From: Piscinibacter sp.
Lineage (GTDB): Bacteria; Pseudomonadota; Gammaproteobacteria; Burkholderiales; Burkholderiaceae_C
Assembly: GCA_017983795.1 (NCBI GenBank)
Contig: JAGOAS010000005.1
Span: forward strand, 62,001-126,000
Reading direction: 5' to 3'
Length of the DNA: 64,000 bases
The notes beneath the pieces were generated by a model. It was not told where the DNA came from. It saw nothing but the letters and a program-made list of their open reading frames with translations, and did no database searches. Below, piece by piece: positions 1 through 64,000 of this stretch (its first letter is position 1; each line of letters begins with the position of its first letter). Position numbers and translations under genes: made by a program.

Positions 1-227
1 TGGGCTGGGTCGAGTACCGCCTCGGCAACCGCAGCGAGGCGCTGCGCCTGCTGCAGCAGGCCTACCGCGCCCGGCCCGACGCCGAGATCGCCGCCCACCT
101 CGGCGAGGTGCTCTGGGTGACGGGGCAGCACGACGAGGCCCGCCGCGTCTGGCGCGAGGCCAAGACGCGCGACGCCGGCAACGACGTGCTGCGCGCCACG
201 CTGGCCCGGCTGCGGGTGGACCTGTGA
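1..227 (+). CDS. C-terminal end of a TPR-repeat protein (partial)
   Basis: Only the last 74 codons are present, in frame from position 3 to a TGA at 225-227. The visible peptide has two tetratricopeptide-like helical hairpins: an A..L..A..L pattern around EYRLGNRSEALRLL, and GEVLWVTGQHDEARRVW with the typical Gly-8/Ala-20 spacing. TPR proteins act as protein-protein scaffolds. A TPR protein directly upstream of lolB is common in Burkholderiales, often an exported protein. The stop overlaps the GTG start of lolB, so the two are probably translationally coupled. Its true length and N-terminal signal lie outside the window. Confidence 0.75.
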   Translation, partial: GWVEYRLGNRSEALRLLQQAYRARPDAEIAAHLGEVLWVTGQHDEARRVWREAKTRDAGNDVLRATLARLRVDL

Positions 228-754
228 GGCGTCGCACCCTCGCGCTGGCGCTGCCGCTGGCGGCTCTGCTGGCGGCCTGCGCATCGCTGCCGGCCGACAG
301 GCAGCCGCTGCCCGGCGAGACGCTCTCCGGCCGGCTCGCGTTGCGCGTCGACACCACCGGCGAAGAGCAACCGCGCTCGGTGGTCGCGGGCTTCGAGCTG
401 CAGGGCGTCGCCGAGGCCGGCCGCCTGAACCTCTCCACGCCCACCGGCCAGGTGATGGCGCAGGCGCGCTGGCAACCCGGGCGCGTGGTGCTGGTGACGC
501 CGCAGGGCGAGACGCCCTACGCCAGCCTCGACGCGCTGACGCGCGAGGTGCTGGGCGAGAGCTTGCCGGTGGCGGCGCTGTTCGACTGGCTGCACGGCCG
601 CCCCTGGCCCGGCGCCGGGCACGTGGCGCAGCCGCCCGGCTTCCGCCAGCTCGGCTGGGCCGTCGACCTGGCGCGCTTCGCCGACGACACCATCGTGGCG
701 GTGCGCGAGAGCGCGCCGCTCGTGACGGTGCGCGTCAAGCTCGACCGCAGCTGA
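224..754 (+). CDS. lolB: Outer-membrane lipoprotein receptor LolB
   Basis: The 176-aa product begins with a lipoprotein signal peptide (basic MRRR, then an Ala/Leu-rich core) ending in a lipobox LLAAC at about residues 15-19, so Cys19 would be lipidated. The mature part (GETLSGRLALRV...., then a beta-strand-rich barrel with GRLNLSTPTGQ and a terminal VRVKLD) fits LolB, which takes lipoproteins from periplasmic LolA and inserts them in the outer membrane. The GTG start overlaps the upstream TGA. Its place just before ispE is the conserved betaproteobacterial order. Confidence 0.9.
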   Translation: MRRRTLALALPLAALLAACASLPADRQPLPGETLSGRLALRVDTTGEEQPRSVVAGFELQGVAEAGRLNLSTPTGQVMAQARWQPGRVVLVTPQGETPYASLDALTREVLGESLPVAALFDWLHGRPWPGAGHVAQPPGFRQLGWAVDLARFADDTIVAVRESAPLVTVRVKLDRS

Positions 755-760
755 GCCGCC

Positions 761-1624
761 ATGGGTCTGCGCTCGCTGCTCGACGTGGCCGCGCCGGCCA
801 AGCTGAACCTCTTTCTGCACGTGGTCGGCCGGCGCGCCGACGGCTACCACCTGCTGCAGTCGGTGTTCGTACTGATCGACTGGTGCGACACGCTGCACTT
901 CGAGCGCCGCGCCGATGGCCGCCTGGCGCGCCACGACCTCGGAGCGGCCCTGCCCGACGACGACCTGTGTCTGCGCGCCGCCCGGCTGCTGCAAGCCGAG
1001 AGCGGCACCCGCCTGGGCGCCGACATCTCGATCGAGAAGCACGTGCCCTGGGGCGCCGGCATGGGCGGCGGCAGCTCCGACGCCGCCAGCACCCTGCTCG
1101 CGCTGAACCGGCTTTGGGGCCTGAACCTGCCGCGCGAGCGGCTCGCCGCCCTCGGCCTGAAGCTGGGTGCCGACGTGCCCTTCTTCATCGGCGGGCACAA
1201 CGCCTTCGTCGAGGGCATCGGCGAGCGCCTGACGCCGCTGCCCGTGCCGCCGGCCTGGTTCGCCGTCGTCAAGCCGCCGGCGGCGATCGCCACCAGTGCG
1301 ATCTTCGGCAGCCCGCTGCTGGTGCGGAACACCGAAGCTGTTATACTTGCGGGCTTTCTTGCGGACACCGCCGGCGGCTTCGGCCGCAACGATCTGCAAG
1401 CTCCTGCCGAAGCGCACTGCGCCGAGGTGGGAGTGGCCCGGGAGATCCTGCAGCGGCGCTTCGGCAACGCGCGCATGACCGGATCGGGCAGCGCGGTGTT
1501 CGCGAGGGCAGGCACGGGCGCCGAACCCACGGCGGCGATGCCGGCGGATCTTCCGCCGGGGTGGGTGGGGCGAATGTGCCGCAGCCAGGAGCAGCATCCG
1601 CTGGTCGGTTGGGCTCCGGACTGA
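761..1624 (+). CDS. ispE: 4-diphosphocytidyl-2-C-methyl-D-erythritol kinase
   Basis: IspE phosphorylates CDP-methylerythritol in the MEP pathway for isoprenoid precursors. The 287-aa protein has the GHMP-kinase N-terminus ([20 protein letters not shown]), the ATP-binding loop [15 protein letters not shown] at about residues 94-108, and a C-terminal GHMP motif ([10 protein letters not shown]) at about 240-250. Length is normal. The ATG lies 7 nt after the lolB stop, so the pair is likely cotranscribed. The C-terminus extends about 40 residues past the last motif and is rich in Gly and Pro. Confidence 0.94.
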
Positions 1625-1663
1625 ACCGGTTGAAGGTTCGGCGCGAAAGCGGCGGACCGGTGT

Positions 1664-1740
1664 AGGGGAGTCGCCAAGTTGGTTAAGGCATCGGATTTTG
1701 ATTCCGACATGCGAGGGTTCGAGTCCTTCCTCCCCTGCCA
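1664..1740 (+). tRNA. tRNA-Gln (anticodon TTG)
   Basis: A complete cloverleaf can be drawn by eye. The acceptor stem AGGGGAG/CTCCCCT pairs over 7 bp, the anticodon arm is TCGGA-TTTTGAT-TCCGA with anticodon TTG, and the T arm is GAGGG-TTCGAGT-CCTTC with the invariant TTCGA. The 3' CCA is encoded (1738-1740). It decodes CAA/CAG. It sits between ispE and prs, a conserved place for tRNA-Gln in Burkholderiales. Confidence 0.96.
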
Positions 1741-1808
1741 AATCTCCTGACGGATCGAGTGGATCCGTCCCGGTGCGCAACGAGCCCGGCAAGACTGACG
1801 GAGCGATC

Positions 1809-2771
1809 GTGCTGTTCAACACCGTGCTGTTCACCGGCAACGCCAACCCGGCGCTGGCCCAGGAAATCGCCTCCCATCTGGGCATCGAGCTCGGCAAGGC
1901 CAAGGTCGGCCGCTTCTCCGACGGCGAAGTCGACATCGAGATCGAGCAGAACGTGCGCGCCCGCGACATCTTCGTGGTGCAGCCGACCTGCGCGCCGACC
2001 AACGAGAACCTGATGGAGCTGTGCATCATGGTCGACGCGCTCAAGCGCGCCTCGGCCAGGAGAGTCACCGCGGTCATCCCCTACTTCGGCTACGCGCGGC
2101 AAGACCGCCGCCCGCGCTCCACGCGCGTGCCGATCAGCGCCAAGGTCGTCGCCAACATGCTGGAAGCGGTCGGCGTCGAGCGGCTGCTGACCATGGACCT
2201 GCACGCCGACCAGATCCAGGGCTTCTTCGACATCCCCGTCGACAACATCTACGCCTCGCCGGTGCTGCTGGCCGACCTGCAGAGCAAGCGCTACGCCGAT
2301 CTGGTGGTGGTGTCGCCCGACGTCGGCGGCGTGGTGCGCGCCCGCGCGCTGGCCAAGCAGCTCGGCTGCGACCTGGCCATCATCGACAAGCGCCGCCCCA
2401 AGGCCAACGTCTCCGAGGTGATGCACGTCATCGGCGAGATCGAGGGCCGCAACTGCGTGATCATGGACGACATGATCGACACCGCCGGCACGCTGGTGAA
2501 GGCCGCCGAGGTGCTGAAGGATCGCGGCGCCAAGAGCGTCTACGCCTACTGCACGCACGCGGTGTTCTCGGGCCCGGCGCTCGAGCGCATCAAGGGCTCG
2601 GCGCTCGACGAGGTCGTCATCACCAACACCATTCCGCTCAGCGAAGCGGGCAAGGCCTGCGCCAAGGTGCGCCAGCTGTCGGTCGCCTTCCTGTTCGCCG
2701 AGACGATCCGCCGCATCTCCGATGGCGAATCGGTCACTTCCCTGTTCGCGGAGCAAAACGCGAACTTCTAA
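1809..2771 (+). CDS. prs: Ribose-phosphate pyrophosphokinase (PRPP synthetase)
   Basis: Prs makes PRPP from ribose-5-phosphate and ATP. PRPP feeds purines, pyrimidines, NAD and, through HisG encoded at 11.2 kb, histidine. Class I hallmarks are all present: [18 protein letters not shown], the ATP region STCAPTN-like ([13 protein letters not shown]), YFGYARQDR, the [11 protein letters not shown] metal site, and the PRPP loop [14 protein letters not shown] at 1809 is chosen because GGAG stands 5 nt upstream and the protein (320 aa) then matches family length. An in-frame GTG at 1773 is an alternative. Upstream in-frame codons run into the tRNA and cannot all be coding. Confidence 0.95.
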
Positions 2772-2821
2772 GCCGAGGAGCCTGGTCGCGGGCCCTCGTT
2801 GTTCATCCCACTGGAGTCACC

Positions 2822-3469
2822 ATGAAATTCGTCGCCTACGAGCGCAAGTTGCAGGGCACCGGAGCGAGCCGCCGCCTGCGCAATGCGGACAAGGTGCCCG
2901 GCATCGTCTACGGTGCCGGCACGCCCACCATGATCGAGCTCGATCACAACGCCCTCTTCTTTGCGCTGAAGAAGGAAGCCTTCCACTCCTCCATCCTCGA
3001 GATGGAGCTGGGCGGCAAGAGCCAGCAGGTGCTGCTGCGCGACTACCAGATGCACGCGTTCCGCCCGATCGTGCTGCACATCGACTTCCAGCGCGTCGAC
3101 GCGACCACCAAGGTCACGAAGAAGGTGCCGCTGCACTTCGTGAACGAGGAAAACTCGCCGGCCGTCAAGACCGACAAGTGCCTGGTCAACCACGTGGTCA
3201 CCGAGTTGCTGATCCAGTGCCTGGCCTCGCAGCTGCCCGAGCACCTGACCATCGACCTCAGCAACCTGGCCAAGGGCCAGTCGCTGCACGTCAGCGACCT
3301 GAAGCTGGCCGAGGGCATCAAGGTCGTCACGCACGGCAAGAAGGATCCGGTCATCGTGTCGGTCTCGATGCAGGCCGCCGAGGAAGAAGCCGCGCCGGCG
3401 CCGGTGGCTGCTGCCCCGGCCGCCGCGCCGACCAAGGCCAAGAAGGACGAGAAGCAGAACAAGAAGTAG
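2822..3469 (+). CDS. rplY: 50S ribosomal protein L25, long CTC form
   Basis: The 215-aa protein is the two-domain CTC/general-stress form of L25, which binds 5S rRNA. The N-terminal 5S-binding part (about residues 1-95, [30 protein letters not shown]-type start, DFQRVD near 85) is followed by the TL5-like beta domain ([15 protein letters not shown]). A low-complexity Ala/Pro then Lys-rich tail ends the protein. GGAG precedes the ATG by 6 nt. It follows prs by 50 nt and precedes pth, the usual order prs-rplY-pth, and is closed by a terminator. Confidence 0.95.
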
Positions 3470-3506
3470 AAGGTCCACGGCGGCGCGCCAGCGCCACCCC
3501 CTTCGG

Positions 3507-3530
3507 AGCCCCGCCTCGGCGGGGCTTTTT
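3507..3530 (+). terminator. Rho-independent terminator after rplY
   Basis: An 8-bp GC-rich stem AGCCCCGC / GCGGGGCT with a CTCG loop is followed directly by TTTT. It lies 37 nt after the rplY stop and separates the prs-rplY unit from pth. Confidence 0.88.
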
Positions 3531-3560
3531 CATGCCTGAACGACACCGATAATCCGCCGC

Positions 3561-4169
3561 ATGATCCGATTGCTGGTCGGCCTGGGCAACCCGGGCGCGG
3601 AATACGAAGCCACGCGCCACAACGCCGGCTTCTGGTTCATCGACGAAGTGGCGCGCGCGCTCAAGGTGACTCTCGTGCCCGAGCGCAGCTACTTCGGCCT
3701 GGCGGCGCGCGCCAACACGGCCCACGGCCCGGTGTGGCTGCTCGAGCCCATGACCTTCATGAACCTCTCGGGCAAGTCGGTGGCGGCGCTGGCGCGCTTC
3801 TTCAAGATCGCGCCGCAGGAGATCCTGGTCGCTCACGACGAGCTCGACCTGCTGCCCGGCCAGGTCAAGATGAAGCTCGGCGGCAGCCATGCCGGCCACA
3901 ACGGCCTGAAGGACATCCACGCCCAGCTCGGCAGCGCCGACTACTGGCGGCTGCGCCTGGGCATCGGCCACCCGGGGGTGAAGGCCGAGGTGGTGAACTA
4001 CGTGCTGAAGAAGCCTTCGGCGGAGCACCGCGAGGCGATCGAGAAGACCATCGAACAGTCGCTGGGCGCGCTCGACCTGCTGCTGGCCGGCGAGATGGAG
4101 CGCGCGATGATGAAGATCCACGCCAAGCCACCGCGCCCCAAGCCCCCTCGCCCGGAGACCGCGCCATGA
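3561..4169 (+). CDS. pth: Peptidyl-tRNA hydrolase
   Basis: Pth releases peptides from tRNAs that drop off the ribosome. The 202-aa protein shows the family signature: [22 protein letters not shown] (catalytic His20), the MTFMNLSG loop, HDELDLLPG (Asp of the active site) and [14 protein letters not shown] Lys/Pro-rich tail ([12 protein letters not shown]) is unusual but common in the order. It starts 31 nt after the terminator of rplY, and its TGA overlaps the ATG of the next gene. Confidence 0.95.
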
Positions 4170-4547
4170 AGCCCTGGATCGCCACCTTGCTGTTCGCCCT
4201 CGCCAGCAGCGCCGCATTCGCCGCACCGGTATACCGCTGCGGCGGCGGCCACTATTCGCAGACGCCCTGCCCGGGCGGCGCGGTGGTCGAAACCACCGAC
4301 ACCCGCAGCGCCGCACAACGCGCCGAAGCGCGGCGCGCAGCTGCCGAGGAGCGCCGCAAGGGACGCGAGATGGAGCGCGAGCGCATCGCGGCCGAGAAGG
4401 CGGCGCAACGCGAGCCGGCGATCGCTTCGCTCGGGCCGCAGAAGGCCGCGTCGGAGCCGGCCAAGGCCAAGCCGCAGCCCAAGGGCAAGCGCAAGGCCAA
4501 GAAGGACAAGGACTCGCGCGACTTCACCGCCGTCGCGCCGAAGAAGG

Positions 4548-4555
<8 letters not shown>
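4166..4555 (+). CDS. Small secreted protein, DUF4124-like
   Basis: The 129-aa product has a Sec signal peptide ([20 protein letters not shown], cleavage after AFA). A short segment [17 protein letters not shown] with two Cys follows, typical of the DUF4124 family of periplasmic proteins. Residues about 45-85 are a charged Ala/Arg/Glu helix that could form a coiled coil, and the tail is Lys-rich. The start overlaps the pth stop (ATGA). The function is unknown; pth-linked copies occur in related genomes. Confidence 0.75.
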
Positions 4556-4837
<282 letters not shown>

Positions 4838-5341
4838 TCAGCCTTCGGTCGATTTGACGCGCTCGCGCAGCCGCTGGAGCACCGAGGGTGACACGAACTT
4901 GGAGACATCACCGCCGAGGGTGGCAATCTCGCGCACGAAGGTGCCGGAGACGAACTGGAACTGGTCGCTGGGGGTGAGGAACAGCGTCTCGACCTCGGGC
5001 ATCAGCTGGCGGTTCATGCCGGCCATCTGGAACTCGTATTCGAAGTCGCTCACCGCGCGCAGGCCGCGCACCACCACCTTGCCGCCGTGGCCGACGACGA
5101 AGTCGCGCAGCAGGCCGCGGAAGGCCATCACCTCGACGTTGGGGTATTTGGCCGCCAGCTCGGTGGCGATCTCCAGCCGCTCGGCGATGGTGAACATGGT
5201 GCGCTTGTGGTGGCCCACCGCCACCGCGAGGATGAGGCGCTCGAACAGCCCGCTGGCGCGGCGCATCAAGTCCTCGTGGCCCAGCGTCATCGGGTCGAAG
5301 GTGCCGGGGTAGACGGCAGTGAGTCGGGTGACTGAAGTCAA
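4838..5341 (-). CDS. coaD: Phosphopantetheine adenylyltransferase
   Basis: CoaD makes dephospho-CoA, the fourth step of CoA biosynthesis. Key motifs are [17 protein letters not shown] (nucleotidyltransferase T/HxGH), [23 protein letters not shown] and the STxxREIA-like [15 protein letters not shown]. No ATG is available before the first motif. The best start is TTG at 5341, preceded by GAGGGG and overlapping the rsmD TGA, giving 167 aa. The rare TTG start and tight coupling with rsmD suggest expression depends on translation of rsmD. Confidence 0.93.
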
Positions 5342-5936
5342 AGCTGCCCCTCGCTGATCCTCGTTGCGGCGGAGTTTATTGCAACCCGTAACAGGTGCGC
5401 ATGCACCTGGCCGGCGCGCAGGTGGCGGTGCACGACGAGGCCCAGCGGCGCGAGCTCGGCGGCCGTGAATTCGCGGTCGGCTTCCAGGTAGACGAAACCG
5501 TCGGGCACGGCGACGCGCGCCGCGGCGGCCAAGGCCTTGTCGAACAGCCCGGCGTCGAAGGGCGGATCGAGAAAGACCAGCTCGAAGCACCGCGGCACGC
5601 AGGCGGCCATCCAGGCGAGCGCGTCGGCGCACTGCACGCGCAGCGTGTCGGCCTTCAGGCGCTCGCGCGACTGGTTCAGGCTCGCCGCGAGCGCGCGGTC
5701 GCGTTCGAGCAGCAGCACCTCGGCCGCGCCGCGCGAGGCGGCCTCGAAGCCGAGCGCGCCCGAGCCGGCGAATGCATCGAGCACGCGCCAGCCGTCGAGC
5801 TCGCCGCCCAGCCAGTTGAAGAGCGTCTCGCGCACGCGATCCGGCGTGGGGCGCAGCCCGGGCTTGTCGGCCACCGGCAGCTTGGAGCGCTTCCACTGCC
5901 CGCCGATGATGCGGACCTCGCGCGGCAGCGCCGCCT

Positions 5937-5940
<4 letters not shown>
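5338..5940 (-). CDS. rsmD: 16S rRNA (guanine966-N2)-methyltransferase
   Basis: RsmD methylates G966 of 16S rRNA. The protein starts [32 protein letters not shown], the classical RsmD N-terminus. The SAM site [20 protein letters not shown] and the NPPF-type motif, here [11 protein letters not shown], follow. The chosen GTG start (5940-5938) overlaps the stop of hisF in ATGTGA, giving 200 aa. Gene order rsmD-coaD-fdx is conserved; the direct fusion to the end of a his operon is less usual. Confidence 0.93.
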
Positions 5941-6715
<775 letters not shown>

Positions 6716-6716
<1 letters not shown>

Positions 6717-7462
6717 CAGCCTTCGCCGTTCAACTCGTCGGCGCGCGCCTGGGCGGCCGAGAAATCGAGATCGCCGGTGTAGATCGCGCGGCCGCAGATC
6801 ACGCCCTCGATGCCTTCGGACTCGACGGCGCAGAGCTTCTCGATGTCGGCCAGGTTCGACAGGCCGCCCGAGGCGATCACGGGGATCGTCAGCGCCTGCG
6901 CCAGCTTCACCGTCGCATCGATGTTGATGCCGCTGAGCATGCCGTCGCGGCCGATGTCGGTATAGATCACGCCTTCGACGCCATAGTCCTGGAACTTGCG
7001 TGCCAGGTCGACCACCTCGTGGCCGGTGAGCTTGCTCCAGCCGTCGGTGGCGACCTTGCCGTCCTTGGCGTCCAGGCCGACGATGATGTGGCCGCCGAAG
7101 GCCGAGCAGGCGTCGTGCAGAAAGCCGGGGTTCTTCACCGCGGCCGTGCCGATGATGATGAAGCTCAGTCCGTCGTCCAGGTAGCGCTCGATGGTGTCGA
7201 GATCGCGAATGCCGCCGCCGAGCTGCACCGGGATCTCGTCGCCCACCTCGGCGAGGATGGCCTTGATCGCACTCTCGTTGACCGGCTTGCCGGCGAAGGC
7301 GCCGTTCAGGTCGACGAGGTGCAGCCGTCGCGCGCCGGCATCGACCCAGCGCCGCGCCATCGCAGCCGGGTCTTCGCCGAAGGTGGTGGATTCGCTCATG
7401 TCGCCCTGCTTGAGGCGGACACATCGACCGTCTTTCAGGTCAATCGCGGGGATCAGCAGCAT
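6716..7462 (-). CDS. hisA: ProFAR isomerase
   Basis: HisA isomerises ProFAR to PRFAR, the fourth step of histidine synthesis. The 248-aa beta/alpha barrel has [16 protein letters not shown] (catalytic Asp8), [22 protein letters not shown] and the second half [12 protein letters not shown] with the catalytic Asp of family members. It is separated from hisH by 69 nt with no recognisable gene and overlaps hisF by one base, so it is coupled to hisF. Confidence 0.97.
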
Positions 7463-7531
7463 GGCCGATGGGCGTGGTGGGGAAGAAGGAGGGAGTCACC
7501 CGAGAAGAAGGTGGTGTGCAGGGGAAAGCCG

Positions 7532-8179
7532 TCACGGATTCCAGTGCAGGAAGTTTCTGTACAGCGCGAGGCCATGCTCGGCGCTCTTCTCGGGGTGGAA
7601 CTGGGTTGCAAAAATGTTATCCCGGCCCACCGCGCAGGTAAAGCGGCTGCCGTAATCGGTCTCGCCCACGCTGTGGCGCGGCTCCGACGGTCGCGCATAG
7701 AAGCTGTGCACGAAATAGAAGTACGCCCCGTCGGGCACGCCCGCCCACACCGGGTGCGGCCGGGCCTGGAAGACCTGGTTCCAGCCCATCTGCGGCACCT
7801 TGTAGCGGCTGCCGTCGGGCTGCTTCCGGCCCTCGAGCCGGAAGCGCAGCACCTCGCCCGGAATCAGGCCCAGCCCGTCAGTGGGCCCTTCCTCGCTGCG
7901 CTCGAGCAGCATCTGCATGCCCACGCACACGCCCATCATCGGCTTGCGCGCGGCGGCGTCGAGCACGGCCTCCTGCAGGCCGGAGTCGCGCAGCTCGCGC
8001 ATGCAGTCGGGCATCGCGCCCTGCCCCGGCAGCACGATGCGCTCGGCGGCGAACACTTCCTCCGGCTTCGACGTGACGATCACCTCGAAGCCGCTTCCGT
8101 CGGCCACATGCATCACCGCCTGCGACACCGAGCGCAGGTTGCCCATGCCGTAGTCCACCACGGCGACGGTCTTGCCCAT
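7532..8179 (-). CDS. hisH: Imidazole glycerol phosphate synthase, glutaminase subunit
   Basis: HisH supplies ammonia from glutamine to HisF. The 215-aa class I amidotransferase carries [12 protein letters not shown] at the start, the nucleophile motif [13 protein letters not shown] (Cys in GVCVGMQ), and the His/Glu pair in [13 protein letters not shown] near the C-terminus. It follows hisB by one nucleotide. Confidence 0.96.
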
Positions 8180-8180
8180 G

Positions 8181-8774
8181 TCAGAGCGAGCCTTTGGTCG
8201 ACGGGATCACGCCGGCCGAGCGCGCATCGAGCGCCAGCGCCATGCGCAGCGCGCGGCCGAAGGCCTTGAATACCGTCTCGGCCTGGTGGTGGGCGTTGTC
8301 GCCCTTGAGGTTGTCGATGTGCAGCGTCACCAGCGCATGGTTGGCGAAGCCCTGGAAGAACTCGTAGGTGAGCTGGGTGTCGAAGCCGCCCACCATGCCG
8401 GCCTTGAAGGGCACGTCCATGTGCAGGCCCGGGCGGCCGGAGAAATCGACCACCACGCGCGACAGCGCCTCGTCCAGCGGCACGTAGGCGTGGCCATAGC
8501 GCGTCAGGCCGCGCTTGTCGCCCACCGCCTGCGCCACCGCCATGCCCAGCGTGATGCCGACGTCCTCCACCGTGTGGTGGCCATCGATGTGCAGGTCGCC
8601 CTTCGCCGCGATGTCGAGGTCGATCAGCCCGTGGCGAGCGATCTGGTCGAGCATGTGGTCGAAGAAGCCGATGCCGGTGGCGAGCTTGGCCTCGCCCGTG
8701 CCGTCGAGGTTGAGCACGACGCGGATCTGCGTCTCCTTGGTGTTGCGGGTGACGTCGGCTTTGCGGTCGCTCAT
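8181..8774 (-). CDS. hisB: Imidazoleglycerol-phosphate dehydratase (monofunctional)
   Basis: HisB dehydrates imidazole glycerol phosphate to imidazole acetol phosphate. The 197-aa protein is the monofunctional form without the N-terminal phosphatase of enterobacterial HisB. The two metal-binding HHxxE motifs are seen: [11 protein letters not shown] near residue 70 and [18 protein letters not shown] near 170. It lies one base after hisC. Confidence 0.96.
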
Positions 8775-8775
8775 C

Positions 8776-9858
8776 TCACAGGCTCGCTTTCAGGGCGTCG
8801 ATCATCAGGGTGTTCTCGTCCGGCGTGCCCACCGTCAGGCGCAGGCAGTTGGCCAGCAGCGGGTGCAGAGCGGCGATGTGCTTGACCAGCACGCCGCGCT
8901 GCTTCATGCCTTCGAAGGCGCGCTTCGCATCCGGCACGCGCACCAGGATCATGTTGGCTTCGCTGGGGAAGGGCTTGACGCCCGGCATCGCCGCCAGCGC
9001 CTTCTGCAGCCGCGCGCGCTCGTCGCGCAGGATGGCGGCCTGGCGCGCGAACTCGTCGGCATGCTCGAGCGCGAACAGCGTCGCCTCGGCATTGAGCACG
9101 CTGATGTTGTAGGGCGGGCGCACCTTGTCGACTTCGGCTATCAACGCCGCCGCGCCGGCCATGTAGCCCAGGCGCACGCCGGCCAGGCCAAACTTCGAGA
9201 GCGTGCGCATCACCAGCACATGCTCGTGCGCGCCCAGGCGCTGCATCCACGTGCGCGACGAGAACGGCTGGTAGGCCTCGTCGAACACCACCAGGCCGTT
9301 CTGACGGCCCACCGCGGCGACGATGCGATCGATCACGCCATCGTCGAACAGGTTGGCCGTCGGGTTGTTCGGGTAGGCGAGGTAGGTGATCGCCGGGCGG
9401 TGCTGCTCGATGGCCGCGAGCATCGCTGCCTCGTCGAGCTCGAACACGGCCGTCAGCGGCACGCCGACGAATTTCAGGCCCTGCAGCTTCGCCGACATCT
9501 CGTACATCACGAAGCCGGGCAGCGGCGCGAGGATGGTGGCGCCCGGCACGTCGCAGGCCAGCGCCAGCAGGCTGATCAGCTCGTCGGAGCCGTTGCCCAG
9601 CATCAGCTTGCAGCCGGCGGGCGGCTTCACGTAGGCCGTCAGCGCGGCGATCACGTCGGCCACGCATTGCGTCGGGTAGCGGTTGATCGCCACGCGGCCG
9701 AGGCGTTCGCCCAGTTCGCGCTGCAGCTCGGGCGGCAGGCGGAAGGGGTTCTCCATCGCGTCGAGCTTGACGAAGCCGGCGCTGGGCTGGATCGCGTAGC
9801 CGTGCATGGATTGCACGTCCTGGCGGATCACACGCTGCATACGCTCTGCGAGGCTCAT
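8776..9858 (-). CDS. hisC: Histidinol-phosphate aminotransferase
   Basis: HisC transaminates imidazole acetol phosphate. This is a PLP fold-type I protein of 360 aa. [11 protein letters not shown] at the start binds substrate, [11 protein letters not shown] lies at about 85-95, [10 protein letters not shown] holds the Asn that contacts [14 protein letters not shown] precedes the lysine motif [15 protein letters not shown] (Schiff-base Lys), and [10 protein letters not shown] is at the C-terminus. The ATG at 9858 overlaps the hisD stop. Confidence 0.95.
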
Positions 9859-11173
9859 CGCTGCTTTCCCTTCAGCCGGAACTCTGCTGCCTGCGCATGC
9901 GCCTGCAGGCCTTCGCCATAGGCCAGCTCGGCGGCGATGGGGCCGAGCACTTGCGCGCCGGCCTCGCTCACTTCGATCAGGCTGCTGCGCTTCTGGAAGT
10001 CGTACGCACCCAGCGGCGAGGAGAAGCGCGCCGTGCCCGAGGTCGGCAGCACGTGGTTGGGCCCGGCGCAGTAGTCGCCCAGGCTCTCGCTGGTGAAGGC
10101 GCCGAGGAAGATCGCGCCGGCATGCTTGAGCAGCGGCTCCCAGCGATGCGGGTCGCGGCTCGACACCTCCAGGTGCTCCGGCGCGATGCGGTTGCTGATC
10201 GCGCAGGCCTCTTCCATCGAGCGCGTGTGGATCAGCGCGCCGCGGCCTTCCAGCGAGGCGCGGATCACCTCGCGGCGCGGCATGCCGGGCAGCAGCCGAT
10301 CGATCTCGGCCTTCACTTGCGCGACGTAGGCCGCATCGGGGCACAGCAGGATGCTCTGCGCCAGCTCGTCGTGCTCGGCCTGGCTGAACAGGTCCATCGC
10401 CACCCACTCGGGCGGCGTCGTGCCGTCGGCCAGCACGAGGATTTCGCTGGGCCCGGCAATCATGTCGATGCCGACCTTGCCGAAGACGCGCCGCTTGGCG
10501 CTGGCGACGTAGGCATTGCCCGGCCCGGTGATCTTGTCGACCGCCGGCACGGTGGCGGTGCCGTGCGCCAACGCCGCCACGGCCTGCGCGCCGCCGATGG
10601 TGAAGGCGCGGCTCACGCCCGCCACGGCGGCGGCAGCGAGCACCAGCGCATTGCGCTCACCCTTGGGCGTGGGCACGACCATGACGATCTCGCCCACGCC
10701 GGCCACATGCGCCGGAATCGCATTCATCAGCACGCTGGACGGATAGGCCGCCTTGCCGCCGGGCACGTAGATGCCGACACGATCGAGCGGCGTGACCTTC
10801 TGGCCCAGCAGCGTGCCGTCGGCATCGCGGTAGCTCCAGCTGCGCCCGCAGGCCTCGAGCTGGCGCTGGTGGTAGTCGCGCACACGCGCTGCCGCCGCTT
10901 CGAGGGCGCTGCGCTGCGCGGGCGTGATCTGCGCGAGCGCGGCCTGCAGCTCGGCCTGCGTGATCTCGAGCTCGGCCATCGAGCTCGCGGCCAGGCCGTC
11001 GAAACGCTGCGTGTACTCGAGCACCGCCGCGTCGCCGCGCTTCTCGACGTCGGCGAGGATGTCGGCCACGCGCCCTTCGATGGCTGCATCGGTCTCGGCC
11101 GACCAGTGCAGCACGCGCGCGAACTCGGCCTCGAAATCGGCCGCCGTGGTGGCGAGCTGGCGCAGCGCGACGC

Positions 11174-11177
<4 letters not shown>
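9855..11177 (-). CDS. hisD: Histidinol dehydrogenase
   Basis: HisD oxidises histidinol twice to histidine, using two NAD and one Zn. The 440-aa protein shows [33 protein letters not shown]-type [30 protein letters not shown], the zinc/catalytic region [13 protein letters not shown], and APEHLEV with the general base. It starts with GTG at 11177, overlapping the hisG TGA. Confidence 0.96.
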
Positions 11178-13167
<1,990 letters not shown>

Positions 13168-13437
13168 TCAGTGGTGGTGGTTGGCGCCCGAGGCGGCCTC
13201 GGCGGCCCACTCGGCGGGGGTCAGCGTCTTCATCGACAGGGCGTGGATCTGCTCGCGCATTCTATCGCCCAGGGCCTGGAAGACCCGCTGGTGGCGCTTG
13301 ACGCGGCTGGCGCCCTCGAACTCGGCCGACACGATGGTGGCGAAGAAGTGCCGCCCGTCGCCCTCGACCGTCAGATGCTCGCAGGCCAGACCCTGCGCAA
13401 TGAAGCGCTGCACTTCGGCGGGAGTCGGCTCGGCCAT
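13168..13437 (-). CDS. BolA/IbaG-family protein
   Basis: The 89-aa product (start ATG at 13437) has the BolA fold pattern: [33 protein letters not shown], then [16 protein letters not shown] with the family R-x-Q-R-x-V helix, and [13 protein letters not shown] at the end. BolA/IbaG proteins bind [2Fe-2S] with monothiol glutaredoxins. Linkage to murA is typical of IbaG (YrbA). The C-terminal run of His is noted but unexplained. Confidence 0.88.
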
Positions 13438-13447
13438 GGGCGCCATT

Positions 13448-14203
13448 CTAGTGGCGCAGCTTGTAGCCCGTGCGCAGCAGCTGCAATGCCAGCGCGGCCA
13501 CGAGGACAAAGGCGACCGCCACCACCGCGAGGCTGATCCACGGCGACACGTCGCTCACGCCGAAGAAGCCGTGGCGGAAGCCGTCGATCATGTAGAAGAA
13601 GGGGTTCAGGTGGCTCACCGCCTGCCAGAAGCCGGGCAGCGAATGCACCGAATAGAACACGCCGGAGAGGAAGGTCATCGGCATGATGATGAAATTCTGG
13701 AAGCCGGCCATCTGGTCGAACTTCTCCGCCCACAACCCGGCGATCAGGCCCAGCGAGCCCAGCATGGCCGCGCCCAGCACGGCGAAGGCCACGATCCACC
13801 AAGGTTCGGCAACATGCAGCGGCGCGAACCACACGGTGACCAGCAGCACGCCGGCGCCCACCACCAGCCCCCGCACCATCGAGGCGCCCACGTAGGCGCT
13901 GAACCAGGCCCAATGCGACAGCGGCGTCACCAGCAGGAAGACGAGGTTGCCGGTGATCTTGCTCTGGATGAGCGAGGAGCTGCTGTTGGCGAAGGCGTTC
14001 TGCAGCACGCTCATCATCACCAGGCCGGGGATCAGGAAGCTGGTGTAGCCGATGCGGTCGTAGACCTTCACGTGATCCTCCAGCACGTGGCCGAAGATGA
14101 GCAGGTAGAGCACCGCGGTGAGCACGGGCGCGGCCACGGTCTGGAAGCTGACCTTCCAGAAGCGCAGCACTTCCTTGTAGAGCAGCGTGCGCCAGCCGTT
14201 CAT
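13448..14203 (-). CDS. ABC-2 type transporter permease (YadH-like)
   Basis: The 251-aa integral membrane protein starts MNGWRTLLYKEVLRFWKVSFQTVAAP and has six hydrophobic segments, with the ABC-2 motif LNPFFYMIDGFRHGFFGV near residue 215. It would form an exporter with the ATPase encoded just upstream, whose stop codon it overlaps. The substrate cannot be told from sequence; YadGH-type systems are uncharacterised drug or lipid exporters. Confidence 0.88.
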   Translation of the reverse strand: MNGWRTLLYKEVLRFWKVSFQTVAAPVLTAVLYLLIFGHVLEDHVKVYDRIGYTSFLIPGLVMMSVLQNAFANSSSSLIQSKITGNLVFLLVTPLSHWAWFSAYVGASMVRGLVVGAGVLLVTVWFAPLHVAEPWWIVAFAVLGAAMLGSLGLIAGLWAEKFDQMAGFQNFIIMPMTFLSGVFYSVHSLPGFWQAVSHLNPFFYMIDGFRHGFFGVSDVSPWISLAVVAVAFVLVAALALQLLRTGYKLRH

Positions 14204-15105
14204 GCGTGCCCCTGCATGATGTCGAGGAATACGTCCTCCAGGTCGGCGCGGCCGATCTCCAGGTCTTCGGGCTTGCAGCCGGCGCCGCGCAGCGCGGCGA
14301 GGATGGTCTCGACCTCGGCCGCGTCGTGCGCCTTCACCTGCACGATGCGGCCGGTGACGCGCGACTGCGCCGCGAGCGAGGCGGGCAAGGCCTGGTCCAT
14401 CTTGAAGCGCAGCATGGTGCTCGCCGTGCCGGCCAGCAGCGCCGAGGTGCGGTCCAGCGCCACCACGCGGCCCTGCTTGAGCATGGCGATGCGCTGGCAC
14501 AGCGCCTCGGCCTCCTCGAGGTAGTGGGTGGTCAGCAGCACGGTATGACCTTCCTTGTTCAGGCGCGCGACGAACTGCCACAGCGTCTGGCGCAGTTCGA
14601 CGTCGACGCCGGCGGTCGGCTCGTCGAGCACGATCACCGGCGGCCGGTGCACCAGCGCCTGCGCCACCAGCACGCGGCGCTTCATGCCGCCGCTGAGCTG
14701 GCGCATGTTGGCGTCGGCCTTGTCGGCCAGGCCGAGGTTCTCCAGCAGTTCGGCGATCCAGGCGTCGTTGTTCTTCACGCCGAAATAGCCGCTCTGGATG
14801 CGCAGCGCCTCGCGCACGCTGAAGAAGGGGTCGAACACCAGCTCCTGCGGCACGATGCCCAGGCTGCGGCGCGCGGCGGCGTAGTCGGCCACCACGTCGT
14901 GGCCCATCACCGTGACGCGGCCGCCGCTGGCGCGGCTCAGCCCGGCGAGGATGCTGATCAGCGTGGTCTTGCCCGCGCCGTTGGGGCCGAGCAGGCCGAA
15001 GAACTCGCCGGGTTCGATGTCGAAGCTGACATCGCTCAAGGCCTGCACCGCGCCGCGCGCGCCCGCGTAGGTCTTGGAGACGTTCTGGAAGGAGATGGCG
15101 GGCAT
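14200..15105 (-). CDS. ABC transporter ATP-binding protein (YadG-like)
   Basis: The 301-aa ATPase has Walker A GPNGAGKTT near residue 40, Q-loop GIVPQELVFDPFF, signature LSGGMKRRVLVAQAL, Walker B VIVLDEPTAGVD, and the H-loop LLTTHYLEEAE. A C-terminal region of about 80 aa ends with LEDVFLDIMQ. It is the energy partner of the overlapping permease gene and likely the first gene of the unit. Confidence 0.92.
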   Translation of the reverse strand: MPAISFQNVSKTYAGARGAVQALSDVSFDIEPGEFFGLLGPNGAGKTTLISILAGLSRASGGRVTVMGHDVVADYAAARRSLGIVPQELVFDPFFSVREALRIQSGYFGVKNNDAWIAELLENLGLADKADANMRQLSGGMKRRVLVAQALVHRPPVIVLDEPTAGVDVELRQTLWQFVARLNKEGHTVLLTTHYLEEAEALCQRIAMLKQGRVVALDRTSALLAGTASTMLRFKMDQALPASLAAQSRVTGRIVQVKAHDAAEVETILAALRGAGCKPEDLEIGRADLEDVFLDIMQGHA

Positions 15106-15223
15106 GGGCGCGAGATTGTAGGCAGCCGCTGCCCAGCCTGCCGGCGCGCTCGATTAGGGGCGACGCTCGTAGGAGCGCGCGGGCTTCGGTGCTAGATTCG
15201 TTTGCACGCCACAAGAGCCGCCC

Positions 15224-15886
15224 ATGGCCAGCAGCCCCAAGAAACCGCGCCGCACGGCAGAACGCATCCTGGAAGTCACGCTCGAGCTGTTCAACCGCTT
15301 CGGCGAGCCGAACGTCTCGACCACGCTGATCTCCGCCGAGCTGAACATCAGCCCCGGCAACCTCTACTACCACTACCCGGCCAAGGACGAGCTGATCAAC
15401 AGCCTGTTCGACCGCTACGAGCGCGCGCTGCGCGAGCTGCTGCAGGCCTCCGACCAGGTGCGCAACGTCGAGGACGCTTGGCTGCTGTTCCACATGCTCT
15501 TCGAGCTGATCTGGCAGTACCGCTTCCTCTACCGCGACCTGAACGACCTGCTCTCGAAGAACCGCCGCCTCGAGACGCACTTCCAGTTCGTGCTGCGCGA
15601 CAAGAACCAGGCGATCCAGAACGTGATGGCCGGGTTGACGCGCGGCGGCGCGATGAAGATCGAGACGCGCGACATGGCGCCGGTGGCCACCTCGATGGCC
15701 GTGGTGCTGACCTACTGGCTGAGCTACGAGTACGTGCGCGACCCGCGCCGCGCGCTCGAGCCCGAGAGCGCCGGCGCGGCGCTGCTGCGCGGCGCCTTCC
15801 ACGTGCTCAGCCTGCTGATGCCCTACCTCGAGCCCGCGCAGCGCGACCACCTGCACGCGCTGGCCGGCCAGTACGAGAAGCACTGA
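15224..15886 (+). CDS. TetR/AcrR-family transcriptional regulator
   Basis: The 220-aa protein has the TetR N-terminal helix-turn-helix at about residues 9-60 (TAERILEVTLELFNRFGEPNVSTTLISAELNISP then GNLYYHYPAKDELI). A longer all-helical ligand domain follows. It is divergent from the ABC exporter genes (about 118 nt apart), so it may regulate them, but no clear operator palindrome was seen. The ligand is unknown. Confidence 0.88.
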   Translation: MASSPKKPRRTAERILEVTLELFNRFGEPNVSTTLISAELNISPGNLYYHYPAKDELINSLFDRYERALRELLQASDQVRNVEDAWLLFHMLFELIWQYRFLYRDLNDLLSKNRRLETHFQFVLRDKNQAIQNVMAGLTRGGAMKIETRDMAPVATSMAVVLTYWLSYEYVRDPRRALEPESAGAALLRGAFHVLSLLMPYLEPAQRDHLHALAGQYEKH

Positions 15887-15923
15887 ACCCGCAGAACAGA
15901 ACGATTCACCCAGGAGACACCCC

Positions 15924-16697
15924 ATGGCCAAGTGGACCGCCTTCCCGCACGACAACGCCGACTACAGCTACGACACGGCGGCGCTGAAGAAGAACTGGGC
16001 GCGGCTGCACGCCGGCGATGCCGAGCCGCTGCCGAAGGACGACAAGGTGCTGGCCGCCTGGGCGCTGTTCCATGCCGGCGAGTTCCAGAAGGCCTGCGGG
16101 GCGGGCCTGAAGGCCGGCGGCGCCGGCATCACGGTGGCCAACAAGGCGCAGGCCATCTACGCCAACTACCTGGAGAAGAGCGAGAAGACCCGGCTGGCGA
16201 TGTTCCTCGAGGTCTCCGAGCGCGCCGAGGCGCAGCAGGCCGAGGATCCGAAGAACCCGAACGCCTGGTACTGGCAGGCCTACGCGCTCGGCCGCTACAG
16301 CCAGGGCATCAGCATCGCCAAGGCGCTGGCCCAGGGCCTGGGCGGCAAGGTGAAGGCGGCGCTGGAGACGGCGATCAAGCTGCAGCCGCGCCATGCCGAT
16401 GCGCACATCGCGCTGGGCGCCTTCCACGCCGAGGTGATCGACAAGGTCGGCACCCTGCTCGGCCGCACCCAGGGCGCGAGCAAGGACCAGGGCCTGCAGA
16501 TGTACAAGACCGCGCTCAAGCTCAACCCGGTCTCGGCGATCGCGATGGTGGAGTACGCCAACGGCCTGGTGATGCTCGAAGGCGACAAGAAGATGAAGGA
16601 AGCCGAGAAGCTCTACGCCGACGCGGCCGCCTGCGATGCGGCCGACGCGATGGAGCGCCTCGACGTCGAGATGGCCAAGGCCGAACTCGAAGACTGA
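15924..16697 (+). CDS. TPR-like repeat protein of unknown function
   Basis: The 257-aa protein is soluble and without signal peptide. It contains helical repeat segments of TPR type (AWALFHAGEFQKACGAGLKAG; PNAWYWQAYALGRYSQG; ALETAIKLQPRHADAHIALGAFHAEV; KTALKLNPVSAIAMVEYANGLVML). AGGAG stands 8 nt upstream of the ATG. It lies 37 nt after the TetR gene and its TGA abuts the stop of the opposing MFS gene with no base between. The role is unknown. Confidence 0.75.
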   Translation: MAKWTAFPHDNADYSYDTAALKKNWARLHAGDAEPLPKDDKVLAAWALFHAGEFQKACGAGLKAGGAGITVANKAQAIYANYLEKSEKTRLAMFLEVSERAEAQQAEDPKNPNAWYWQAYALGRYSQGISIAKALAQGLGGKVKAALETAIKLQPRHADAHIALGAFHAEVIDKVGTLLGRTQGASKDQGLQMYKTALKLNPVSAIAMVEYANGLVMLEGDKKMKEAEKLYADAAACDAADAMERLDVEMAKAELED

Positions 16698-17876
16698 TCA
16701 GCCGCTGCGCCCGAGCACGGCGCGCGCCGCCACGCCCATCAGCACCGCGAACAGCGCCACCGCCCACAGCGCGGCGGTGAGCGAGCTCCAGCGCGCCAGC
16801 GCGCCGATCAGCGGCGGGCCGACCATGAAGCCGAGGTAGCCCACCGAGGACACCGCCGCCACGCCGTGCGCCGGCGAGACGCCCGGCACCTGCGCCGCGG
16901 CGGCGAACATCACCGGCACCACGTTGGCCAGGCCCAGGCCCACCAGCATGAAGCCGAGCAGCGCCACCGCCGGCGCCGCGGTGGTCAGCGCCAGCGCCAT
17001 GCCGGCGGTGGCGAGCACGCCCGAGCCGCGCATCAGCGCCACCGGCGTGAAGCGTTCGCGCACGCGGTCGCCGAACAGGCGCCCGATCGCCATCGCCGCG
17101 CTGAAGGCCGCGAAGCCGAGCGCGCCGGTGGCCGCGTCGGTGGCCAGCTCCTGGCGGATGAAGAGCGCGCTCCAGTCGTACATCGAACCCTCGGCCACCA
17201 TGCACAGCGCGGTGAGCACGCCCATCCAGAGCAGGATGCCGCGCGGCCAGGCGATCGGCGCGGGCGCCTCCTCGCTGTCGGTGCGCTGCGAGCCGAGCCC
17301 GGCGGCGCTGGCCCACAGCGCGATGGCCATCGCCGCGGCGCTGCCGGCGAGCTGGAACTGCGGCGCCACGCTGCCGCGATGCAGCAGGAAACACAGCAGC
17401 GCACCGGCCATGCCGCCGAGGCTGAACATCGCGTGCAGGCCGCTCATCAGCTTGCGCCGCGCGCGCTGCTCGAGCGCGCTGCCCTCGGCGTTGATGGCCA
17501 CGTCGAACAGCGCGCTGCCGGCGCCGAGCAGCAGCATCAATGCGAACAGCGCGCCCAGCGGCTGCGCCTGCAGCACGAGGGCGAGGCTGGCGAGCATCAG
17601 CGTGCCGGCCGCCTGCACGCAGCGGCGCGCGCCGAAACGCGCCACCAGCGCGCCGGCGGTGAGCAGGCACAGCACGGCGCCGCCGGCGCCAGCGAGCAGC
17701 GCCAGCGAGAGGGTCTGCTCGTCGAGCCCGTAGTGCGCCTTGACGGCGGGCACCTGCGCGCCCCACACGCCCATGGCCATGCCGAGCACGAAGAACAGCA
17801 CGCGGATGGCACGCCGCCAGGCGGACAGGGACGCGGCGCCGAGGGCCGGCGCCGCGGCACAGGAGCTTGCTTGCAT
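16698..17876 (-). CDS. MFS transporter (YbjJ-like)
   Basis: The 392-aa protein (ATG 17876) has about 12 hydrophobic segments with the MFS loop motif shape LVARFGARR at about 70 and a second half with GRLFGDRVRERF. It resembles the YbjJ group of major facilitator proteins with unknown substrates. It is divergent from the DeoR regulator, only 44 nt apart, so the regulator probably acts on both. Confidence 0.83.
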   Translation of the reverse strand: MQASSCAAAPALGAASLSAWRRAIRVLFFVLGMAMGVWGAQVPAVKAHYGLDEQTLSLALLAGAGGAVLCLLTAGALVARFGARRCVQAAGTLMLASLALVLQAQPLGALFALMLLLGAGSALFDVAINAEGSALEQRARRKLMSGLHAMFSLGGMAGALLCFLLHRGSVAPQFQLAGSAAAMAIALWASAAGLGSQRTDSEEAPAPIAWPRGILLWMGVLTALCMVAEGSMYDWSALFIRQELATDAATGALGFAAFSAAMAIGRLFGDRVRERFTPVALMRGSGVLATAGMALALTTAAPAVALLGFMLVGLGLANVVPVMFAAAAQVPGVSPAHGVAAVSSVGYLGFMVGPPLIGALARWSSLTAALWAVALFAVLMGVAARAVLGRSG

Positions 17877-17904
17877 CTGCCGTATTGTGCTGTAATTTGC
17901 CGAT

Positions 17905-17914
17905 TCGTGCACGA
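17905..17914. promoter_or_regulatory. Palindrome in the DeoR/MFS divergent region
   Basis: TCGTGCACGA is a perfect 10-bp palindrome 6 nt upstream of the DeoR start and 28 nt upstream of the MFS start. Its position suits an operator of the local DeoR regulator. This is inferred from symmetry and place only. Confidence 0.35.
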
Positions 17915-17920
17915 TCACGC

Positions 17921-18700
17921 ATGCGCCGCACGCCACCCGCCCCCACCCTGCCGCGCTTCGCCGCCGAGCGCCAGCAGCGCATCGCCGAGGCGCTGCGCGA
18001 GCACGGGCGGGTCGAGGTGTCGCAACTGGCGGCCGAATACGGCGTGTCGGAAGACAGCGTGCGGCGCGACCTGCGCCAGCTCGCGGCACGCGGCCTGGTG
18101 CAGAAGACGCACGGCGGCGCCGTCGCGCTGCATGCCACGCTGCTGCCGACCGCGCAGCGCGCCGGCGTGCTCACCGGCGCCAAGCGGGCGATCGCGCGGC
18201 GCGCCGCGCGGCTCGTCGAAGCCAACCAGACGCTGTTCGTCGACGGCGGCACGACCACGCTGGCGCTGGTCAACGAGCTCAAGGCCAGCGACGCGCCGCG
18301 CCCGCTGACCATCGTCACCCACGCACTCGACGTCGCGCTCGCCGTCGCCGACGAGCCGCGCATCCGCCTCGTGCTGGCCGGCGGGGCCTGGCTGCCGGCG
18401 CCGCGCATCTTCGTCGGCGAGGCGGCGCTGGCCACGCTGCGCGCCCACCGCGCCGACATCGCCTTCCTCGGCGCCTGCGCGCTGCAGCCGCGCGCCGGCC
18501 TGACCGCGCACGACCCGCAGGAAGCCGCCCTCAAGCGCGCGATGATCGACGGCGCCGCGTTGCGCGTGCTGCTCACCGACGCCACCAAGCTCGACGTGGT
18601 GGCGCCCTGCGCGGTGGCGCGCCTGGACGAACTCGACCGCGTGATCAGCGACGGCGCGCCGCCCTGGCTGGCGGCGGCCACTGCCGTCGAGACCGTGTAG
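17921..18700 (+). CDS. DeoR-family transcriptional regulator
   Basis: The 259-aa protein begins with the DeoR winged helix (AERQQRIAEALREHGRVEVSQLAAEYGVSEDSVRRDLRQLAARGLVQKTHGGAVAL, residues about 13-65). The sugar-phosphate-sensing DeoRC domain follows, with FVDGGTTTLAL near 108 and LTDATKLDVVAP near 218. Such regulators usually respond to phosphorylated sugars. It is divergent from an MFS transporter and convergent with the TRAP genes. ATG 17921 gives the normal length. Confidence 0.9.
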   Translation: MRRTPPAPTLPRFAAERQQRIAEALREHGRVEVSQLAAEYGVSEDSVRRDLRQLAARGLVQKTHGGAVALHATLLPTAQRAGVLTGAKRAIARRAARLVEANQTLFVDGGTTTLALVNELKASDAPRPLTIVTHALDVALAVADEPRIRLVLAGGAWLPAPRIFVGEAALATLRAHRADIAFLGACALQPRAGLTAHDPQEAALKRAMIDGAALRVLLTDATKLDVVAPCAVARLDELDRVISDGAPPWLAAATAVETV

Positions 18701-18703
18701 CCG

Positions 18704-20002
18704 CTACATCCGCCCCGGCAGCCACAGCGCGATCGCCGGGAAGGCGATCAGGATGATCAGGCGCAGGATGTCGGTGAGCACGAAGGGGATCACGCCCTTG
18801 AAGATGGTCGTGAAGCTGACCTCCTGCACGACGCTCTTGATCACGAAGACGTTCATGCCCACCGGCGGGTGGATCAGGCCGAGCTCGACCGTCATCACGA
18901 TGATCACGCCGAACCAGATCGGGTCGAAGCCGAGCTGCATGATCACCGGGAAGATGATGGGCACGGTCAGGATGATCATGGCCATCGCGTCCATCAGGCA
19001 GCCGAGCAGCAGGTACATGACCATGATCAGCGCCAGCACGCCGTAGCGCCCGATGCCCAGGCCGGTGAGGAACTCGGTGAGCTTCTGCGGCGTCTGCGTG
19101 ATGGTGAGAAAGTAGCCGAACAGCAGCGCGCCGATCAGCACCGTGAATACCGCCGCCGCGGTGCGCGTGGCCTGCAGCAGCGCCTGGCGGATGCCGGCGC
19201 GATCGAGCTTGCGGCGGATCACCCCGAGCAGGAAGGCGCCGCCGGCGCCCACGCCGCCGGCCTCGGTGGGCGTGAATACGCCGCCGTACAGGCCGCCGAT
19301 CACGAAGATGAACAGCACCAGCGAGGGCCAGACGTCCTTCATCGCCGCGAGGCGCTCGCTCCAGGGCTTCTTCTCGCCGGCCGGCAGCAGCTTGGGCGCG
19401 AGCGCGACGATGGCCACGATGGTCAGCACGTACATGCCCATCGCCAGCAGGCCGGGCAGCACGCCGGCCATGAAGAGCTTGCCGATGTCCTGCTGGGTGA
19501 TCACCGCGTAGACCGCCAGCACGGTCGAGGGCGGCAGCATCGCGCCGAGCGTGCCGCCGGCGGCGATCACGCCGGTCGAGAACGACTGCGGGTAGCCGTA
19601 GCGGCGCATCTCCGGGTAGGCCACGGTGGAGAAGGTCGCCGCGGTGGCCACCGAGGAGCCGCAGATCGCCGCGAAGCCGCCGCAGGCCAGCACCGTGGCC
19701 ATGCCCAGCCCGCCGCGCAGGTGGCCGATCAGCGCATTGGCGGCGCGAAACAGCTCGCGGCTCACGCCCGACACCGAGACGAAGGCGCCCATCAGCATGA
19801 ACATCGGGATCACACCGAAGGTGTAGTCGGTGACGGTGCGCATCGAGGTCTGGCCGATCAGCTTGAGCGCCGGGCCGCCGCCGGCGATCAGCGCATAACC
19901 GCTGACGCCGACCAGCCCCATCGCCATGCCGACCGGCACGCGCAGCAACATGAGCACGAAGAGAACGACGAAGCCGCCGACTGCGATCAGGTCGGTGTTC
20001 AT
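18704..20002 (-). CDS. dctM: TRAP transporter large permease DctM
   Basis: The 432-aa protein has about 12 membrane segments with the DctM signatures: MFMLMGAFVSVSGVSRELF, GGFAAICGSSVATAATFSTVAYPEM and GTLGAMLPPSTVLAVYAVITQQDIGKLFMAG. It is the ion-coupled transport subunit. The ATG overlaps the dctQ stop. The run dctP-dctQ-dctM forms one operon on the minus strand. Confidence 0.94.
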   Translation of the reverse strand: MNTDLIAVGGFVVLFVLMLLRVPVGMAMGLVGVSGYALIAGGGPALKLIGQTSMRTVTDYTFGVIPMFMLMGAFVSVSGVSRELFRAANALIGHLRGGLGMATVLACGGFAAICGSSVATAATFSTVAYPEMRRYGYPQSFSTGVIAAGGTLGAMLPPSTVLAVYAVITQQDIGKLFMAGVLPGLLAMGMYVLTIVAIVALAPKLLPAGEKKPWSERLAAMKDVWPSLVLFIFVIGGLYGGVFTPTEAGGVGAGGAFLLGVIRRKLDRAGIRQALLQATRTAAAVFTVLIGALLFGYFLTITQTPQKLTEFLTGLGIGRYGVLALIMVMYLLLGCLMDAMAMIILTVPIIFPVIMQLGFDPIWFGVIIVMTVELGLIHPPVGMNVFVIKSVVQEVSFTTIFKGVIPFVLTDILRLIILIAFPAIALWLPGRM

Positions 20003-20538
20003 TGCTGCGCCTTCTCCTCGGCGTGTTCCTCGTTCAGCAGCTCGGGATGGAACACCAGCCGCCAGGCGCGGAAGGCGATCAGGATCACCGCGCACACGTC
20101 ACCCAGCCAGGCGACCAGGAACAGCGGCCAGGTCGGCAGGTTCAGGTCGTAGGTGAGCACGTTGTCCTGGTAGGTGAGGCGCACCTTGTCGAACAGCATG
20201 ATGGTCTGCACGGTCACCACGAACAGCAGCACCAGCGTCGCGAAGACGTCGATGAAGCGCTTCATGCGCGGCCCCGCAGCGCTCCACACCAGGTCGACCG
20301 TGATGTGGCCGCCGCGGTAGCTGGTGGCCGCGATGCCCCAGAAGATCAGCACGCCCAGCAGCAGGCGGCCGAAGTCGTAGCTGTCGGGAATCGAGGTGCC
20401 GAAGAACTTGCGCAGGAACACCGACAGGAAGATGTCGGCCGCGACGATGCCGACGAAGCTCGCCGCCAGCCACTCGATGACATGGATGATCCGGTCCGCC
20501 AGCGTGAGCGGGCGGAAGGTCTGCGTCGCCGGACGCAT
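19999..20538 (-). CDS. dctQ: TRAP transporter small permease DctQ
   Basis: The 179-aa protein has four hydrophobic segments. The DctQ core is YDFGRLLLGVLIFWGIAATSYRGGHITVDLVWSAAG, with the conserved R-GGHI-V-D motif near residue 85. It bridges the binding protein and DctM. Start and stop overlap the neighbouring TRAP genes. Confidence 0.92.
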   Translation of the reverse strand: MRPATQTFRPLTLADRIIHVIEWLAASFVGIVAADIFLSVFLRKFFGTSIPDSYDFGRLLLGVLIFWGIAATSYRGGHITVDLVWSAAGPRMKRFIDVFATLVLLFVVTVQTIMLFDKVRLTYQDNVLTYDLNLPTWPLFLVAWLGDVCAVILIAFRAWRLVFHPELLNEEHAEEKAQQ

Positions 20539-21566
20539 CACAAGGCCGACTTGTACTTCACCAGGCTCTGGTGCAGCGCGTCGAGCACCTGTTTGGGATC
20601 GGCGCCGGCCTTCTTCGCGCTCTCGGCCCACTGGTCGGCAACGGGCGCCACGGCCTTGCGCCACGCGTCGAGCTGCTCGGGTGCGAGCTTGACCATCTCG
20701 TGCCCGGTGGTGCTGCCGATCTTGGTGCGGCCGGCGGCCTCGAAGTCGGCCCAGGGGCTGACCACCTTCTCGGCCCACTCGGTGGTGCAGTGATCGTCGA
20801 TGACCTTCTTCTGCGCCGCCGACATCGAGGCGATCTTGTCCTTGCTCAGCACCCACACGAAGGGCGTCACGTACAGCGGCGTGTCGATGTGATACGTCAC
20901 GACCTTGTCGATGCCGAACAGGCCGAGCGAGCCCCAGGGGAAGGTGATCGCGTCGGCGACGCCGCGCTCGAGCATGTCGCGCGCCTCGGGCGCGGACGAC
21001 TGCACGTTGGTGCCGCCCAGCGCCGTCACCATCTGGCCGATGGTGCTGGTGGCCGGGCGCACCTTCATACCCTTGACGTCGGTGGGCAGCACGACCTTCT
21101 TGCGCGAGTGCAGGCTGCCGGGGTCGTGCACGAAGGCGAAGCAGAACTGCACGTCCTTCATCTCCTTGGCGGCATAGGCGCGGTACCACGCATCCACCGC
21201 GGCGCTGCCGCCCTTGGCGTTGGCGACCTGGAAGGGCAGCGAGGCGGCGGCGAAGATCGGGAAGCGGCCCGGCTGGTAGCCCGGGTTGACGTAGGCGGCA
21301 TCGGCGATGCCGTCGCGCGCCATGTCGTAGTGGTCGAAGGCCTTGCCGAGCTGCTCGCCGGGGAAGAAGCTGAAGGTGATGGTGCCGTTGGAGGCCTTCT
21401 TGATGTCCTCGGCCCAGGCGATCAGCGAGGGGTTGAGCGCGTGCTGCGCCGGCACCCAGCTCGAGAGCTTGAGCATCACCGGCTTGTCCTGGGCCTGTGC
21501 GGCGGCCGCGGCGCACAGCAGCGCGGCGCAGGCGATGGAACGGAGGGCGGGGCGAGGTGTCGTCAT
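20538..21566 (-). CDS. dctP: TRAP transporter substrate-binding protein DctP
   Basis: The 342-aa periplasmic protein has a Sec signal peptide (SIACAALLCAAAAAQAQ, cleavage near residue 25). The DctP fold follows: KLSSWVPAQHALNPSLIAWAEDIKKASNGTITFSFFP; the R-x-P substrate-arginine area at GMKVRPATSTIG; GVADAITFPWGSLG. Substrate is probably an organic acid, unproven. It is the first gene of dctPQM. Confidence 0.93.
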   Translation of the reverse strand: MTTPRPALRSIACAALLCAAAAAQAQDKPVMLKLSSWVPAQHALNPSLIAWAEDIKKASNGTITFSFFPGEQLGKAFDHYDMARDGIADAAYVNPGYQPGRFPIFAAASLPFQVANAKGGSAAVDAWYRAYAAKEMKDVQFCFAFVHDPGSLHSRKKVVLPTDVKGMKVRPATSTIGQMVTALGGTNVQSSAPEARDMLERGVADAITFPWGSLGLFGIDKVVTYHIDTPLYVTPFVWVLSKDKIASMSAAQKKVIDDHCTTEWAEKVVSPWADFEAAGRTKIGSTTGHEMVKLAPEQLDAWRKAVAPVADQWAESAKKAGADPKQVLDALHQSLVKYKSAL

Positions 21567-21648
21567 GAAGGTCTCCTTGGATGTCGTCGTTCTGGCGGGG
21601 ATTCTGGGTGGCAGGCTCGATGGCGGGCAGAGGGAAATCCAGCGGCGT

Positions 21649-22236
21649 TCAACGCGGCGGCGTCGTGAAATGCGACAGCCAGTGCGCGAGGTCTTCGAGA
21701 TCGGTGGGCGAGGTGCCGGCCAGCGTCTCGTTCATCGCCGCCGTGTAGCCGACGCGCGTGGCGGCGCGGAAGCCCTGCAGCGCGTGCAGCAGGTAGTCCT
21801 CGCGCTGGCCGGCCAGGCGCGGCACCTGCGCGCCGCCGGCCAGGTCGGCACCGTGGCAGCCGGTGCAGTGCAGGCGCTGCGCGAGCGCCGCGCCGCGCGC
21901 CTGCTTCGCCGCGTCGGGCGTCGTCTCCTCGGCCGGCGGCCGCGGCGGCAGGCGGCCGATCAGATCGGAGAAGGCGCGCAGCTCGGCATCGCTCATGTCC
22001 TTGGCGACCGCGGTCATCAGTGCGTTCTGGCGCCGCCCCTGGCGGAACAGGAACAGCTGCGTGATCGCATAGAAGCTCGGCTGCCCCGCCAACGAGGGCA
22101 CCAGCGGCGTCGTGCTGACGCCCTCGGCGCCGTGGCAGCCCGAACACTCGCTCGCGAAGCGCTGCGCCGCCGTCTCGGCTGCCTCGACAGGCGTCAGCGC
22201 AGACAGCAGCAGCAAGAGCATCGCGAGCCATCGCAT
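21649..22236 (-). CDS. Dihaem periplasmic cytochrome c
   Basis: The 195-aa protein has a signal peptide (LAMLLLLLSALTPVEA) and two CxxCH haem sites: CSGCH at 31-35 and CTGCH near residue 122. Distal Met residues are available in each half (for example ALMTAVAKDM and TAAMNETLAG). The two-domain c4/c553-like layout fits an electron acceptor. It begins 2 nt after the PQQ-type dehydrogenase gene, so it probably takes electrons from it. Confidence 0.88.
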   Translation of the reverse strand: MRWLAMLLLLLSALTPVEAAETAAQRFASECSGCHGAEGVSTTPLVPSLAGQPSFYAITQLFLFRQGRRQNALMTAVAKDMSDAELRAFSDLIGRLPPRPPAEETTPDAAKQARGAALAQRLHCTGCHGADLAGGAQVPRLAGQREDYLLHALQGFRAATRVGYTAAMNETLAGTSPTDLEDLAHWLSHFTTPPR

Positions 22237-22238
22237 CG

Positions 22239-23459
22239 TCACTTGCCGGCGTAGCTGATGCGGTAGATGGCGCCGTTGTGGTCGTCGCTGACGAGCAGCG
22301 AGCCGTCCTTCAGCACCAGCACGTCGACCGGGCGGCCGAGGTACTCGTTGTTCTCGACCAGGCCGGTCAGGAAGGGCTCCATCCTGGCGATGCCGCCCTT
22401 GCCGTCGAGCCAGGCGACGACCACGTCGGCCGCGTACTTCTGCGTGCGGTTCCACGGGCCGTGGCGCGCGATGAAGATCGCGCCCTGATACTTCTTCGGG
22501 AACTGCCGGCCGGTATAGAAGCGCATGCCCAGCGTGCCGGCGTGCGCCCCGGTGAGCAGCGCGGGCTGCACGAACTGCTTGCAGTCCTTGCCCCAGCCGA
22601 ATTCCGGGTCGGCGAAGTTGCCCTGGTGGCAGTACGGGAAGCCGAAGTGCTGGCCCTTCTTCGTGACGTGGTTGAGCGAATCGTTGGGCAGATCCTCGCT
22701 GAGCCAGTCGCGGCCGTTGTTGGTGTACCAGAGCTCGCCGTTCTTCGGATCGAAGTCGAAGCCGACGGTGTTGCGCACGCCCAGCGCGACGTCCTCGACG
22801 CCGCTGCCGTCGAGGTTCATGCGCGTGATCTTGGCGAAGCCGCTGCCCGGCTCGCAGATGTTGCACGGCGCGCCGATCGGCACGTAGAGCTTGCCGTCGG
22901 GCCCGACCTTGATGAACTTCCAGCCGTGCGGCACCTCGCCGGGCAGCTTGTCGTAGACCATCACCGGCGCGGGCGGCGCATCGAGGCGGTTCTCGATGTC
23001 GTCGTAGCGCGTGATGTCCTTGGGCGTGGCCACGTACAGCGAGCCCTTGTGGAACTCGATGCCGTTGGGCAGGAAGAGCTTCTCGGCGAGGGTCTTGACC
23101 TCGCGCTTGCCGCCCTTGTCGACCACGGCGTAGATCTTGCCGGCCACGAACAGCGAGGACACGAATACCGTGCCCTTGTCGCCCTGGCGCAGGCCGCGCG
23201 CGTCGAGAACGTCGCTGGCCCAGACCTCGGCCTTGAAGCCCGGCGGCAGCTTCATCTTGGCGATCGGCAGCTTGTCGGCCGGCGTCGCGATCGGGAAGGC
23301 GGGCACCGGCGCCATCTTCATCGCGGTGTCGCTCTTGGGCCGGCCCTTGGCCCAGAACGGCTCCTCCTGCGCCTGCTGCGCGAAGGCCGCGCCGGCGAGC
23401 AGCAGCGCCGCGGCGAGGAGGCCGTGGCGCCCGATGGTGCGTACTGATCGTGCATTCAT
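22239..23459 (-). CDS. PQQ-dependent sugar dehydrogenase-like beta-propeller protein
   Basis: The 406-aa protein has a signal peptide (GLLAAALLLAGAAFAQ) and a beta-propeller of the soluble glucose/sorbosone dehydrogenase family: VPHGWKFIKVGPDGKLYVPIGAPCNICEPG, then GVRNTVGFDFDPKNGELWYTNNGRDWLSEDLPND, FGFPYCHQG, and a closing SLLVSDDHNGAIYRI. It would oxidise a sugar or alcohol in the periplasm. The direct cytochrome c neighbour supports a respiratory role. The substrate and PQQ use are inferred, and no pqq genes are in the window. Confidence 0.82.
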   Translation of the reverse strand: MNARSVRTIGRHGLLAAALLLAGAAFAQQAQEEPFWAKGRPKSDTAMKMAPVPAFPIATPADKLPIAKMKLPPGFKAEVWASDVLDARGLRQGDKGTVFVSSLFVAGKIYAVVDKGGKREVKTLAEKLFLPNGIEFHKGSLYVATPKDITRYDDIENRLDAPPAPVMVYDKLPGEVPHGWKFIKVGPDGKLYVPIGAPCNICEPGSGFAKITRMNLDGSGVEDVALGVRNTVGFDFDPKNGELWYTNNGRDWLSEDLPNDSLNHVTKKGQHFGFPYCHQGNFADPEFGWGKDCKQFVQPALLTGAHAGTLGMRFYTGRQFPKKYQGAIFIARHGPWNRTQKYAADVVVAWLDGKGGIARMEPFLTGLVENNEYLGRPVDVLVLKDGSLLVSDDHNGAIYRISYAGK

Positions 23460-23494
23460 CCTCGTGTCTCCTGGCTGCTGTGGCCGCCGCGTCG

Positions 23495-25084
23495 TCAAGG
23501 ACGCGGCGTGATGCCCCGGGCGGGCATGTCGGGTCGGCGCCGGTAGAAGCGCAGCGGCTGCGCGGCCAGCGGGCGCGCCTGCGCGCCATGCGCGACCAGC
23601 GCGCGGTCGAGCGCCGTGCCGGCCTCGTCGGCCAGCGCCGCCTCGCGTGCGGCGCGGATCGCCTCGGCGCGCTCGGCCGCGGGGCGCGGCGCGCGGGCGA
23701 GCTGCTCGACGACGTGCAGCAAGTTGCGCTTGCCGCGTTCGTTGGTGGCGCCGTAGCCCTTGATGAGCCGGCCGCAGCGAGCGATCTCGAGCCCGAGCGG
23801 CGCGTGCTCGCGCAGGCCGCCTTCGAGCGCTGCGAGCCAGCTCTCGATGGCCGTCTGTTCGAGCGCGAAGCGATGGCCGTGGCGGCGCAGGCGCTTCGCC
23901 GAAGCGAGCAGGCGCAGCGCCAGCGCGCCGCCCACCGTGCTGGAGCGCAGCTTGAGCGGCATGGCCCAGGCCGGCAGCCCGCGGGCGCGGCGGCGCGCGT
24001 CGCGCTCGAGCAGCCGGCGCGCCAGGGCATCCGGCAGCAGGCCGGCGATCTCGGGCACGCCGGGCTTGAAGTGGTCGACGATCTTCACGATCTCGTCCTC
24101 GCGCGCACCCACCTCGCGGCGCACGCGCGCATGGCGGCCGGCGCGCAGCTTCAGTTCGGCAACGCGCACGATGTCGTCGAAGGCCATCCACAACGCCAGC
24201 CAGCGCGCCGCTTCGAGCGATGCCGCGAAGGTCGTCGCGCCCGTCGGGTCGGCGGCGCGTTCGGCCGCCACGATGCGCGCCAGGCGCTCGGCATACTGCG
24301 CGGCGTAGGCCGCATCCTGGTATTCGACCAGCCGCGCATGCGCGAGGCCGAGCAATTCGTGCAGCGGCGCCGGGAAGCGCGCCGCCCAGTCGGCCGGCAA
24401 CGCCGGCGCGGCGTTCGGCGCCAGCAGCCGCTCGACGGCAGCGCGCTGCCCCTGCCGCTGCGCCACCGCATCGAAGCCGAGCGCGAAGCCACGCAGGCTC
24501 GCCTGCGCGCCCTTGCCGGCGCGGCGGATGGTCTCCTCGAAGGCACTGCGCGGAAAGGGCAGCAGGCCGAGCGCCGCGATCGCGCCGAACAGCACCGCGC
24601 TGATCACCGTACCGGCCTCGCGCGCCAGCGCGCCCATGTCGAACAGCTCGTGCGCGCGGCTGTGGCGCTGCAGCGCGGCCAGCAGCTGCTCCTGGGGGAA
24701 GCGGCCGTCGCCGAGCTGCATCTTCTCAGCCACCGTCAGCGCCCGCGCATTCGACGAGAGCACCGTGGTGCGCTCGGCCGTCGCCATGCCCATGCCGATC
24801 TGGCGCGCCGTCTCGAGCAGTTCGGACGACGCGAGCAGGTCGATCGCGCCCGGCACCGGGTTGAGGCAGAACACCGGCGTGCGGCCGCCCAGCTGCGCAT
24901 CGGGCAGGCTGCAGATCTCGACGTAGTAGGTGGTTGCACCGGTGCGCTGCGCGACGCCCGGGATCGAGGTCGCCTGCGCCGAATGCCCGCAGGCGCTCGC
25001 CACGCCGTACAGCCATTCCGACAGCACGCCGCCGCCTTCGCCGCCGAGGCCGCACACGAGCAGGCTGACGATGGGTGCGTTCAT
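23495..25084 (-). CDS. iorB: Indolepyruvate oxidoreductase beta subunit with DUF6537-like tail
   Basis: The 529-aa protein starts with the gamma/POR-type domain (SLLVCGLGGEGGGVLSEWLYGVA, residues about 6-200; SIPGVAQRTGATTYYVEI). A second C-terminal half of about 300 aa (residues ~230-529) is helical and matches the tail seen in proteobacterial indolepyruvate oxidoreductases. With IorA it decarboxylates aryl-pyruvates to aryl-acetyl-CoA using ferredoxin. The ATG overlaps the iorA stop. Confidence 0.86.
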   Translation of the reverse strand: MNAPIVSLLVCGLGGEGGGVLSEWLYGVASACGHSAQATSIPGVAQRTGATTYYVEICSLPDAQLGGRTPVFCLNPVPGAIDLLASSELLETARQIGMGMATAERTTVLSSNARALTVAEKMQLGDGRFPQEQLLAALQRHSRAHELFDMGALAREAGTVISAVLFGAIAALGLLPFPRSAFEETIRRAGKGAQASLRGFALGFDAVAQRQGQRAAVERLLAPNAAPALPADWAARFPAPLHELLGLAHARLVEYQDAAYAAQYAERLARIVAAERAADPTGATTFAASLEAARWLALWMAFDDIVRVAELKLRAGRHARVRREVGAREDEIVKIVDHFKPGVPEIAGLLPDALARRLLERDARRRARGLPAWAMPLKLRSSTVGGALALRLLASAKRLRRHGHRFALEQTAIESWLAALEGGLREHAPLGLEIARCGRLIKGYGATNERGKRNLLHVVEQLARAPRPAAERAEAIRAAREAALADEAGTALDRALVAHGAQARPLAAQPLRFYRRRPDMPARGITPRP

Positions 25085-27243
25085 GCCGGTTGCAGCAGCG
25101 CGACGAGGCGCGAACGCAGGCCTGCCAGCAGCCGCTCGTGCCAGCGCGGGTTGCGGATCACCTCGGCGCGGTAGAAGCTCGGGCACAGCGTCGCGGCATG
25201 GGCGTTGGCGCCGCACAGGCCGCAGCCGACGCAGCCGTCGATCACCGTCGCCACCGGGTCGGCCTTGAGCGGATCGGGGTTGTCCTTGATCGTCAGCGTC
25301 GGGCAGCCGGACAGGCGGATGCAGGCGTGGTCGCCGTTGCACACGTCCTCGTCGACGCCGTACCTGACGCGCTCGACACGCTCGCCGCGCTGCAGCAACG
25401 AGGCGATCCAGGGCTTGATGCGGCGCTGCCGCTCGAGCTGGCACTCGCCCTCGGCGACGATCACCTTGAGCCCGGCGAACTCGCTGGTGAGCGCCTCCTC
25501 GAGCGTGCGGCGCATCGCGTCGACCTCGTAGGTGTGCACCACGCGCAGCCACTGCACGCCCATGCCCTTCAGCGTGTCCTCGATGGTGTGGTTCTTGTGC
25601 GCCAGGCTCTGGTGCAGCTGGGCCTTCGCCGCCGCCTCGGCCTTGGCCTCGTCGTCCGGCGTGTTGAGGATGTCCTGCGTGCCGGTGGCCGAGGTGTAGC
25701 CGTTCTTCATGATGACGAGCACCGCATCGTCGCCGTTGAAGACCGCTGCCTGCACGCCGGTGAGCAGGCCGTTGTGCCAGAAGCCGCCGTCGCCCATGAC
25801 GGCGATGGAGCGGCGCTGCATCATCGGCGACACGCCGGCGCGGCTGGCCAGGCTCATGCCGTAGCCGAGGATGGAGTGGCCCGAGCTGAAGGGCTCGAAG
25901 GTGGCGAGCGCATGGCAGCCGATGTCGGCGGCGACGTGCACCGGCCCGACCTCCTGCTGCGCGAGCTTGAGCGCCGCGAAGACCGGCCGCTCCGGGCAGC
26001 CGATGCAGAAGCCCGGCGGGCGCGCCGGCAAGGCGCCGAGCTCCTTCGCGATGCCAGCGCGGCGTGCCTCGTTGCCGGCCAGCCAGGCGCGCGCCGGCGT
26101 CAGGTCGAGCTGCGGCAGCCAGCGTTCGCAGAAGGCCAGCAGGCCGCGCGCGATCACCTCCACGGTGTACTCGCCGGCGCCGGGCAGCAGATCCTTGCCG
26201 TGCACCACGCTTTGCACGTCGCGCCGGCGCAGCGCCTGCACGATGTCCTTCTCGATGTACTCGGGGCTGCCCTCCTCGAGCACCAGCAGCGCGCGCTTGC
26301 CGGCCGCGAAGCCGGTGATCTCGGCCGGCACCAGCGGGTAGGTGACGTTGAGCACCAGCAGCGGGATCTCGCTGGCGCCGAAGGCATCGGCCAGGCCGAG
26401 CTGCTGCAGCGCGCGCTGCAGCGCGTTGTAGAGCCCGCCCTGCACCACCAGCCCGACGTCGGCGTGGCGGCCGCCCTCGAAGCGCTCGTTCAGGCCGCGC
26501 TGCGCGATGTAGGCCTGCGCCGCCGGAATGCGCTGCTCCAGCTTGAGCTTCTCGTGGCGGAAGGTCACCGGCGGGTGCGCGAGCCGCATGTAGTCGAAGC
26601 CCGCCGGCTCCTCGATCAGGGCACGCGTCGAGAGCCTGGGCGCGAGGTTGTCCTTGCAGGCGAAGCGGCCGCGCACGTGGCAGGCGCGGATGCGCAGCTC
26701 CATGATCGCCGGCATGTTGCTCGCCTCGCTGAGCGCGAAGGCATGCTCGACGCAGCGCACCATGTTGGCCAGCTCGGGCCGCGGGTCGAGCAGCAGCAGC
26801 GTGGACTTGAGCGCGTAGGCGTGCGTGCGCTCCTGGATCACGCTGGCGCCCTCGCCGTAGTCCTCGCCGACGACGATCAGCGCACCGCCGACCACGCCCG
26901 GCGAAGCGAGATTCGAGAGCGCGTCGGCCGCGACGTTGGTGCCGACGATGGATTTCCAGGTCACCGCGCCGCGCAGCGGGTAGTGGATCGAGGCGCCGAG
27001 CATCGCGGCGGCGGAGGCCTCGTTCGAGCAGGCCTCGACGTGCACGCCCAGCGTGTCGACATAGGGCCGCGCCTGCACCATCACGTCGAGCAGGTGCGAC
27101 ACCGGCGCGCCCTGGTAGCCGCCGATGTAGGCCACGCCCGATTGCAGCAGCGCCTTGGTGATCGCGAGGATGCCTTCGCCGTGGAAGGTGTCTCCCGCGC
27201 CGAGCTGCAGCTGGCGGATCTCTTCCGTGAACTGGACTTCCAT
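25081..27243 (-). CDS. iorA: Indolepyruvate ferredoxin oxidoreductase alpha subunit
   Basis: The 720-aa enzyme has the pyrimidine domain (GVAYIGGYQGAPVSHLLDV), the TPP-binding core near residues 410-480 (DIGCHALATFEPF, then VMGDGGFWHNGLLTGVQAAVFNGDD, the GDG...N metal motif), and an iron-sulfur tail with C-x5-C-x5-C (CNGDHACIRLSGC) and CVGCGLCGANAH..C. It acts on aryl-pyruvates from aromatic amino acids. ATG 27243 is used because upstream in-frame sequence is the regulatory region shared with the LysR gene. Confidence 0.9.
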   Translation of the reverse strand: MEVQFTEEIRQLQLGAGDTFHGEGILAITKALLQSGVAYIGGYQGAPVSHLLDVMVQARPYVDTLGVHVEACSNEASAAAMLGASIHYPLRGAVTWKSIVGTNVAADALSNLASPGVVGGALIVVGEDYGEGASVIQERTHAYALKSTLLLLDPRPELANMVRCVEHAFALSEASNMPAIMELRIRACHVRGRFACKDNLAPRLSTRALIEEPAGFDYMRLAHPPVTFRHEKLKLEQRIPAAQAYIAQRGLNERFEGGRHADVGLVVQGGLYNALQRALQQLGLADAFGASEIPLLVLNVTYPLVPAEITGFAAGKRALLVLEEGSPEYIEKDIVQALRRRDVQSVVHGKDLLPGAGEYTVEVIARGLLAFCERWLPQLDLTPARAWLAGNEARRAGIAKELGALPARPPGFCIGCPERPVFAALKLAQQEVGPVHVAADIGCHALATFEPFSSGHSILGYGMSLASRAGVSPMMQRRSIAVMGDGGFWHNGLLTGVQAAVFNGDDAVLVIMKNGYTSATGTQDILNTPDDEAKAEAAAKAQLHQSLAHKNHTIEDTLKGMGVQWLRVVHTYEVDAMRRTLEEALTSEFAGLKVIVAEGECQLERQRRIKPWIASLLQRGERVERVRYGVDEDVCNGDHACIRLSGCPTLTIKDNPDPLKADPVATVIDGCVGCGLCGANAHAATLCPSFYRAEVIRNPRWHERLLAGLRSRLVALLQPA

Positions 27244-27309
27244 GTCCGCTCGCGGCGCGTTCGTGCGCGCCGCTTGTCTCCTGGCCGCGACTCTAGGGAT
27301 GGGTTTTCC

Positions 27310-27345
27310 ATTCGTCCATGCAATGAACTGAACGAATACGATTCG
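27310..27345. promoter_or_regulatory. Probable LysR operator between iorA and the LysR gene
   Basis: Three copies of an ATTCG/CGAAT motif lie in 36 bp: ATTCGT at 27310-27315, its inverse ACGAAT at 27332-27337, and CGAAT-ACG-ATTCG as a palindrome at 27333-27345. The sites stand between the divergent starts at 27243 and 27350. Dyads of this kind with an A/T-rich frame are usual for LysR regulators. Confidence 0.55.
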
Positions 27346-27349
27346 CCCG

Positions 27350-28330
27350 GTGCATATCCGCGACTTCGACCTCAATCTGCTTCACGTCTTCCAGGCGGTG
27401 CACACGCTGGGCAACGTGAGCCGCGCGGCCGACGCGCTGGGCCTCTCGCAGCCCGCCGTGAGCCACGCGCTGACGCGCCTGCGGCTGGCCTTGCACGACC
27501 CGCTGTTCGTGCGCGCGGCCGGCGGTGTCGCGCCGACGGCGAAGGCCGAGCGCTTCGCGAGCCAGATCGAGGCAACGCTCAAGTCGCTCGAGCTGGCGAT
27601 CCACGAGGCCGACAGCTTCGACCCGGCGCGCTCGCAGCGCCGCTTCGTCGTGCACATGAGCGACATCGGCGCCGAGGAATTCCTGCCGCCGCTGATGGCC
27701 ACCGTGCGGCGCGAGGCGCCCGGCGTGCACGTCGAGGCGCGGCAGCTCCCGCACGACGCCATCGCCGAGGCGCTCGAGGCAGGCCGCATCGACTTCGCCT
27801 TCGGCTACCTGCCGGCCCTGCGCGGCACGCAGCGCCAGCATCTGCTCGACGAGCGCTACGTGGTGCTGCTGCGCCGCGACCATCCGCTGGCCGACAGCCT
27901 CACCGACCGCGCGGCGCTGCGCTCGCTCGACTTCGTGCTGGTGGCCAGCCACGTCGAGCCCGCGAAGGCGCTGCGCCTGCTCGGCCTCGAGCCACGCATC
28001 CGCCTGACGCTGCCGCATTTCCACGTCGCGCCGTCCATCCTCGAATCGAGCGACCTCGCGGTGGTGATGCCGCGCCGCCCGGCGCTGCGCTTCGCGGCGC
28101 GCCATGCGCTGCAGGTGGTGGAGCCCGATCTCGGCCTGCCACCCTTCAGCGTGTCCTTCCACTGGACATGGCGCGCTGCCAGCGACTCGGGCCACCAGTG
28201 GCTGCGCAGCGTGGTGAGCGGGCTGAGTTTCGCGGCCGAGCGCACACTGCGTGCCCGTGTGCGCAGCAGCCACAAGGCATCACTCAAGTCATCAAGTGAC
28301 CGTTCGCGCGCTTTGATTGCTCATCTCTGA
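27350..28330 (+). CDS. LysR-family transcriptional regulator
   Basis: The 326-aa protein has the LysR winged helix in residues 1-65 (RDFDLNLLHVFQAVHTLGNVSRAADALGLSQPAVSHALTRLRLALHDPLFVRA) and the periplasmic-binding-like effector domain after it. It is divergent from iorAB and likely controls it. The start is GTG at 27350 (GTG CAT ATC CGC). A C-terminal extension beyond HQWLR (about 45 aa, Ser/Arg-rich) is unusual. Confidence 0.92.
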   Translation: MHIRDFDLNLLHVFQAVHTLGNVSRAADALGLSQPAVSHALTRLRLALHDPLFVRAAGGVAPTAKAERFASQIEATLKSLELAIHEADSFDPARSQRRFVVHMSDIGAEEFLPPLMATVRREAPGVHVEARQLPHDAIAEALEAGRIDFAFGYLPALRGTQRQHLLDERYVVLLRRDHPLADSLTDRAALRSLDFVLVASHVEPAKALRLLGLEPRIRLTLPHFHVAPSILESSDLAVVMPRRPALRFAARHALQVVEPDLGLPPFSVSFHWTWRAASDSGHQWLRSVVSGLSFAAERTLRARVRSSHKASLKSSSDRSRALIAHL

Positions 28331-28443
28331 GCGTTCTGCTGGGGAATCGCTGGACAAAGCCGTCAAAGCGTGGTCTTGATGCCAGATACCAACGCCATGC
28401 GTGACTAGAATTTTCCGGATCCATCGTTGGGACACAGAGCAAT

Positions 28444-29151
28444 ATGCCGAACTCCACCGCTTCGCCCCTGCCGCGCACCCTGGCCCTGGTCGACGACGAC
28501 CCGGAATACCGGGAGTACCTCGCCGCCCACCTGCGCGGGCTCGACATCGAAGTGCAGACCTTCGCCGACAGCAACGAACTGCTGGCGCACACCTCGCCGT
28601 TCTCGTTCAACTTCTACATCCTCGACCTGATGCTGCCGGGCGTGGACGGCGTCGAGCTGATCCGCATCCTGCGCCGCCGCACGCAGGCCGGGCTGCTGGT
28701 GGTGTCGGGGCGCCTCGCGCCGGACGTGTTCTCCTCGGTGGTGGACGCCGGTGCCGACATGCACCTGGCCAAGCCGGCCAGCTTCGACCAGGTGGTGGTG
28801 GCGATCCGCGCGGTGCACCGCCGCGTCACCTCGTACAGCGGCAGCTCGGGCGAATGGCTGCTGGATCGCCAGGCCGGCCGGCTGATCGCGCCCGACGGCG
28901 TGCGCATCGATCTCTCCGACCTCGACCTCGCGGTGATGGAGCGCTTCGTGCAGGCCGAGGGCCAGGCGGTGACGCGCGAATCGCTGTGCCACCACCTCGG
29001 CCGCCCGGTCAGCGAGGAGCCCGACAACACGCTCAGCGCGATCATCTATCGCCTGCGCCGGCGCATCGAACGCGCCACCGCGAGCCCGGTGCCGCTGCAG
29101 GCGCTCTCGCGCGTCGGCTACGTGTTCCGCGGGCCGCTCAGGAGCGCGTGA
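28444..29151 (+). CDS. OmpR-family response regulator
   Basis: The 235-aa protein has a receiver domain with acidic triad D17-D19, phospho-acceptor Asp61 in YILDLMLPG, Ser in LVVSGR and Lys in HLAKPAS. A winged-helix DNA-binding domain follows (residues about 140-232: LSDLDLAVMERFVQAEGQAVTRESLCHHL, NTLSAIIYRLRRRIE, VPLQALSRVGYVF). It converges with the histidine kinase gene only 5 nt away, which makes that kinase its probable partner. Confidence 0.92.
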   Translation: MPNSTASPLPRTLALVDDDPEYREYLAAHLRGLDIEVQTFADSNELLAHTSPFSFNFYILDLMLPGVDGVELIRILRRRTQAGLLVVSGRLAPDVFSSVVDAGADMHLAKPASFDQVVVAIRAVHRRVTSYSGSSGEWLLDRQAGRLIAPDGVRIDLSDLDLAVMERFVQAEGQAVTRESLCHHLGRPVSEEPDNTLSAIIYRLRRRIERATASPVPLQALSRVGYVFRGPLRSA

Positions 29152-29156
29152 GCCAC

Positions 29157-31724
29157 CTACTGCCCTTGGGGTAGCCAGAGCCGGAACACCGCGCCCTGCG
29201 GTGTGTTCGGCTGCACGTCGACGCTGCCGCCGTGCAGCTCCATCACGCGCCGCACCACGTGCAGGCCGATGCCGTGGCCCGGCACGCCGTGCGAGCCGCG
29301 CGCGCCGCGCTCGAACAGGCGCGGCATCAGCTCGGCCGGGATGCCCGGCCCGCGGTCGGCGATCTCGAACACCAGCGCCAGCGGCTCGTCGCTGTCGACC
29401 ACGCGCAGCACCACCTCGCTGCCGGCCGGTGAATAGGCCAGCGCGTTGCCCAGCACGTTGCGCAGCGCCAGGCGCATCAGGCCGATGTCCATGCTGGCGG
29501 TGCGCGTCGACGAGACGCGCTCGATGCGCACGCGCGAGCGCCTGGCCGCGTCGAGATCGCCGAGGCTGAGCTCGATCAGCGCGCCGACATCGGCGTCGCG
29601 CGGATCCAGCCCCTGCGCGCTGGCCAGCAGCGCGGTGGCGGCGAGGGTGTTGTCCAGGCTGTCGACGATCTGCCGGATCACCGCCTGCGCGCGCGTCACG
29701 CGCTCGGCCGCGCCGTCCTCGGCCGGCAGCCCCGACAGCGCACTCTGCAGCGCGGCCGAGGCGTTGTTGAGCGGCTGGCGCACCTCGTGCGCGAGCACGC
29801 GCAGGAATTCCTCGCGCTGCTCGAGCAGCTCGCGCAGCGAGCGCGCCTGCTCCTCGGCGCCGGCGCGCAGGCCCTGCTCGCGCAGCAGCGCGGCGGCGCG
29901 CTCGGCCTCGGCGCGGCGCTGCACGGTCACGTCCAGCAGCAGGCCGATCGCCGACGGCCCCTCGGCGTCGTGGATCGGGCTGGCGAAGGTCTCCAGCGTG
30001 ATGCGACTGCCGTCGCGGCGCACGCCGGTGAACTCCAGGCGCGTCATCGGCGCCTCGCCCGAGATCACGCGGCGCGAGACCTCGTTGACGTGGTCGAGGT
30101 CTTCCGGCGCGATCAGCGTGTGCGCGCGCACGCGCCCGTCGAGCATGTCCTGCGCGCGCGCATAGCCGAAGATGGCCGCGAAGGCGTCGTTGACGAAGCG
30201 GTATTCGTTGTTGAGCTGCACATACACGCCGACCAGCGACTGCTCGGCGAGCGCGCGAAAGCGCACCTCCGAGGCGCGCCACTGCTCGGTGCGCTCGGCC
30301 ACCAGCGTCTCGAGGTGGTCGCGGTAGCGCTCCAGCTCGCGCGCCTGGGCGCGCCGCTCGGTGACGTCGCGCGAGGAGCAGAACAGCAGCTCCTCGCCCT
30401 CGATGCGCACGCCCAGGCAGACGACCTCGACGTCGAGCACACGGCCGTCCTTGCGCCGGTGCCTGGCGCCGAAGCGCACCAGCGCGCCGACTTCGAAGAC
30501 GCGCATGCGCCGCGCCATCTCCTCGGGCGTGAGATCGGCCACCCACAGGCTCATGTGCTGCCCGGCCAGCTCGGCGCGCTCGTAGCCGAGCATCGCCGCG
30601 AACGAATCGCTCATCTCGACGAGCCGGCCGCTGCGGTCGAGCACGTGCAACCCGTCGCCGGCGGCGCGCAGCAGCGCGCCATGGCGCTCGCCCTCGCGGA
30701 TCAGCGCCTGCGCGCTGCGCGCCTCGCCCGCCCAGGCGCGCTGCAGCAGCAGCGACGAAGCCGCCAGCAGCGCCAGCACGAGCGCGGCCAGCACCGCCAT
30801 GTCGCGCGTCTGCGCGCGCCAGGCGGCGAGGAAGTCGTCGCTGGCCAGCCCGGCGATCACCACGATGGGTGTCGTGCCGACGCGCCGGTAGACGCTGATG
30901 CGCTCGACGCCGTCCAGCGCGGTGCGCGCGACGAAGCTGCCGGCATCGGGACGCGCGGCCAGCTCGCTCTGCAACTCGGCCGAGACGGTGCGCGAGCCGA
31001 CCGGCGTGGCCGACGCGTCGCCGGCACTGCGCCGCGCCACCAGGGCCAGATCGCTGCCGCGCACGCTGACCGCGCCGGCGCGGCCGAGGTCGACGGCCTC
31101 GAGCAGCAGCGCGAAGCGCGCCACGGTCACGTTGGCATAGATCACGCCGGCGAAGCCGCCGCGCGCGTCGCGCAGCGGCCGCGCCAGCACCACCACCCAT
31201 TGCTTGCTGATGCGCGCCTGCAGGGGGCCGCCCACGGCCGGCCCGGGCAGGCCGCCGTCGCGCGCGCGCACGAAGTAATCGCGATCGGCCAGGCTGGTGC
31301 GCGCCGCCTCGGCGACGCCGCGACCGTAGCGCACCACGCCTTGGGCATCCGCGATGCGGATGCTCTCCAGCTGCGGCAGCAGCGCGAGCTGCTGGGCCAG
31401 CAGCGCCTCGACGCGCGCACCGTCGGGCGCGCCGTGCGAGAGGTCGGCCTCGAGGTCGAGCGCGACGTTGCGCAGCCCGAGATCGACACGCTCGATCTCG
31501 CTGCCGATGCTCTGCGCCAGCACGGCGGCGATGTTCTCGGTGGCGACGCGGCCGCGCTCGACGAAGTTGCCGCGGCTGGCCCATTGCGAGAGCCCGACCA
31601 GGGCCACCACCAGCGCGAGCAGCAGCAGGTTGAACCACAGCAGCCGCCGATCGAAGCCGGCGCGGCCGCTCACGGCGGGCCCTGCCGCCGCGGCACTGCC
31701 GGCTCGCTCGTCTTGCGCTGGCAT
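29157..31724 (-). CDS. Membrane histidine kinase with Cache-like and two PAS domains
   Basis: The 855-aa kinase has a membrane segment at about 28-48 (LLWFNLLLLALVVALVGL), a periplasmic dCache-like domain (~50-300, with FVRARDGGLPGPAVGGP), and a second membrane segment near 315-335. PAS1 (~350-450), PAS2 (~480-600), HisKA with His646 in LRVLAHEVRQPLNN, and HATPase_c (N box VLGNALAYSP, G box DRGPGIP, and GHGIGLHVVRRV) follow. It probably phosphorylates the adjacent OmpR regulator. The signal is unknown. Confidence 0.9.
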   Translation of the reverse strand: MPAQDERAGSAAAAGPAVSGRAGFDRRLLWFNLLLLALVVALVGLSQWASRGNFVERGRVATENIAAVLAQSIGSEIERVDLGLRNVALDLEADLSHGAPDGARVEALLAQQLALLPQLESIRIADAQGVVRYGRGVAEAARTSLADRDYFVRARDGGLPGPAVGGPLQARISKQWVVVLARPLRDARGGFAGVIYANVTVARFALLLEAVDLGRAGAVSVRGSDLALVARRSAGDASATPVGSRTVSAELQSELAARPDAGSFVARTALDGVERISVYRRVGTTPIVVIAGLASDDFLAAWRAQTRDMAVLAALVLALLAASSLLLQRAWAGEARSAQALIREGERHGALLRAAGDGLHVLDRSGRLVEMSDSFAAMLGYERAELAGQHMSLWVADLTPEEMARRMRVFEVGALVRFGARHRRKDGRVLDVEVVCLGVRIEGEELLFCSSRDVTERRAQARELERYRDHLETLVAERTEQWRASEVRFRALAEQSLVGVYVQLNNEYRFVNDAFAAIFGYARAQDMLDGRVRAHTLIAPEDLDHVNEVSRRVISGEAPMTRLEFTGVRRDGSRITLETFASPIHDAEGPSAIGLLLDVTVQRRAEAERAAALLREQGLRAGAEEQARSLRELLEQREEFLRVLAHEVRQPLNNASAALQSALSGLPAEDGAAERVTRAQAVIRQIVDSLDNTLAATALLASAQGLDPRDADVGALIELSLGDLDAARRSRVRIERVSSTRTASMDIGLMRLALRNVLGNALAYSPAGSEVVLRVVDSDEPLALVFEIADRGPGIPAELMPRLFERGARGSHGVPGHGIGLHVVRRVMELHGGSVDVQPNTPQGAVFRLWLPQGQ

Positions 31725-31895
31725 CTGGCCTCCTGCTGCCGTCGTCGGCGAAAACAGAATTGTGTCCGAGTGGTGTCGGCGCGCCGCAGCGTGAACTAGC
31801 AGCGCTTTCCGCGCCTGTTGTGCTCACCGCGGCCGTACCCGTGCACCTATGCTGACCTGGATCAAATCATCCCCGCCAGGATCGAGGTTCACCCG

Positions 31896-34505
31896 ATGTC
31901 GCGATGGTTGCAAGCCCTGCGCTTCACGCGCGTGCCGGCAGGATATCTGGCGGTGGCGGTCGCATGCACGCTGCTGCTCGCCGCGGCCGAGTCGCTGATC
32001 GTCGCCGACGTCTGGCGCTCGCGCGACCACGCCCTCGAGACGCTGCGCTCGGACGCCCGCCAGGCCACCGACGCCAAGGCGCGCGAGCTGTCGCAGCTGC
32101 TGACCGACGTGTACGTCACCACGCGCACCATCTCGCTGCTGCCCGCGGTGCGCCGGCCCGAGCCGCGCAACCGCGTGTCGATCGATGACGACGCCATCGA
32201 CGGCAAGCGCTTCAGCGTCACCGACGCGCAGACGGTGCTGCAGCTGTACCACCACCTCGCCGAGCTGCTGTCGGTGTCGGAGATCTACGTCGTCTACGAC
32301 GGCTTCGCGCCCGAGCGCGGCGAGGTGCCGTTCCTGATGTTCGACTCCGTCATCGTCGAGCGCATCCGCCACCTCACGGCCGGCCCCGGCGCGCGCGCGG
32401 CCGGGTCCGCCGCCGCCGGGCGGCCGGGCGACGAGCCCGAGCAGGAAGAAGGCGAGGAATACGCCGAGATCGTGCGCCAGCTGGCGCAGCTGCGCCGCCA
32501 GCACCCCACGCTGCCGGCCAGCGCGCCGCACGGCGTCGCCAGCCTGATGTCGCGCCCCGTCATCACCTGCGACAACTCGCAGTACCTGTCGGCGCGCGGC
32601 GGCCACGACCGCGACCGCCTCGGCGTGCTGTTGTCGGTGCCCATCTACGCCGAGGCCGACGGCGCGCTCAAGGGCCTGGTCACCACCATCGTCCGGCTCA
32701 ACGTGCTGGAAGCGCGGCTGCTCGACTGGCCGCTGGTGCCGGTGACCACCACCGAGCGCCAGCAGGCGCATCTGCTCGGCCTGGACCGCAGCGCCCCGGC
32801 CGAGTACGTGCTGACCGAGGCCGAGAGCAGCATCGTGGTCAGCGACCGGCGCAACGCCGCGCTCGAGGACATCGTGCAGGGCCGCGCGAAGGCCGGCCTG
32901 ACGCTGACCAAGCCGGTCGACGGCCCGCCCGGCCAGCGCTGGCTGCTGACGCGCCACGTGGCGCAGGCCTCGTTCGACGCCATCGACGACACCGCCCGCC
33001 GCGCGATCGCCGTGCGCTCGGCCATCGCGCTGGCCGTGCTGGCGGCGCTGGCCGGCATCGCCGTGCTGATGGTGGCGCAGCGTCGCGCCGCGGCCAAGCT
33101 GCAGGAGATGGCCGACTTCGACCCGCTGACGGGCTTGCCCAACCGCCGCCACATCGACCGCCGGCTCGACGCCGCCGTGCAGGCGGCGACCGCCTCGCAG
33201 CGGCCGCTGGCGCTGGTGATGATCGACCTCGACAACTTCAAGACCGTCAACGACACCCACGGCCACCATGTCGGCGACCTGCTGCTGACCGAAGTGGCGC
33301 GGCGCCTGCAGAAGCAGCTCGGCACCAGCATCGACGAGGCGATCGGCGTCGACACCGCCGAGGCCGGGCCGATGGTGGGCCGGCTCGGCGGCGACGAATT
33401 CCTGGTGCTGCTGCCGCAGGTCGACGACGAAGCCGCCGCCTGCGCGGTCGCCGAGCGGCTGCTCGCCGCGCTGGCGGTGCCGGCCATCATCGAGGGCCAC
33501 GGCATTCCGGTGCGCGCCAGCCTGGGCGTCGCGCTCCACCCGGAGCACGGCCGCAGCGCCGCGCAGCTGCTGCGCGCCTGCGACCAGGCGATGTACGCAG
33601 CCAAGCGCGTCGACGGCAGCGCGGTGGTGACCTTCGAGCGCGATGTCGACCACGCCGCGGTGCGGCGCGCGCGGCTCACCGCCGACCTGCGCGAGGCGCT
33701 GGCGCAGGGCCAGTTCGCGCTGCACTACCAGACGGTGGTCGACGTGCGGCTGGTGCGCGCCGATGCCGCCGAGGCGCTGCTGCGCTGGCAGCACCCCGAG
33801 TTCGGCACCGTCTCGCCGGCCGAGTTCGTGCCGCTGCTCGAGCGCAGCGGGTTGATCGTGCCGGTCGGCCTGTGGGCGCTGCGCCGCGCCTGCGAGCAGC
33901 TGCTCGAGTGGCAGGCCGCCGGCTCGACGATCTCCTGCGTGGCGGTGAACGCCTCGGTGGTGCAGCTGGCGCGCTCGAACTTCTGCGAGGACGCGCTGGC
34001 GGTCATCGCCGCCACCGGCATCGAGCCGCGGCGCATCACCATCGAGGTCACCGAATCGGTGCTGATGGACAACCCCGAGCGCTGCATCGAGCAGCTGCAG
34101 CGCCTGCGCCAGGCCGGCCTGCGCATCGCGATCGATGATTTCGGCGCCGGCTACTCCTCGCTCGGCTACCTGCGCCGCCTGCCGGTGCAGGTGATGAAGA
34201 TCGACCGCTCGCTGCTGATCGACGCGGTCAGCCCGACCGGCCGGGCGATCCTGGCAGCGATGGTCGAGCTCGCCGGCGAACTGGGCCTGGACTGCATCGC
34301 CGAGGGCGTCGAGACGCTGGAGCAGTACAAGCTGCTGCTCGACGTCGGCTGCCAGCGGCTGCAGGGCTACCTGTTCGCGCGCCCGCTGCCCGCCGCCGAC
34401 GCGGCCGCCGCGGCACAGCGCCTGCGCGGCCACGGCGGCTACTTCACCGACAGCTTCTTCGCCAGCCTGGAGCCGCGCAGCGGCTTCGCCACGCTGGATG
34501 CCTGA
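31896..34505 (+). CDS. GGDEF-EAL bifunctional cyclic-di-GMP protein
   Basis: From ATG 31896 the protein is 869 aa. It has membrane segments near 19-37 and 370-390, flanking a periplasmic sensory region with a Glu/Ala-rich insert (about residues 165-195). GGDEF is intact (RLGGDEFLVLLP near residue 499) with the substrate DNFKTVNDTHGHHVGD, and EAL is intact (AEALLRWQHP near 625, IAIDDFGAGYSSLGYL, and CIAEGVET). Synthesis and breakdown of c-di-GMP are both possible. A longer N-terminal reading from 31818 has no support. Confidence 0.9.
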   Translation: MSRWLQALRFTRVPAGYLAVAVACTLLLAAAESLIVADVWRSRDHALETLRSDARQATDAKARELSQLLTDVYVTTRTISLLPAVRRPEPRNRVSIDDDAIDGKRFSVTDAQTVLQLYHHLAELLSVSEIYVVYDGFAPERGEVPFLMFDSVIVERIRHLTAGPGARAAGSAAAGRPGDEPEQEEGEEYAEIVRQLAQLRRQHPTLPASAPHGVASLMSRPVITCDNSQYLSARGGHDRDRLGVLLSVPIYAEADGALKGLVTTIVRLNVLEARLLDWPLVPVTTTERQQAHLLGLDRSAPAEYVLTEAESSIVVSDRRNAALEDIVQGRAKAGLTLTKPVDGPPGQRWLLTRHVAQASFDAIDDTARRAIAVRSAIALAVLAALAGIAVLMVAQRRAAAKLQEMADFDPLTGLPNRRHIDRRLDAAVQAATASQRPLALVMIDLDNFKTVNDTHGHHVGDLLLTEVARRLQKQLGTSIDEAIGVDTAEAGPMVGRLGGDEFLVLLPQVDDEAAACAVAERLLAALAVPAIIEGHGIPVRASLGVALHPEHGRSAAQLLRACDQAMYAAKRVDGSAVVTFERDVDHAAVRRARLTADLREALAQGQFALHYQTVVDVRLVRADAAEALLRWQHPEFGTVSPAEFVPLLERSGLIVPVGLWALRRACEQLLEWQAAGSTISCVAVNASVVQLARSNFCEDALAVIAATGIEPRRITIEVTESVLMDNPERCIEQLQRLRQAGLRIAIDDFGAGYSSLGYLRRLPVQVMKIDRSLLIDAVSPTGRAILAAMVELAGELGLDCIAEGVETLEQYKLLLDVGCQRLQGYLFARPLPAADAAAAAQRLRGHGGYFTDSFFASLEPRSGFATLDA

Positions 34506-34516
34506 GACGCCCGGGC

Positions 34517-35941
34517 TCAGGCCCAGGGCAGCATCAACGTCAGCAGCAGCAGCTTCTCGAACTCGGGCTCGAAGCGGTCGATGATCTTCTGCGGCTGCGG
34601 GCACAGCTGGGCGTCGGTGATCAGGCCGAACTGCACGCCGCCGTCGTAGGTGAGGATGGACACGCCCACGCCGATCTCGCCCGAGGCCGGCACCCAGAAC
34701 ATCTGCTGGCGGATCGTCGAGCCGCACAGCTGCAGCGCCTTGGCCGGGCCCGGCACGTTGGTCATCACCGCGGTCGACTTCTTCGCGAACACGCCCAGCA
34801 GCGCGTCCTGCACCGGCTTGATCATCAGCCCGGCCACCGCCAGCACCGCGAAGGCGAGCAGCGGCTGGTAGCTGCCCTTCAATTCGCTCATGCGCCGGCG
34901 CACCGCGTAGACACGCTCGATCGGGTTGTCGATGCCGATCGGCAGCACCAGCGGCGCGAGGCCGAAGCGGTTGCCGAGCTTCCAGGCTTCTTCGAGCGGG
35001 CGCAGGTTGACCGGCACCATGGCGCGGATCTCCTTGCCGGTCGGGTCTTCGCCGGTCTCGCGCAGGTAGGCGCCGATGGCGCCGGCCACGCAGGCGAGCA
35101 GCACGTCGTTGATCGAGCAGCCCAGGCCCTTGCCGATGGTCTTGACGCGGTCCAGCGGCATCGGCTCGCTCCAGGCGACGATCTTCTTGCCGACCGGGTG
35201 GCCCTTGAGCGCCGTCGGCGAATCGTCGGGCATCAGCAGCAGCGCGCCGACGTCGTTGACCACCTGGTAGCCGACGCGCGCCACGTCGAGCGAGCCGAGC
35301 AGCGGCTGCTGCGGATGCGAGAGCATCTCCATCGACTTGGCCACGCCGCTGCCGTACATGCCGATCGCCTTGATCGTGATGTCGCTCAAGGGCTTGAGCA
35401 CGGCCTCGGAGAGCCAGTCTTCCTCGTGCGCCTCGTCGGGCTTCTCGCGCTCGCGGCGCTGCGGCGGCTCGCTGCCGCCGTCGGTGATCGACATCACCAC
35501 CGAGATCAGCGCGATACCGTCGCCGATGCAGTGGTGTACGCGCGCGATCATCGCGCTGCCGCCGTCGTAGTGCTCGATCAGGTGGTACTGCCACAGCGGG
35601 TGGCGCGGGTCGAAGGGCAGCGTGGCGAGCTCGCCGACGCGCTCCTGCAGGGCCTCGCGCATCGATTGCCCGGGGCGCGGCTCGAGCACCTCGCGCACCA
35701 CGTGGCGCTCGATGTCGAAGTGTTCGTCCTCGACCCAGCTGGCGCCCACCGCGTCCTGCACCACGCGCTGGCGGAAGCGGTCGTACTTGAGCAGCTTGTC
35801 CGCGATGCGCTCGCACAGCGCCGCGTGCGTGATGCCCGGCTGCAGCATCCAGACGCCGACGATCATCATCAGATTGACGTCGTTGTCCATGCGCAGCCAC
35901 GCGGTGTCCACGCGCGACATGCGCTCGGCGGGTAGCGACAT
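34517..35941 (-). CDS. Wax ester synthase/diacylglycerol acyltransferase family protein
   Basis: The 474-aa protein has the WS/DGAT active site HHxxxDG at about residue 134 (HHCIGDG in ARVHHCIGDGIALI), the N-terminal MSRVDTAWLRMD, the PLNR-like TIGKGLGCSINDVLLACVAGA, and NVPGP near 385. It would esterify fatty alcohols or diacylglycerol with acyl-CoA for storage lipid. GAGGAGG precedes the ATG. It is divergent from the acyl-CoA-binding protein gene. Confidence 0.9.
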   Translation of the reverse strand: MSLPAERMSRVDTAWLRMDNDVNLMMIVGVWMLQPGITHAALCERIADKLLKYDRFRQRVVQDAVGASWVEDEHFDIERHVVREVLEPRPGQSMREALQERVGELATLPFDPRHPLWQYHLIEHYDGGSAMIARVHHCIGDGIALISVVMSITDGGSEPPQRREREKPDEAHEEDWLSEAVLKPLSDITIKAIGMYGSGVAKSMEMLSHPQQPLLGSLDVARVGYQVVNDVGALLLMPDDSPTALKGHPVGKKIVAWSEPMPLDRVKTIGKGLGCSINDVLLACVAGAIGAYLRETGEDPTGKEIRAMVPVNLRPLEEAWKLGNRFGLAPLVLPIGIDNPIERVYAVRRRMSELKGSYQPLLAFAVLAVAGLMIKPVQDALLGVFAKKSTAVMTNVPGPAKALQLCGSTIRQQMFWVPASGEIGVGVSILTYDGGVQFGLITDAQLCPQPQKIIDRFEPEFEKLLLLTLMLPWA

Positions 35942-36051
35942 CGGGGCCTCCTCTAGGGGCGTTGTTCGAATCTTGCAGCCACGATGCTGGGTAACATCCG
36001 CACCGTCAATGCCGATTTTCACCCAAGCATCCGCCGCAAGGAGACACGCTC

Positions 36052-36309
36052 ATGGCCGACCTGAAGAAGACGTTCGAGAAGGCGGTGGCCGACTCGAAGA
36101 ACCTGCCCGAGAAGCCCGACAACGCCACGCTGCTGAAGATCTACTCGCTCTACAAGCAGGCCACCGCCGGTGACGTGGACGGCAAGCGCCCCGGCTTCAC
36201 CGACATGGTCGGCCGCGCCAAGTGGGACGCCTGGAACGAGCTGAAGGGCAAGGGCGCGAACGACGCGATGCAGGAATACGTCGACCTGATCGAATCGCTG
36301 AAGGACTGA
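36052..36309 (+). CDS. Acyl-CoA-binding protein
   Basis: The 85-aa protein matches the four-helix ACBP family: KKTFEKAVADSKNLPEKPDNATLLKIYSLYKQATAGDVDGKRPGFTDMVGRAKWDAWNELKGK, with the conserved YSLYKQAT, KPG-like KRPG and KWDAW. It binds medium and long acyl-CoA in the cytoplasm. GGAG precedes the ATG. Its place 110 nt from a WS/DGAT gene suggests a joint role in lipid storage. Confidence 0.93.
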   Translation: MADLKKTFEKAVADSKNLPEKPDNATLLKIYSLYKQATAGDVDGKRPGFTDMVGRAKWDAWNELKGKGANDAMQEYVDLIESLKD

Positions 36310-36912
36310 CGCCGGAAGGCGTTCGATCGTTCGGCGCGTTGGGTGCGACGTGCACCCAGCTGCGGAGCGGCAAGGGCCGAGCGGGCCGCCGCGGCGCTTC
36401 GATGAGGCGGTCGGCTGGCGCCGACTGCCCTGCGCTGCTCGACCTCACGGCCCCGCCGCGAAACTCATTCCGCGAGCTCCGCTCGCTGCATTCGGACAGT
36501 CGCGGCGAGCATGAAGACGAAGCGCGCGAGTACGCGCGCGGGCCGTGAGCTCTGTGCTGCTCGGCGCCTCATAGGCGCGCCGCGGGCGGCCCGCTCGGCC
36601 CTTGCTGAACCAACCGTGGCATGCCACCTACTCGCAGGCCACTGCTGGTTCAGCGCGGCAGGCGCGGCCCCGTGGGGGCGATTTGGGAGTCGCCGAGCAG
36701 CGCAGTGCCGGGGTCGGCGCGCGTACTCGCGCGCTTCGTGAGCCAGCTCGTCGCCGGTGTCTGAGCGCAGCGAACGAAGTGAGCGTAGCGAGTTCGGCGA
36801 CGCGACCCCGGCGCGAGCAGCGCAGGGAAGCCGGCGCAGCCGGCCGACTCCGTATGAGCCGCCGCGGGGCCGCGCCTGCCGCGCCCGCGCCGCCATACGC
36901 ACCTCTTCGACT
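36310..36912. repeat. Large imperfect palindromic intergenic element
   Basis: No gene is supported here; the open frames (for example one giving SERSERSERSE) are by-products of repeats. From about 36365 to 36890 the DNA folds back on itself around 36628. Confirmed pairs are the perfect 23-bp ACGAAGCGCGCGAGTACGCG.. arm at 36517-36539 with 36717-36739, CCCTGCGCTGCTCG at 36428-36441 with 36814-36827, and GCTGAACCA at 36604-36612 with 36646-36654. A 12-bp palindrome GTGGCATGCCAC marks the centre (36616-36627). A small 7-bp hairpin at 36340-36358 precedes it. Confidence 0.85.
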
Positions 36913-38001
36913 TCAGCCGCCGCGGGCCAAACCGGCTACGGCCTGCGTCGCCGTCTCGATGCCCTGCGCGAGCACGGCCTGCTTCCAGGCCTCGGTGTCG
37001 GTATAGAAGGCGTCCAGCATGCGCTGCTTGATCGCCTCGCGTTGCGCTGCGCCGGCCTCGGGGTGGTTCTCCAGCCACTGGTCGGCGCGCAGCGCGTCCA
37101 GCACCTCCATCACCGGCACGGTGCCGTATTCCAGCGCGATGCCGGTGTACTCGGCCTGCGCGCATTCCTCGTAGGCGACCGTCCACATCAGGCCGGTCAG
37201 CAAGGCCGAGGTCGAGCTGCCGTCGTAGATCGAGGTGATGCGTTCGCCCCACCAGGCCTTCGCGCGCACCAGCGCCGCGGCATCGTCGCGGCAGGCGAAG
37301 ATGCGCTCGCCCACGCCGCTCGGCCCGAGGCCGGTGTGAAAGTCGATCCAGCCCAGCCGCGCGCACTGCCGGCCATGCGCCTGCAGCACGTGGCGCAGCG
37401 TGACGTGGCTCCAGGTCGGGTTGCGGCCGCCGTAGAAGATGCCCTCGGGATGATCGTGCTGCCCGCTGGTCGCTGCCTGTTGCAGCGCGCGCAGGCCGTG
37501 TGCGGCGACGTGGCGCTGCAGCGCCGCGTCCACCTCGGCCGAAGGCGGCCAGCTCGGCGGCACGAGCAGCGACGCGATGGCGTCGTAGCCGGGGTTGGCG
37601 GGCAGCGGCTGCGAGAAGTCGTGGAAGTTGCGGTTGAGGTCGACGTTCTCCTGCGTGGTGCGGCGCCACCACGAGAAGCCCCAGGGATTGAGCGCGTGGA
37701 TGTAAAGCACCGCCACGCCGCTCGCCTGCAGCGCCCGCTGCCAGGCCGCATCGCCGAGCAGCGCATGCTGCACGCCCGAGCCGCAGTAGCCCTCGATGCC
37801 GTGGCAGCCGCTGGAGAGGATCAGCAGCGCCTTCGCATCGCGCGCGCCCTGCAGCGCCACGTCCATCGCCAGCGCCTCGCCGTCGCGCCCGAGCAGCGGG
37901 TGGGCGTGGCTCTCGACGTCCAGCCCCGCGCCTTCCGCCGCGGCGAGAAACTTGGCACGCGCCTCGGCGTAGCTGCGCGAGAAGTGCGAGGCCGCGTCCA
38001 T
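36913..38001 (-). CDS. DUF2817 / M14-like zinc carboxypeptidase
   Basis: The 362-aa protein resembles DUF2817 peptidases. It has SSGCHGIEGYCGSG near residue 65 (zinc His/Glu pair), NPWGFSWWRRTTQENVDLNRNFHDF, then WIDFHTGLGPSGVGERIF with the third zinc His. GIALEYGTVP supplies the catalytic Glu. The start overlaps the stop of the M20 amidohydrolase (TGATG), so both hydrolases are translated together. Substrate unknown. Confidence 0.82.
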   Translation of the reverse strand: MDAASHFSRSYAEARAKFLAAAEGAGLDVESHAHPLLGRDGEALAMDVALQGARDAKALLILSSGCHGIEGYCGSGVQHALLGDAAWQRALQASGVAVLYIHALNPWGFSWWRRTTQENVDLNRNFHDFSQPLPANPGYDAIASLLVPPSWPPSAEVDAALQRHVAAHGLRALQQAATSGQHDHPEGIFYGGRNPTWSHVTLRHVLQAHGRQCARLGWIDFHTGLGPSGVGERIFACRDDAAALVRAKAWWGERITSIYDGSSTSALLTGLMWTVAYEECAQAEYTGIALEYGTVPVMEVLDALRADQWLENHPEAGAAQREAIKQRMLDAFYTDTEAWKQAVLAQGIETATQAVAGLARGG

Positions 38002-39197
38002 CACCGGCGGGGCTGCGCCAGCCAGGCCTCGGCCAGGCGCACCCACATGGTCGCGCCGAGCGGGATCAGCTCGTCGTTGAAGTCGTAGCTCGGGTTGTGC
38101 AGCATGCAGGGTCCGAGGCCGTGGCCGCCCTCGCGGTGGCTGCCGTCGCCGTTGCCGATCAGGAAGTAGCAGCCGGGCTTGTCGAGCAGGTAGTAGCTGA
38201 AGTCCTCGGCGCCCATGGTGGGCTCGAACTCCTGCACGTTGGCGGCGCCCACCAGTTCCTTCAGCACGCCGCGCGCGAAGGCGGTCTCGGCCTCGTGGTT
38301 GATGGTGGGCGGGTAGTTGCGGTGGAACTCGAACTCGCAGCCGGCGCCGAACGCGGCGCAGGTGTGCTCGGCGATTTCCTTCATGCGCGCTTCGATCAGG
38401 TCGAGCACCTCGAGCGTGAAGGTGCGCACCGTGCCCTGGATCTCGCAGGACTCCGGCACCACGTTGGTGGCCTCGCCGGTGTGGATCATGGTCACCGAGA
38501 TCACGCCGGCGTCGATGGGCCGCTTGTTGCGCGTGATGATGGTCTGGAAGGCCTGCACCATCTGGCAGGCCACCGGCACCGGGTCGATGCCGTTGTGCGG
38601 CAGCGCGGCGTGCGCGCCCTTGCCGCGGATGGTGATGCGGAACTCGTTGCTCGACGCGAAGCAGGGCCCGCTCTTGAGCGCGAACTGGCCGGCCGCCATG
38701 CCCGGCCAGTTGTGCGCGCCGAACACCGCCTCCATGGCAAACTTCTCGAACAGGCCGTCCTTGATCATCTCGCGCGCGCCGCCGCCACCTTCTTCGGCGG
38801 GCTGGAAGATCAGGTAGACCGTTCCGTCGTAGTTGCGGTGCTTGGCCAGGTGCTTGGCCGCGCCGAGCAGCATCGCGGTGTGGCCGTCGTGGCCGCAGGC
38901 GTGCATCTTGCCCGGGTGCTGGCTGGCGTGCGCGAAGTGGTTGTGCTCGGTCATCGGCAGCGCGTCGATGTCGGCGCGCAGGCCGACGGCGCGATCGCTG
39001 CTGCCGTTCTTCAGGATCGCCACCACGCCGGTCTTGCCCAGGCCGCGGTGCACGGGAATGCCCCAGTCGGTGAGCTGCTTCGCGATCACGTCGGAGGTGC
39101 GTACCTCCTCGAAGCACAGCTCGGGGTGGGCGTGGATGTCGCGTCGCACGGCCGCGATGGCGGCGGCATCGGCAAGGATGGATTCGATCAGCTTCAT
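38001..39197 (-). CDS. M20-family amidohydrolase (hippurate hydrolase-like)
   Basis: The 398-aa protein has the amidohydrolase pattern: RRDIHAHPELCFEE, GLRADIDALPM, the metal site KMHACGHDGHTAMLLGAA, the PAEEGGGGAREMI glutamates and MGAEDFSYYLLDKPGCYFLIGNG. These enzymes cleave N-acyl or peptide amino acid derivatives. ATG 39197 fits the family start. It is the first gene of a two-gene unit with the DUF2817 peptidase. Confidence 0.92.
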   Translation of the reverse strand: MKLIESILADAAAIAAVRRDIHAHPELCFEEVRTSDVIAKQLTDWGIPVHRGLGKTGVVAILKNGSSDRAVGLRADIDALPMTEHNHFAHASQHPGKMHACGHDGHTAMLLGAAKHLAKHRNYDGTVYLIFQPAEEGGGGAREMIKDGLFEKFAMEAVFGAHNWPGMAAGQFALKSGPCFASSNEFRITIRGKGAHAALPHNGIDPVPVACQMVQAFQTIITRNKRPIDAGVISVTMIHTGEATNVVPESCEIQGTVRTFTLEVLDLIEARMKEIAEHTCAAFGAGCEFEFHRNYPPTINHEAETAFARGVLKELVGAANVQEFEPTMGAEDFSYYLLDKPGCYFLIGNGDGSHREGGHGLGPCMLHNPSYDFNDELIPLGATMWVRLAEAWLAQPRR

Positions 39198-39300
39198 GGC
39201 GATCACTCCGTCGGCGTGGGGCCGCGGTGTCGGGAGCGCCATCTTATCGAGGGCGGCGCCCGGACGCTCGAAGCGCGCCAAGCCCGCGTTGCGGGTGGAA

Positions 39301-39326
39301 GCCGGCCCCCTGTGCCGGCCCCCTGT
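39301..39326 (+). repeat. 13-bp perfect tandem duplication
   Basis: GCCGGCCCCCTGT occurs twice without spacer, 14 nt before the start of the molybdopterin oxidoreductase gene. It probably results from a small slippage event and may set the distance of promoter elements; this is not tested. Confidence 0.6.
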
Positions 39327-39340
39327 GCAATAGTTCGTCC

Positions 39341-41386
39341 ATGAGCGTCACCACCGTCCGCGCCGCCTGCCCGCACGACTGCCCCGACACCTGCGCATTG
39401 CGCGTGACGGTCGACCAAGGCCGCGTCGTCAAGGTGCAGGGCGATCCCGATCACCCGCCCACGCACGGCGCGCTGTGCACCAAGGTGTCGCGCTACGCCG
39501 AGCGCACCCACCACCCCGAGCGGGTGCTGCGGCCGCTCAAGCGCGTCGGCCCCAAGGGCAGCGGGCGCTTCGAGCCAATCAGCTGGGAGGCGGCGATCGC
39601 CGAGATCGCGGCGCGCCTCAAAGGCATCGCCGCGCGCGACCCCGAAGCCATCGTGCCCTACAGCTACGCCGGCACCATGGGGCTGCTGCAGGGCGAGAGC
39701 ATGGACCGGCGCTTCTTCCACCGCCTCGGCGCCTCGCTGCTCGATCGCACCATCTGCGCCAGCGCCGGCGGCGAGGCGCTCACCGCCACCTACGGCGGCA
39801 AGGTCGGCATGCACCTGGCGCATTACGCCGAGAGCAAGCTGATCCTCATCTGGGGCAGCAACTCGATCGCCTCCAACCTGCACTTCTGGACTTTCGCGCA
39901 GCAGGCCAAGCGCAACGGCGCGAAGCTGATCTGCATCGACCCGCGCAAGACCGAGACCGCCGACAAGTGCCACCAGCACATCGCGCTGCTGCCCGGCACC
40001 GATGGCGCGCTGGCACTCGGCCTGATGCGCGAGCTGATCGTCAACGACTGGCTGGACCACGACTACATCGCGCGCCACACCGAAGGCTGGCCGGGCCTGC
40101 GCGAGCGCGCCATGGCCTGGACGCCCGAGCGCACCGCCGAGGTCTGCGGCATCGGCGCCGACGAGGTGCGCCAGCTGGCGCGCGACTACGGCACGACCAG
40201 GCCGGCGGCGATCCGCCTCAACTACGGCATGCAGCGCGTGCACGGCGGCGGCAACGCGGTGCGGCTGGTGGCCATCCTGCCGGCCCTGGTCGGCGCCTGG
40301 CGCGATGCGGCCGGCGGCATGCTGCTCTCGGCCTCGGGCTGGTTCAAGCGCTTCCGCAACGAGGCGGCGCTGCAGCGGCCCGATCTGCTGGCCGGGCGCA
40401 CGCCGCGCACCATCAACATGGTCACCATCGGCGACGACCTGCTGCGCGAATCGTCGCCCGGCTTCGGCCCGAAGATCGAGGCGCTGATCGTCTACAACAG
40501 CAACCCGGTGGCGGTGGCGCCGGAGTCGCCCAAGGTGGTGAAAGGCTTCGCGCGCGAAGACCTGTTCACGGTCGTGCTCGAGCAGTTTCTGACCGACACC
40601 GCCGACCACGCCGACATCGTGCTGCCCGCCACCACCCAGCTCGAGCACCTGGACGTGCACACCAGCTACGGCCACACCTACGCGCTGATCAACCAGCCGG
40701 CCATTGCGCCGCTGGGCGAAGCCAAGCCGAATACGCAGGTGTTCCGCGAGCTGGCCGCGGCCATGGGTTTCGACGAGCCCTGCTTCCGCGACGACGACGA
40801 GACGCTGGCGCGCACGGCCTTCACGGCCGAGCTGGACTTCGAGGCGTTGCGCCGCGACGGCTGGGTCAAGCTGCCCGTGGCGGAGGCGCCGTTTGCCGAG
40901 GGCGGCTTCCTCACGCCTTCGGGCAAATGCCGCATGGCCGCGCCCGGCCTGGGCCTGCCCGACTTCGTGCCCAACCACGAATCGGCGCTCTCCACGCCGG
41001 CGCTGGCGCAGCGCTACCCGCTGGCGATGATCTCGCCGCCGGCGCGCAACTTCCTCAACTCCAGCTTCGTCAACGTGAAGAGCCTGCGCGACATCGAGGC
41101 CGAGCCGCTGGTGGAGATCCACGAGGCCGACGCGCTGGCGCGCGGCATCGCCGACGGAAGCATCGTGCGCCTCTTCAACGACCGCGGCAGCTACCGCTGC
41201 AAGGCGAAGCTCTCGACGCGCGCGCGCCCCGGCGTCGTCAACGCGCTGGGCATCTGGTGGCGCAAGCTCGGGCTGGACGGCCACAACGTCAACGAGCTCA
41301 CCCACCAGCGGCTGACCGACATCGGCCGGGCGCCGTCGTTCTACGACTGCTTGGTCGAGGTGGCGCCCGACCTCACGAGCGCGTGA
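39341..41386 (+). CDS. Molybdopterin-dependent oxidoreductase with 4Fe-4S site
   Basis: The 681-aa protein of the DMSO-reductase family starts with a 4Fe-4S ligand set C10-x3-C14-x3-C18-x27-C46, followed by the molybdopterin domain (ILIWGSNSIASN, ICIDPRKTETADKCHQHIALLPGTDGALALG) and the C-terminal dinucleotide-binding domain. No Tat signal is visible, so it is cytoplasmic. Annotators often call such proteins dehydrogenases of unknown substrate. ATG 39341 is chosen. Its TGA overlaps the next gene. Confidence 0.9.
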   Translation: MSVTTVRAACPHDCPDTCALRVTVDQGRVVKVQGDPDHPPTHGALCTKVSRYAERTHHPERVLRPLKRVGPKGSGRFEPISWEAAIAEIAARLKGIAARDPEAIVPYSYAGTMGLLQGESMDRRFFHRLGASLLDRTICASAGGEALTATYGGKVGMHLAHYAESKLILIWGSNSIASNLHFWTFAQQAKRNGAKLICIDPRKTETADKCHQHIALLPGTDGALALGLMRELIVNDWLDHDYIARHTEGWPGLRERAMAWTPERTAEVCGIGADEVRQLARDYGTTRPAAIRLNYGMQRVHGGGNAVRLVAILPALVGAWRDAAGGMLLSASGWFKRFRNEAALQRPDLLAGRTPRTINMVTIGDDLLRESSPGFGPKIEALIVYNSNPVAVAPESPKVVKGFAREDLFTVVLEQFLTDTADHADIVLPATTQLEHLDVHTSYGHTYALINQPAIAPLGEAKPNTQVFRELAAAMGFDEPCFRDDDETLARTAFTAELDFEALRRDGWVKLPVAEAPFAEGGFLTPSGKCRMAAPGLGLPDFVPNHESALSTPALAQRYPLAMISPPARNFLNSSFVNVKSLRDIEAEPLVEIHEADALARGIADGSIVRLFNDRGSYRCKAKLSTRARPGVVNALGIWWRKLGLDGHNVNELTHQRLTDIGRAPSFYDCLVEVAPDLTSA

Positions 41387-42477
41387 AGCGGCGTGTGCTG
41401 CTGATGGCGAGCCTGGGCCTTCTCGGCGCGGCCGCTCTGGCGGCGGGCGCGCTGTGCCTGACCAGCGGCTGCAGTGCTATCGGCTACTACGCGCAGTCGA
41501 TCAACGGCCACCTCACGATGCTGCGCGCCGCGCGGCCGGTGCCGGAGCTGCTGGCCGACGGCGCCTCCGACGCCGTCTTGAAGGAGCGCCTCGCGCTCAG
41601 CCAGCGCATACGCGACTTCGCGGTGGCCGAGCTGAAGCTGCCCGACAACGCCAGCTACCGCCGCTTCGCCGACCTCAAGCGCGGCGCGGCGGTGTGGAAC
41701 GTGGTGGCCGCGCCCGAGCTGAGCCTGCAGCTCAAGACCTGGTGCTATCCGATCATGGGCTGCGCCGGCTACCGCGGCTACTTCGAGCGCGACGCTGCCG
41801 ACAGCTACGCCGCCGCGCTGCGCGAAGAGCACTACGAGGTGAGCGTCTACGGCGTGCCGGCCTACTCCACGCTCGGCCGCCTGCCCGGCGACTGGATGGC
41901 CGACCCGCTGCTCAACACCTTCATCCACTGGCCCGAGGGCGAGCTGGCGCGGCTGATCTTCCACGAGCTCTCACACCAGGTCGCCTACGCGGCCGACGAC
42001 ACCGAGTTCAACGAGTCCTTCGCCACCGCGGTGGAGCGCATCGGCGGCGCGCGCTGGCTGGCCAGCCACGCCTCCGACAAGGCGCGCGAGGAGTACGCCG
42101 CGTTCGACGGCCGCCGGCAGGATTTCCGCGCCTTCACGATGGGCTGGCGCGAGCGGCTCGACGCCTTGTACCGCTCGGGCGCGAGCGACGCAGCCAAGCG
42201 CACACACAAGGCCGAGCTGATGGCGCAGATGCGCAGCGAGTACGAGACCATGAAGCGCGAGCGCTGGAGCGGGTTTGCCGGCTACGACGGCTGGTTCGCG
42301 CGCGCCAACAATGCGGCCTTCGGCGTGCTGGCCGCGTACAACGCGCTGGTGCCCGGCTTCGAGCGCCTGTTCGAGCGCAGCGGCCGCGACTTCGAGCGCT
42401 TCTATGCCGAGGTGAAGCGCCTCGCCGCCCTGCCCAAGTCCGAACGCCGCGCCGCCCTGGCTTCCACCGGAGACTGA
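41383..42477 (+). CDS. Predicted HExxH aminopeptidase, lipoprotein
   Basis: The 364-aa protein (GTG 41383) has a signal peptide ending in a lipobox-like TSGC near residue 30. A zinc-protease motif H194-E195-L-S-H198 in LIFHELSHQVAY is followed by NESFATAVE as a third ligand (Glu). This is the DUF4157-unrelated predicted aminopeptidase family with YxxxxGCAGYRGYF (WCYPIMGCAGYRGYF) upstream. It overlaps the molybdopterin gene stop by GTGA. Lipid-anchored in the envelope, substrate unknown. Confidence 0.85.
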   Translation: MKRRVLLMASLGLLGAAALAAGALCLTSGCSAIGYYAQSINGHLTMLRAARPVPELLADGASDAVLKERLALSQRIRDFAVAELKLPDNASYRRFADLKRGAAVWNVVAAPELSLQLKTWCYPIMGCAGYRGYFERDAADSYAAALREEHYEVSVYGVPAYSTLGRLPGDWMADPLLNTFIHWPEGELARLIFHELSHQVAYAADDTEFNESFATAVERIGGARWLASHASDKAREEYAAFDGRRQDFRAFTMGWRERLDALYRSGASDAAKRTHKAELMAQMRSEYETMKRERWSGFAGYDGWFARANNAAFGVLAAYNALVPGFERLFERSGRDFERFYAEVKRLAALPKSERRAALASTGD

Positions 42478-42481
42478 GACC

Positions 42482-42805
42482 ATGCCCGACATCCGCATTC
42501 ACCGCAGCCACGCCCTCGGCCTGAAGAAGGCGCGCGAAGTGGCCTGGGCCTGGGCCGAGGAGGTGGAGAAGAAGTTCGACATGGAATGCGCCGTGCTCGA
42601 AGGCGAGACCAGCGACACCGTGCAGTTCACCCGCGCCGGCGTGAACGGCCGCCTGATCGTGGCGGCCGACCACTTCGACCTCGATGCCAAGCTCGGCTTC
42701 CTGCTCGGCGCCTTCAGCAAGACCATCGAGGCCGAGATCGAGAAGGAACTCGATGCGCTGCTGGCCAAGGGCGCGAAGGCGTCGGCGAGGCCGAAGAAGA
42801 AGTAG
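42482..42805 (+). CDS. Polyhydroxyalkanoic acid system protein (PHA granule region)
   Basis: The 107-aa protein matches the small PHA_gran_rgn family: DIRIHRSHALGLKKAREVAWAWAEEVEKKF, then VQFTRAGVNGRLIVAADHFDLDAKLGFLLGAFSKTIEAEIEKELD. A Lys-rich tail ends it. These proteins are found beside PHA genes and on granules. It lies 4 nt after the aminopeptidase gene, and GGAG is 7 nt before its ATG. Confidence 0.85.
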   Translation: MPDIRIHRSHALGLKKAREVAWAWAEEVEKKFDMECAVLEGETSDTVQFTRAGVNGRLIVAADHFDLDAKLGFLLGAFSKTIEAEIEKELDALLAKGAKASARPKKK

Positions 42806-42812
42806 CGAGCAC

Positions 42813-42883
42813 GGCGAGGGCTTGGCCTGCCGGTCTGTGCGCCGCCCGATATCGGTGCTCGACCGGCAGGCCAAGCCCTCGCC
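42813..42883. repeat. REP-like hairpin 1 with 25-nt conserved loop
   Basis: A perfect 23-bp inverted repeat, GGCGAGGGCTTGGCCTGCCG.. at 42813-42835 with 42861-42883, encloses a 25-nt loop at 42836-42860 that carries CCGATATCGG, itself a 10-bp palindrome. The loop is the reverse complement of the loop of the second hairpin at 23 of 25 positions. It follows the PHA gene stop by 7 nt and may also terminate transcription. Confidence 0.85.
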
Positions 42884-42935
42884 GAAGCAGCACCGGTGCA
42901 GGCGGAGAACGCGCCGCGCCGCTGGTCGCACGGCA

Positions 42936-42998
42936 TCGGCCGGGCAGGCTGGGCGAGCACGGATATCGGGCCGCGCACAGCCCGGCCTGCCCGGCCGA
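42936..42998. repeat. REP-like hairpin 2, inverted mate of the first
   Basis: A 19-bp inverted repeat, TCGGCCGGGCAGGCTGGGC at 42936-42954 with 42980-42998, has one G-T wobble as its only departure. It encloses the 25-nt loop 42955-42979 (..GCACGGATATCGGGCC..). Stem sequence differs from hairpin 1, but the loop is kept in inverted orientation. Nothing coding is seen between 42806 and 43033. Confidence 0.85.
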
Positions 42999-43033
42999 CG
43001 CCGCGCTCCGAAGCTTCTTGAACTGGACAGACC

Positions 43034-43648
43034 CTAGATCAGCCCGCGCCCGCGCAACTCGGCAGCCAGCTGCGCCGGGCTCTCGAAGCGCAGCGCCTGC
43101 CAGCCGGCGGCGCGTGCCGCGTCGACGTTGTGCTGCACGTCGTCGATGAAGAGCGTGCGCTGCGGCACCAGGCCCAGCTCGCGCGCGCAATGCGCATAGA
43201 TCGCTGCCTCGGGCTTGCACAGCCCGGCGCGTGCCGAGAAGACGCCGCCGCGAAATAGCGCCAGGAAGTCGTGCGTGTCCTCCAGGTGCTGCGCATAGGG
43301 CGCGGGCATGTTGGAGAGGAAATAGAGCGGCCGCTGCGCGGCATGCAGTTCGTGCAGCAGCGCGACGGTTCCGGCGATGGGCGTCAGCTCGGCCGGCACG
43401 GCTTCGATGACGCGCTGCGCTTCCTCCACCGCCAGCCCGGTGCGCACCGCGATGCGTTCGGCCAGCGCCGCAGGCTCGACGCGGCCGCGGTCGAATTCGC
43501 CCCAGTCGCCGCCATAGCCCTGGAAGATCTTCTCCACCCAGCGCTGCGCCGTGGCCTCGTCGTGCACGCGCTGCGGCAGCGCGCGCGCCAGCAGTTGCGG
43601 CGGGCGCCAGTTGAAGAGCACGCCGCCGAAGTCGAACACCACGTTCAT
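43034..43648 (-). CDS. HAD-superfamily hydrolase
   Basis: The 204-aa protein has the HAD motifs: VVFDFGGVLFN with the nucleophile Asp, LYFLSNMPAPY (motif II Ser/Thr), LCKPEAAIY (motif III Lys), and LFIDDVQHNVDAARAAGW (motif IV Asp-Asp). It belongs to the YihX/YfnB-like phosphatase group. Substrate unknown. ATG 43648 follows the intergenic repeat from the pgi side. Confidence 0.88.
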   Translation of the reverse strand: MNVVFDFGGVLFNWRPPQLLARALPQRVHDEATAQRWVEKIFQGYGGDWGEFDRGRVEPAALAERIAVRTGLAVEEAQRVIEAVPAELTPIAGTVALLHELHAAQRPLYFLSNMPAPYAQHLEDTHDFLALFRGGVFSARAGLCKPEAAIYAHCARELGLVPQRTLFIDDVQHNVDAARAAGWQALRFESPAQLAAELRGRGLI

Positions 43649-43668
43649 GCTGGGTGGCCTGCGGGAGA

Positions 43669-43734
43669 GGGCTTCGACAGGCTCAGCCCGAACGGCTTCA
43701 TGGTCATCCGTTCGGACTGAGCTTGTCGAAGTCC
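43669..43734. repeat. Hairpin with TTCGACAGGCTCAGCCCGAACGG-type arms
   Basis: Arms of 27 nt at 43669-43695 and 43708-43734 are inverted copies with three mismatches (left GGGCTTCGACAGGCTCAGCC.., right CCGTTCGGACTGAGCTTGTC..), with a 12-nt loop. It lies between pgi and the HAD gene, both read right to left. I recognise these arms as a very common dispersed intergenic repeat of betaproteobacteria. Confidence 0.85.
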
Positions 43735-43742
43735 CGTGGGCC

Positions 43743-45338
43743 TCATGCCCGCAATCGCGTCAGCAGCCCCGCGGTGGAAGCGTCCAGCCCCGCCGCATCG
43801 CCGGATGCCAGCCGCGGCAGCAGGTCGCTGCACAGCGCCTTGCCCAGCTCCACGCCCCACTGGTCGAAGCTGTTGATGCCCCACAGCGCGCCGCTGGTGA
43901 AGACGCGGTGCTCGTACATCGCGATCAGCGCACCCAGCGAGCGCGGCGTGAGCTGATCCAGCAGCAGCGTGGTACTCGGCCGGTTGCCGGGGAAGGTGCG
44001 GTGCTTCGCGAGCGTGGCCGGATCCAGCGCCTTCGAAGCCGTCGGCGCACGCTCGCTCGATGCCTGCTCGCTGCTCTTGCCCAGCATCAGCGCCTGGCTC
44101 TGCGCCAGGCCGTTCGCCAGCAGCTTGGTGTGCAGGTCGGCGAGTGCGTGCGTCGGCCGCTTCACCAGGATGAACTCCACCGGGATCACATCCGTGCCCT
44201 GGTGCAGCATCTGGAAGTAGGCATGCTGGCCGTTGGTGCCGGGCTCGCCCCACACCACCGGGCTGGTGCCGTAGGGCAGCGGCGCGCCATCGAGATCGAC
44301 GCGCTTGCCGTTGCTCTCCATCTCGAGCTGCTGCAGGTAGGCCGGCAGGCGCTTGAGGCCCTGGTGATAGGGCGCCACGCTGCGGCTCGTGAAGCCGTGG
44401 AAGTTGCGGTACCAGACATCGAGCAGCCCGAGCAGCGCCGGCAGGTTCTTCGCCAGCGGCGTCTGCGCGAAATGGCGGTCCATCGCGTGCGCGCCGGCCA
44501 GCAGGGCGCGGAAGTTGTCGGCGCCGATGGCGATGGCCAGCGGCAGGCCGATCGCGCTCCACAGCGAGTAGCGCCCGCCCACCCAGTCCCAGAAACCGAA
44601 GGTGGTGCTGATGCCGAACTCGGCGGCCGCCTTCACGTTGGTGGTGGTGGCGACGAAGTGCCTGGCGGTGTCGGTGCCGCCGTTCTCGAGGAACCAGGCG
44701 CGCGCGGCGTGCGCGTTGGCCATGGTCTCCTGCGTGGTGAAGGTCTTGCTCGCGACGATGAAGAGCGTCTCGGCCGGCTTCAGATGGCGCAGCACCGGCG
44801 TGATGTCGTGGCCGTCGACGTTGGCGACGAAGTGGAACTGCAGCCCCGGGTGCACGAAGGCATCGAGCGCCGGCACCGCCATCTGCGGCCCCAGGTCGCT
44901 GCCGCCGATGCCGATGTTGACGACGTGGCGGATGCCGCTGGCCGCCGTGTCGCGCACGCTCTCGGCGTAGGCGAGCATGGCATCGAGCACGCCGTGCACC
45001 TCGTCGCTGAACGGCCCCTGGCCGCGCGGCGCACGCAGCGCCGTGTGCAGCACGGCGCGGCCTTCGGTGCTGTTGATGGGCGCACCGGCGAACATCGCGT
45101 CGCGGCGTTCCTCCAGTCGGCATTCGCGCGCCAGGTCGACGAGGAACTTCAGCGTGGCGAGGTCGACGAGGTTCTTCGACAGGTCGGCGAACAGCTCCGG
45201 CGCCTCGAACGACAGCGAGGCGAAGCGGCCCGGGTCGCGCGCGAAGGCCTCGCGCAGGTCGAGCTCGCGGCCGTGGGCTTCGTAGTGGCCCTCGAGGGCA
45301 GCCCAGGCTTCGGTCTGATCGCAGCGCGGCGCGTCCAT
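43743..45338 (-). CDS. pgi: Glucose-6-phosphate isomerase
   Basis: Pgi interconverts glucose-6-phosphate and fructose-6-phosphate. The 531-aa protein carries NIGIGGSDLGPQMA, VASKTFTTQETMANA, FWDWVGGRYSLWSAIGLP, LNGQ-like GTNGQHAYFQMLHQGTDVIPVEF and FDQWGVELGKAL, with the catalytic Glu and Lys of the family. The frame opens with GTG-ATG at 45341-45336; the ATG overlaps the tal stop as TGATG and is preferred. It lies downstream of tal, which suits a shared sugar-phosphate unit. Confidence 0.96.
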   Translation of the reverse strand: MDAPRCDQTEAWAALEGHYEAHGRELDLREAFARDPGRFASLSFEAPELFADLSKNLVDLATLKFLVDLARECRLEERRDAMFAGAPINSTEGRAVLHTALRAPRGQGPFSDEVHGVLDAMLAYAESVRDTAASGIRHVVNIGIGGSDLGPQMAVPALDAFVHPGLQFHFVANVDGHDITPVLRHLKPAETLFIVASKTFTTQETMANAHAARAWFLENGGTDTARHFVATTTNVKAAAEFGISTTFGFWDWVGGRYSLWSAIGLPLAIAIGADNFRALLAGAHAMDRHFAQTPLAKNLPALLGLLDVWYRNFHGFTSRSVAPYHQGLKRLPAYLQQLEMESNGKRVDLDGAPLPYGTSPVVWGEPGTNGQHAYFQMLHQGTDVIPVEFILVKRPTHALADLHTKLLANGLAQSQALMLGKSSEQASSERAPTASKALDPATLAKHRTFPGNRPSTTLLLDQLTPRSLGALIAMYEHRVFTSGALWGINSFDQWGVELGKALCSDLLPRLASGDAAGLDASTAGLLTRLRA

Positions 45339-46285
45339 CACAGCGCTTCGATCATGCGGTCGAGCTTGGCCGCATCGACCGCGAAGGCGCGGATGCCTTC
45401 GGCGAGCTTCTCGGTGGCCATCGCATCCTCGTTGAGCGCCCAGCGGAAGCTGGCCTCGTTGTAGGTCACCGCGTGGATGGGCGCCTTCGCGGCCGCGGCC
45501 GGGTCGAGCGCGCGCGGCACCGCGGCCTTGGCCGCCTGCAGTTGCGCCAGCAACTCGGGGCTGATGGTGAGCAGATCGCAGCCGGCCAGCGCGAGGATCT
45601 GGCCGACGTTGCGGAAGCTCGCGCCCATCACCTCGGTGGTGATGCCGAACTTCTTGTAGTAGGTGTAGATCTGCGCCACCGATTTCACGCCGGGGTCGTT
45701 GGCGCCGGCGTTGGCGGCCTCGTCCCAGGCGGCGCCGGCGGCCTTCTTGTGCCAGTCATAAATCCTGCCGACGAACGGCGAGATCAGCCGCACGCCGGCA
45801 TCGCCGCAGGCCACGGCCTGGCAGAAGGCGAACAGCAGGGTCAGGTTGCAGTGGATGCCCTCGTGCTCGAGGATGCGCGCCGCCTGGATGCCTTCCCAGG
45901 TGGAGGCGATCTTGATCAGCACGCGCTCGCGCGGAATGCCCGCGTCTTCGTAGAGCGCGACGATGCGGCGCGCACGCGCCACGCTGGCGGCGGTGTCGAA
46001 GGAGAGCCGCGCGTCGACCTCGGTGGACACACGCCCCGGCACCACCTCGAGAATCTGGCGGCCGAAGCGCACCAGCACGTGATCGACGATCTCGTCGAGC
46101 GGCTGGCCCTTGTGCGCGGCGACGGTTTCCTTCAGCAGCGGCGCGTAGTCGGGCTGCTGCACCGCCTTGAGGATCAGCGAAGGGTTGGTCGTCGCATCGC
46201 GCGGCGCAAACTGTGCGAGCTGCTTGAAGTTGCCGGTGTCGGCGACGACGATGGTGTGTTGCTTGAGCTGGTCGAGCTGGTTCAT
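45338..46285 (-). CDS. tal: Transaldolase
   Basis: Transaldolase of the pentose-phosphate pathway, 315 aa, of the TalB type. It has [29 protein letters not shown] at the start (catalytic Asp17), [20 protein letters not shown] with the Schiff-base Lys and [11 protein letters not shown]. Its TGA overlaps the pgi start. The neighbours pgi, zwf and hexR put it in the central sugar-phosphate cluster. Confidence 0.96.
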
Positions 46286-46354
46286 GGCGAGGTCGGAAGA
46301 GGCCCGGCGCGTGCCGGCGCGCTATTAGAACCCGGTCGCTGGTGGTTTCGCGGG

Positions 46355-47668
46355 CTACCTTCTGTAATACCCGCCCCTGAGCATCTCGCGGTCGGCGACC
46401 TGTTGAGACGCCTTGAGCGCCGCCGCCACGCTGGTCTTGCCCGACAGCGCCGCGCTGATCTGCTGGCCCACCGCGATGCCGATCGCCTGGAACTCGGGAA
46501 TGGCCGCGAATTGCACGCCCACGTAGGGGCTCTTGGGCAGCGTGCTGTCGTTCGGGTTGGCGCTGGCTATGGCCTTCTTCTCGGCCTCGGCGAATACCGC
46601 CGCCTTGAGGAACTCGGGGTTCGCGTAGGTCGACTTGCGCGTGCCGGTCGGCACGTGGCCCCAGCCCTTGGTCTTGGCCACCAGCCGGATGTAGTCCTTC
46701 GAGGTCGCCCAGGTGATGAACTTCTGCGCGTCGGCGGCGTTCTTGGTGCCGGCGGGAATCGCCAGCGCCCAGGCCCACAGCCAGTTGGCGCCCTTCTGCG
46801 TGGCGCTGTAGGGGCTCTGCACGAAGGCCACCTTGTTCGCCACCTTGCTCTGCTTCGGGTCGGTGATGAAGGAGGCGGCGATGGTCGCGTCGATCCACAT
46901 CGCGCACTTGCCCTCGTTGTAGAGCGCCAGGATCTCGTTGAAGCTGTTCGCGCTCGAGCCGGGCGGGCCGTACTTCTTCAGCAGGTCGACGTAGAAGCTG
47001 ATCGCGTCCTGCCAGGGCTTGCTCTCCAGCTGCGGCTTCCAGCCCATGTCGAACCACTGGCCGCCGAAGCTGTTGACCATGGTCGTGATGAAGGCCATGT
47101 TGTCACCCCAGCCGGGCTTGCCGCGCAGGCAGATGCCGTAGACGCCGGCCTTGGGGTCGTGCATCTTCGCGGCCGCGTCGCGCACGTCGTTCCAGGTCGG
47201 GCGCTCGGCGAACTTGACGCCGGCCTTGTCGGCCAGGTCCTTGCGGACCATGAGCATCGAGCTCTCGCCGTAGAAGGGCGCGGCATACAGCTTGCCCTCC
47301 ACCGACAGGCCGTTGCGCATGGCCGGCAGCAGGTCGTCGACGTCGTAGCCGGCGTCCATCTTCAGCTCGTTGAGCCAGCCCTTCTTGCCCCAGATCGGCG
47401 TCTCGTACATGCCGATGGTCATCACGTCGAACTGGCCGCCCTTGGTGGCGATGTCGGTGGTGACGCGCTGGCGCAGCACGCCTTCCTCCAGCGTCACCCA
47501 CTTCACCTTGACGCCCGGGTTGGCCTTCTCGAACTCGGGCGTGAGCTTCTGCATCTCGATCATGTGGCCGTTGTTGACGGTGGCCACCACGATCTCGCCG
47601 GCCGAGGCCGGGGCGGCGGCGACCAGGCCGAGCAGCAGCGACAAGCAGGCCTCGACCTTCATGGGCAT
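46355..47668 (-). CDS. Extracellular sugar-binding protein (orphan)
   Basis: The 437-aa periplasmic protein has a signal peptide (ACLSLLLGLVAAAPASA). The family 1 solute-binding fold follows: VATVNNGHMIEMQKLTPEFEKANPGVKVKWVTLEEGVLRQRVTTDIATKGGQFDVMTIGMYETPIWGKKGWL. It is closest in type to mannitol/sorbitol-binding SmoE-like proteins. No permease or ATPase gene is near. Start ATG 47668 is followed by a second ATG at 47662. It is divergent from zwf across the HexR site. Confidence 0.85.
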   Translation of the reverse strand: MPMKVEACLSLLLGLVAAAPASAGEIVVATVNNGHMIEMQKLTPEFEKANPGVKVKWVTLEEGVLRQRVTTDIATKGGQFDVMTIGMYETPIWGKKGWLNELKMDAGYDVDDLLPAMRNGLSVEGKLYAAPFYGESSMLMVRKDLADKAGVKFAERPTWNDVRDAAAKMHDPKAGVYGICLRGKPGWGDNMAFITTMVNSFGGQWFDMGWKPQLESKPWQDAISFYVDLLKKYGPPGSSANSFNEILALYNEGKCAMWIDATIAASFITDPKQSKVANKVAFVQSPYSATQKGANWLWAWALAIPAGTKNAADAQKFITWATSKDYIRLVAKTKGWGHVPTGTRKSTYANPEFLKAAVFAEAEKKAIASANPNDSTLPKSPYVGVQFAAIPEFQAIGIAVGQQISAALSGKTSVAAALKASQQVADREMLRGGYYRR

Positions 47669-47707
47669 GGCTTCGATTCTTCCGCGTGGCGATGCCCAGT
47701 GCACGGT

Positions 47708-47757
47708 TTGACCCGAAGAAGAAACTCATGCATCATGAACGCTGAAACTTAGTTACA
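47708..47757 (+). promoter_or_regulatory. zwf promoter with HexR-type operator
   Basis: A -35 TTGACC (47708-47713), a 17-nt spacer and a -10 CATCAT (47731-47736) predict a start near 47743. At 47743-47757 lies TGAAACTTAGTTACA, which agrees with the HexR consensus TGTAATTAAATTACA at 11 of 15 positions. The operator covers the predicted transcription start, fitting repression by HexR encoded right after zwf. Confidence 0.65.
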
Positions 47758-47782
47758 TGCCGGATCGGCCGGCTCTTGCGTC

Positions 47783-49228
47783 ATGTCCTTCGATCTCGTG
47801 TTCTTCGGCGGCACCGGCGACCTCACCTGGCGCAAGCTGATGCCGGCGCTGTTCCAGGCCTGGCGGCACGGCAAGCTGCCCGAGGGCGGCCGCATCCTCT
47901 CGGTGGCGCGCGACGAGCGCAGCGACGACGACTACCGCCAGTTCATCCGCGAGCGCTTCGTCGAGGTCGACAGCGCCAAGCGCCCGAGCGACGAGGAATT
48001 CGCGCGCTTCGCCGCGCTGCTGCACTACCGGCGCATGGACCTCTCGCTGCCCGAGCACTACGCCGGGCTGAAGGAGTGGGTGACGGCACGCAACGCCGAC
48101 ACGGTGGTGCTGTTCCTCGCCACCAGCCCGCACCTGTTCCCGCAGATCTGCGATCAGCTCGGCAAGGTCGGGCTGAACGGCACTAACGTGCGCGTGGTGC
48201 TGGAGAAGCCGCTCGGCCACGACCTCGCCAGCGCGCGCGAGATCAACCGCGTGGTGCGCGGCGCCTTCCGCGAAGACCAGGCGCTGCGCATCGACCACTA
48301 CCTCGGCAAGCCGGCGGTGCAGAACCTGATGGCGCTGCGCTTCGGCAACGCCCTCTTCGAGCCGCTGTGGCGGCGCGAGAGCATCGCCAACATCCAGATC
48401 ACGCTGGCCGAGAGCCTGGGCGTGGGCACGCGCGGTGACTTCTACGACCGCACCGGCGCCTTGCGCGACATGGTGCAGAACCACGCGCTGCAGCTGCTCA
48501 CGATGGTGGCGATGGAGCCGCCCAGCAGCAACGACGCCGACGCCATCCGCGACGAGAAGCTCAAGGTGCTGCGCTCGCTCAAGCCCTTCACGGCCGAGAG
48601 CGTGGCGCGCGACGTGGTGCGCGGCCAGTACCGCGCCGGCAACTGCGACGGCGCCGCCGCGCCGGCCTACCACGACGAGGTGAAGGTGCCGGCCGACAGC
48701 CGCACCGAGACCTTCGTCGCGCTGCGCACCGAGATCCAGAACTGGCGCTGGGCCGGCGTGCCCTTCTACCTGCGCACCGGCAAGCGGCTGGCGGCGCGCG
48801 ACGCGCAGATCGTCGTCAACTTCCGGCCCACGCCGCACAGCATCTTCCCCGGCGTGCACCAGCCCAACAAGCTGGTCATCAAGCTGCAGCCGGAAGACGG
48901 CCTCGAGCTGCACCTGCTGGCCGCCAAGGGCGCGGGCACCAGCGACACGCTGGCGCCAGTATTCCTCGACCTCGATTTCGACAAGGCCTTCGCCGAGAAC
49001 CGCGTCGGCGCCTACGAGCGCCTGCTGCTCGACGCCATCGCCGGGCGGCTCAACCTGTTCGTGCGCAGCGACGAGCAGGAGCAGGCCTGGCGCTGGGTCG
49101 AGCCCGTGCTCGACGCCTGGGCGCAGGACAGCACCGGCCCGCGGCCGTATGCGGCCGGAACGTGGGGCCCGGCCGCCGCGAGCGCTTTGGTGGCGCGCGA
49201 CGGCTTCGCCTGGGCCGAAGAACAGTGA
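47783..49228 (+). CDS. zwf: Glucose-6-phosphate 1-dehydrogenase
   Basis: Zwf makes 6-phosphogluconolactone and NADPH. The 481-aa protein has the nucleotide loop VFFGGTGDLTWRKL, VVLEKPLGHDLASA, and the active-site signature RIDHYLGK (His/Lys), plus RTGKRLAARD near 330. Start ATG 47783. It overlaps hexR (GTGA), so the repressor is made from the same message, as in many proteobacteria. Confidence 0.96.
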   Translation: MSFDLVFFGGTGDLTWRKLMPALFQAWRHGKLPEGGRILSVARDERSDDDYRQFIRERFVEVDSAKRPSDEEFARFAALLHYRRMDLSLPEHYAGLKEWVTARNADTVVLFLATSPHLFPQICDQLGKVGLNGTNVRVVLEKPLGHDLASAREINRVVRGAFREDQALRIDHYLGKPAVQNLMALRFGNALFEPLWRRESIANIQITLAESLGVGTRGDFYDRTGALRDMVQNHALQLLTMVAMEPPSSNDADAIRDEKLKVLRSLKPFTAESVARDVVRGQYRAGNCDGAAAPAYHDEVKVPADSRTETFVALRTEIQNWRWAGVPFYLRTGKRLAARDAQIVVNFRPTPHSIFPGVHQPNKLVIKLQPEDGLELHLLAAKGAGTSDTLAPVFLDLDFDKAFAENRVGAYERLLLDAIAGRLNLFVRSDEQEQAWRWVEPVLDAWAQDSTGPRPYAAGTWGPAAASALVARDGFAWAEEQ

Positions 49229-50103
49229 GCGACATGCTGGACCGCATCAAGGCCTCGATCCCCGCGCTGCCGCCGGCCGAGCAGCGCGTCGCCAAGCTGC
49301 TGCTGGCCGATCCGCGCGCCTTCGCCACGCTGCCGGTGGCCGAGCTCTCCGAGCGCGCGCACGTCAGCAAGCCGACGGTGGTGCGCTTCTGCCGCAGCGT
49401 CGGCTACGACGGCCTGGCCGATTTCAAGCGCAAGCTGGCCGGCAGCGTCAACGAAGGCGTGCCCTTCGTGCACCGCGCCGTCGACGAGGACGACAAGACC
49501 GCCGACATCATCGTCAAGGTGATCGACAACGCGGTGAGCGCGCTGCTCAAATACCGCAACGACACCGCCAGCCACGCCTTCGAGCGCGCCATCACCGCGC
49601 TGGCCGAGGCCGGCAAGTCGGGCAAGCGCATCGAGTTCTACGGCGTGGGCAACTCGGGCATCGTGGCGGCCGACGCGCAGCACAAGTTCTTCCGCCTCGG
49701 CGTGCACGCCGCCGCCATCGTCGACAGCCACGTGCAGGTGATGAGCGCCACCATGCTCGAGCCGGGCGATTGCGCGGTGATCATCAGCAACTCCGGCCGC
49801 AGTCGCGACCTGCTCGACGTGGCCGAGATCGCGCGCCGCAAGGGCGCCACCAGCATCGTCATCACGACCAGCGGCTCGCCGCTGGCGCAGATGGGCCAGG
49901 GCGGCGCCACGCAGGTGCTGCTCGCGGTGGACCACCCGGAAGACTACGACCGCTACAGCCCGATGGTGTCGCGCCTGCTGCACCTGATGGTGATCGACAT
50001 CCTCACCACCGCCGTCGCGCTGCGCCTGCCCGGCGAGCTGCGGCCGATGCTGCAGGAGATCAAGAAGAACCTGCGGGCGAAGCGCTACGCGCGGCCGGAG
50101 TAG
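49225..50103 (+). CDS. hexR: RpiR-family regulator HexR
   Basis: The 292-aa protein has an RpiR-type helix-turn-helix (LPPAEQRVAKLLLADPRAFATLPVAELSERAHVSKPTVVRFCRSVGYDGLADFKRKL, residues about 14-70). A SIS domain (IEFYGVGNSGIVAADAQHKFFRLG ... VIISNSGRSRDLLDVAEIARRKGA) binds 2-keto-3-deoxy-6-phosphogluconate in characterised homologues. It starts GTG 49225 in the stop of zwf; ATG 49234 is another option. It probably binds the site at 47743. Confidence 0.88.
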   Translation: MSDMLDRIKASIPALPPAEQRVAKLLLADPRAFATLPVAELSERAHVSKPTVVRFCRSVGYDGLADFKRKLAGSVNEGVPFVHRAVDEDDKTADIIVKVIDNAVSALLKYRNDTASHAFERAITALAEAGKSGKRIEFYGVGNSGIVAADAQHKFFRLGVHAAAIVDSHVQVMSATMLEPGDCAVIISNSGRSRDLLDVAEIARRKGATSIVITTSGSPLAQMGQGGATQVLLAVDHPEDYDRYSPMVSRLLHLMVIDILTTAVALRLPGELRPMLQEIKKNLRAKRYARPE

Positions 50104-50106
50104 CGC

Positions 50107-55803
<5,697 letters not shown>

Positions 55804-55958
55804 GGGCCTCCGGAGGCGAAGGCGAAGGATTCTAGAGACTGCCCATCGAGCGTGCAGCGCGTCACGCCGCGCCGCCAGTCCATGCTTTCGCGGCGCGGCG
55901 AGTGTGGCCACACTAGCGGTCTCGGCGCACAGGGGTGCACCGCTCCAGGAGATACAGA

Positions 55959-57071
55959 ATGAAACAAGTTGGGCGCTGGGCAGCCGTGGCGCTGGGCCTG
56001 TGTGTATCGCTCGCCGCGCAAGCTCAGATCCTGATCGGCCAGACCGCCGGCTTCAGCGGCGCGGTGGCCGCCGGCGTCAAGGAAACGACCGACGGCGCGA
56101 AGCTCTATCTCGACGCGATCAACGCGCAGGGCGGCGTCAACGGCCAGAAGATCGAACTGATCCAGATGGACGACAAGTTCGATCCCAAGCTCGCGGCCGA
56201 GAACGCCAAGGTGCTGATCACCGAGAAGAACGTGGCGGCGCTGTTCCTCGCGCGCGGCACGCCGACCACGCAGGCCATCATGCCGCTGCTCGAGCAGTAC
56301 AAGGTACCGCTGATCGGGCCGTCTTCCGGCGCGATGGTGCTGCACAAGCCGGTCAACCCCTGGGTGTTCAACGTGCGCGCCACCTACCAGCGCGAGGCCG
56401 AACGCGCGGTGCAGCACCTGAGCCTGATCGGCATCGAGCGCATCGGCGTCATCCACGTCGACGACAGCTTCGGCGGCGACTTGCTCGAGGGCGCCAAGAA
56501 GGGCTTCGCGGCGGTGGCCAAGAACCCGGTGTTCGTCGAGAAGTACGACCGCGCCAAGTGGGACTTCAGCAAGATCGCGCCGCTGGTGGCCAGCTCCGAC
56601 GTGCAGGCGGTGCTGTTCATGGGCTCGGGCAACGGGGTGGTCGACGGCGTCGCCGCCATCCGCAAGGCCGGCTCGCGCGCGCAGATCGTCACCTTCTCGA
56701 ACAACGCATCCGGCGGCTTCGTCAAGTCGCTCAAGGAGAACGCGCGCGGCGTGATCGTCACGCAGGTGTTCCCCTACGAGCGCTCGCTGGCCGCGCCGAT
56801 CGTGAAGGAGGCGCACGACTACGCCGTCGCCAAGGGCCTGGAGGGCGTGACGCCCGCCATGCTGGAAGGCTACGCCGCCGCCAAGGTGCTGGTGATCGCC
56901 CTCCGGCGCGCCGGGGCGAGCCCCTCGCGCCAGAAGATCCAGCAAGCGCTGGAGTCGATGAACAAGGTCGACCTCGGCGGGCTGGAACTCAGCTTCAGCC
57001 CGACCGACCACACCGGCCTGGAATTCGTCGACCTGTCCATCATCGGGCAGGACGGCAAGTTCCGTCGTTAG
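55959..57071 (+). CDS. Branched-chain amino acid-type ABC binding protein (orphan)
   Basis: The 370-aa protein has a signal peptide (WAAVALGLCVSLAAQAQ) and the LivJ-like type I periplasmic fold: ILIGQTAGFSGAVAAGVKETTDGAKLYLDAINAQGGVNGQKIELIQMDDKFDPKLAAENAKVLI, then FSNNASGGFVKSL. AGGAG precedes the ATG by 7 nt. No transporter genes are next to it. It converges with rlhA. The ligand is unknown; some such proteins serve sensory or other roles. Confidence 0.87.
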   Translation: MKQVGRWAAVALGLCVSLAAQAQILIGQTAGFSGAVAAGVKETTDGAKLYLDAINAQGGVNGQKIELIQMDDKFDPKLAAENAKVLITEKNVAALFLARGTPTTQAIMPLLEQYKVPLIGPSSGAMVLHKPVNPWVFNVRATYQREAERAVQHLSLIGIERIGVIHVDDSFGGDLLEGAKKGFAAVAKNPVFVEKYDRAKWDFSKIAPLVASSDVQAVLFMGSGNGVVDGVAAIRKAGSRAQIVTFSNNASGGFVKSLKENARGVIVTQVFPYERSLAAPIVKEAHDYAVAKGLEGVTPAMLEGYAAAKVLVIALRRAGASPSRQKIQQALESMNKVDLGGLELSFSPTDHTGLEFVDLSIIGQDGKFRR

Positions 57072-57080
57072 CCCAGGTCG

Positions 57081-59042
57081 CTACGCTGCCGGCCGCGTCC
57101 GGTAGAAGCGCACCGGCGCGGCGGCCGCCTCCCGGGCGGCGTCGCGCAGCACGTTCTTGCGCATGCGGCCGACCACGTGCATCTCGCAGGGCTTGCAGTC
57201 GAAGCGCAGCGTGAGCCGGTCGCTGCCGTGCAGCAGCGTCAGCGGTTCGGCGCGCAGCGTGCCCTGTACGCCGATCACGCCCTTGGCCTGCCTGGGGCAC
57301 AGGCTCAGGCTGTAGCGCACGCAGTGCTTGGTGATCATCAGGCTGACCTCGCCGAGCTCCTCGTGACTCTCGTAGGCGGCGGCGATGAGCTTCACGCCGT
57401 GCTTCGCATAGAAGGCCGCCGCCTTGCCGTTGTAGACATTGGCGAGGTAGCTCAGCGTGTCGTCCGGATACGGCGCCGGCGGCTGCACCGGCGCCGCGCG
57501 CGGCAGCCGCGCCAAGGCCGCGGCGCGCGCCGCTTCGAGTGACTCGATCGCCGCGCGGCGCAGGCCGTTGGCGACGGCGGCGGGGACGAACAGCGCGCGC
57601 TGCGGCAGCGTGATCGAGTGCGCCTCGAAGATCGTCGCGCCGAGTTTTCCGAGCTGCTCGCGCAAGCCCGCGTCCGCCCTGCCCGCATCGTGCGCCGGCT
57701 CGTGGGCGTGTGACGCCTCGGCGCGCGCGTGGTGGCCGTCCTCGTCGATGGCGTCGAGCGCGAAGCCGCCGGCCGTCACGCTCCACACCAGGTCGACGCC
57801 GATGCGCCGCTCGGCCGACTTCTTGGCCAGCAGCCGCTCCCAGGCCATGTCGCGGTTGCGGCTGATGGCGGTGCCGCGGCGCAGATCCTTCAGCGCCGCC
57901 ATCTCGGCGTTCGGCTCGACGCGCCACGCGCGCCCGCCCAGCGGCGTGGCCACGTTCACCGGCACGCCCTGCAGCTCGCCCTGCAGGTCGACCCAGGTGA
58001 GCGCGTCGCCGTTGTGCAGCGCCTCGGCAGCGTCGTCGAGCTCGACCTCGAAATGCTCGCGCGTCGCCTTGGTGACGTGGCCGAGCGCCAGGCCGGCGTG
58101 CTTGGGCGTATCGAAGGCGCCGATGTCGTCCTGCCGGCCGTTGACGAAATAGTCGGTGCCGCCGCGGTTGAAGTTGCGCGCCGGGTCGGGCGTGAAGGTA
58201 TAGCGGCAGCGGCCCGACGAGGCGCGCGCCAGCTCGGGCCGCTGCTCGAGCAGCGCGTCGAGCAGCTGCCGGTAGTGGGCCGTCACGTTCTTGACGGTGC
58301 CCATGTCCTTGTAGCGGCCTTCGATCTTGAAGCTGCGGATGCCGGCGTCGACCAGCGCGGCGAGGTTGGCGCTCTGGTCGTTGTCCTTCAGCGAGAGCAC
58401 GTGCTTGTCGTGCGCGACGATGCGGCCGGCCGCGTCGGTCACCGTGTAGGGCAGGCGGCACTCCTGCGAGCAGTTGCCGCGGTTCGCGCTGCGCCCGGTG
58501 TGGGCGTGGCTGATGAAACACTGGCCGCTGTAGGCCACGCACAGCGCGCCGTGCACGAAGAACTCCAGCGTGGCCTGCTGCACCTCGGCGGCGATGGCTT
58601 CGATCTGCGAGCGCGTCAGCTCGCGCGCCAGCACCATCTGCGAGAAGCCGGCGTCCTGCAGGAAGCGCGCCTTCTCGGGCGTGCGGATGTCGGCCTGCGT
58701 GCTGGCGTGCAGCTGCAGCGGCGGCAGCTCGAGCTCGAGCAGGCCCATGTCCTGCACGATCAGCGCGTCGATGCCGATGTTCCAGGCATCCCAGGCGAGG
58801 CGGCGTGCGCCTTCCAGCTCGTCGTCGCGCAGGATGGTGTTGAGGGTCAGGAAGATGCGCGCACCGTAGCGATGCGCGTGCTTCGCCAGCCGCTCCAGAT
58901 CGGCCAGCGCATTGCCCGCCTTGTCGCGCGCGCCGAAGGCCGGGCCACCGATGTACACCGCATCGGCGCCATGGTTGATCGCCTCGATGCCGATCTCGGC
59001 ATCACGGGCGGGGGCGAGCAGTTCGAGTTCGCGGCGCGGCAT
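57081..59042 (-). CDS. rlhA: U32 family 23S rRNA C2501 hydroxylase RlhA
   Basis: The 653-aa protein equals the length of E. coli RlhA (YdcP), which makes 5-hydroxycytidine at 23S position 2501. U32 features are ELLAPARDAEIGIEAINHGADAVYIGGPAFGARDKAGN and the Cys-rich region FVHGALCVAYSGQCFISHAHTGRSANRGNCSQECRLPY, with IRSFKIEGRYKDMGTVKNV. The C-terminal DUF3656-type half (about 400-653) ends with CKPCEMHV. Activity is inferred from the match in length and domains. Confidence 0.88.
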   Translation of the reverse strand: MPRRELELLAPARDAEIGIEAINHGADAVYIGGPAFGARDKAGNALADLERLAKHAHRYGARIFLTLNTILRDDELEGARRLAWDAWNIGIDALIVQDMGLLELELPPLQLHASTQADIRTPEKARFLQDAGFSQMVLARELTRSQIEAIAAEVQQATLEFFVHGALCVAYSGQCFISHAHTGRSANRGNCSQECRLPYTVTDAAGRIVAHDKHVLSLKDNDQSANLAALVDAGIRSFKIEGRYKDMGTVKNVTAHYRQLLDALLEQRPELARASSGRCRYTFTPDPARNFNRGGTDYFVNGRQDDIGAFDTPKHAGLALGHVTKATREHFEVELDDAAEALHNGDALTWVDLQGELQGVPVNVATPLGGRAWRVEPNAEMAALKDLRRGTAISRNRDMAWERLLAKKSAERRIGVDLVWSVTAGGFALDAIDEDGHHARAEASHAHEPAHDAGRADAGLREQLGKLGATIFEAHSITLPQRALFVPAAVANGLRRAAIESLEAARAAALARLPRAAPVQPPAPYPDDTLSYLANVYNGKAAAFYAKHGVKLIAAAYESHEELGEVSLMITKHCVRYSLSLCPRQAKGVIGVQGTLRAEPLTLLHGSDRLTLRFDCKPCEMHVVGRMRKNVLRDAAREAAAAPVRFYRTRPAA

Positions 59043-59312
59043 GACGAGGCGGATTGTCGGTCAGGCCCTCGTGTCACGAATGACTTCGCCCACGCGCAAC
59101 AAGGACGGGACGCCCCCGGCCACACCGGGGCGCCGACACGGCCAAGGTGAATCGGATGAACGGCGTGGCGCTGTGCGAATCAATGGCTTAAATGTCAAAT
59201 ATCAACATGCCAGCGTTTGCGCCTCGCGCCACGTCCTCCCTCCCGACCCTCACGCCGCGGCCCTGGCTGGCCGTGGCGGTTGGTCCTGCCGGGTCGCAAG
59301 CCCCCGACGACC

Positions 59313-60353
59313 TTGTCTCACCACATCCAGAGAGCCCCCTCGCGGCCGACGCGCGCCCACCGCGCGGATGCGGAGCCGCTGATCGTGCGCCACATCGCGC
59401 ACGAGGTATCGCGCCAGCACGGCGACGCCACGGCGCTGTGTCGCGGACTCGGCTTCAGCCCGGCTGACCTCGAGCGCGTCGACTTCCGCGTCTCCTACGC
59501 CCAGACCGGCCGCGTGATCGTGCGCGCCCAGCAGCTGCTGGGTGACCCCCATCTCGGCCTGCGCCTCGGCACCAGCTTCAGCCTCGTCTCCTGGGGGCTG
59601 TGCCTGGTCGGCATGATGGCCTCGCCCACCGCGCGCGAGGCACTCGACTTCGCGCTCGACTTCCTGCCCTCGACCGAACGCTTCCTGCGCCTGCAGCGCG
59701 ACGACGCCGAGGGCCAGCTCGCCGCCACCGCCGAGCCGATGCACGACGACGACGCCGAGGTCTCGCGCTTTCTCGTCGAGCATGCCTTCGCGGCGCTCAC
59801 GCGCGCCTGCCGCTTCGTGGTCGGCCCGTGGTACGGCCCCAAGCGCGTCGAGTTTCGCGCCGACGCCCCGGCGGACCCGCGCGGCCACGAGGAGGCGTTC
59901 GGCTGCCCGGTGCTGTTCGGCTACCGCGTCGACCGCCTGGTGTTCGACCCGATCGATCAACCGGTCGCCACCGCCGACGCGCTGGTCGCGCGGCTGTGCC
60001 GCCACCAGCTCGAACAGCGTGCCGGCGCCGGCGCGCCCTCCGAGCTGGAAGCGGTGATCGTGCGCGCGCTGCGCGCGGACCTGCGCTCGCCGCCGACGAT
60101 GGCGGCGATCGCCACCTCGATCAACGTCAGCGAGCGCACCCTGCGGCGCCGCCTCGTCGACGCCGATCTCTCCTACGCCGGCCTGCTCGACCAGGAGCGC
60201 ATGCGCCGCGCGCTCGGCCTGCTCGGCGCCAGCGAGGCGCCGATGGCGCGCGTCGCCGCGGAAGCCGGCTTCTCCGACGCGCGCAGCCTGCGCCGCGCGA
60301 TCAAGCGCTGGACCGGGCAGACGCCCTCGGCCCTGCGTCGCCATGGGGACTGA
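59313..60353 (+). CDS. AraC-family regulator
   Basis: The protein has an N-terminal domain of the arabinose-binding type (from about EPLIVRHIAHEVSRQHGD) and a C-terminal double helix-turn-helix: PTMAAIATSINVSERTLRRRLVDADLSYAGLLDQERMRRALGLL and AAEAGFSDARSLRRAIKRWTGQTPSALRR. The start is uncertain: TTG 59313 (347 codons), ATG 59217 and GTG 59385 are all in frame. It overlaps the kinase gene by 11 nt. The region 59043-59312 upstream holds only a possible promoter around TTAAATGTCAAAT. Confidence 0.85.
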   Translation: MSHHIQRAPSRPTRAHRADAEPLIVRHIAHEVSRQHGDATALCRGLGFSPADLERVDFRVSYAQTGRVIVRAQQLLGDPHLGLRLGTSFSLVSWGLCLVGMMASPTAREALDFALDFLPSTERFLRLQRDDAEGQLAATAEPMHDDDAEVSRFLVEHAFAALTRACRFVVGPWYGPKRVEFRADAPADPRGHEEAFGCPVLFGYRVDRLVFDPIDQPVATADALVARLCRHQLEQRAGAGAPSELEAVIVRALRADLRSPPTMAAIATSINVSERTLRRRLVDADLSYAGLLDQERMRRALGLLGASEAPMARVAAEAGFSDARSLRRAIKRWTGQTPSALRRHGD

Positions 60354-61917
60354 GCCGCAGGCCCGGTGGACGCAGCTGCACGGCGTGCTGCAGCAGGCCA
60401 GCGACGCGATCATCACGATCGACGTGCAGCAGCGCGTGGTGTTCTTCAACCGCGCCGCCGAGCAGGTATTCGGCGTGGCCGCGCACGAGGCGCTCGGCCA
60501 GCCGCTGGACCGCTTCATCCCGCAGCGCCAGCAGATGGCGCACCGGCTGCACGTCGACCGCTTCGGCCGCAGCGGCAAGACCGCGCGCCAGATGGGCCGG
60601 CTGCACGAGCTCGCCGGCCGGCGCGCCGACGGCGAGGTCTTCCCGATCGAAGCCTCGATCTCGCGCTCCGGCGCGGGCGAGGAGCAGCTGATGACGGTAC
60701 TGCTGCGCGACGTCGGCACGCTGCGCGAGGCCGAGGCGCAGCAGGCGGCCCAGGCGCGCGCGGAAGCCGCGCGCCGCGCGATGGCCGAGTTCATCGGCCG
60801 GCTCGGCCACGAGATGCGCACGCCGCTGAACGCCGTGCTCGGCTTCTCGCAGCTGCTGCAGACCGACGAGCACGAGCCGCTCGCGCCCGGGCAGCGGCGC
60901 CGCGTCGAGCAGATCCGCACGGCGGGCTGGCACCTGCTGCGCCTGCTGGCCGACGCCTCCGACCCCGCGGTGCTGGAAAGCGGCGCGCTGCGCCTGGAGC
61001 TGGCCAGCGTGGCGCCGCTGGCGGTGATCGACGAGGCGCTGGCCATCTGCGAAACCGCGGCGCGCGCCCGCGGCATCGCCGTGCACGTGCACGAGCGCGG
61101 CACACAGGCGCCGCTGCACGTGCAGTGCGACCCGCTGCGCCTGCGCCAGGTGCTCATCAACCTGCTGTCCAACGCCGTCAAGTACAACCGCGACGGCGGC
61201 GCGATCGACATCCACCTGCGCCGCGACGACGCCGGCGTGAGCATCGAGGTGGTCGACACCGGCATCGGCATGACGCCCGAGCAGCTCTCGCACCTCTACG
61301 AACCCTACAACCGCCTCGGCCGCGAGCGCGAGGTGGCCGAGGGCAGCGGCATCGGCCTGGTGCTGACGCGCCAGCTCGTCGAGCGCATGCACGGCCGCCT
61401 CGAGATCGACAGCGAGGCCGGGCGCGGCACGCAGGTGCGCGTCACCCTGCCGGCCGCCGAGGTGGCGCCGGGGCTGCCCGAGACCCCTCCGCCGCCGCCC
61501 GCGCCGGCACGCGGCGCGGACGACGAGGCGCTGCCGGGCGCCGTGGTGCTCTACGTCGAAGACAACCCGGTCAACGTGCTGCTGGTCGAGCAGCTGCTCG
61601 CGCGCTGGCCGCAGATCGGGCTGGTGCACGCGGAGGACGGCCACGCCGGACTGGAACTCGCGCGCCGCCTGCAGCCCGACCTCGTGCTGCTCGACATGCA
61701 CCTGCCCGACATGAGCGGCCTGCAGGTGCTGGCCGCGCTGCGCAGCGACCCCGCCACCGCATCGCTGGGCGTGGTGGCGCTGTCCGCCAGCGCCGAAGCC
61801 GACGACATGCAGCGCGCCCGCGAGGCCGGCGCGATCGAGTACTGGACCAAGCCGCTGGACATGCACGGCTTCCACGCCGACGTGGCGAGGGCGCTGGGGC
61901 GGCGGGTGGTGGCATAG
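60343..61917 (+). CDS. Cytoplasmic hybrid histidine kinase (PAS-HisKA-HATPase-REC)
   Basis: The 524-aa protein has no membrane segment. It begins with a PAS domain (SDAIITIDVQQRVVFFNRAAEQVFGVAAHEALG, residues about 15-110), HisKA with His156 in IGRLGHEMRTPLNA, HATPase_c (NLLSNAVKYN, DTGIGMTPEQ, GSGIGLVLTRQL), a Pro-rich linker and a receiver with Asp451 in LVLLDMHLPDM. No output domain follows. It starts within the AraC gene's end, so both are probably made from one message. Confidence 0.9.
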   Translation: MGTEPQARWTQLHGVLQQASDAIITIDVQQRVVFFNRAAEQVFGVAAHEALGQPLDRFIPQRQQMAHRLHVDRFGRSGKTARQMGRLHELAGRRADGEVFPIEASISRSGAGEEQLMTVLLRDVGTLREAEAQQAAQARAEAARRAMAEFIGRLGHEMRTPLNAVLGFSQLLQTDEHEPLAPGQRRRVEQIRTAGWHLLRLLADASDPAVLESGALRLELASVAPLAVIDEALAICETAARARGIAVHVHERGTQAPLHVQCDPLRLRQVLINLLSNAVKYNRDGGAIDIHLRRDDAGVSIEVVDTGIGMTPEQLSHLYEPYNRLGREREVAEGSGIGLVLTRQLVERMHGRLEIDSEAGRGTQVRVTLPAAEVAPGLPETPPPPPAPARGADDEALPGAVVLYVEDNPVNVLLVEQLLARWPQIGLVHAEDGHAGLELARRLQPDLVLLDMHLPDMSGLQVLAALRSDPATASLGVVALSASAEADDMQRAREAGAIEYWTKPLDMHGFHADVARALGRRVVA

Positions 61918-62062
61918 GTGGCGCAAGAGGCCCGTCACCGCTGCTTCTGCTGATCCAGGGCAGGGCGCGCCAGCGTCAAGAACTGCACGCTTCACGGCAG
62001 GCGTTGCGATTGACCCGGCATCGCACTTGTGCGAGCTTCGCCGAGAAGCCTGCGCGCCAATA

Positions 62063-62150
62063 GGAAAGCCCGGCACGAAGCCGGGCTTGGGTACGGATCC
62101 CTCGCGGGATCCTTATTGCAGCAACGGCTCTCACCCCGGATAGCTACAAC
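62063..62150 (-). ncRNA. tracrRNA: tracrRNA of a type II-C CRISPR-Cas9 system
   Basis: On the minus strand a 36-nt anti-repeat (62150 to 62115) starts GTTGTAGC and ends GAGAGCCGTTGCTGCAAT. A perfect 7-bp nexus hairpin, GGATCCC-GCGA-GGGATCC (62112-62095), follows. A 9-bp hairpin AAGCCCGGC-TTCGT-GCCGGGCTT (62088-62066) is near the 3' end. The GAG-ACCGTTGCTACAATAAGG core of the N. meningitidis tracrRNA is matched almost base for base by GAGAGCCGTTGCTGCAATAAGG. The 3' end is inferred; the tail after the hairpin (TCC) is a weak terminator, so it may run further, over two more small hairpins. Confidence 0.85.
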
Positions 62151-62156
62151 AAGACC

Positions 62157-62185
62157 ATTATGGGAGACCTCGGCATGACTGGCAA
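62157..62185 (-). promoter_or_regulatory. Predicted tracrRNA promoter
   Basis: On the minus strand, TTGCCA (62185-62180, 5 of 6 to TTGACA) stands 17 nt from CATAAT (62162-62157, 5 of 6 to TATAAT). This places the start at about 62150, exactly the first base of the anti-repeat. The promoter spans the cas9 ATG at 62175 on the other strand. Confidence 0.7.
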
Positions 62186-64000
62186 CCCGGCCGCGCATCC
62201 GCTCACTTTCGGCTTCGACATCGGCATTGCATCGGTCGGCTGGGCAGTGCTCGACGACAGGCGCATCGTCGACCACGGCGTCAGAGCCTTCGACAAGGCA
62301 GAGACTGCGGATCGCGGCGAGCCACTGAACCTTGCTCGACGAACGGCCCGGTTGCTGCGCCGGCGCCTGCGTCGCCGGGCCTGGCGTCTCGTACGAGTGG
62401 CTCGGCTGCTCAAACGCGAAGGTCTCATTGCCGATTCGCGCTGGTTCCTCGCGCAACCGTCGTTTGCAGACTCCACCTGGCGCCTGCGCATCGAAGGCCT
62501 GAACCGACGGCTCAGCGACGAGGAGTGGGCCCGAGTGATCTACCACCTGTGCAAGCACCGCGGCTTCCATTGGACAAGCCGCGCCGAGGAGCGCATGGCC
62601 GAGGCCGACGCCCAGGGCGAAGGAGGCAAGGTCAAGCAGGGGCTTGCGGGCACCGAACGGCTGATGAAGCAGAAGAACTACCGCAGCATCGCCGAGATGG
62701 TGCTGGCGGAGTTTCCCGAAGCGCAGCGCAACAAGCAGGGTGAGTACACCAAGGCGCTGCCGCGCCGACTGCTCGGTGACGAGTTCGCGCTACTGTTCAG
62801 GCGCCAGCGCGAGTTGGGTCAGCCGCATTCCGGCGAAGGCCTCGAAGCGGCGCTGCTCGAACCGAAGAAGGGCTTGTTCTGGACTCAGAAGCCGTCGCTC
62901 ACCGGTGAAGCACTGCTTGCCATGCTGGGCCGCTGCACCTTCGAGCGCGCCGAGTACCGCGCACCTCGCGCCAGCTTCACGGCGGAACGACACGTATGGC
63001 TGACGCGTTTGAACAACCTGCGCATCGTCGTCGACGGAATTGTTCGTCCGCTGAACCCTGCTGAGCGCGACGCCGCCCTGCCCTTGCCCTATGAGCTCGT
63101 GCAAGTCACCTTCAAGCAGCTCCACGCGGCGCTGGTCGACAAGGCCGGGCTCCCCGACGAGGCGACGTTCTCGGGCCTGCGTCCGGCGAAGGAGGGCAAG
63201 GATCCGCTGTCGGAGCGGCTCATCCGGTTGCCGGCATGGCAGGAACTGCGCACCACCCTCAAGAGAGCGAACCTGGAAACGGAATGGAAGAGCATCGCTG
63301 GCGCGGCCGTGGGTGGCTCGCCGGGACTGCTCGACGATATCGCGCGGGTGTTGAGCGTCTACAAGGAAGACGACGAGGTCCGCGCCGAACTGGCCCGCCT
63401 GCCACTGCCTGGAGCCCGCAGTGCCGTCGCCAATGCGCTGCTCGACATCCGCTTCGAGGGCTTTCACGCGCTGTCGCTGAAGGCGCTGCGCAAGATCGTG
63501 CCGCTGATGGCGACGGGTTTGCGCTACGACGAGGCCTGCGTGCAGGCGGGCTATCACCACAGCCAGATCGTCGAGCCGGGAAGCGGCGAGCACGATCTGC
63601 TGCCGCCTTTCTACAAGTATCGTGACCGCAGCGGCCGGATGGTGTTGCGCGACGACGGTGACATCCCACGCAACCCGGTGGTGCTGCGCGCACTGAACCA
63701 GGCGCGCAAGGTCATGAACGCGCTGGTGCGACGATACGGCGCACCCGCTGAAGTGCATATCGAGATGGCGCGCGATCTGTCGCGCGACTTCGATGAGCGT
63801 CGCAAGATCGAGAAGGAGCAGTCCCAATTCCGCGAGCGCAACGAGAAGGATCGCCAGGACTTCGCGCAAGCCTTTCACATCGCAGGTCGCGTGCAGGGCA
63901 GCGATTTCGAGAAGTGGCGGCTTTACCGCGAGCAGCAGGGCAAGTGCGCGTACTCGCTGAGCGCGATCGACGTTGACCGGCTCTTGGAACCCGGCTACGT
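62175..64000 (+). CDS. cas9: CRISPR-associated endonuclease Cas9, type II-C (partial, runs off the end)
   Basis: The frame is open for 608 codons to the window end with no stop, so the gene is incomplete. RuvC-I has Asp15 in FGFDIGIASVGWAVLD. The Arg-rich bridge helix covers about 54-84 (ARRTARLLRRRLRRRAWRL). KHRGF at 127-131 matches the REC start of small Cas9s. RuvC-II has Glu530 in EVHIEMARDLS. The HNH domain begins at about 585 (WRLYREQQGKCAYSLSAID); its catalytic His lies outside. GGGAG 8 nt upstream supports ATG 62175 over ATG 62160. GC is about 57-63% in sampled lines against about 75% in neighbours. Confidence 0.95.
   Translation, partial: MTGNPAAHPLTFGFDIGIASVGWAVLDDRRIVDHGVRAFDKAETADRGEPLNLARRTARLLRRRLRRRAWRLVRVARLLKREGLIADSRWFLAQPSFADSTWRLRIEGLNRRLSDEEWARVIYHLCKHRGFHWTSRAEERMAEADAQGEGGKVKQGLAGTERLMKQKNYRSIAEMVLAEFPEAQRNKQGEYTKALPRRLLGDEFALLFRRQRELGQPHSGEGLEAALLEPKKGLFWTQKPSLTGEALLAMLGRCTFERAEYRAPRASFTAERHVWLTRLNNLRIVVDGIVRPLNPAERDAALPLPYELVQVTFKQLHAALVDKAGLPDEATFSGLRPAKEGKDPLSERLIRLPAWQELRTTLKRANLETEWKSIAGAAVGGSPGLLDDIARVLSVYKEDDEVRAELARLPLPGARSAVANALLDIRFEGFHALSLKALRKIVPLMATGLRYDEACVQAGYHHSQIVEPGSGEHDLLPPFYKYRDRSGRMVLRDDGDIPRNPVVLRALNQARKVMNALVRRYGAPAEVHIEMARDLSRDFDERRKIEKEQSQFRERNEKDRQDFAQAFHIAGRVQGSDFEKWRLYREQQGKCAYSLSAIDVDRLLEPGY

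Follow-up and report, generated by a model that had tools for sequence, protein, structure and literature searches.

The window analysed here, a stretch of 64,000 nucleotides from Piscinibacter sp. (contig JAGOAS010000005.1), ends inside a cas9 gene, and the remainder of the locus was therefore taken from the same genome as L002, in which position p is window position 61900+p. The locus has the order tracrRNA-cas9-cas1-cas2-array of a type II-C system, with the following genes and array.

62175..64000, plus strand, continuing beyond the window (L002 275-3598): cas9, 1107 codons in total, from open reading frames and profiles
L002 3585-4499: cas1, from an open reading frame and a profile
L002 4505-4837: cas2, from an open reading frame and a profile
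66802-67507 in window-equivalent numbering, outside the window: array of 11 repeats and 10 spacers, with 67-bp spacing

Profiles of Cas9, Cas1, and Cas2 matched over their full length or almost. TIGR01865 matched the part of Cas9 that lies in the window, the HNH_4 and RuvC_III profiles matched Cas9 too, and the closest solved structures were 8hnt and 6jdq, both of which we take to be II-C Cas9 proteins. The interval from cas9 to the array holds only cas1 and cas2, with no csn2 or cas4 (open reading frames and profiles of L002). With cas9, cas1, cas2, and an array, and with a Cas9 that has HNH and RuvC parts, the system is, judged by its sequence, of type II-C. The repeat reads GTTGTAGCTCCCTCTCTCACCCCGGATAGCTACACT in the crRNA sense; its 11 copies are identical across the 25 bases compared, and a genome search in which as many as 3 of 25 bases could mismatch found it confined to its own array. 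A search for protospacers with the array stretch returned no convincing phage or plasmid match (best match 28/31 bases, to Gordonia phages, E 0.2). Only one of eight genomes of the genus carries the locus, which was therefore probably acquired. Between cas2 and the array lies a perfect hairpin flanked on either side by A/T tracts (L002:4857-4889, window-equivalent 66757-66789) that by eye looks like a two-way terminator, and a ParD/ParE-like toxin-antitoxin pair adjoins the array and is read towards it (L002:5701-6257, minus strand, window-equivalent 67601-68157). Elsewhere in the window, an open reading frame of 1934 codons (50107-55911, minus strand) resembles, as judged by eye, two UvrA proteins in one.

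Upstream of cas9 and divergent from it, the first-pass annotation had proposed a tracrRNA on the minus strand from 62150 to 62063, with a 36-nt anti-repeat, a perfect nexus, and a 3' stem-loop. All three parts were located where it had placed them, and the proposal was borne out by the fold, the cognate array, conservation, and covariation.

62063..62150, minus strand: tracrRNA, 88 nt as predicted, from fold, cofold, core in relatives, and covariation
62115..62150, minus strand: anti-repeat of 36 nt, partner of the array repeat, from cofold and locus-wise repeat match
62095..62112, minus strand: nexus hairpin, 7 bp and perfect, GGATCCC-GCGA-GGGATCC, from fold, covariation, and a locus-by-locus hairpin search
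62066..62088, minus strand: 3' hairpin, 9 bp and GC-rich, a probable terminator with a short T-run, from fold and covariation

RNA folding of 62152-62060 gave -47.9 kcal/mol (z -4.9), a value that 0/200 shuffles equalled. The terminator scan called none at the 3' hairpin of the window copy, where the T-run is weak (5 T within 8 nt past the trimmed stem), and Rfam returned no tracrRNA match in the window or near the gene. The 11-copy array begins approximately 1.3 kb past the end of cas9, and its repeat is the pairing partner of 62115-62150; an array that fails to pair with this segment, which the annotation had named as a refuting result, was looked for and was absent. The repeat:anti-repeat duplex reached -54.2 kcal/mol, compared with -17.8 +/- 3.7 (minimum -33.3) in 1000 shuffles, and the tracrRNA together with the repeat formed a near-complete duplex with a cofold energy of -87.4 kcal/mol. 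When the repeat was matched against 12787 windows of 40 nt from L002, the array excluded, every one of the best sites lay on the tracrRNA, and the next unrelated site reached -34.5. The annotation had also predicted a repeat of the form (G/A)TTGYAGC...CCGGATAGCTACAA(C/T), which came close to the real GTTGTAGC...CCGGATAGCTACACT but differed from it in the next-to-last base. In line with its comparison of the core with the N. meningitidis tracrRNA, the 22-nt core is 2 bases off that of L097, a locus that we take to be Neisseria.

Relatives were the best 80 of 117 loci from a scan of named genomes, and a same-family scan gave a match in 12/399 genomes, own genome counted. After removal of L001 and L083, which are other fetches of our own locus, the core GGTGAGAGCCGTTGCTGCAATAAGG was found with at most 6 mismatches on the minus strand in 84/92 loci (own included, some near-duplicates), always 24-125 nt before the position of cas9 residue 1 of the query. 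The eight loci that lack it are L019, L042, and L047, whose contigs start within cas9 or only just ahead of it, and L090-L094, in which Cas9 has at most 40% identity. The start of cas9 was assigned in 83 of the 84 loci (L066 was dropped, its start being unassigned), and removal of 23 near-duplicates from the 83 left 60 non-redundant loci, which are related, so that counts over them are not independent. Compensatory changes were seen in 12 of the 20 predicted pairs, 11 of these 12 in the two 3' hairpins; the nexus closing pair, for example, is G-C in 40 loci, A-U in 19, and U-A in 1. In a rough locus-by-locus search, 52/60 loci had a nexus stem with 4 or more pairs and 56/60 a terminator-like hairpin, the latter with 46 different arms. 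The anti-repeat likewise follows its repeat. In the 70 loci with both an array and the core, the 7 positions beside TCCGGGG matched between a repeat and its own anti-repeat at a mean of 6.19, compared with 3.89 when re-paired (0/5000 equal), and the same test over 34 distinct combinations gave 6.06 versus 3.83 (0/5000 equal); since related loci share repeat and anti-repeat by descent, these covariation counts are not probabilities. About three quarters of the mismatches between repeat and anti-repeat still permit a G-U pair.

Such covariation, in the hairpins and between anti-repeat and repeat, makes it barely credible that the feature is a dead remnant, that is, a degenerate and functionless inverted repeat beside cas9. 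The sparse occurrence of the locus in the genus (1/8 genomes) and the lack of protospacers in our search would fit decay, but the cas genes are open and the 11 repeats are identical over the 25 bases compared. The anti-repeat alone also folds as a hairpin, and N. meningitidis has a scaRNA that the available excerpt of one report compares with an sgRNA (PMC13431127); both would suit a natural single guide or scaRNA-like RNA, with a self-folded anti-repeat and the upstream stretch as an autoregulatory guide. This is very unlikely here, because the predicted start leaves no guide ahead of the anti-repeat and because the self-complementarity stems from the partly palindromic repeat. Moreover, the genome holds a single full copy of the tracrRNA sequence, its 11 further matches being the array repeats, and thus no second RNA copy or repeat-like match beyond the tracrRNA and array.

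The cas-distal end of the array showed features of its own. A long hairpin lies directly against the outermost repeat here (L002:5608-5648, window-equivalent 67508-67548), as it also does at relatives' array ends; its sequence differs per locus, and often a smaller hairpin, such as CTCGCGAAGTGAG, lies just outside. Stems of at least 12 pairs flush with the outermost repeat occurred at 20/38 non-redundant ends, versus 1/332 control windows. No repeat-like sequence was found beyond the hairpin in 41 array ends, and for the hairpin of our own locus Rfam matches were all below threshold. In 11 relatives (L010, L017, L027, L033, L043, L048, L049, L050, L056, L064, and L067) the outermost repeat at the cas-distal end shows decay, mostly in the outer third of the repeat; this suggests that the array is oldest at its cas-distal end, even though reading probably starts at that end. 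Similar repeats adjoin cas2 and a Cas1 gene of only 390 bp in L153, the Acidovorax temperans plasmid pEP1, with no cas9 annotated in the 14 kb shown, for which the gene table is incomplete.

Returning to the tracrRNA, its predicted promoter falls on the start of cas9.

62157..62185, minus strand: predicted tracrRNA promoter, TTGCCA at 62185-62180, 17 bp, and CATAAT at 62162-62157, with a start at about 62150
62162..62166, plus strand: cas9 ribosome site GGGAG, between the -10 and -35 of the predicted tracrRNA promoter

A consensus scan of 500 bp around the gene found this one promoter only, matching 10/12 bases (shuffle mean 0.0, sd 0.2). A start 7 nt past the -10, which ends at 62157, would fall at 62150, the first base of the anti-repeat and the very start that the annotation had proposed. 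The predicted sigma-70 promoter straddles the cas9 start: it contains the ribosome site, with which its -10 shares one base, and ATG 62175, and its -35 falls within codons 2-4 of cas9. We prefer ATG 62175, with its ribosome site GGGAG, as the probable start of cas9 and dropped ATG 62160.

This geometry recurs among relatives; one set of loci served both to find it and to test it, with recoding and neighbouring codons as internal controls. Counted from the A of the start codon, most relatives have the -35 at +5..+10 and the -10 at -18..-13. Pseudothauera rhizosphaerae (L025) and Nitrosomonas nitrosa (L027) are examples of relatives that share the layout. The start is 38-44 nt from the core in 48/60 non-redundant loci, and 40 of these 48 have TTG at +10..+8 in the minus-strand reading. 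Information at the three TTG positions was 1.61, 1.27, and 1.12 bits, compared with at most 0.45 deeper in the gene to +29, and Cas9 residue 4 is K or N in 40/48 loci. When the genes were synonymously recoded, each with its own codon usage, the mean -35 match fell from the observed 3.35 to 2.88 +/- 0.07, and TTG, observed in 40 loci, was present in 21.7 of 60 (maximum 36); 0/2000 recodings were as good in either respect. Codon 3 of cas9 ends in C in 40/43 cases (expected 23.0, z 5.6), while C-ending codons are under expectation at codons 2 and 5-12 (z -0.7 to -3.5) and near it at codons 4 and 13-15. Codon choice thus helps to keep the TTG of the tracrRNA -35. As exceptions, the start lies 46-60 nt from the core in 12/60 loci, which puts the -35 either on the start codon or upstream of it, and 8/48 loci have no TTG at the place, three of which (L055, L057, and L058) have a short N-terminus.

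Considering the anatomy, the cognate repeat, conservation, covariation, the fixed geometry, and the codon-level constraint, we find it highly probable that the feature is a tracrRNA belonging to a type II-C CRISPR-Cas9 system and that its promoter lies on the start of cas9. By analogy with the family, RNA polymerase would use TTGCCA-17-CATAAT to start minus-strand transcription at about 62150, and transcription would stop past the hairpin at 62066-62088. The anti-repeat would then pair with the pre-crRNA repeat in a duplex that RNase III could cut, and Cas9 would bind the RNA, with the repeat duplex and the nexus hairpin serving as the scaffold of its guide. Across the clade, the tracrRNA promoter and the cas9 start would use the same DNA, with the -35 in codons 2-4.

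A wider comparison set this arrangement apart from that of Neisseria. Cas9 scored over the cut-off in 47/399 genomes of the order and 28/369 of the class, own genome in both, and among the matches listed loci were obtained for 30/52 (order) and 29/29 (class), of which 58 loci were read. The core was present in 21 of the 58 and absent within 700 nt in 30, the other 7 having no N-terminal motif. The distance from core to cas9 was 42-68 nt in 16 loci (own included, at 43 by the same measure), 128-139 nt in L096-L099, which we take to be of Neisseria type, and 350 nt in L095. By the branching order of a FastTree Cas9 tree rooted on the Neisseria type, the short-distance loci formed one group beside L095. 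N. meningitidis-type II-C loci resemble ours in having cas9-cas1-cas2, an array read against the cas genes, and a divergent tracrRNA upstream of cas9 whose core is alike at 20/22 bases (L097). In L096-L099, however, the two promoters stand side by side, with the predicted tracrRNA promoter at -95..-97 and a separate predicted cas9 promoter at -38..-54 (only the second-best score in L098), whereas here the predicted tracrRNA promoter covers the cas9 start. Repeats differ as well: those of Neisseria carry an extended -10 with TG (TGnTACAAT, which we take to lie at the end of each repeat), while the repeat here ends ATAGCTACACT, with no TG. Inside the anti-repeat, an extended -10-like TGCTACAAT occurs on the minus strand in 29/59 loci in bin -60 and in 8/59 in bin -80; the window anti-repeat reads TGCTGCAAT, without this motif. 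Repeat promoters of the extended -10 kind are mentioned in the available excerpt of one report (PMC7038990), and another, in the part available, describes array orientation and a place and direction of the tracrRNA that vary within groups (PMC3936727).

A cas9 promoter between the tracrRNA and cas9 was sought on the plus strand, but the consensus scan found none there, or anywhere within 100 nt before cas9, in 59 loci. Over the same loci it returned 11 plus-strand sites against 11.7 expected, nine loci having one at -180..-101. A graded score gave an excess of sites with the -10 at -160..-121 (69 versus 36) and a second excess at -80..-61 (35 versus 18.7), the source of which is the invariant TTATTGTA of the tracrRNA. 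In the zone -170..-115, which was picked post hoc after this graded-score look, 43, 34, 26, and 17 of 60 loci reached thresholds 7, 8, 9, and 10, with 28.5, 17.5, 9.9, and 4.5 expected and 0/200 resamplings as good at each threshold. Four other zones showed no excess at thresholds 8 and 9 (60 resamplings), one of the four, -230..-175, being in deficit. This weaker, post hoc signal points to a possible cas9 promoter beyond the tracrRNA gene, where the window has one candidate.

62010..62038, plus strand: possible cas9 promoter, TTGACC-17-GAGCTT, the best plus-strand site in the window, with a poor -10; a weak prediction

If this promoter is right, the cas9 mRNA would start at about 62045, and its leader would be antisense to the whole tracrRNA. 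The tracrRNA gene, nested antisense in the cas9 leader, might then regulate cas9 in addition to serving as described above: free tracrRNA, or polymerase at its promoter, would lower cas9 until Cas9 binds the RNA. We regard both this addition and the repression it entails as possible rather than probable. The 26/60 loci that reach score 9 at -170..-115, against 9.9 expected, speak for such regulation, as do the four other zones without excess and the lack of a consensus plus-strand promoter between tracrRNA and cas9. At the same time, the zone was chosen afterwards, 34/60 loci fall short of 9, consensus sites were no more numerous than expected, bin -80 was also in excess, and the -10 of the site in the window is poor. 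The T-run of the tracrRNA end hairpin would fit as well, lying on the tracrRNA side only (5.7 T versus 2.2 T on the other side, per 8 nt, in 60 loci), but the hairpins in this comparison were selected for T on the tracrRNA side. Extended to the clade, the tracrRNA would be nested antisense in the cas9 leader with its promoter dual-coded with the ribosome site and the first four codons, balancing both products; free tracrRNA would pair with the cas9 leader as an RNase III substrate, or the promoter would block, until Cas9 takes up the RNA. We put this forward tentatively. It is on balance probable that the overlap reflects compaction only, with independent promoters and shared bases without regulatory meaning: few codon choices suffice for the -35, the 12/60 related loci noted above tolerate other spacings, and Neisseria-type loci work with promoters apart. 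Compaction does not readily account for one spacing being kept across a large clade, though few extra bases would free cas9.

The RNA itself is ordinary, a II-C tracrRNA near that of N. meningitidis. S. pyogenes uses a long tracrRNA for autoregulation. As with that RNA and the scaRNAs, an RNA with a repeat-derived part lies here beside cas9; those RNAs act as or with a guide, whereas the start predicted here gives an RNA with no guide in front of its anti-repeat, and control, if there is any, would act through antisense overlap or a clash of promoters. ScaRNAs are described, in the excerpts available, as repeat-derived RNAs beside cas9 and proposed gene regulators (PMC6199352, PMC13431127). 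A tracrRNA upstream of the cas genes is likewise reported in the available parts of papers on C. cellulolyticum (PMC7038990), Defluviimonas and P. pneumotropica (PMC7708072), EH Cas9 (PMC10281378), and Riemerella (PMC5006608); in C. cellulolyticum and Defluviimonas it was detected by sequencing, and the array is read against the cas genes. For none of these five do the excerpts mention a tracrRNA promoter inside the cas9 start, and in the accessible text of the CC-licensed PMC literature neither an overlap of a tracrRNA promoter with cas9 nor an antisense relation of a cas9 leader to the tracrRNA was found described. It is thus the arrangement of promoter and cas9 start, which we have not found described, that appears new, the kind of RNA being already known.

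If the promoter works as predicted, the promoter of a non-coding RNA has been kept within the first codons of the gene whose protein uses this RNA, and N-terminal residues of Cas9, residue 4 among them, would be set at least partly by the promoter and not by the enzyme. Recoding the start of cas9 could then silence the tracrRNA. The overlap also fixes the likely cas9 start codon for the clade.
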